From positions 1 to 27,175 of the IMG/VR virus record IMGVR_UViG_3300046370_000031: 27,175 nt of DNA, one strand, 5' to 3'. The first letter of the stretch is position 1, and each line of letters begins with the position of its first letter. The DNA is from a virus. The position numbers and the translations under genes were made by a program. Of this stretch, positions 1 through 27,175 are shown in pieces. The notes beneath the pieces were generated by a model. The model did not search any database and was not told the origin of the DNA. It saw nothing but the letters and a program-made list of their open reading frames with translations.

Positions 1-2
1 AG

Positions 3-293
3 TGGCTCAAGTCTGAACGTGTACACGTAGGGTTTAAGTTGATTGACTTAATCATACAGAGTACAGGTATCATCAAGCTTGACACACAGCAGACTGAAAG
101 GAAGAGACGTGCAACCTACGTTGTACCTACTCAAGATACACTTGATTGGATTAAGGCATTCAATGAGTACATGCAAGGCTCACGTCCAAGATACTTACCT
201 TGTGTAATACCACCTAAAGATTGGACATCAGTCAAGGGTGGAGGTTATCATGGACATGACATAGATGAACTACCTATTGTAAGGAGAAAGTAA
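3..293 (+). CDS. gp1: T7-type RNA polymerase, upstream fragment (5' partial)
   Basis: Middle part of a single-subunit phage RNA polymerase that transcribes middle and late phage genes. The frame is open to the left edge, so the true start lies outside the window; the TTG at 39 is not a start, because residues before it (WLKSERVHVGFK) already align with T7 RNAP 'W..ED.IHVGV'. The hallmark PPK.W....GGGY follows (PCVIPPKDW, then KGGGYHG), and the frame ends in PIVRRK-stop at 291-293. By comparison with T7 this point is about residue 435-440, inside the first palm segment, well before the catalytic residues. The remainder of the enzyme is the next gene, in the -1 frame and overlapping by one base. 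Homology is clear; whether the two parts are made as separate chains or joined by frameshifting is not settled by sequence. Confidence 0.9.
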   Translation, partial: WLKSERVHVGFKLIDLIIQSTGIIKLDTQQTERKRRATYVVPTQDTLDWIKAFNEYMQGSRPRYLPCVIPPKDWTSVKGGGYHGHDIDELPIVRRK

Positions 294-295
294 TG
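281..295 (+). promoter_or_regulatory. Shine-Dalgarno and TAATG stop/start at the RNAP split
   Basis: AAGGAG at 281-286 sits six bases before ATG 293-295, and that ATG shares its A with the TAA stop (291-293) of the upstream polymerase frame. This is ideal geometry for coupled termination-reinitiation. The tetranucleotide A-AAG at 287-290 could in principle support -1 slippage into the downstream frame, which is open from 269. However, the Shine-Dalgarno is nearly adjacent to it rather than the roughly 10 or more bases upstream that usually stimulates -1 shifting, so reinitiation is the better reading. Confidence 0.65.
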
Positions 296-1939
296 GGATT
301 AAAGACACACTTAACTAGACTATCTGAACAAGACTTGACTGCTGAGTATGCTTGTCTCAATGCACTACAACAAACTGAGTGGAGGATTAATCAGAACGTA
401 CTCAAAGTTATACGTCAGATGTGGGAGAGTGGGCAAGAGGTAGGTAACTTACCTGCAAGGGAGGACACACCTCTACCTAACTACCACTTCAGTAAAGAAC
501 CTAGTGAGATGAATGAGGAAGAGAAATCTACATTCAGAATATGGTCACGTAAACGTGCTGAGATTTACTCAAGTAATAATCGTAGTGTCAGTAAACGTAT
601 ACAAGTTGAACGTACCTTACAGGTAGCTGAACAGTTCTCTAAGTATGAGAAGTTCTACTACGTATGGCAGAATGATTTCCGTTCACGTAAGTATGCAAGC
701 AGTACATTCCTCACACCTCAGTCAGCTGATTGGAGTAAGAGTCTACTAGAGTTTGGTTATCCTATACCTATTGATAACTGGGATGATGCAAGGTGGCTGT
801 GTATACATGGTGCAAACTTGTATGGTAATGATAAGATAACGTTAGACAAACGTGAAGCATGGGCATGGGAGTATGTAGATGAGGCACATAGGATAGCAGA
901 CAATCCCTTTGATAACCAAGCTTGGCTTGAGGCAGACAAACCATTCCAGTTCCTAGCTTGGTGTTATGAGATGTCAGCCCTAGCTAAGTTTGGTTGGGGT
1001 TATGAGAGTAGGTTACCTGTCTCAGCAGATGGCAGTTGCAACGGATTACAGCACCTCTCAGCTATACTAAGAGATGAGGTAGGGGGTGTAGCTACTAACT
1101 TAATATCTTCTGCTGTACCTCAAGATATTTATACACAGGTAGCTGACCAAGCTATACAACGTATACGAGAGGAGGACACAGAACTAGGTAGGAAATGTTT
1201 AGAGTTTGGTATTGATAGGAAGTTAGCTAAGAGACCTGTTATGATTGTACCTTACTCAGGTACTAAACATGCTTGTCGTGCATACATAGAAGAAGCTATC
1301 AAGGATAAGATAAAGGAAGGTACACCCAACATCTTTGGTGATGACCTATTCAATGTCACTCACTACCTAGCAGGTCACATATGGGACAGCATTAGTGGTG
1401 TGATTGTGTCAGCACGTAAGGTGATGGACTACATTAAGAGTGTAGGAGATGTGTACTCTAACATGGGTCAACACATGGAGTGGGTCACACCTACAGGTTG
1501 GTTAGTTATGCAACAGTATAATGAACTAGAACAGAAGAGGATAAAGACACACATCAATGGTGACATAGTATCTCTATCCTTTCCTAAAGATAAGCAAGAC
1601 AAAGTTAATAAGCAGAGGACAGGGTTAGGCAGTAGTCCTAACTTCATCCATAGTTTAGATGCCTCTGCTATGACACGTACTATTAACGAAGCTACTAAGG
1701 TAGGTATTGTAGACTTTGCTATGGTACATGACAGCTATGGTACACATAGTAGCATGATGCCACAGCTATCTGAGATACTACGTGAACAGTTCGTTAGTAT
1801 GTATGAAGAGCATGATGTTCTTGATGAACTCAGGACTCATGCAATCAAGACTCTAGGTACTGAGGATGTTCCTCTACCACCAAGTAAAGGTAACCTAGAT
1901 ATCCGTAACGTATTGAAATCAGACTATTTCTTTGCTTGA
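293..1939 (+). CDS. gp1: T7-type RNA polymerase, catalytic C-terminal fragment
   Basis: Carries palm and fingers of the single-subunit RNA polymerase. Catalytic aspartate D246 is in ADGSCNGLQH (T7 D537 in FDGSCSGIQH). K313 and Y321 in KRPVMIVPYSG match T7 K631 and Y639 with the same eight-residue spacing. The second metal aspartate is D480 in MVHDSYGT (T7 D812), and the C-terminal foot ends SDYFFA (T7 SDFAFA). The promoter-specificity loop should lie around residues 394-420 and differs from T7, fitting a private promoter set. The first residues align directly after the end of the upstream frame with almost no gap, so nothing appears to be missing between the two pieces. All expected catalytic residues are present, so this is not a decayed gene. 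A frameshifted full-length product remains possible. Confidence 0.93.
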   Translation: MGLKTHLTRLSEQDLTAEYACLNALQQTEWRINQNVLKVIRQMWESGQEVGNLPAREDTPLPNYHFSKEPSEMNEEEKSTFRIWSRKRAEIYSSNNRSVSKRIQVERTLQVAEQFSKYEKFYYVWQNDFRSRKYASSTFLTPQSADWSKSLLEFGYPIPIDNWDDARWLCIHGANLYGNDKITLDKREAWAWEYVDEAHRIADNPFDNQAWLEADKPFQFLAWCYEMSALAKFGWGYESRLPVSADGSCNGLQHLSAILRDEVGGVATNLISSAVPQDIYTQVADQAIQRIREEDTELGRKCLEFGIDRKLAKRPVMIVPYSGTKHACRAYIEEAIKDKIKEGTPNIFGDDLFNVTHYLAGHIWDSISGVIVSARKVMDYIKSVGDVYSNMGQHMEWVTPTGWLVMQQYNELEQKRIKTHINGDIVSLSFPKDKQDKVNKQRTGLGSSPNFIHSLDASAMTRTINEATKVGIVDFAMVHDSYGTHSSMMPQLSEILREQFVSMYEEHDVLDELRTHAIKTLGTEDVPLPPSKGNLDIRNVLKSDYFFA

Positions 1940-1942
1940 TTT

Positions 1943-1960
1943 CTAAAGTTACAACCTAGC
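1943..1960 (+). promoter_or_regulatory. Putative phage RNAP promoter P1 (before SSB)
   Basis: CTAAAGTTACAAC followed by CTAGC lies four bases after the RNAP stop and about 35 bases before the SSB start. The same 13 bases recur at 10213 and 25664, each in a short gap at the start of a functional block. Repetition and placement suggest a promoter for the phage polymerase; no transcription data support this. A short dyad (GCCAgtTGGC, 1959-1968) follows immediately and may be chance. Confidence 0.6.
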
Positions 1961-1995
1961 CAGTTGGCAAAACAAATAGCAATAAGGAGTTATAT

Positions 1996-2613
1996 ATGCT
2001 AGTAATAAAAGGAAAGTCCCTATGGGCAAAAGTCTTTGAGCCTGATACAAGGTTCGTTGATGATGGAGAATATTCTACTTCAGTAATTGTACCTGAGGCA
2101 GAAGCAGCACAAGTTTGTGAACAACTAGAAGCACTCATCGATGAGGAGTTCAATAAGGTTGTCAAGGAGAAGCCACAACTAAAGGCAAACCTGTCCAAAC
2201 GTCCTGTAACTGAGCCAGACTTTGACCAAGATGGTAACGAGACAGGTAATGTTGTATTCAAAACTAAACTTAAGGCTAAGATAAAAGGTAAGAACGGTCA
2301 GAGCTACAAGCAGAAGGTTAACGTTGTAGATGCTAAACGTAACCCAATGTTAGGAGGTCAGTTAATAGGTAATGGTTCACTTGTTAAGGTAGCTGTTGAA
2401 CCTGTAGCCTACATGATGCAGTCCACTAAACAAGTAGGTGTATCTCTCAGACTAAAAGCTATGCAAGTCCTTGACTTGGTTGAGCATGGCACACCTAATT
2501 CTATCTTTGATGAGGAAGAAGGGTTCGTTGCCAAAGCTATAGAGAAAGATAACTCTGCAGTTTTTGATGACTTAGATACTGATGGTACTGCTGATGACGA
2601 AGGGGACTTTTGA
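1996..2613 (+). CDS. gp2.5: Single-stranded DNA-binding protein (T7 gp2.5-like)
   Basis: Coats single-stranded DNA at the replication fork and coordinates primase-helicase and polymerase. At 205 aa it is close to T7 gp2.5 (232 aa). The body has the expected beta-rich pattern and many lysines (KTKLKAKIKGKNG at about residues 89-101). The tail is strongly acidic and ends in a single phenylalanine (DLDTDGTADDEGDF), the gp2.5 hallmark that contacts polymerase and helicase. ATAAGGAGT at 1980-1988 provides the ribosome binding site. First gene after putative promoter P1. Its last 32 bases overlap the endonuclease I gene. Confidence 0.9.
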   Translation: MLVIKGKSLWAKVFEPDTRFVDDGEYSTSVIVPEAEAAQVCEQLEALIDEEFNKVVKEKPQLKANLSKRPVTEPDFDQDGNETGNVVFKTKLKAKIKGKNGQSYKQKVNVVDAKRNPMLGGQLIGNGSLVKVAVEPVAYMMQSTKQVGVSLRLKAMQVLDLVEHGTPNSIFDEEEGFVAKAIEKDNSAVFDDLDTDGTADDEGDF

Positions 2614-2956
2614 GGCAAGGGTCATTGCAGACCTAGTAGCACGTGACATTCCACATGTGTATGAGCCTGAGAAGATGGCATACTTTGTGGAACGTCACTA
2701 TGTTCCTGACTTAAAGATAGGCAAGATGATAGTGGAGCTTAAAGGATACTTCAGACAAGACAGTCAACGTAAGATGAAGGCTGTCAAGGCACAGTACCCT
2801 GACTTAGATATACGATTTGTATTTCAAAAGGCAAGCTCCACTATACAAGGAGCTAAGAAAAGAAAGGATGGTTCTAAGATGACCTGTCAAGAATGGGCTG
2901 ACCGTAATGGTTTTATATGGGCAGAAGAAACAATACCAAAGGAGTGGTTGAAATGA
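2582..2956 (+). CDS. gp3: Endonuclease I, Holliday-junction resolvase (T7 gp3-like)
   Basis: Structure-specific nuclease that cuts branched DNA and helps break down host DNA. Active-site residues of the T7 enzyme can be matched: E11 (GTFEARV; T7 E20), D43 (YVPDLKI; T7 D55), and E52 and K54 (VELKG; T7 E65 and K67 in VETKG). The C-terminal part also aligns (YPDLDIRFVF, PKEWLK; T7 HPELDIRIVF, PAEWIK). Length 124 aa against 149 in T7, lacking the basic C-terminal extension. The start is inside the SSB gene with no obvious Shine-Dalgarno; ATG 2582 or ATG 2594 could be used, probably by coupling to SSB translation. Confidence 0.9.
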   Translation: MVLLMTKGTFEARVIADLVARDIPHVYEPEKMAYFVERHYVPDLKIGKMIVELKGYFRQDSQRKMKAVKAQYPDLDIRFVFQKASSTIQGAKKRKDGSKMTCQEWADRNGFIWAEETIPKEWLK

Positions 2957-3204
2957 GTGTGATAGATGTTAAAGACATGATTGAAACTGATGTGGACTTA
3001 CAAGCAGAGTTTACTAAGCAAGGTCTGAGTGTGTCTGTCATCATAGGTGATGAGGAGATAGAACATACATCTACTTATGAGGACATGGCTATTGATATGG
3101 TGGGTGACTCTGAGAAGTATGACAATGATACACTCAAGAAGATTGCCCAAGGTTTAGATTACATGTCTAAGTTTATAAAGGAGTCAATAGGTAAGGATGA
3201 ATGA
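2953..3204 (+). CDS. Small acidic protein of unknown function
   Basis: I do not recognise this 83-aa protein. An earlier in-frame ATG at 2917 exists, but ATG 2953 is preferred: it overlaps the endonuclease I stop as ATGA and has AAAGGAG at 2938-2944 with eight bases spacing, whereas the longer form would begin with a stretch that only re-reads endonuclease I codons. The protein is rich in Asp/Glu (for example GDEEIEH), has no cysteine and no membrane segment, and ends in a predicted helix (KKIAQGLDYMSKFIKESIG). It overlaps the primase-helicase gene by eight bases. Position between gp3 and gp4 is where T7 carries its lysozyme gene 3.5, but there is no amidase motif here. Confidence 0.7.
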   Translation: MSVIDVKDMIETDVDLQAEFTKQGLSVSVIIGDEEIEHTSTYEDMAIDMVGDSEKYDNDTLKKIAQGLDYMSKFIKESIGKDE

Positions 3205-4798
3205 TAGTGAGTTCATAAGACACGAAGAGTGTCCTCACTGTGGCAGTAGTGATGCCAATGCTTTGTATACTGATGGTCATCACTACTGTTTCTCTTGTCA
3301 AGTATCAACAAAAGCACAAGGTAATGAAGGAGTGATAGCAGTGACTACACAGAAGAGTAACTTTGCTTTCCTACCCATTGAGGTAAAGGCATTAAACAAA
3401 AGGAAGATAACTGAGAAGACAGCAAGACACTGGCAGTATGGTGTAGCTATCTATAAGGATAAGAAGGTACATGTAGCTAACTACTATGATAGAGAGGGCA
3501 CACTCCAAGCACAGAAGGTAAGACTTCGTAACAAGGACTTCCTTGTTTTAGGTGACATGAAGAAGATTGGACTATATGGTGAACACCTCTGTCGTGATAA
3601 GGGTAAGATGATTACCATTGTTGAAGGTGAGTTAGATGCTCTGTCATTGAGTCAAGTCTTTGACAACAAGTGGGCAGTTGTAAGTGTTCCCTCAGGTGTA
3701 GACTCTGCTAAGAAAGCTGTGTCTAAATCTCTTGAATGGTTGTGTAACTATGACAGTATTGTTATCATGTTTGATAATGATGAGCATGGTCAAAAAGCAG
3801 CAAAGGAAGTAGCTAGTATACTACCACCTAGTAAGGCTAAGATAGCCCAGCTACCTCTCAAGGATGCCAGTGATATGTTACAGGCAGGAAGACAGGAGGA
3901 ACTCATTGATGCAGTATGGGCAGCAAAGACCTACAGACCTGATGGTATCATAGCAGGTACTGATGTATGGGAACTGATTACTGCTGAAGATGATAAGCAC
4001 TCTGTCTCTTATCCTTATGCAGGTATACAAGAGAAGACAGGTGGTTGTCGTAAGGGTGAGATTGTAACACTCACTGCAGGTAGTGGCATAGGTAAGTCAC
4101 AACTAGCTAGAGAGTTTGCTTACTCCTTCATCATACAGGGACAGACAGTAGGGTACATAGCATTGGAAGAGAATGTTAAACGTACCTCACTTGGTTTGAT
4201 GTCCATTGACTTAAACAAACCACTACACCTACAATCAAATGATGTACCTAAAGAAGAACTAAAGGAAGCTTTTGATAATACAGTTGGTTCAGGTAGGGTG
4301 TACATGTATGACCACTGGGGTTCAACTGACTCTGAAAATCTACTATCTAAAATCAGATACCTAGTCAGAGGATGCCAAGTTGATTATGTTATACTTGACC
4401 ACATTAGTATTGTTGTGAGTGGACTAGAAGGAGGAGATGAAAGACGTATCATTGACAACACTATGACTAAGTTACGTTCACTAGTAGAAGAACTAAACTG
4501 TGGTATGATACTAGTGTCACATCTTAAGAGACCTTCAGGTGACAGAGGACATGAGGATGGAGCACAGACTTCTATGTCACAGCTTAGAGGTAGTGCTGCA
4601 ATAGGTCAGCTGTCTGACATGGTCATAGGATTAGAACGTAACCAACAAGACAAAGACAAACCTAACGTAAGTCAGGTTAGAGTATTGAAGAACAGATGGT
4701 CTGGTGAGACAGGCTTGAGTTGTTCATTAGAGTATAACACAGAGACAGGGAGAATGAATGAGGTACACTTCCCTGATGAAGAAGAACTAGAATTCTAA
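3197..4798 (+). CDS. gp4: Bifunctional primase-helicase (T7 gp4-like)
   Basis: Makes primers and unwinds DNA at the replication fork as a hexamer. Domain order is as in T7 gp4. A zinc-binding domain has C12, C15, C31 and C34 (CPHCG, CFSC). A TOPRIM primase core has E143 in VEGELDA and D193 in FDNDEHG. A RecA-like helicase has Walker A GSGIGKS at 295-301 and a Walker B-like region VILDHISIVV at about 396-405, followed by LVSHLKRP. It ends in acidic EEELEF, resembling the T7 acidic tail with terminal Phe that docks on the polymerase. Length 533 aa against 566 in T7. All zinc ligands are present, so priming activity should be intact. Confidence 0.96.
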   Translation: MNDSEFIRHEECPHCGSSDANALYTDGHHYCFSCQVSTKAQGNEGVIAVTTQKSNFAFLPIEVKALNKRKITEKTARHWQYGVAIYKDKKVHVANYYDREGTLQAQKVRLRNKDFLVLGDMKKIGLYGEHLCRDKGKMITIVEGELDALSLSQVFDNKWAVVSVPSGVDSAKKAVSKSLEWLCNYDSIVIMFDNDEHGQKAAKEVASILPPSKAKIAQLPLKDASDMLQAGRQEELIDAVWAAKTYRPDGIIAGTDVWELITAEDDKHSVSYPYAGIQEKTGGCRKGEIVTLTAGSGIGKSQLAREFAYSFIIQGQTVGYIALEENVKRTSLGLMSIDLNKPLHLQSNDVPKEELKEAFDNTVGSGRVYMYDHWGSTDSENLLSKIRYLVRGCQVDYVILDHISIVVSGLEGGDERRIIDNTMTKLRSLVEELNCGMILVSHLKRPSGDRGHEDGAQTSMSQLRGSAAIGQLSDMVIGLERNQQDKDKPNVSQVRVLKNRWSGETGLSCSLEYNTETGRMNEVHFPDEEELEF

Positions 4799-4824
4799 AC
4801 AGTGCAGAGACACAAGGAGAAACA

Positions 4825-6531
4825 ATGGAATTAATATTTGATATAGAAGCAGACAACTTACTTGATGATGTAACTATTGTGTGGTGCATAGTATGCAGAG
4901 ATAAGAATACAGAAAAGGTATACACCTTTGAACCCCACCAAATAAAAGAAGGGCTTGTGTTCCTATCAAAAGCAGATGCTCTCATTGGTCATAACATTAT
5001 TGACTATGACTTAAGAGTACTCAAGAAGTTGTATGACTTTGACTACACAGGTAAAGTAATAGATACCTTAGTATGTTCAAGAACTATATGGTGTGACGTA
5101 AGAGAGATGGACGTTGAACTAAGTAAGACAAATAACTTTCCTCCTAAACTTATGGGCAGTCATAGCCTTAAGGCATGGGGATACAGATTAGGAGAACTAA
5201 AAGGTGAGTTCAATGTGGGCAGTGAGAGCTTTGGAGAGTACACCCAAGACATGTTACACTACTGTGTACAAGACACGAAGGTTACAGCCAAACTCTATTC
5301 TAAAATTACTGAAAAAAATTTTAGTAAAAAAGCACTAGACTTAGAGACTGAGATACATACTTTACTATTACAGCAACAGGAATATGGTTTTCCTTTTGAT
5401 GTGGAGTCAGCTAAAGAACTATGGTACAAGTTAGTCTCACGTAAATCAGAGCTTGAAGAGGAACTAGTAAATAACTTTGAGCCTACTATCGTAGAGTTAA
5501 AGACTAAGACTAAGACAATACCATTCAATCCTGCTTCACGTATGCAGATAGCAGACAGACTAATGAAGAGAGGATGGAAACCTAAAGCCTTTACTGATAG
5601 TGGTGAGCCTAAAGTTGATGAAGCTGTACTCTCAAGTATTGATATGCCTGAGGCTAAGATGCTTAACGAGTACCTACTCCTTAATAAAAGGTTAGGTCAG
5701 TTAGCTACAGGTAATCAGGCTTGGCTGAAGATGGAGAAGGAAGGTAGACTACATGGACGTGTTAATCATATGGGTGCTGTTACTTCTCGTTGTACTCATT
5801 CCAACCCTAATGTTGCACAAGTTCCTAGTGTTGGTGCACCCTATGGTAAAGAATGTAGGTCACTCTTCTATGCTCCTACTGGCTATAGTCTTCTTGGTGC
5901 TGATGCCAGTGGTCTTGAGCTACGGTGTCTTGCTCACTACATGGCTGCTTATGACGATGGTTCTTATGCTAATACAGTAGTCAACGGTGACATACATACT
6001 ATCAATCAAGAAGCAGCAGGTCTACCTACTAGAAACAATGCCAAGACTTTTATCTACGGATTCTTGTATGGGTCAGGTGATGAGAAGACAGGTAAGATAA
6101 TAGGTAAGGGAGCTAAAGAAGGTAGAGCAATCAAGAAGAAGTTCTTGAAGAAACTACCTGCACTTAAGTATCTCAAGGATGCAGTATCAGAAGCAGCAGA
6201 TGAAAGAGGTTGGGTCAAAGGATTAGATGGACGTATTATACCTGTCAGGCATAGTCATGCTTCACTTAATACTTTGTTACAATCAGCTGGTGCTTTGGTA
6301 TGTAAGACTTGGTATGTCTTCATAGCTAGGGCTATAAAAGAACAAGGACTTGATGCAAAGATTGTAGCATTCATTCACGATGAGGTACAACTACTAGTAA
6401 AGGAAGGACAAGAGGATGACACAGGGAGACTTATTCAAGGATGTATGGGAAGAGTTGAAAGACACTTCAAGTTCAGATGCAAACTTGACAGTGATTACAA
6501 GTATGGACGAAACTGGGCAGACACTCATTGA
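4825..6531 (+). CDS. gp5: DNA polymerase, family A (T7 gp5-like), no thioredoxin-binding insert
   Basis: Replicative polymerase with proofreading. The exonuclease domain opens with FDIEADNLL (D6 and E8, as in T7 D5/E7). The polymerase domain has motif A DASGLELR (D360), motif B RNNAKTFIYG (R403, K407, Y411; T7 R518, K522, Y526) and motif C HDEVQ (D519, E520; T7 D654, E655). It is 568 aa against 704 in T7. Where T7 has its ~75-residue thioredoxin-binding loop before NPSSR, this protein goes almost directly from ELVNNFEPTIVEL to NPASR, so host thioredoxin is unlikely to be the clamp. AAGGAG at 4814-4819 precedes the start. Its last 29 bases overlap the next gene. Confidence 0.96.
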   Translation: MELIFDIEADNLLDDVTIVWCIVCRDKNTEKVYTFEPHQIKEGLVFLSKADALIGHNIIDYDLRVLKKLYDFDYTGKVIDTLVCSRTIWCDVREMDVELSKTNNFPPKLMGSHSLKAWGYRLGELKGEFNVGSESFGEYTQDMLHYCVQDTKVTAKLYSKITEKNFSKKALDLETEIHTLLLQQQEYGFPFDVESAKELWYKLVSRKSELEEELVNNFEPTIVELKTKTKTIPFNPASRMQIADRLMKRGWKPKAFTDSGEPKVDEAVLSSIDMPEAKMLNEYLLLNKRLGQLATGNQAWLKMEKEGRLHGRVNHMGAVTSRCTHSNPNVAQVPSVGAPYGKECRSLFYAPTGYSLLGADASGLELRCLAHYMAAYDDGSYANTVVNGDIHTINQEAAGLPTRNNAKTFIYGFLYGSGDEKTGKIIGKGAKEGRAIKKKFLKKLPALKYLKDAVSEAADERGWVKGLDGRIIPVRHSHASLNTLLQSAGALVCKTWYVFIARAIKEQGLDAKIVAFIHDEVQLLVKEGQEDDTGRLIQGCMGRVERHFKFRCKLDSDYKYGRNWADTH

Positions 6532-6898
6532 GGCAGTGACATGTAATGTATGTGATGTGATGCAGCCTATAGCTAACTTTGCAGTCATGCCTTCAGGTGA
6601 AATAAAAAGAAAGTGTAAGTCTTGTAAGTCAGGTCAGAAGAGAGTGGTTAAAAGATTAAGGAATGAGAACCCCTATCCACCTGATGATTACTGCTGTCCT
6701 ATCTGTGATAGAGATATAGAAGAGATAGGTAAGTATGGTCAACCTATGTTACAACGTTGGGTACTAGACCACTGCCATGACACTAACACATTCAGAGGTT
6801 GGTTATGTGGTAACTGTAACACAGGACTAGGTGGCTTCAAGGATGATAAAGATAAAGTACTGAGAGCTTACGAATATTTGAAAGGACATAAACCATGA
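6503..6898 (+). CDS. Recombination endonuclease VII-like zinc nuclease
   Basis: Likely a junction-resolving or nicking nuclease of the endonuclease VII/HNH class. From the chosen start (131 aa) the zinc-ribbon cysteines are C14, C17, C38 and C41 (CNVC, CKSC). A second CPIC pair follows, then the signature LDHCHDTNTFRGWLCGNCNTGLGGF, split here as LDHCH for the catalytic His region and LCGNCN for the second zinc half. The frame stays open upstream to an ATG at 6416, but those residues only re-read the polymerase C-terminus. ATG 6503 keeps the first CxxC; GTG 6536 is an alternative, and ATG 6560 would lose CNVC. No strong Shine-Dalgarno is visible, so coupling to the polymerase gene is likely. 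The start is the uncertain part; the family is not. Confidence 0.88.
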   Translation: MDETGQTLIEAVTCNVCDVMQPIANFAVMPSGEIKRKCKSCKSGQKRVVKRLRNENPYPPDDYCCPICDRDIEEIGKYGQPMLQRWVLDHCHDTNTFRGWLCGNCNTGLGGFKDDKDKVLRAYEYLKGHKP

Positions 6899-7071
6899 AC
6901 TGTTGGCACTGTGGCACTGAACTAATATGGGGTGGTGACCATGACATTTATCTAGAAGATGGGTATAACTTTGATGGTATAGTTACCAATCTATCATGCC
7001 CTAAATGTCCTACTTATGTGGACGTATACTTAAAAATGGGAGATGAGATAGATGATAAGATTGTTAATTGA
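6895..7071 (+). CDS. 58-aa zinc-ribbon protein
   Basis: A short gene filling the gap between endonuclease VII and the exonuclease. ATG 6895 overlaps the upstream stop as ATGA, and the TGA at 7069-7071 lies inside the exonuclease gene (20-base overlap). It begins MNCWHCGTEL and later has SCPKCPTYVDVYL, giving two CxxC pairs about 30 residues apart, the spacing of a single zinc ribbon. The intervening stretch is acidic and aromatic. Function unknown; small zinc ribbons of this type are common in phage replication regions. Tight overlaps on both sides and a full four-cysteine set argue that it is a real gene. Confidence 0.75.
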   Translation: MNCWHCGTELIWGGDHDIYLEDGYNFDGIVTNLSCPKCPTYVDVYLKMGDEIDDKIVN

Positions 7072-7765
7072 TGGAGACATCGTAGCCTACAAAGCTGCTA
7101 CTAGTGCAGAGACACCTGTCAACTGGGGTGAAGGACTATGGACTTTGCATTGTTGGGAGGATGAAGTTAAAGCTAGAGTAGATGAACAGATAAACAAACT
7201 AATGGAAGCTCCTGTTGACAATCATCTCGTAGCTTTTACAGACAAGACTAACTATCGTAAGGACATAGCTCCTTACTACAAACTAAATCGTAAAGAAGTA
7301 CGTAAGCCTATGCTACTTAACTGGGCTAAAGAATATATGAATCAAGAATACAACGTTGAGATATGGAAAGGATTAGAAGCTGATGACGTACTGGGTATAC
7401 TTGGTAGCCAAAGCGAAAGAAATATTATATGGTCTGCAGATAAGGACTTACTCACTATACCTGCAAAGCATTGGATTAATGGAGAAGTGGTTACTATTAC
7501 TGAAGAAGAAGCTGACTACCAGTTCTACTATCAAACACTTGTGGGGGACACTACTGATAATTATAAAGGGTGTCCTAGTGTGGGTGCTGTTAAAGCTCAA
7601 AAGATTCTTAAGGGGAATTGTACGTGGGAGACTGTTGTCAATACGTTCAAAGCTCAAGGACTATCAGAAGAAGTAGCTTTAGAAAATGCTAGACTAGCAC
7701 GTATACTACGTGATGGGGAATATAATAGGAAGACAGGAGAGGTAAAACTATGGACACCAAAGTAG
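7052..7765 (+). CDS. gp6: 5'-3' exonuclease (T7 gp6-like, FEN/PIN family)
   Basis: Degrades DNA from 5' ends, removing RNA primers and contributing to host DNA breakdown and recombination. Metal-binding acidic clusters of the family appear in order: LLIDGDIVAY (residues 4-13), EADDVLG (about 108-114), SADKDLLTIP, and GDTTDNYKG followed by the helical hairpin-like CPSVGAVKAQKIL. Length is 237 aa against 300 in T7, the shortfall being mostly C-terminal. GGGAG at 7038-7042 is nine bases before the ATG. Overlaps the zinc-ribbon gene upstream and the DUF3310 gene downstream by 16 bases. Confidence 0.93.
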   Translation: MIRLLIDGDIVAYKAATSAETPVNWGEGLWTLHCWEDEVKARVDEQINKLMEAPVDNHLVAFTDKTNYRKDIAPYYKLNRKEVRKPMLLNWAKEYMNQEYNVEIWKGLEADDVLGILGSQSERNIIWSADKDLLTIPAKHWINGEVVTITEEEADYQFYYQTLVGDTTDNYKGCPSVGAVKAQKILKGNCTWETVVNTFKAQGLSEEVALENARLARILRDGEYNRKTGEVKLWTPK

Positions 7766-7998
7766 ATATGGTTAACAGTCCACCACACTACAACAAAGGT
7801 AAGATAGAAACTATAGACTATATAGTCGATGCCTTAGGTGAGTGGGAAGCAGTCAGTTACTGTCAAGGCAATGTCATTAAGTACTTGAGTACTAGATTGT
7901 TTGCTAAAGGTGACCCAATACAAGATGCAAAGAAAGCACAGTGGTATCTTACTAAGATGATTGAACTAATGGAACAAACTAAAGGGAAGAACTGGTAA
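7750..7998 (+). CDS. DUF3310 protein (T7 gp1.7-related domain)
   Basis: An 82-aa protein carrying the whole DUF3310 pattern: VNSPPHYNKGKIETIDYI at residues 8-25, then GNVIKYLSTR and DAKKAQWYLTKMIEL. In T7 a related domain forms part of gene 1.7 product, reported as a nucleotide kinase; that activity is not shown for this short stand-alone form. AGGAGAGG at 7735-7742 is seven bases before the start. It is followed directly by the MazG-like and RNR genes, so a nucleotide-pool role fits the setting. In T7 the gene lies near the early region; here it has moved behind the exonuclease. Confidence 0.85.
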   Translation: MDTKVDMVNSPPHYNKGKIETIDYIVDALGEWEAVSYCQGNVIKYLSTRLFAKGDPIQDAKKAQWYLTKMIELMEQTKGKNW

Positions 7999-8318
7999 TG
8001 GATTTTAAAACATATCAAACTAAAGCAAACAGTACAGCTATATATGATGCTAAGTTTTCTATACTGTACCCTACACTTGGACTAGCAGGTGAAGCAGGTG
8101 AGGTAGCAGAAAAAGTTAAGAAGATTATTAGAGATAATAAACAAATCATAGATGAGAAAGAAAACCTAGCAAGAGAACTAGGTGATGTACTTTGGTACAT
8201 AGCTGCTATAGCTAGGGACATAGGTTATGGATTAGATACCATAGCTGAGATGAACTTAGATAAACTAGCAGACCGTAAAGCAAGAGGAACAATACAAGGG
8301 AATGGGGATAACAGATGA
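7998..8318 (+). CDS. mazG: MazG-like nucleotide pyrophosphohydrolase
   Basis: Small all-alpha NTP pyrophosphohydrolase (106 aa, a single MazG domain). The metal-binding pattern is visible: GLAGEAGEVAEKVKKIIRD at about residues 29-47 (the E..E helix) and LARELGDVLWYIAAIA at about 54-69 (the E..D helix). Such phage enzymes hydrolyse non-canonical or canonical (d)NTPs and may shift host nucleotide or alarmone pools; the substrate here is not known. The start shares its A with the DUF3310 stop (TAATG), and the end overlaps the RNR start as ATGA, so the three genes look translationally coupled. Confidence 0.88.
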   Translation: MDFKTYQTKANSTAIYDAKFSILYPTLGLAGEAGEVAEKVKKIIRDNKQIIDEKENLARELGDVLWYIAAIARDIGYGLDTIAEMNLDKLADRKARGTIQGNGDNR

Positions 8319-10216
8319 ACAACTTACTACCAACAGACTATCAAACATTTATAGCTACTAGTAGGTATGCTAGATGGTTAGAAGAAGAGAACAGAAGAGA
8401 GACATGGGATGAAACTGTAGGAAGATACATGTCCTTCTTAAAGAAAAGTACAGATAAAGTAGAGCCTGAAGTATGGGAAGAACTAGAAGAAGCCATACTT
8501 AATCTACAAGTTATGCCTAGTATGAGAGCATTGATGACTGCAGGAGTTGCTGCTGAAAGAGACAACACTTGTATCTACAACTGCTCTTACTTACCTGTTG
8601 ACCACATACGTGCTTTTGATGAAGCTATGTTTATCCTACTATGTGGCACAGGTGTAGGTTTTAGTGTAGAAAGACAATCAATATCTAAACTACCTGACAT
8701 CCCTGCTGACATGCAGCAAAGTAATGATGTTGTATTTGTAGAAGATAGTAAAGAAGGTTGGGCAAAAGCTTTACATAAGTTATTGTCACACCTATACACA
8801 GGTGACATACCTAAGTGGGACATGTCTGCTGTACGTCCTGCAGGTGCTAGACTCAAGACCTTTGGTGGTAGAGCTAGTGGTGCACAACCTTTGATAGACT
8901 TGTTTAACTTTGTAGTAGAGAAGTTCAAAGGTGCTGCAGGTAGAAAGCTTAACTCCATTGAATGCCATGACATCATGTGTAAGATTGGTGAGGTCGTAGT
9001 TGTAGGTGGTGTTAGACGTTCAGCTATGATAAGCTTGTCTAACCTAAGTGATGGACGTATGGCTAAAGCTAAGTCAGGTCAATGGTGGGAGAATGAGGGA
9101 CAGAGAGCACTAGCTAATAACTCTGTTGCCTATACAGACAAGCCTGACATGGAAGGTTTTATGAGAGAGTGGTTGTCTCTAGTAGAATCTAAGTCAGGTG
9201 AGAGAGGTATCTTCTCAAGAGTAGCAGCAGATAAACATGTAGCTATGAATGGACGTAGAGAAACAGGACATGAGTGGGGTACTAATCCTTGTTCAGAGAT
9301 AATCCTAAGACCCTACCAGTTCTGTAACTTAACTGAGGTTGTTGTACGTGCATCAGATGATAAAGAAAGTCTTAAGAAGAAAGTAAGACTAGCTACCATA
9401 CTAGGTACAATACAATCTACCTTTACTCACATGCCTTACTTACGTAAGATATGGCAGGAGAACACAGAGCAAGAGAGATTACTAGGTGTCTCACTTACAG
9501 GTATCATGGATAACATGGTGTTATCTAAGACATTAGATAGTAAGACATGGTTAAAAGAGATGAAGGAACTAGCTATAGATACTAACATCTACTACTCTGC
9601 TATCTTAAAGATACCACAATCAGCTGCTATCACCTGTGTCAAACCTTCAGGTACTGTCTCACAGTTAGTTGATAGTGCCTCAGGTATTCATGCTAGACAT
9701 AGTGACTACTACATTAGAACTGTACGTGGAGATAATAAAGACCCACTAACAATGTTCTTAAAAGATAGTGGTATCCCTGCTGAAGCATGTGTAATGAAGC
9801 CTGACTCTACTACAGTGTTTAGCTTCCCTACTAAATCACCTAGTGGTTCAGTTACACGTAACGTAATGACTGCTATAGAACAGCTAGAGTTGTGGAAACA
9901 CTATGCCTTAAACTGGTGTGAGCATAAACCTTCTGTTACTATCACAGTTAAGGATGCTGAGTGGATGGAAGTAGGAGCATGGGTATACAAGAACTTTGAC
10001 ATATGTTCAGGTATTTCTTTCTTACCTCATAGTGACCACACATATGCTCAAGCACCTTATCAAGACATAACTGAGGAGGAGTATAATGACCTCAAGAAAC
10101 AGATGCCTACTAAAATTGATTGGTCTGCTTTATCGTTATATGAGAAGAAAGATACTACCAACAGTAGCCAAACTTTAGCTTGTACTGCTGATGGTTGTGA
10201 GATAGTTGATATCTAA
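8315..10216 (+). CDS. nrdJ: Class II (adenosylcobalamin-dependent) ribonucleotide reductase
   Basis: Reduces ribonucleotides to deoxyribonucleotides for phage DNA synthesis, needing coenzyme B12 and no oxygen or second subunit. The active-site loop is NPCSEI (C326, E328) with C337 eleven residues on in FCNLTE, matching C408, E410 and C419 of the Lactobacillus leichmannii enzyme. The partner cysteine of the redox pair is C86 or C90 (NTCIYNC). The C-terminal reducing pair is C623/C628 (CTADGC), the same spacing as C731/C736. At 633 aa it is shorter than the 739-aa L. leichmannii monomer. No photosynthesis genes follow it. The stop codon overlaps putative promoter P2. Confidence 0.93.
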   Translation: MNNLLPTDYQTFIATSRYARWLEEENRRETWDETVGRYMSFLKKSTDKVEPEVWEELEEAILNLQVMPSMRALMTAGVAAERDNTCIYNCSYLPVDHIRAFDEAMFILLCGTGVGFSVERQSISKLPDIPADMQQSNDVVFVEDSKEGWAKALHKLLSHLYTGDIPKWDMSAVRPAGARLKTFGGRASGAQPLIDLFNFVVEKFKGAAGRKLNSIECHDIMCKIGEVVVVGGVRRSAMISLSNLSDGRMAKAKSGQWWENEGQRALANNSVAYTDKPDMEGFMREWLSLVESKSGERGIFSRVAADKHVAMNGRRETGHEWGTNPCSEIILRPYQFCNLTEVVVRASDDKESLKKKVRLATILGTIQSTFTHMPYLRKIWQENTEQERLLGVSLTGIMDNMVLSKTLDSKTWLKEMKELAIDTNIYYSAILKIPQSAAITCVKPSGTVSQLVDSASGIHARHSDYYIRTVRGDNKDPLTMFLKDSGIPAEACVMKPDSTTVFSFPTKSPSGSVTRNVMTAIEQLELWKHYALNWCEHKPSVTITVKDAEWMEVGAWVYKNFDICSGISFLPHSDHTYAQAPYQDITEEEYNDLKKQMPTKIDWSALSLYEKKDTTNSSQTLACTADGCEIVDI

Positions 10217-10230
10217 AGTTACAACATTAG
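10213..10230 (+). promoter_or_regulatory. Putative phage RNAP promoter P2 (before structural genes)
   Basis: CTAAAGTTACAACATTAG begins at the last base of the RNR isoleucine codon and includes the TAA stop. The 13-base core is identical to that at 1943 and 25664, and it extends as ATTA in common with P3. It opens the structural block; the next ATG is 16 bases on. This copy is an imperfect palindrome (CTAA-a-GTT-ac-AAC-a-TTAG). Confidence 0.62.
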
Positions 10231-10245
10231 CGAAAGTTTGCATAC

Positions 10246-10431
10246 ATGAAATTACTAGGCAACGATTTTAACATTACAGATGGGTTACTTAACCATCTAA
10301 AAATGTTATACCCTAACAAACTTCCGTTAGAACAAGTGTCCCCTGAAGAACTAAGCTTTCTCAGGGGTCAACAATCTATAATACAGAAGCTTGTTGAATT
10401 ACAAAACAACGATTTTAATACAGAGGAATAG
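10246..10431 (+). CDS. Small protein of unknown function, first gene after P2
   Basis: I do not recognise this 61-aa protein. It has an N-terminal stretch with NITDGLLNHLKMLYPNKLP, a helical middle (PEELSFLRGQQSIIQKLVEL) and no cysteines or membrane segment. It starts only 16 bases after P2 and lacks a clear Shine-Dalgarno, so if P2 is a promoter the mRNA would be nearly leaderless. A 12-base sequence, CAACGATTTTAA, occurs near both ends (10260 and 10407), encoding NDFN each time. Its position just ahead of the small assembly proteins suggests a virion or assembly role. Confidence 0.65.
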   Translation: MKLLGNDFNITDGLLNHLKMLYPNKLPLEQVSPEELSFLRGQQSIIQKLVELQNNDFNTEE

Positions 10432-10434
10432 AAG

Positions 10435-10662
10435 ATGGGTGGATTATTTGGTGGGAGAACTCCCAGACCACTCCCTACTCCTGCTCGTCCAGTTACAGCT
10501 GTAGCTAAAACTCCAGACATAGAGTTAGACGAGACAGATTTAGAGAGTACACAATTAAAGAAAAAGAAAACAGGTAAGAAAGCTTTGAGAACAGACTTAG
10601 CCATGGATACTGCAACACAGGTAGGTAGTCAGGGGTCTGGTTTACAAATACCAAAGGGGTAA
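10435..10662 (+). CDS. Small virion/assembly protein, gp6.7-position; shares C-terminal motif with next gene
   Basis: A 75-aa protein beginning MGGLFGG, then a Pro-rich stretch, an acidic segment (IELDETDLEST), a lysine run (KKKKTGKK) and a C-terminus ALRTDLA...GSGLQIPKG. The pattern LRTDL...GSGLxIPKG is repeated at the end of the following gp7.3-like protein, so the two look like relatives. In T7, small genes 6.7 and 7.3 in this place encode minor virion proteins; that role here is by position and composition only. AGAGGA at 10421-10426 precedes the start. Its last codons (CCAAAGGGG) supply the Shine-Dalgarno for the next gene. Confidence 0.72.
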   Translation: MGGLFGGRTPRPLPTPARPVTAVAKTPDIELDETDLESTQLKKKKTGKKALRTDLAMDTATQVGSQGSGLQIPKG

Positions 10663-10666
10663 TGTT

Positions 10667-11128
10667 ATGGGAGCACCAGTTAAAAAGGTTAAGAAGGTTG
10701 TTAAGAAAGTAACTAAACCAGTTAAGAAGATTGTAAAAAAAGCTGAAAAAACATTTGTAGAACCTTTAGAAAAACCAGTTAAAAAGATTGTAAAAGAAGT
10801 AAAAGACTTACCTAAAGATATAGAGAAAAAAGTAATAGAACCTTTAGAAAAACCAGTTAAGAAAGTGGTTAAGAAAGTTACTAAACCTATTAAGAAAATA
10901 GTAAGCAAACCTAAACCCAAACCTGCTCCTGCTCCTGCTCCAAAACCTGAAGCTAAAACAGCTGCTCCTAGAGAACAAGGAGAAGAAGTAGAAACTGTAA
11001 CAACAGGTGAAGCTAAGAAGCTAAGACGAGTACGTAAAGGTAAGAAACAATTAAGAACAGACCTTAAAATACAACCTACAAAAGAAATAGCTGGTAAAGG
11101 CTCTGGACTAAACATACCAAAAGGATAA
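10667..11128 (+). CDS. gp7.3: Lysine-rich tail assembly protein (T7 gp7.3-like)
   Basis: A 153-aa strongly basic, repetitive protein. Its start, MGAPVKKVKKVVKKVTKPVK, resembles T7 gp7.3 (MGKKVKKAVKKVTKSVKK), a minor virion protein needed for tail assembly/adsorption. Inside are repeats of KPVKKIV, including two copies of IEPLEKPVKK-like sequence 26 residues apart, then a Pro-Ala-Lys segment (KPKPAPAPAPKP), an acidic patch and the C-terminus LRTDL...GSGLNIPKG. It is half again as long as the 99-aa T7 protein because of the repeats. The long antisense frame opposite is an artefact of the lysine codons. Confidence 0.75.
   Translation: MGAPVKKVKKVVKKVTKPVKKIVKKAEKTFVEPLEKPVKKIVKEVKDLPKDIEKKVIEPLEKPVKKVVKKVTKPIKKIVSKPKPKPAPAPAPKPEAKTAAPREQGEEVETVTTGEAKKLRRVRKGKKQLRTDLKIQPTKEIAGKGSGLNIPKG
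10758..10860 (+). repeat. 25-bp perfect direct repeat, two copies 78 bp apart
   Basis: The 25 bases at 10758-10782 recur exactly at 10836-10860; each starts TAGAACCTTTAG and ends CCAGTTAA. The offset is 26 whole codons, so the protein repeats (EPLEKPVKK). A partial third copy of the second half (CCAGTTAAGAAGATTGTAAA) lies at about 10719. It looks like an in-frame duplication within the gp7.3-like gene. Confidence 0.85.
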
Positions 11129-11132
11129 TAAT

Positions 11133-11333
11133 ATGGGTGGTTTAATAGCAACTTATAATACAGGTGAAATGAAGAAGCTTATGGGTAGAGATTCTAAAGA
11201 TATAGACCAGAATACCACTATGCCTTTCAATGACGAAGAGCCTGAAGAAACTGAAGCTGTCTCAGACAGTAAATATAAAAAGAAAAAAGTTCAACTAATG
11301 CCCTTTATAGAAGGGGGTATACCTAAGGAATAA
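11133..11333 (+). CDS. Small charged protein of unknown function before the portal
   Basis: A 66-aa protein starting MGGLIATYNTGEMKKLMG, with an acidic middle (NDEEPEETEAVSD), a lysine run (KYKKKKVQ) and the end IEGGIPKE. The MGGL start and IPK-E end echo the 10435 gene, and its last codons (CCTAAGGAA) again form the Shine-Dalgarno for the next gene, the portal. No known domain is recognised. It may be a third, more diverged member of the small-protein cluster or an unrelated assembly factor. Confidence 0.65.
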   Translation: MGGLIATYNTGEMKKLMGRDSKDIDQNTTMPFNDEEPEETEAVSDSKYKKKKVQLMPFIEGGIPKE

Positions 11334-11336
11334 GAT

Positions 11337-12872
11337 ATGGAAATGGAAACAGGAAGTGTGGCTAAACGTTATGGTCAACTTGAAAGTGAACGAGATACGT
11401 TCCTTGAGAGAGGACGTGAAGCTGCTAAACTAACTATACCTACTCTTTTACCAGAGGAAGGACATAGTAGTTCGTCTATATATCCTACACCTTATCAAGG
11501 TATTGGAGCAAGAGGTGTAAATAATTTAGCATCTAAATTACTACTTGCACTACTACCACCTAACAGTCCTTTCTTTCGTTTAACTATTGATGACTTTGAT
11601 TTACAAGCTATAGCTGGTGATAACAGAGGTCAAGTTGAAGAAGGACTAGCACGTATTGAACGTGCAGCTATGGCAGAGATAGAGTCTAAAGCTATTAGAG
11701 TACCAGCTTTTGAAGCCCTTAAACTCCTTATAGTAACAGGTAACTCACTAGTGTACATGCCTAAAGAAGGTGGTATGAAGGTGTACAGACCTGACCGTTA
11801 TGTTACTAAACGTGATACAATGGGTAACCTACTTGAGGTTATTACTAAGGAAAGTCTTAATGTCTTAAACTTACCTGAGTCAGTAAAGGTATTATTACCT
11901 GAGTCAGACTCACCTGTAAAGAACTATGACTTGTATACTAAGGTATGTCTAGTTGATAAAGGGTGGGAAGTATACCAAGAGGTAGCAGGTATAGAAGTAC
12001 CTAACTCACGAGGCATGTTTAAGAAAGACCAAAACCCTTATATACCATTACGGTTCATACGTATTGATGGTGAGGATTATGGTAGAGGTTTTATAGAAGA
12101 ATACTTAGGTGACCTACGTAGTTTAGAAGCTTTAACTCAGTCTATCGTACAAGGTTCAGCTGCTTCTTCTAAGGTATTATTTCTTGTACGTCCCAATGGT
12201 ACAACAAAGTCTAGTAGTCTAGCTAAAGCTCCTAATGGTGCTTTCATAGCAGGTGATGTTAATGACGTTTCAACATTACAAGTACAAAAAGCTAGTGACT
12301 TTCGTGTAGCATTAGAAACTATGAGGATGATTAACGATAGATTAAGTGCAGCCTTCTTGTTAAACACTAGTGTACAAAGACAGGCAGAACGTGTTACAGC
12401 AGAAGAGATACGTTTCATGGCACAAGAACTAGAGACTTCTTTAGGTGGTGTATACTCTATACTATCACAAGAGTTTCAGTTACCCTTAATAAACTTACTA
12501 CTTGATTCATTAACGAAGCAAGGTAAAATGCCACGTATGCCTAAGGATAGCATCAAGCCTACAGTAGTTACAGGTATTGAAGCACTAGGACGTGGACAAG
12601 ACTTAAACAAATTAGCTACATTCTTGCAATATCTACAGCCATTAGGTCAAGAGATTATTGCTAGTGAGATGAATGTAAATGATTATATAGACAGACTAGC
12701 AGCATCATTAGGAATTGATACTTCTGGCTTAATTAAATCTGAAGAGCAGAAGATGCAAGAACAGATGATGATGCAACAACAACAACAAGCAATGTTAGAA
12801 CAACAAGCAGTAGCAGGTATGGCACAAAGTGCTGCACCTAATTTAGCAAAGGCTGCTGTAGAAGAAGGATAA
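11337..12872 (+). CDS. gp8: Portal protein / head-tail connector (T7 gp8-like)
   Basis: Twelve copies form the ring through which DNA is packaged and ejected. The 511-aa length is near T7 gp8 (536 aa). Family features include the N-terminal YGQLESERDTFLERGREAAKLTIP, PYQGIGARGVNNLASKLLLALLPPNSPFF (split here as GIGARGVNNLASKL and ALLPPNSPFFRL), and the crown region TSVQRQAERVTAEEIRFMAQEL at about residues 343-364. The C-terminus is Met/Gln-rich (MMMQQQQQ). Its end (AAGGATAATAATACATGG) resembles the junction at the end of the gp7.3-like gene. Followed after six bases by the scaffold. Confidence 0.95.
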   Translation: MEMETGSVAKRYGQLESERDTFLERGREAAKLTIPTLLPEEGHSSSSIYPTPYQGIGARGVNNLASKLLLALLPPNSPFFRLTIDDFDLQAIAGDNRGQVEEGLARIERAAMAEIESKAIRVPAFEALKLLIVTGNSLVYMPKEGGMKVYRPDRYVTKRDTMGNLLEVITKESLNVLNLPESVKVLLPESDSPVKNYDLYTKVCLVDKGWEVYQEVAGIEVPNSRGMFKKDQNPYIPLRFIRIDGEDYGRGFIEEYLGDLRSLEALTQSIVQGSAASSKVLFLVRPNGTTKSSSLAKAPNGAFIAGDVNDVSTLQVQKASDFRVALETMRMINDRLSAAFLLNTSVQRQAERVTAEEIRFMAQELETSLGGVYSILSQEFQLPLINLLLDSLTKQGKMPRMPKDSIKPTVVTGIEALGRGQDLNKLATFLQYLQPLGQEIIASEMNVNDYIDRLAASLGIDTSGLIKSEEQKMQEQMMMQQQQQAMLEQQAVAGMAQSAAPNLAKAAVEEG

Positions 12873-12878
12873 TAATAC

Positions 12879-13628
12879 ATGGCAGATTCAATTAATACTT
12901 TTCAACCAGAAGCTCCAGAGTCTGAAGAGCACCAACAAGCTATGCTTGACAGAGAAAGAGTAGAAGAGGTAGATGAACGTCCTGAATGGCTACCTGAAAA
13001 GTTTAAAAGTCCAGAAGATATGGCTAAAGCTTACGCATCTTTAGAATCAAAGCTTGGTCAGCCTAAAGAAACTACAGAGGAAACAGACGTATCCCCTACT
13101 GAAAATCCCTCTGAAGTTGCTGAACTTCTAGATGATAGAGGTTTAGATTTCTCAGCATTCCAAGAAGAGTATGCTGATACTGGTACACTATCAGAGGAAG
13201 CTTATCAAGCTTTAGAAGAAGCAGGTTTTCCTCAGTCTATGGTAGACTCTTGGATAGCAGGACAAGATGCTCTTGCTGAATCCACTAAACAAGGTGTATT
13301 CTCATTGACAGGTGGAGAAGAACAGTATGCTGGTATGATAAACTGGGCTTCTGAAAACTTACCTGAACATGAGATAGATGCCTTTAACGCAACAATGAAT
13401 ACGCAAGATAAAAATATGATTGAACTTGCTGTTCAAGGGATGTTTGCACGTTATCGTTCTGAAGCAGAACCAAACCTTATACAAGGTACTAATAGTTCTG
13501 GAGCTTCAGGTGGGAAATTTGAAAGTACAGCACAAATGACTGCTGCAATGGCAGACCCTAGATACGCAAATGACCCTGCCTACAGACAAGAGGTAGCTAA
13601 TAAGTTAGCAAGGTCAAGTCTGTTCTAA
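12879..13628 (+). CDS. gp9: Capsid assembly scaffold (T7 gp9-like)
   Basis: Internal scaffold that guides procapsid assembly and leaves before maturation. A 249-aa, highly acidic protein with the typical entry RPEWLPEKFKSPEDMAKAYASLE (residues ~38-60; read as PEWLPEKFKSPEDMAKAY), many predicted helices, an EEYADTGTLSEEAYQALEEAG module and a basic C-terminal end (PAYRQEVANKLARSSLF) of the kind that binds capsid protein. Position between portal and capsid is diagnostic. Shorter than T7 gp9 (307 aa). The next 210 bases are a non-coding leader. Confidence 0.92.
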   Translation: MADSINTFQPEAPESEEHQQAMLDRERVEEVDERPEWLPEKFKSPEDMAKAYASLESKLGQPKETTEETDVSPTENPSEVAELLDDRGLDFSAFQEEYADTGTLSEEAYQALEEAGFPQSMVDSWIAGQDALAESTKQGVFSLTGGEEQYAGMINWASENLPEHEIDAFNATMNTQDKNMIELAVQGMFARYRSEAEPNLIQGTNSSGASGGKFESTAQMTAAMADPRYANDPAYRQEVANKLARSSLF

Positions 13629-13644
13629 TATTGTTGTTCAGGTT

Positions 13645-13660
13645 GGGGGAGTATTCCCCC
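13645..13660 (+). terminator. Hairpin 1 after the scaffold gene (weak terminator or processing site)
   Basis: GGGGGA-gtat-TCCCCC forms a six-pair, mostly G-C stem with a four-base loop, 16 bases after the scaffold stop. It is followed by TTCCTTTTAA, an imperfect T-rich tract. It could attenuate transcription between scaffold and capsid, but the T tract is also the left arm of the next hairpin, so a processing or mRNA-end-stabilising role is as likely. Confidence 0.5.
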
Positions 13661-13662
13661 TT

Positions 13663-13700
13663 CCTTTTAAGTACACGATTAACTTGGTGTATTTAAAAGG
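13663..13700 (+). promoter_or_regulatory. Long inverted repeat (14-bp stem) in the capsid leader
   Basis: CCTTTTAAGTACAC at 13663-13676 pairs with GTGTATTTAAAAGG at 13687-13700 over 14 positions with one G-T pair and a ten-base loop. It lies two bases after hairpin 1. In T7, RNase III cuts at stem-loops between late genes; this could be an equivalent site or a stabiliser of the 5' end of capsid mRNA. That role is inference. Confidence 0.6.
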
Positions 13701-13726
13701 AACTGATATCATTCCTACACACTAAG

Positions 13727-13743
13727 CTAAAGACAAACGATTA
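13727..13743 (+). promoter_or_regulatory. Degenerate copy of the promoter motif before the capsid gene
   Basis: CTAAAGACAAACGATTA matches the first six and last four bases of the P2/P3 motif CTAAAGTTACAACATTA at the same spacing, 12 of 17 positions in all counting the interior, but the centre differs. It lies 96 bases before the capsid start, between the two hairpins and the ribosome binding site (AAGAGG at 13823). A capsid-specific promoter here would be expected from T7 (phi10), but this copy is weak evidence. Confidence 0.3.
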
Positions 13744-13838
13744 CCCCTGACCCCTTGCGAGGGACAATCTTGGAGAAAGGATGTAGAAATGCTGAGTGTA
13801 ATTTCAACTCAACTTAACTACTAAGAGGTAATTAAAAA

Positions 13839-14954
13839 ATGGCACAAGCTGCTTCAAACCCTGCTTACACCGTAAGCTTTCAGGGTCAAACTAATAATAC
13901 AGGTGACGTTAGAGACCTGTTCCTCAAGCTATATGCTGGGGAAGTCCTAACTGCATTTGAAGAAAAGAAAGTCCTAATGGACAAAGTGAGAACTCGTACA
14001 ATTAGTAAGGGTAAATCTGCATCATTTCCTATGACAGGTAGAGCATCAGCTGAATACCTAACCCCTGGGAATGAAATTACAGGTGGCAACATCAGAGCTA
14101 GTGAGAGAATTGTAACTATTGATGACTTGCTCATCTCTAGTCAGTTCATTGCTAACATTGATGAGGCTATGAATCATTACGATGTAAGAAGCATCTACTC
14201 TAAAGAAGCTGGTATTGCATTGGCTAATGAAGCTGATAGAAACGTTGCAAGAATGTTAACCAAAGCTGCATTATCAACTAATGCAACTAGAGCAGCAGGT
14301 CTTGTTCAAGGATATAAAGACTTTGATGAAGAAGACTTTACTGATAACGTAACTATTGGTACTGCTACTGCAGATTCTATAGACCCTGCTAAACTAGCTA
14401 AAGCTATCTTTGATGCAAAGAAAGAGTTTGATATCAAGAACGTTGACCATAGCAGTGCTGTGGTGGCTCTTGCTCCAGACCAGTACTACGCATTACTAGA
14501 TGTTTCAGACGGTTCAAAGCTAACTTATATGAATAAAGACTTTGGTGGTAACGGTAATCTTGCAGGAGCTACTGTTCCTATGATTGCTGGAATGCCTGTC
14601 ATTATGTCTAACCATGCTAAAGTATCTAACCTATATGTAAACTTTACTACAGGTGATGCTAACGAAGGTAAGACTTCTGACAATGCTCCACTAGCTAACA
14701 CTGCTGGTTCAGGTAGAACTACTCACTATGACTTACCAACTGCTGCTGTAGATGGTGCAGACATGGTGGCTATTGCTTCTAAGATGAGAGGCTTTATCTT
14801 TACACCTGAAGCTGTAGCTACTGTTAAGCTACTAGACTTAGGTATGGAATCAGAGTACCAAATCAATAGACAAGGTACACTAATGGTAGCCAAGTATGCA
14901 ATGGGACATAACGTATTACGTCCTGCTGCTTGTATTGGATTACTTGAAGTTTAA
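13839..14954 (+). CDS. gp10: Major capsid protein (T7 gp10-like)
   Basis: Forms the icosahedral head. The 371-aa protein has the family opening (YTVSFQGQTNN, LFLKLYAGEVLTAFEEKKVLMDKV), a GKSASFPMTGRASAEYLTPG segment (read as GKSASFPMTGRA) characteristic of T7-type capsids, IDDLLISSQFIANIDEAMNHYDVR in the middle and a C-terminal LMVAKYAMGHNVLRPAACIG. AAGAGG at 13823-13828 supplies the ribosome binding site. No frameshifted longer form like T7 gp10B is indicated: the stop is followed within eleven bases by the terminator hairpin. Flanked by a structured leader and a strong terminator, it looks set up for separate high expression. Confidence 0.96.
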   Translation: MAQAASNPAYTVSFQGQTNNTGDVRDLFLKLYAGEVLTAFEEKKVLMDKVRTRTISKGKSASFPMTGRASAEYLTPGNEITGGNIRASERIVTIDDLLISSQFIANIDEAMNHYDVRSIYSKEAGIALANEADRNVARMLTKAALSTNATRAAGLVQGYKDFDEEDFTDNVTIGTATADSIDPAKLAKAIFDAKKEFDIKNVDHSSAVVALAPDQYYALLDVSDGSKLTYMNKDFGGNGNLAGATVPMIAGMPVIMSNHAKVSNLYVNFTTGDANEGKTSDNAPLANTAGSGRTTHYDLPTAAVDGADMVAIASKMRGFIFTPEAVATVKLLDLGMESEYQINRQGTLMVAKYAMGHNVLRPAACIGLLEV

Positions 14955-14965
14955 TTATAATAACA

Positions 14966-15000
14966 GGGAGAGGTTTCTAGAGCCTCTCTCTATTTTTATT
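14966..15000 (+). terminator. Intrinsic terminator after the capsid gene (T-phi equivalent)
   Basis: GGGAGAGG at 14966-14973 pairs with CCTCTCTC at 14983-14990 (eight pairs, one G-T) around a nine-base loop, followed at once by TATTTTTATT. It sits 12 bases after the capsid stop, the same place as the T-phi terminator downstream of T7 gene 10. Partial readthrough would be needed for the tail and core genes unless a promoter lies further down. Confidence 0.88.
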
Positions 15001-15010
15001 GGAGTGTATT

Positions 15011-15169
15011 ATGCCAGAAGTAGGTGGAAAGAAATATAAGTATACTAAAGAAGGTGTAGCTAAAGCTAAAAAAGAAGCCAAAGAAACTGGTAAGAAGATG
15101 TCCTTTGGTGGTAAACCTAAGAAACAAGTAGCTGCTATAATGGCTAAGTATGGAAAGAAAAAGAAATGA
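15011..15169 (+). CDS. 52-aa lysine/glycine-rich protein of unknown function
   Basis: A short gene directly after the capsid terminator. GGAG at 15001-15004 precedes ATG 15011. The protein starts MPEVGGKKYKYTKEGVAKAK, continues KKEAKETGKKM, FGGKPKKQ, and ends AKYGKKKK; about a third of residues are lysine. The stop overlaps the next start as ATGA. Small basic proteins with a KYxYTKEG motif occur near capsid genes in other tailed phages, with no assigned function; nucleic-acid or capsid-interior binding would fit the charge. Confidence 0.75.
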   Translation: MPEVGGKKYKYTKEGVAKAKKEAKETGKKMSFGGKPKKQVAAIMAKYGKKKK

Positions 15170-15423
15170 GTATAGAGTATAGGGGAGAAACCTTTAGTGG
15201 TTTACGCATACCTAAACGTACTCCAAGTCATTCAACAAAGTCACATGCTGTATTAATAGGAACTCAAGACAAGCCTAAGATGATTAGGTTTGGTGAACAA
15301 GGTGCTAAGACTAATCAAAACCCAAAACAACGTAAAGCTTTTAAAGATAGACATAGAAAGAATATTAAAAAGGGTGAGACATCTGCAGCTTACTGGGCTA
15401 ATAAAACTAAATGGAAAGCATAG
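15166..15423 (+). CDS. Conserved basic phage protein of unknown function (85 aa)
   Basis: An 85-aa basic protein. The C-terminal half has RFGEQGAKTNQNPKQRKAF, then RHRKNIKKGETSAAYWANK and KW. The pattern FGEQGxKTN...QRKAFKxRHxKNI...SAAYWAxKxKW is one I associate with a small family in marine phages, with no known function. It has no cysteine and no membrane segment. It overlaps the 52-aa gene upstream by four bases and precedes tail tube A by nine, so a virion role is likely by position. Confidence 0.72.
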   Translation: MSIEYRGETFSGLRIPKRTPSHSTKSHAVLIGTQDKPKMIRFGEQGAKTNQNPKQRKAFKDRHRKNIKKGETSAAYWANKTKWKA

Positions 15424-15432
15424 GAGAATGCA

Positions 15433-16017
15433 ATGGCAGGAACAACACAACTAGATGCAGTCAATACTATGTTATCTGCTATTGGAGAAGCACCAGTAAG
15501 TAGTCTGTCATCTGGATTGATAGAAGCAGAGATAGCTGAAACAATATTAAACACAATAGACAGAGAAGTACAATCTATGGGTTGGCACTTCAACAAAGAA
15601 TTAAACAAAAGCTTTGCTCAAAGTACAGATGGTGAAATAATTCTACCTAATAATATATTAAGAGCAGATGCTACACTTGCACCACAGAGTCCTGACTTAG
15701 TACAACGTGGTTTAAAAATGTATGACAAGAAGAACCACACGTTTAACATAGGGACTAATACATATTTAGATGTAATAGTACAGTTAGACTTTGATGACTT
15801 ACCTGAGGTAGCTAAGAGATATATCGTACTACGTGCTACTAGAGTCTTCCAAGACAGGGTAGTAGGTTCAGGTACATTACATGAATTTCAACTAAGAGAT
15901 GAGCAGAGTGCATTACTACAATTAAAAGAGTTTGACCAAATAACAGAAGATAACAATATCTTTGACAATTATGACACATATGCTATCATCGACAGACAGG
16001 GACGGAGAACACTTTAA
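15433..16017 (+). CDS. gp11: Tail tubular protein A (T7 gp11-like)
   Basis: Forms the dodecameric adaptor ring between portal and nozzle. At 194 aa it nearly equals T7 gp11 (196 aa). Typical features are the N-terminal LDAVNTMLSAIGEAPVSSL, ILNTIDREVQSMGWHFN (about residues 38-54), LPNNILRADA and YIVLRATRVFQDRVVGS, and a C-terminal region beginning QLRDEQSAL. GGAG at 15423-15426 precedes the start. Its stop overlaps the gp12-like start as TAATG. Confidence 0.95.
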   Translation: MAGTTQLDAVNTMLSAIGEAPVSSLSSGLIEAEIAETILNTIDREVQSMGWHFNKELNKSFAQSTDGEIILPNNILRADATLAPQSPDLVQRGLKMYDKKNHTFNIGTNTYLDVIVQLDFDDLPEVAKRYIVLRATRVFQDRVVGSGTLHEFQLRDEQSALLQLKEFDQITEDNNIFDNYDTYAIIDRQGRRTL

Positions 16018-18359
16018 TGGCACTCATCAGTCAATCTATCCCAAATCTTATAAATGGGGTATCACAACAACCACCATCTTTAAGGCTTAGTACTCAAGCA
16101 GAACTACAAGAGAATGGTTTGTCTAATGTTGTAACAGGATTATCTAAACGTCCTAGTTCTTCACACATAGCTAACTTAGGTACAATCTCTAACTTAGATA
16201 AAGCTTTTATACATACTATTCGTAGAGATGAGAATGAATTTTATTCTATGGTAGTAGATACTGCAGGTACTATAAGGGTGTTTGACAAAGATGGTGTATC
16301 TAAAACCGTAACTAATAATGCTGCTTCTTACTTAAGTGGTCTAACTGACCCTAACAAAGAATTAGCAGCTGTATCAATAGCAGACTCTACTTTTATTGTT
16401 AACAAGAATACTATTGTAGCTAAAGGAACTGCTACTTCTTCAAGTCGTAATCCAGAAGCTTTAGTATATGTTAAACAAGCTGACTACTCTTCAACATATC
16501 GTGTAGTATTAACCAAAGGTGGTAATACTAGTACTGTAGAATTTGCAACAAAGTCTTCAACACAAGACACAACTTCTGAGACACAGAATGCAGAACGTGG
16601 TGCATCAACAGATTTGATTGCTACTAACTTAAATACTTTTTCTGGAACTGCTGTTAATACAACTTACTACGAGAATATAACTGATGGTAGTGCTGTATCA
16701 GGTTTAACAGTTACACAGTATGGTAACGTCTTACATATTCAATCTACAAATAGCACTGACTTCCAAGTAGAAGTAGGAGACTCTCATGGTGGAGACCATC
16801 TACTTGTATTTAAAGATGAGACAGCTGACTTTAAAAAGTTACCTGTAGAAGCACCAGTTAATTATACTATTAAAGTATCAGGTGATAATCAAAAAGCTCA
16901 AGATGATTACTATGTAAAGTTTACAGATGAAGAAGTATGGAAAGAAACATTAGAGCCTAACATTCTTACCCAGTTAAATGCTTCTACAATGCCACACAAG
17001 TTAACTAAGTTAGCCAATGGTAACTTTCAGTTTGACCCTGTTACATATGATGAAAGAACTGTAGGTGATGATGACACAAACTCTTATCCTTCTTTTGTAG
17101 GTTTTACTCTAAGTGATATATTCTTCCATCGTAATAGACTAGGTGTACTAGCTGATGAGAATGTTATCTTTGCTAGAGCAGGTGAATTTACAAGCTTTGA
17201 CTTCTTTCGTAAATCAGTATTAACTATAGTAGACAGTGACCCTATTGATGTAGCAGTCTCGTCTAACAAGGTTAGCATACTTAAACATGCTGTACCTTTT
17301 AACGAAGCTTTACTATTGTTCTCAGATTTAACACAGTTTAAACTTACTGCTGACCCAGTACTAACACCTGAGACTGTTAACATTGCTAACACCACAGAGT
17401 TTGAGGCTTCACTAAGAGCTAAACCAGCACAGGTAGGTAAGTTTGTTTACTTTGCTTCTAAGAGAGGAGCATGGTCTGGCTTATGGGAATACTTTGTAGA
17501 CACTGACACAGACACTAACGATGCTACAGAGGTTACAGCACATGTACCTGAGTATCTAGATGGAGAAGTCATAAACATAGAAGCTTCTTCTAATGAAGAT
17601 ATGATACTCGTACAAACAGATAATGACCCACAGGCTATATATGTATATAGATATTACTGGAGAGGTAGAGAAAAGCTACAAGCCTCTTGGTCACGTTGGA
17701 CATTTAGTGGTGATGTTATAGGTGTTTCTTTTAACCGTGCTGATATAACTTTACTGATAAAAAGAGGTAATGATTTATATCTAGAAAGAATTAATTTATC
17801 TGTAGATGATGCTACTAACTATACTACTAATAAGTTTAGTATACACTTAGATAGAAGAGTACAACTAGAAACAAGTGGTTTAACAACTATACCTTATACT
17901 GATGCTGGTGTAATTTATATAGACCAGACAGGTAAGATTATAGACTTAAGTGCTGTAGCAGGTAAACTAGCTAATAGTGAAGTAGTCTATGCAGGTGTAC
18001 CTTTTGAATTTAAATATCAATTCTCTGAACCAGTTGTTAAAAGTGGTGACAAAGCTATAACGACAGGTAAACTACATATAAGAAACTATGCAGTTGTTTA
18101 TAGTAACACAGGTTTCTTCCAAGCAGAAGTAACACATTCTAAACGTACTCCTTATGTAAGAAACTTTACAGGACGTATTGTAGGTGCTGCTTCTAACATT
18201 CTAAACCAAGCTGGTATTGACTCAGGTACTTATCGTTTTGGAGTACTAGGTCATGGTGATGAAACAAGCATCGTACTAAAAAGTTCTAGTCACTTTCCTT
18301 GTGTCTTTCAATCAGCTGAATGGGAAGGGTTCTTTGTATTACGTTCTAGGAGACTCTAA
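16017..18359 (+). CDS. gp12: Tail tubular protein B / nozzle (T7 gp12-like)
   Basis: Hexamer forming the distal tail nozzle. The 780-aa length matches T7 gp12 (794 aa). The N-terminus SQSIPNLINGVSQQPPSLRL is diagnostic of the family, followed by LPxRPSS-like KRPSSSHIANL. The central FHRNRLGVLADENVIFARAGE region (read as FFHRNRLGVLADENV), the beta-propeller-like middle and the C-terminal segment ending FFVLRSRRL are also family-typical. Overlaps both neighbours by TAATG junctions. Confidence 0.95.
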   Translation: MALISQSIPNLINGVSQQPPSLRLSTQAELQENGLSNVVTGLSKRPSSSHIANLGTISNLDKAFIHTIRRDENEFYSMVVDTAGTIRVFDKDGVSKTVTNNAASYLSGLTDPNKELAAVSIADSTFIVNKNTIVAKGTATSSSRNPEALVYVKQADYSSTYRVVLTKGGNTSTVEFATKSSTQDTTSETQNAERGASTDLIATNLNTFSGTAVNTTYYENITDGSAVSGLTVTQYGNVLHIQSTNSTDFQVEVGDSHGGDHLLVFKDETADFKKLPVEAPVNYTIKVSGDNQKAQDDYYVKFTDEEVWKETLEPNILTQLNASTMPHKLTKLANGNFQFDPVTYDERTVGDDDTNSYPSFVGFTLSDIFFHRNRLGVLADENVIFARAGEFTSFDFFRKSVLTIVDSDPIDVAVSSNKVSILKHAVPFNEALLLFSDLTQFKLTADPVLTPETVNIANTTEFEASLRAKPAQVGKFVYFASKRGAWSGLWEYFVDTDTDTNDATEVTAHVPEYLDGEVINIEASSNEDMILVQTDNDPQAIYVYRYYWRGREKLQASWSRWTFSGDVIGVSFNRADITLLIKRGNDLYLERINLSVDDATNYTTNKFSIHLDRRVQLETSGLTTIPYTDAGVIYIDQTGKIIDLSAVAGKLANSEVVYAGVPFEFKYQFSEPVVKSGDKAITTGKLHIRNYAVVYSNTGFFQAEVTHSKRTPYVRNFTGRIVGAASNILNQAGIDSGTYRFGVLGHGDETSIVLKSSSHFPCVFQSAEWEGFFVLRSRRL

Positions 18360-18814
18360 TGGAAGTTTATGTTAGACAAAGTATTCAAGAAGATATAGAT
18401 TACTTGGTTAACAATCTTAGACCTGAAGATAAAGAAGAAGTAGTAGCTTCTCATGGTAGTACTAAAGAAGCTCTACAAACAGGTTTTGATATATCAGAAG
18501 AATGTTGGACATTTCTAGTAAAAAAGACAGACGAGATAGCAGGTATATATGGAGTAGCCAGACAGTCTGACATGGTTGGATGTATATGGCTACTTAGTAC
18601 TCCTGCTATTACAAAGGTATGGTTACCTTTTCTAAGACAGTCTAAAAAAGTAACACAACAATTAAATAAAAAATATGCTATTTTAACTAATGCAGTTGAT
18701 GCAGACTATACTTTATCTATAAAATGGTTAAAGTTTTTAGGTTTTACTTTTATTAAAAAGCATGATAAATATGGTGAAGGTGATAAACCCTTCTTAGAAT
18801 TTGTGAGGATATAA
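18359..18814 (+). CDS. gp13: Internal virion protein A (T7 gp13-like, GNAT-type fold)
   Basis: A 151-aa protein corresponding to T7 gp13 (138 aa), an assembly/internal virion protein. It reads like a GNAT acetyltransferase fold: VRQSIQEDIDYLVNNLRPED at the start, then AGIYGVAR, the strand-helix WLPFLRQSKKVTQQLNKKY (read as LPFLRQSKK) and SIKWLKFLGFTFIKK near the C-terminus. A strong acetyl-CoA pyrophosphate loop (Q/RxxGxG/A) is not evident, so acetyltransferase activity is doubtful. Tightly placed between gp12-like and gp14-like genes. Confidence 0.85.
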   Translation: MEVYVRQSIQEDIDYLVNNLRPEDKEEVVASHGSTKEALQTGFDISEECWTFLVKKTDEIAGIYGVARQSDMVGCIWLLSTPAITKVWLPFLRQSKKVTQQLNKKYAILTNAVDADYTLSIKWLKFLGFTFIKKHDKYGEGDKPFLEFVRI

Positions 18815-18815
18815 A

Positions 18816-19466
18816 ATGGAACCCATGACCATGCTCAGTATTGGGCAATCAGCTTTAGGTTTTCTTGAGCAAAGAAAAGCAGCTAGAGAACAGCAAGCAA
18901 GATACGAAGCTAATAGGATTGCTGCAGTAGCTGCACGTGACTTAAAGATTCAATCTCTTAACCAACGAGCTATACAAGAGTCTGAGGCTGTTGCAGAAGA
19001 TAAGATGGCTTTAGCTATCAAAGCTTTAGAAACAAAAGAACGACAGAAGGTAACTGCAGGTGAAGCAGGAGTAGCTGGTAAATCAGTTAAACAGCAGATA
19101 GCTTTAACAGAAGCCAGAGAACTTAGAGGGGTTTCAAAGTATAATGCTAGTATTAAGAACCTCCTTACACAAGTTGAACTAGAAAAAGCTGGTCTTAATG
19201 CACAAGCTATGAACCGTATTAACTCTATGCAACAAGGTCAACCACCTAGTTTAATTGGTGCAGTAGTCACTGGTATTGGTGCAGCAGCAGCAGCAGATAT
19301 TAAATACGGTGATGGTAAAATGTTTGGCATTGATTTAAAAGGTGATATTAATATTAGTAAGATGTTTAGTGGTGGTATATCTGAACCTTCTTTACCTAGT
19401 TCAGGTACTTTTAATCCATCGTTTACTTCAAATAAATCAATGATAGATGTTACAACAGGCTTTTAA
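18816..19466 (+). CDS. gp14: Internal virion protein B (T7 gp14-like)
   Basis: A 216-aa protein near T7 gp14 (196 aa), which is ejected and forms the outer-membrane pore of the DNA channel. After a short hydrophobic start (MLSIGQSALGFLEQ) comes a long charged helix with alternating Arg/Glu/Ala (RKAAREQQARYEANRIAAVA), then KERQKVTAGEAGVAGKSVKQ, and a Gly/Ala-rich hydrophobic segment LIGAVVTGIGAAAAADI at about residues 147-163 that could enter a membrane. GAGG at 18805-18808 precedes the start. Confidence 0.88.
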   Translation: MEPMTMLSIGQSALGFLEQRKAAREQQARYEANRIAAVAARDLKIQSLNQRAIQESEAVAEDKMALAIKALETKERQKVTAGEAGVAGKSVKQQIALTEARELRGVSKYNASIKNLLTQVELEKAGLNAQAMNRINSMQQGQPPSLIGAVVTGIGAAAAADIKYGDGKMFGIDLKGDINISKMFSGGISEPSLPSSGTFNPSFTSNKSMIDVTTGF

Positions 19467-19480
19467 TTTAAGAGGAACAC

Positions 19481-22309
19481 ATGGCAAAAAAAAGAACTCC
19501 AGTACAAAGGCTAGATGTAAGTAGTATCTCTACTAAACCTATTGCAAGTCCTGTTGATACTTATGTACCACCAGCCCAAGAACAAACCACTCTTTCACCT
19601 TTATCTCAATTTGTGAATGCTATAACTCCTGCTGTTCAAGCAGCTGCAGATAAACAATTAGAAGAAAAACTAAAACGTGAAAGACGTATAGAGAATTTTA
19701 ATTTTACTAAAAAACAAAATCAAGTTAAGACTGAGGCTTTAGTAACTCATTCTCAAATGGTTAATAGTTATAAAAGAAATCCAGAAGCTTATATTAATAC
19801 ACCTGATGAAGCAATCATAGCTGATATAGATAACCATACTTTTAATTATGTAGAAAAATTAAGAGATAAGGGTGTAGATGAACTTCACATTGAAACTTAT
19901 AAAGCTGATATGGAAGAACGTAAAATAAAGTTTCTTTCTGATATTACTGATGCTAAAAAATCTAATGTTATAACTCAAGAAAACATTAAGATGAGAGAAA
20001 GCTTTATAGCTCTTGATACTTTAAATAAAGAAAACCCTATTAAAGCTGTAGAGTTAGCAAAAGATTTAGTAGATACACATGCAAAGTCTTTTCCTACTAT
20101 TGATGGTAAACCTGATTATAAAAGAGTTAATAAAATTCTTCTAGGTTTAGCAGACGATGTTAAAGAAAGTAATCCTAATAACATTTATCTAGCAGCTTTA
20201 GAAGAACTTAAACAATTAGATACTTCAGAAAATTTAGATAAAGGTAGTGAACTACGAGCTAAGAGAGACACATTTATAGCTAAAGCTAATAAAGGAGCAG
20301 CTGTTCAACTTAGAGTACAAGAAGCTATAAACAAAGGAACACGTGTCAATACACTTGGTATAACAGCTAGTCAAGATGAATTAAGTTTAGGTTTATTAAG
20401 AAGCACTGTAAATGTTAATGGCACAGATGTTCCTTTTACTAAATTAAATCCTAAACAACAAGCAGACCAATATAGAATAACTGGTATTCTTCCTGAGGTA
20501 GTGACAAACGTTGTTAAAAGTACTATAGATAAGATACGAGGAGGTACTCCAAACACGGAAGAAAGTAACGAAGCTTTGAGATTAGGTTTTCAACAGTATC
20601 AAATATTAAAAGCTGCTGGTATTCCTACAGGTTCTTATCTTAAACCTGAAGAAGAAAAACTTATGGAAGGGCTTGATTTATTAATTGTAAGAGAAGCTAA
20701 ACAACCACAATTTATAGCAGAAAAACCTCTTAGTGAAGAAGATTACACTACAGAAGTAGATTATAACCAAGCTAATTATGTATCAGCTGCTTCTATTTTA
20801 CAAGGTTATGATAAAAACAATGAGCCTGAGATGACCACAGCTTTAGCAAAGAAAGTTACAGATGATTTAACGTCTTTCTTTGGGACTGCTATAGATGATT
20901 TACCTACTTCTTCTTTAATATTCAAAGAAGCTATAGAAGACTTTCGTTATTTTAGAGCTTTAGGTAATGATGAAAAAACGTCCATAGAAAAAGCTATAGC
21001 AATAGTTAATAAGAATTATCCTATTATAGAATCTGCTGGAAACAAAAACTTTAAGTATGGTTTTCCTCATTTATATCAAAATGTACCTATGGGTTTAAAA
21101 CCTGAAGAAGTTATTCCTAAGATTAATAAAAGTCTTGTAAATAATCCAGCACTTCAAAAGCATATACTAGCAACACAAGGTTTGGAAGCAGGTACTTATG
21201 ATATATCTTTAGTACCTAACCCTATTAATCCAGTAGAAGTTGGTATTAGAGTAACTGATAATGATGGAAATTTCACAAATATATTAGGAATGTTTGATAA
21301 AGTTAAAATACTATCAGACCCTAAAATATTATATAACATGGTTGCAAAAGATTTAGCAAGAGCAGAAGCTGAACCTCTTGAGAATAGTGTAGAATCTTTG
21401 ATTAGCTTTGACAGTGATGAACGAAGAGAACGTGCTCCTAAGAAATTTGGTGATGATTTTGTTGACTACATTGCTGGAAGTCCTGAAGCATCTTTAAATT
21501 TAATAAAAGGAATAGGTGATACTATTATTAAAGCAACTGAGTCTAAAAAAGATTTTGTAGCTGAAGCAGAGAATGTAAAAAAGTTTGGTGATGACCTTAT
21601 TGAATACATTAAAGGAAGTCCTGAAGCAGCTATTAATAACATTAGAGCTTTATTCAGTGGAGATTTAAATGTCATTAAACCAGCAGGTGCTTCTACTTTA
21701 GACGAAACACAAGTAGGTGAGTTTACACCTAGTAACATGCCCAGTAATCAAGCAATAGGAAATAAAATGACTATAGAAGGTAGTAACATAGAAGAGAAAA
21801 CAGCTAATATGATAGCAACTCAAGAAGGTTTCTCTAGTACCCCTTACAAAGATGGTAAGAATAAATCAGTAGGTTTTGGCTTCTACTTACCTGCTCTAGA
21901 AGATGATGAGAAAGCTTTGATTAAAGACATTAACAATGTCACAAAAGAAGAAGCTACTCAAGTTCTTAAGTTAAAGGTGCAGAAGATTGGTAACTATCTA
22001 GACAAAGAAATACAAGGTTTTAGAAACATACCTGAAGAAGCACAATCAGCTATCATTAGTATGGGTTATCAATTAGGTGTAACTAATATTCCAAAGACTT
22101 GGAAAAAGTTTACAGCTGCTATTAAAGAAGCAGGACAATATGAAGTAGGTTCTCCTCAACAAGAAGAAGCTCTAGCTAAAGCTAAGTTTGAAATGTTGTA
22201 TAGTAGAACTAAAGATGGTAAAGTTGTCTTAAACAAATGGGCTAAACAAACTAAAGAACGTGCTTTTGAAATGGCTAATGCTGTAAGTGATGTTGAGCTA
22301 TCATTATAA
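19481..22309 (+). CDS. gp15: Internal virion protein C (T7 gp15-like) with C-terminal lysozyme-like domain
   Basis: Part of the internal core that is ejected to build the periplasmic DNA tunnel. At 942 aa it is about 195 longer than T7 gp15 (747 aa). The extra C-terminal part, from about residue 770, reads as a GH24-type (T4/P21) lysozyme: MIATQEGFSSTPYKDG then SVGFGFYLP, with E782 and D791 nine residues apart as in T4 lysozyme E11/D20. The expected Thr is replaced by S796 with a one-residue shorter loop, so activity is uncertain. The C-terminal helices (EEAQSAIISMGYQLGV, FEMLYSR) also fit the fold. Two 24-residue repeats precede the domain. AGAGGAAC at 19470-19477 precedes the start. Confidence 0.88.
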   Translation: MAKKRTPVQRLDVSSISTKPIASPVDTYVPPAQEQTTLSPLSQFVNAITPAVQAAADKQLEEKLKRERRIENFNFTKKQNQVKTEALVTHSQMVNSYKRNPEAYINTPDEAIIADIDNHTFNYVEKLRDKGVDELHIETYKADMEERKIKFLSDITDAKKSNVITQENIKMRESFIALDTLNKENPIKAVELAKDLVDTHAKSFPTIDGKPDYKRVNKILLGLADDVKESNPNNIYLAALEELKQLDTSENLDKGSELRAKRDTFIAKANKGAAVQLRVQEAINKGTRVNTLGITASQDELSLGLLRSTVNVNGTDVPFTKLNPKQQADQYRITGILPEVVTNVVKSTIDKIRGGTPNTEESNEALRLGFQQYQILKAAGIPTGSYLKPEEEKLMEGLDLLIVREAKQPQFIAEKPLSEEDYTTEVDYNQANYVSAASILQGYDKNNEPEMTTALAKKVTDDLTSFFGTAIDDLPTSSLIFKEAIEDFRYFRALGNDEKTSIEKAIAIVNKNYPIIESAGNKNFKYGFPHLYQNVPMGLKPEEVIPKINKSLVNNPALQKHILATQGLEAGTYDISLVPNPINPVEVGIRVTDNDGNFTNILGMFDKVKILSDPKILYNMVAKDLARAEAEPLENSVESLISFDSDERRERAPKKFGDDFVDYIAGSPEASLNLIKGIGDTIIKATESKKDFVAEAENVKKFGDDLIEYIKGSPEAAINNIRALFSGDLNVIKPAGASTLDETQVGEFTPSNMPSNQAIGNKMTIEGSNIEEKTANMIATQEGFSSTPYKDGKNKSVGFGFYLPALEDDEKALIKDINNVTKEEATQVLKLKVQKIGNYLDKEIQGFRNIPEEAQSAIISMGYQLGVTNIPKTWKKFTAAIKEAGQYEVGSPQQEEALAKAKFEMLYSRTKDGKVVLNKWAKQTKERAFEMANAVSDVELSL
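21440..21649 (+). repeat. Two diverged 24-residue repeats inside the gp15-like gene
   Basis: Residues 654-677 (KKFGDDFVDYIAGSPEASLN...) and 700-723 (KKFGDDLIEYIKGSPEAAIN...) match at most positions, 138 bases (46 codons) apart. They lie just ahead of the lysozyme-like domain. The DNA has diverged more than the protein, for example at synonymous sites in GATGATTTT and GATGACCTT, which suggests selection on the peptide, perhaps as a linker or docking motif. Confidence 0.8.
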
Positions 22310-22325
22310 ATAAAAGGAAATGTAA

Positions 22326-25300
22326 ATGTCTCAGGAAATGTTGTTAAAAGATTTAGGACTAGAGTCAGTAGTAGCTAAAGATTCTACTATACCTATAGTT
22401 AACACTGTTCAAGAAAGTGTCCTACTAAATCAACAAAGAAAGATGGCAGAAGGTAAGGAGATACAGGGCTTCTGGGAAAGTGTAGGAATAGGCTACAAAG
22501 AAGATAGCCTTGTATCAGCTATCTCTGACCACGCAGACAAGCTGGAAGTGGTAAATGACGTACCTGTGACTAACTTCACTCCTGAACTTATTAAAGAGTT
22601 AACAGATGGTTTACAAACTGATGCAGCTATAGACGTATTAGAGAATGCTAGTGCTTATGGTTTTAACACAGCTATGAAGCAACGAAAGATTAACTTAGCT
22701 ACTCAGAAAAACTTAGCAGACTTAGATGCAGCAGGTTGGAAGGGAACTACAGGTAGAATATTTGCTATGATGTTTGACCCAGCTGAATGGGCAATCATAG
22801 CTGGTACTACTGCTTTAGCTTCAGCTACAACAACTCCAATAGGAGGAGCAGCTGCTCTTACTGCAGGTGTTGTCAAAAGAGCTTATGATGTTAAAAGAGC
22901 CGTTAAGATTGGTGCTTTAGTAGGTGCAAGTGAAAATGCTGCGTTTGAAGCTATTAGAAATGATGTTAGATATAACATAGATTTTAATGATGTTCTTATA
23001 GCAGGAGGAGCAGGAGCAGTTATAGGTGGTGGTTTAAATGCAGGTATAACAGCTTTTAGAAAGGCAGGGCAACGTGCAACTATTGATAATAAATTTAGGT
23101 TAGGTCAGAAACTTACACCATCAGAAAGTTTATTTTATGATGCCTTTAATGAAGGAACACTTGCTAACAAAATTATAGATAAAGAACTAAGTGACCCTTC
23201 TTTCACAGAAGCTGGTAGAACTTTTAACACTAATAGACACACAACTCCTCCTACTCTTGAAGAGATGCAGTTAACACCTAAACAAGCTGGTTACAGTCTT
23301 TTTGGTTTACGTAAACTAATATCAGTAGGTGCAAGAATGATGAACTCTCCTTTGGGTTCAGTAAGATGGGCAGGTAATACTCTAGGTATGAACGTAGCAG
23401 GTTTTTCTAATAGTAGTAGAGTTACTAATGCAGGTTCAGTCACAGAAGTAATGGGCAGATTACAAGGTCAATACCGTGCACAACTTGCAGGGATACTTCC
23501 AAGAGAAAGGTCTAAGTTTATTAAGAGAACAGGCTTAACTGAAGAGGAATTTAATACAGCTTTGTCACGTTATTTAAGAGGCATTGATACAAACGTAGCT
23601 CCTGAAGTAACAAAGATAGGAGAAATAGCTAGAAAAGTTCTAGATGATTTAGGTTATTTAGGAGTGAAAGCAGATGTTGTAGGTCTTACAAAAAAACAAA
23701 TAGACGATAATCGTAATTATTTAACACGTTTATTTAACGACTTAAAAGTTAAGAACGTTAGAGATAAATTTGATGACGAAGTAATCGTTGATTTGATTGA
23801 GGATGCTATACGTAGAGGACAACCTAATATAGAAGAACAGGTTTTAAAAACATTAGGTAAAAGAGGTAAAACAAAAGGTAAGACAGACGAAGAACTTTTT
23901 GATGCTGTTAATGACTACATAAGAAAGTTTGCTAGGGGTTATACTAAATCTATAATAAGTGCTAAATTTAGGAAGTCAGGTATAACAGATACTAACCCAA
24001 TGGTTAGAGAAGACTTAGAGGCAGCCTTAAAAGGTGAGTTTGCTGAAGAAGATATAGATGATATTATAGACCTTGTTACACAATCTAAAACACCTAAATC
24101 TTTTAAACGTGCTCAGTCTCGTGTAATTCTAAGTGAAGGTGCTGTTATTAAAGCTACTAATAAAAACGGAGATATAGAAGATTTAAGATTTACTGATTTA
24201 CTAGAAGAAGATGGTGAACAGCTTGTAAACTCTTATATATTTCAAATGTCAGGTGCTATAGGTTTAGCTAGAAATGGGATTAACACTAACGTAAAAGGTA
24301 CTGATTTCTCTGAATTAGTTACAGGTAAAATACTAAAAGACATAGACGGAAGAAACCTTACAAAAGACCAGTTTCAAGCAGAATTAGATGCAGTACAGTT
24401 TATGTATGATGGTATCACTGGTAGATTAGGAAACAGAAGTGAAACTCAAACAGTACATGACCTTAACGTAGCTTTACGAGCTTGGTCTTTTGCTGTTAAC
24501 ATGGGTATGTCAGGTATGTCAGCTTTAATGGAGTTGACTAACGTTATGATGGAATATAGTTTTATGACTTTACTTAAGTCTGTTCCTCAATATAAACAAC
24601 TTATGACTAGTCTAAGTACAGCAGATGCTGACCCAAATTTAGTTCAAGAATTAGTACAACTTTTTGGGTTAGGTGCAGAAGTTGATTTAGGTAAATGGAC
24701 AGCTGTTACACGTTTTGATTCAGAAGATGTAGGAGCTACTATAACTACTGCAACAGGGAACAAAATAGGTAGAGCCACAGAAAAGTTTGCTTATGCTTCT
24801 CAAAAACATGTAGCCTTTCTATCTGGTTTAACAGGTGTTACACAGACTTTACGTAGAATGTCTATGATAAACTTTACTAATGAGTTTGCTTTAGCTGCTG
24901 CAAAAGGTAAGTTACCTTTCTCTAAGATTAAAAGACAACAGCTTGGTATATCTGATGAAATGGGTGCTAGAATAGTACAAACATTAAACAACCGTAACAT
25001 TGTAACAAAGAATCCAAATGGAACTGTTAAAAATCTTAACATTGAAAAGTGGGATGAAGATGTTAGAGAAGCTTTTGCTAACATAGGTCATAGAGATGCT
25101 AGAACAAATGTTCAGGAATCTGATTTATCTACAAGTAATAGATTGTTAAAGTCTACTCAGATAGGTAGGTCAATGTTTCAGTTTTTAAACTTTACCTTTT
25201 CATCTATGGAGCAACAAACTCAACGTTTAGCTGTCAGAACAATGAATGGAGATGCAGGTGCAGTAGCTAAGTTATTTACTGCTGCTATGGGTATGGGTGC

Positions 25301-25661
25301 TCTGATGTATACAGCTAGAGTACATTTAAATGCTGCTGGACGTAGTGATGCTAATGAGTATGTAGCAGAACGCATGGAAACAGGCAACCTACTTAAGGGT
25401 GCTGTGGCTCAAATAGGAATGACTTCTATATTTAGTTATATAGCTCAGTTAAGTTCAGGGGTACTAAATGGTAACTCCTATGCTATAACTCCTCCTATTG
25501 CTTCTTTGTTAGTTAATGGAGGTTCAACTATTAATAACTTATTTGATGACCAAGATGCTACAGAATCTGAATGGAGAAAAGCTTTAAGGATATTTCCTTA
25601 TCAATCTTTATATGGAGCTAGGCAGATAATAAATGCTACAGCTAATGAATTTGCTAACTAA
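22326..25661 (+). CDS. gp16: Internal virion protein D (T7 gp16-like), without N-terminal transglycosylase
   Basis: Large core protein (1111 aa; T7 gp16 has 1318) ejected first into the cell envelope. In T7 the first ~150 residues are a lytic transglycosylase; here the N-terminus (MSQEMLLKDLGLESVVAKDS...) shows no such motif. FWESVGIGYKEDSL at about 40-53 and the following text fit the post-SLT body of gp16. Two hydrophobic Gly/Ala segments, about 155-180 (WAIIAGTTALASA) and 221-242 (VLIAGGAGAVIGGG), could be membrane-active. The C-terminal part has the conserved GMSGMSALMELTNVMMEYSF and FQFLNFTFSSMEQQTQR. AAGGAAA at 22314-22320 precedes the start. Confidence 0.9.
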   Translation: MSQEMLLKDLGLESVVAKDSTIPIVNTVQESVLLNQQRKMAEGKEIQGFWESVGIGYKEDSLVSAISDHADKLEVVNDVPVTNFTPELIKELTDGLQTDAAIDVLENASAYGFNTAMKQRKINLATQKNLADLDAAGWKGTTGRIFAMMFDPAEWAIIAGTTALASATTTPIGGAAALTAGVVKRAYDVKRAVKIGALVGASENAAFEAIRNDVRYNIDFNDVLIAGGAGAVIGGGLNAGITAFRKAGQRATIDNKFRLGQKLTPSESLFYDAFNEGTLANKIIDKELSDPSFTEAGRTFNTNRHTTPPTLEEMQLTPKQAGYSLFGLRKLISVGARMMNSPLGSVRWAGNTLGMNVAGFSNSSRVTNAGSVTEVMGRLQGQYRAQLAGILPRERSKFIKRTGLTEEEFNTALSRYLRGIDTNVAPEVTKIGEIARKVLDDLGYLGVKADVVGLTKKQIDDNRNYLTRLFNDLKVKNVRDKFDDEVIVDLIEDAIRRGQPNIEEQVLKTLGKRGKTKGKTDEELFDAVNDYIRKFARGYTKSIISAKFRKSGITDTNPMVREDLEAALKGEFAEEDIDDIIDLVTQSKTPKSFKRAQSRVILSEGAVIKATNKNGDIEDLRFTDLLEEDGEQLVNSYIFQMSGAIGLARNGINTNVKGTDFSELVTGKILKDIDGRNLTKDQFQAELDAVQFMYDGITGRLGNRSETQTVHDLNVALRAWSFAVNMGMSGMSALMELTNVMMEYSFMTLLKSVPQYKQLMTSLSTADADPNLVQELVQLFGLGAEVDLGKWTAVTRFDSEDVGATITTATGNKIGRATEKFAYASQKHVAFLSGLTGVTQTLRRMSMINFTNEFALAAAKGKLPFSKIKRQQLGISDEMGARIVQTLNNRNIVTKNPNGTVKNLNIEKWDEDVREAFANIGHRDARTNVQESDLSTSNRLLKSTQIGRSMFQFLNFTFSSMEQQTQRLAVRTMNGDAGAVAKLFTAAMGMGALMYTARVHLNAAGRSDANEYVAERMETGNLLKGAVAQIGMTSIFSYIAQLSSGVLNGNSYAITPPIASLLVNGGSTINNLFDDQDATESEWRKALRIFPYQSLYGARQIINATANEFAN

Positions 25662-25663
25662 AC

Positions 25664-25681
25664 CTAAAGTTACAACATTAA
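25664..25681 (+). promoter_or_regulatory. Putative phage RNAP promoter P3 (before the tail fibre)
   Basis: CTAAAGTTACAACATTAA lies three bases after the gp16-like stop and 15 bases before the tail fibre ATG. The core equals P1 and P2. Placement before gene 17 parallels the T7 phi17 promoter. AACGAGGAA immediately afterwards is the ribosome binding site. Confidence 0.62.
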
Positions 25682-25696
25682 TAACGAGGAATACAA

Positions 25697-27175
25697 ATGC
25701 CATTATCATATCAAAACTACACTGGGGATAACGTTACAACTACGTTTAACATCCCCTTTACGTACACTGCGACTAGTGAGATAAGTGTTACAGTTGATGG
25801 GGTAGCTCAAACAGGTTTGACTTTCCCTTCATCTTCTCAGGTACAATTAACCAGTGCTCCTGCTAGTAGTACTGTCGTACAAGTTAGACGTACAACAGAC
25901 TTAACATCAAGAGCAGTAGACTTTGCATCTGGTTCAGTTCTTACTGAAGAAGACTTAGACAATGCTAACATACAAATCTTTCACTCATCGCAAGAAGCTG
26001 TTGACTTAACTGACGATACTATCCAAGAAGATATAGATAGTAAATGGGATGCAGAAAGCAAAGTCATTAAGAATGTAGCTAATCCTACAAATGCTCAAGA
26101 TGCTGCAACAAAGGATTACCTAGAAAATACTTGGTTAACTCCTGCTGATAAAGCTCAGTTAAATTCTTTGAATACAACTAACCTTAACACTGTTGCAACT
26201 AACATTTCAGATGTTAATGATGTGGCAGCTGATGAAGCTGACATAGGAATAGTAGCAACTAGCATAACTGATGTAAATACATTAGCTCCTGTTGTAACAG
26301 ATATAGCAACACTTGCTGACATAACAGATGGTACTGTTGCTACTAATGCTATACAAACTGTAGCAGATATACAAGGTAACGTAACTACAGTTGCAGGTAT
26401 AGAAAATGATGTGACTACAGTTGCAGGTCAAACAACTAATTTACAGAATGTAACAGATAACTTAACTGCAATACAAAATGCTAGTACAAATGCAACAAAT
26501 GCAGCACAATCTGCTACTGATGCCCAAACTGCTCAAGGTTTAGCAGAGGATGCACAAGCAGCAGCAGAAGCTGCCCTTGATAATTTTGATGATAGATTTT
26601 TAGGAGCAAAAGCAACAGACCCAGTATTAGACAATGATGGTAATGCTTTACTTGATGGTGCTTTGTACTTTGACACAACTAACGACATAATGAAAGTGTA
26701 TGATTTAACCAATACAACTTGGAGACAGTTAACACTTACATCAGCCAATCAAGCAAATGTAAATACAGTTGCAGGGCAAATAAGTCCTACTAATAATATA
26801 GCTATAGTAGCAGGGGATAGTGCTGATATAGGCACAGTAGCAGGATTGAGTACAGATATTCAAGCTCTAGCTGATATAGAAGATGGAACAACTGCAACTA
26901 ATGCAATATCAAATGTTGGTGGTTCTATAGCCAACGTAAACACAGTGGCAAGCAACCTTGCTTCAGTAAATAACTTTGGTGAAGTTTATCGTATTGCATC
27001 TTCTGCACCAACTACATCATTAGATATAGGTGACTTATACTTTGATACTACAGCTAATGAGTTAAAGGTATACAAGTCAAGTGGTTGGGCAGCAGCAGGT
27101 TCTACAGTTAACGGAACTTCAGCTAGGTTTCACTATGATATATCAGGAACTCCAACAAGTGTGACTGGAGCAGAT
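25697..27175 (+). CDS. gp17: Tail fibre protein (T7 gp17-like), 3' partial
   Basis: Host-recognition fibre; the frame is open for 493 codons to the right edge. The N-terminal ~150 residues are the conserved T7-type tail-attachment domain: MPLSYQNYTGDN, FNIPFTYTATSEISVTVDG, VQVRRTTDLTSRAVDF, and IFHSSQEAVDLTDDTI. Next comes a long repetitive rod of the type VATNISDVNDVA / NVNTVAG, typical of marine phage fibres, with an Ala/Gln-rich helix (ATDAQTAQGLAEDAQAAAEAA) and two LYFDTT...KVY...W modules at residues 323 and 447. A longer unit, LADI-x-DGT-x-ATNAI, occurs at 206 and 391. The receptor-binding tip lies outside the window. Confidence 0.93.
   Translation, partial: MPLSYQNYTGDNVTTTFNIPFTYTATSEISVTVDGVAQTGLTFPSSSQVQLTSAPASSTVVQVRRTTDLTSRAVDFASGSVLTEEDLDNANIQIFHSSQEAVDLTDDTIQEDIDSKWDAESKVIKNVANPTNAQDAATKDYLENTWLTPADKAQLNSLNTTNLNTVATNISDVNDVAADEADIGIVATSITDVNTLAPVVTDIATLADITDGTVATNAIQTVADIQGNVTTVAGIENDVTTVAGQTTNLQNVTDNLTAIQNASTNATNAAQSATDAQTAQGLAEDAQAAAEAALDNFDDRFLGAKATDPVLDNDGNALLDGALYFDTTNDIMKVYDLTNTTWRQLTLTSANQANVNTVAGQISPTNNIAIVAGDSADIGTVAGLSTDIQALADIEDGTTATNAISNVGGSIANVNTVASNLASVNNFGEVYRIASSAPTTSLDIGDLYFDTTANELKVYKSSGWAAAGSTVNGTSARFHYDISGTPTSVTGAD

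What the first reader, a model, noticed from the sequence alone, without database searches (positions are those of the whole stretch)
3..1939. T7-type RNA polymerase split into two genes at a TAATG overlap
The polymerase coding sequence is interrupted by a stop in frame 0 and resumes in the -1 frame with an ATG that overlaps the stop. AAGGAG is placed exactly six bases before that ATG. The two halves align to T7 RNAP with almost no gap at the break (about T7 residue 435-440, within the first palm segment), and all catalytic residues in the second half are intact. An assembly indel would not be expected to create an ideal stop/start plus Shine-Dalgarno. The likely meaning is a two-chain single-subunit-type polymerase, which could make polymerase assembly a regulated step; a programmed -1 shift at A-AAG (287-290) is the alternative. 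I cannot say whether this exact break has been described.
Basis: partly seen in the sequence, partly recalled or inferred. Interest (0 to 1): 0.72.

Follow-up and report, generated by a model that had tools for sequence, protein, structure and literature searches.

The report
Conserved two-chain phage RNA polymerase
A large group of uncultured, mostly marine viruses of bacteria makes its T7-type RNA polymerase as two separate, translationally linked proteins instead of one, broken in the same surface loop where laboratory scientists have split T7 polymerase, which shows that this 'single-subunit' enzyme has become a two-part enzyme more than once in nature.

Summary
The split is real, old and under selection. 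The N gene ends TAA at 291-293, the C gene starts ATG at 293, and AAGGAG (281-286) lies six bases before it. The same break occurs in 222 fetched loci (94 distinct 500-bp junctions, 52 distinct junction strings), down to 56% C-chain identity, with no fused member in the clade. Stop/start arrangements span all three relative frames, always with a Shine-Dalgarno-like word, so neither an assembly indel nor a conserved frameshift or readthrough explains it. Both chains are complete and under purifying selection. That is the loop where T7 RNAP has been split by engineers (301/302). Best reading: one mRNA, termination-reinitiation, non-covalent two-chain polymerase. Precedents: N4 RNAPII (T7 ~453) and some pelagiphages ('fragmented' RNAP, same loop). 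Tree tests make this an independent origin. Unexpected: promoter-like motifs bracket the gene pair; an inverted copy over the first N codons co-varies with the copy behind the C gene. No protein, complex or activity has been shown.

The parts
3..293 (+). 3' part (last 96 codons and TAA stop) of the N-chain gene of a T7-type RNA polymerase; the rest lies beyond the contig end. Full gene in the near-identical contig L002 3204-4001: 265 aa, TTG start with AAAGGGAG upstream
   Evidence: Pfam RPOL_N 1.9e-11 and phrog_414 positions 2-266
281..286 (+). Shine-Dalgarno-like AAGGAG inside the end of the N gene, six bases before the C-gene ATG
   Evidence: sequence; conserved across the clade and above same-frame controls
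291..295 (+). TAATG overlap of N-gene stop (291-293) and C-gene start (293-295)
   Evidence: several stop/start arrangements in all three frames in relatives
293..1939 (+). C-chain gene of the RNA polymerase, 548 aa: thumb, palm, fingers, specificity loop, all catalytic residues
   Evidence: Pfam RNA_pol 9.4e-103; phrog_414 positions 271-816; catalytic residues; model pLDDT 91.7 superposes on T7 299-883
1940..1961 (+). promoter-like motif TTTCTAAAGTTACAACCTAGCC directly behind the polymerase gene pair, before the SSB gene; candidate promoter of this polymerase
10210..10231 (+). second intergenic copy of the motif (TATCTAAAGTTACAACATTAGC), behind the ribonucleotide reductase gene and before the structural region
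25661..25676 (+). third intergenic copy (AACCTAAAGTTACAAC), before the tail-fibre-like gene at 25697
   Evidence: equivalent position in G005

Best explanation
The phage makes its T7-type RNA polymerase as two polypeptides from one mRNA. Ribosomes finishing the N gene (promoter-contact/N-terminal domain, ~265 aa) stop at a codon that overlaps or nearly touches the start of the C gene (thumb-palm-fingers with all catalytic residues, 548 aa) and restart there, helped by an internal Shine-Dalgarno sequence; this coupling gives near-matched amounts of both chains. The chains then assemble non-covalently into one working polymerase, because the break lies in a loop between the N-terminal domain and the thumb. 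Shown here: conserved break, complete and constrained chains, conserved SD, coupling-type junctions in all frames, folds of both halves. Inferred: reinitiation, assembly, activity.
For: Same break in 222 fetched loci, 94 distinct 500-bp junctions, down to 56% identity, none fused. The stop/start arrangements (ATGA, TAATG, TAA or TGA-GTT-ATG, TAG-T-ATG, TAA-G-ATG, TAA-GT-ATG, plus one TTGA) all keep a start within -1 to +6 nt of the stop. SD conserved. N chain 257-273 aa with its own conserved start and purine-rich leader, C chain 546-554 aa. Median dN/dS 0.15 (N) and 0.12 (C) among 22 representatives. Together they cover phrog_414 2-266 and 271-816 with nothing missing. N model matches the T7 N-terminal domain (Z 20.2, 228 residues), C model matches T7 299-882 (Z 46.2, 507 residues). 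Precedents: engineered T7 RNAP split at 301/302 works when its halves are brought together (PMC13304687); N4 RNAPII is a natural heterodimer (PMC4496689); in pelagiphage HTVC025P two further ORFs lie between the halves, so fusion by recoding is implausible there.
Against: No transcript, protein, complex or activity data. The last ~19 residues of the N chain are not confidently modelled alone (pLDDT <50) and the two chains were not co-folded. The engineered 301/302 split used fused light-driven dimerisers, so unaided assembly at this site is not proven for T7.
Confidence: 0.88

Rival explanations
1. Recoding: a share of ribosomes shifts frame (-1 at A-AAG, 287-290) or reads through the stop, giving a fused full-length polymerase; the split products are secondary.
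For: In the window's own subclade the last codon AAG preceded by A could slip to AAA, and an upstream SD can stimulate -1 shifts (general knowledge).
Against: The relation of the two frames is -1, 0 or +1 in different members, so three different recoding events would be needed; the heptamer here is G AGA AAG, not X XXY YYZ; most ATGA-class members end in CGC AAA or CGC AGA; no stable RNA structure around the junction (z 0.53).
Confidence: 0.05
2. Assembly or sequencing indel in an otherwise single gene.
For: A one-base indel near 287-293 would by itself split or join the frames.
Against: The same break is in many independent assemblies and at 56-100% identity with different sequences and frames; in-frame stop members cannot come from an indel; SD and start are conserved.
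Confidence: 0.005
3. Degenerating polymerase gene: the split inactivates it and the phage relies on host RNA polymerase.
For: Gene splits often mark decay (general knowledge); no tool result supports it here.
Against: Low dN/dS in both halves, catalytic residues conserved, constant chain lengths, promoter-like motifs that co-vary with clade.
Confidence: 0.02
4. Two chains, but made or used unequally: the N chain (promoter-contact part) is limiting or has a second role, so assembly is a control step in the infection programme.
For: Start codons differ (TTG/ATG for N, ATG for C), the N start is overlaid by an inverted promoter-like element, and in T7 the two halves contribute different promoter contacts (general knowledge).
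Against: The tightly coupled junction argues for matched synthesis; nothing here measures amounts.
Confidence: 0.15

Closest known systems
Split RNAP of pelagiphages of the Fussvirus/Stopavirus group (HTVC025P, HTVC041P, Eyrgjafa EXVC018P, Gjalp EXVC020P, MedDCM S30-C28); noted as 'fragmented into two parts' by Chen et al. 2019 (PMC6811365)
   Same: T7-type polymerase in two genes, broken in the same loop between N-terminal domain and thumb (T7 ~293 there, ~300 here); in most of them overlapping genes
   Different: Separate clade: holding all split polymerases together is rejected (p-AU 2e-48) and fused HTVC011P is sister to them; overlaps of 20-32 nt or two inserted ORFs instead of the 1-4 nt overlaps or short gaps here; insertion in the loop
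Phage N4 RNA polymerase II (gp15 + gp16)
   Same: Natural two-chain member of the T7-type family, purified heterodimer (PMC4496689)
   Different: Break at T7 453/454, behind the DxxGR motif (PDB 6dt7_B aligns only with C-chain 163-548); truncated N-terminal domain; middle polymerase that uses the ssDNA-binding gp2; remote in the tree
Engineered split T7 RNA polymerase (seams of PMC4299498; split at 301/302 in PMC13304687)
   Same: Break at essentially the same residue; two fragments reconstitute an active enzyme
   Different: Artificial; the 301/302 version carries fused light-controlled dimerisers
Phage T7 RNA polymerase and fused relatives (L094-L104, L260)
   Same: Same fold, catalytic residues and, for T7, gene neighbourhood (RNAP, SSB, endonuclease I, primase-helicase, DNA polymerase)
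   Different: One chain; L094-L104 and L260 are the sister lineage of the split clade at 41-46% C-chain identity

Membership tests
Single-subunit (T7-type) RNA polymerase family | RPOL_N and RNA_pol domains in order | tested here: met
   PF14700 1.9e-11 on N chain, PF00940 9.4e-103 on C chain; phrog_414 covered 2-266 and 271-816
Single-subunit (T7-type) RNA polymerase family | Catalytic residues of motifs A, B, C and DxxGR arginine | tested here: met
   Equivalents of R425, D537, R627, K631, Y639, H811, D812 all present in the C chain
Single-subunit (T7-type) RNA polymerase family | T7 RNAP fold | tested here: met
   C model Z 46.2 over 507 residues, N model Z 20.2 over 228 residues
Single-subunit (T7-type) RNA polymerase family | One polypeptide chain | tested here: not met
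   Two ORFs with a conserved stop/start across the clade; protein not seen
N4 RNAPII-type heterodimer | Break between DxxGR motif and palm motif A (T7 ~453) | tested here: not met
   Break at T7 299-301
N4 RNAPII-type heterodimer | Purified as a complex of two chains | not testable with these tools
   needs protein
Split RNAP of Fussvirus/Stopavirus pelagiphages | Break in the loop between N-terminal domain and thumb | tested here: met
   T7 ~293 there and ~300 here
Split RNAP of Fussvirus/Stopavirus pelagiphages | Common descent of the split | tested here: not met
   Two separate clades, each with a fused sister; AU test p 2e-48 (long branches are a caveat)
Programmed ribosomal frameshift gene | Conserved frame relation and slippery sequence | tested here: not met
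   Frames 0, +1, -1 in different members; no X XXY YYZ heptamer; no structure
Translationally coupled gene pair (termination-reinitiation) | Stop and start overlapping or within a few nt, with internal SD | tested here: met
Translationally coupled gene pair (termination-reinitiation) | C-gene translation depends on N-gene translation | not testable with these tools
   needs expression experiment

The most novel reading that the evidence does not exclude
The two-chain polymerase of this clade is also self-regulated by an inverted copy of its own promoter laid over the first codons of its N gene: the enzyme binds there, pointing leftward, and blocks or makes antisense RNA against its own leader and the early genes, so that both assembly of two chains and autogenous repression set the polymerase level. 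The promoter, this inverted copy and the polymerase co-evolve across the clade.
Probability: 0.3. Interest if true: 0.75.

Novelty: new variant of a known kind. Interest (0 to 1): 0.58.

Why it matters
T7 RNA polymerase is the textbook single-subunit enzyme and a workhorse of biotechnology. Here the same structural seam that engineers cut has been cut by evolution at least twice, and kept across a diverse phage clade with a junction that keeps changing sequence and frame but never loses its stop/start coupling. It offers many natural, already optimised two-part polymerases with distinct promoters, and makes the question 'what does a phage gain from a two-chain polymerase' directly testable against fused sister lineages.

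Tried and rejected
Frameshift by slippery site or RNA structure: rejected. Common origin with the pelagiphage split: rejected by AU test, with the caveat of long branches. A cultured phage of this clade: none found (all phage records under 60% identity). Bacterial genome relatives: all those that could be scored are fused and at most 46% identical. T7 split-seam numbers in the text of PMC4299498: not given except 67, 179 and 601, so the 301/302 site is cited from PMC13304687. First promoter covariation script missed the shorter N chains; redone.

Full report
Observation. The window is an uncultured phage fragment of 27,175 bases with T7-like gene order. Its left end cuts a T7-type RNA polymerase. 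The N ORF ends TAA at 291-293, and ATG 293-295 opens a 548-aa ORF to 1939; AAGGAG (281-286) sits six bases before it. The near-identical contig behind L002 shows the full N gene: 265 aa, TTG start, AAAGGGAG leader.

Where the break is. P0002 residue 7 aligns with T7 305; multiple alignment gives 300/301 and structural superposition puts C-chain residue 1 on T7 299. So the break separates the N-terminal domain from the thumb (domain borders from general knowledge of T7 RNAP). All catalytic residues, including the DxxGR arginine, are on the C chain.

It is not an artefact. Scans of IMG/VR gave 222 split loci, 94 distinct 500-bp junctions and 47 clusters at 95% identity (several loci are views of one contig). 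C-chain identity to the window runs from 100% down to 56%, and no member of this clade is fused. Fused relatives begin at 41-46% (L094-L104, L260). Chain lengths are nearly constant (N 257-273 aa, mostly 265 or 257; C 546-554 aa). Median dN/dS is 0.15 (N) and 0.12 (C) among 22 representatives.

The junction is a coupling site, not a recoding site. There are 52 distinct junction strings with stop/start offsets -1 (ATGA), +2 (TAATG), +4, +5 and +6, which puts the C frame at -1, +1 or 0 relative to N. An in-frame stop, a +1 and a -1 relation cannot share one frameshift or readthrough mechanism. What is conserved is a start codon within a few bases of the stop and a Shine-Dalgarno word: every distinct junction has an anti-SD match of 4 or more, against 28.5% of same-frame control windows, and the Arg codon before it is AGG in 38 of 42 representatives against 514 of 2184 Arg codons overall. 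No RNA structure stands out. That overlapping ATGA/TAATG pairs mark termination-reinitiation is general knowledge, not tested here.

Folds. AlphaFold2 models of the separate chains match the two parts of T7 RNAP: C chain pLDDT 91.7, Z 46.2 over 507 residues; N chain pLDDT 83.0, Z 20.2 over 228 residues. The last ~19 residues of the N chain are not confident alone. phrog_414 is covered 2-266 by N and 271-816 by C, so nothing is missing.

Origins. In a tree of 67 C-chain homologues the window's split clade is one group (100/100) whose sister is a fused lineage (98/97). The split pelagiphages (HTVC025P, HTVC041P, Eyrgjafa, S30-C28) form another group (100/98) beside fused HTVC011P. One common split is rejected (p-AU 2e-48); long branches are a caveat. 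N4 RNAPII, broken at T7 453/454, is a third case. So the T7-type enzyme appears to have become two-chained at least three times, twice in the same loop.

What is known. N4 RNAPII is a purified heterodimer (PMC4496689). Chen et al. 2019 noted in one passage that the RNAP of HTVC019Pvirus group III phages, except HTVC011P, is fragmented into two parts, with no unsplit reads for their phage (PMC6811365); I located such breaks at T7 ~293, with two extra ORFs between the halves in HTVC025P. T7 RNAP has been split by engineers in five seams (PMC4299498) and at 301/302, a flexible loop, with function on light-driven dimerisation (PMC13304687). I found no description of the present clade's split in the papers held; unheld papers may contain one.

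Unexpected neighbour. Directly behind the C gene lies TTTCTAAAGTTACAACCTAGCC (1940-1961). Further + strand copies lie between genes, behind the reductase gene (10210) and before the tail-fibre-like gene (25661), and in early regions of near-complete relatives. The general form CTAAASTNNNNNNNTWGCC, with TATAG in some members (L185 TTTCTAAAGTTGACCTATAGCCC), resembles T7-type promoters (comparison from general knowledge). In each of the eight longer contigs examined one copy is inverted and lies over the first codons of the N gene. The inverted and the downstream copy match within a genome (mean 0.95 mismatches of 15, 40 representatives) far better than between genomes (3.45; 0 of 10,000 permutations as low, relatedness not removed), including changed cores such as CTAAACTGTACCT and CTAAAGTTCCCCT. 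The Leu codon there is TTA in 40 of 40 representatives against 155 of 853 Leu codons. Fused relatives lack it at these places. A shared binder, most simply this polymerase, would explain the co-variation; pairing of the two copies in RNA is not excluded.

Mechanism. Most likely: one mRNA, coupled translation of two chains, non-covalent assembly into one promoter-specific polymerase that transcribes from the motif. Shown: conservation, constraint, junction design, folds. Inferred: reinitiation, assembly, activity, promoter use, any regulation.

Verdict. Real, conserved, apparently independent instance of a known but rare kind (two-chain T7-type polymerase) with a distinct break and coupling design. 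Interest 0.58.

Noticed in passing
window 1940-1961, 10210-10231, 25661-25676; L002 3206-3222 (inverted copy over N-gene start): Promoter-like motif in intergenic + strand copies, plus one inverted copy over the first codons of the polymerase N gene in the examined genomes of the clade; inverted and downstream copies co-vary between subclades.
   Followed up: partly
L048 (C chain 4291-5934 and following 45 bases): N chain and inverted motif of one subclade but downstream motif (TTCTAACCTGTACCTATAGCC) of another: a natural recombinant or a chimeric assembly.
   Followed up: no
L022/L039 C chain: One contig has a C chain shortened to 479 aa by a one-base length change near its end, unlike all relatives; likely an assembly error or a broken copy.
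   Followed up: no
L110 1420-1980 (HTVC025P): The two polymerase halves of HTVC025P are separated by two small ORFs, the first flanked by near-identical copies of AAAAATCTATAGG-AAAAAATATGA, suggesting a duplication or insertion footprint.
   Followed up: no
L113 518-3160 (HTVC011P) against L111 1414-1445 (HTVC041P): Fused HTVC011P and split HTVC041P look homologous across the break, so split and fused states may differ only by small indels in close relatives.
   Followed up: partly
window 8315-10216: B12-dependent ribonucleotide reductase closest (68-70%) to those of cultured roseobacter phages (CRP-4, CRP-5, Lentibacter ICBM2), hinting at an alphaproteobacterial host; the portal is nearest to Rhizobium phages and other Autographiviridae.
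   Followed up: no
window 10667-11128: Lys/Pro/Val-rich protein of imperfect repeats (KKIVKK.. / EPLEKPVKK) between the reductase and the portal gene; function unknown.
   Followed up: no
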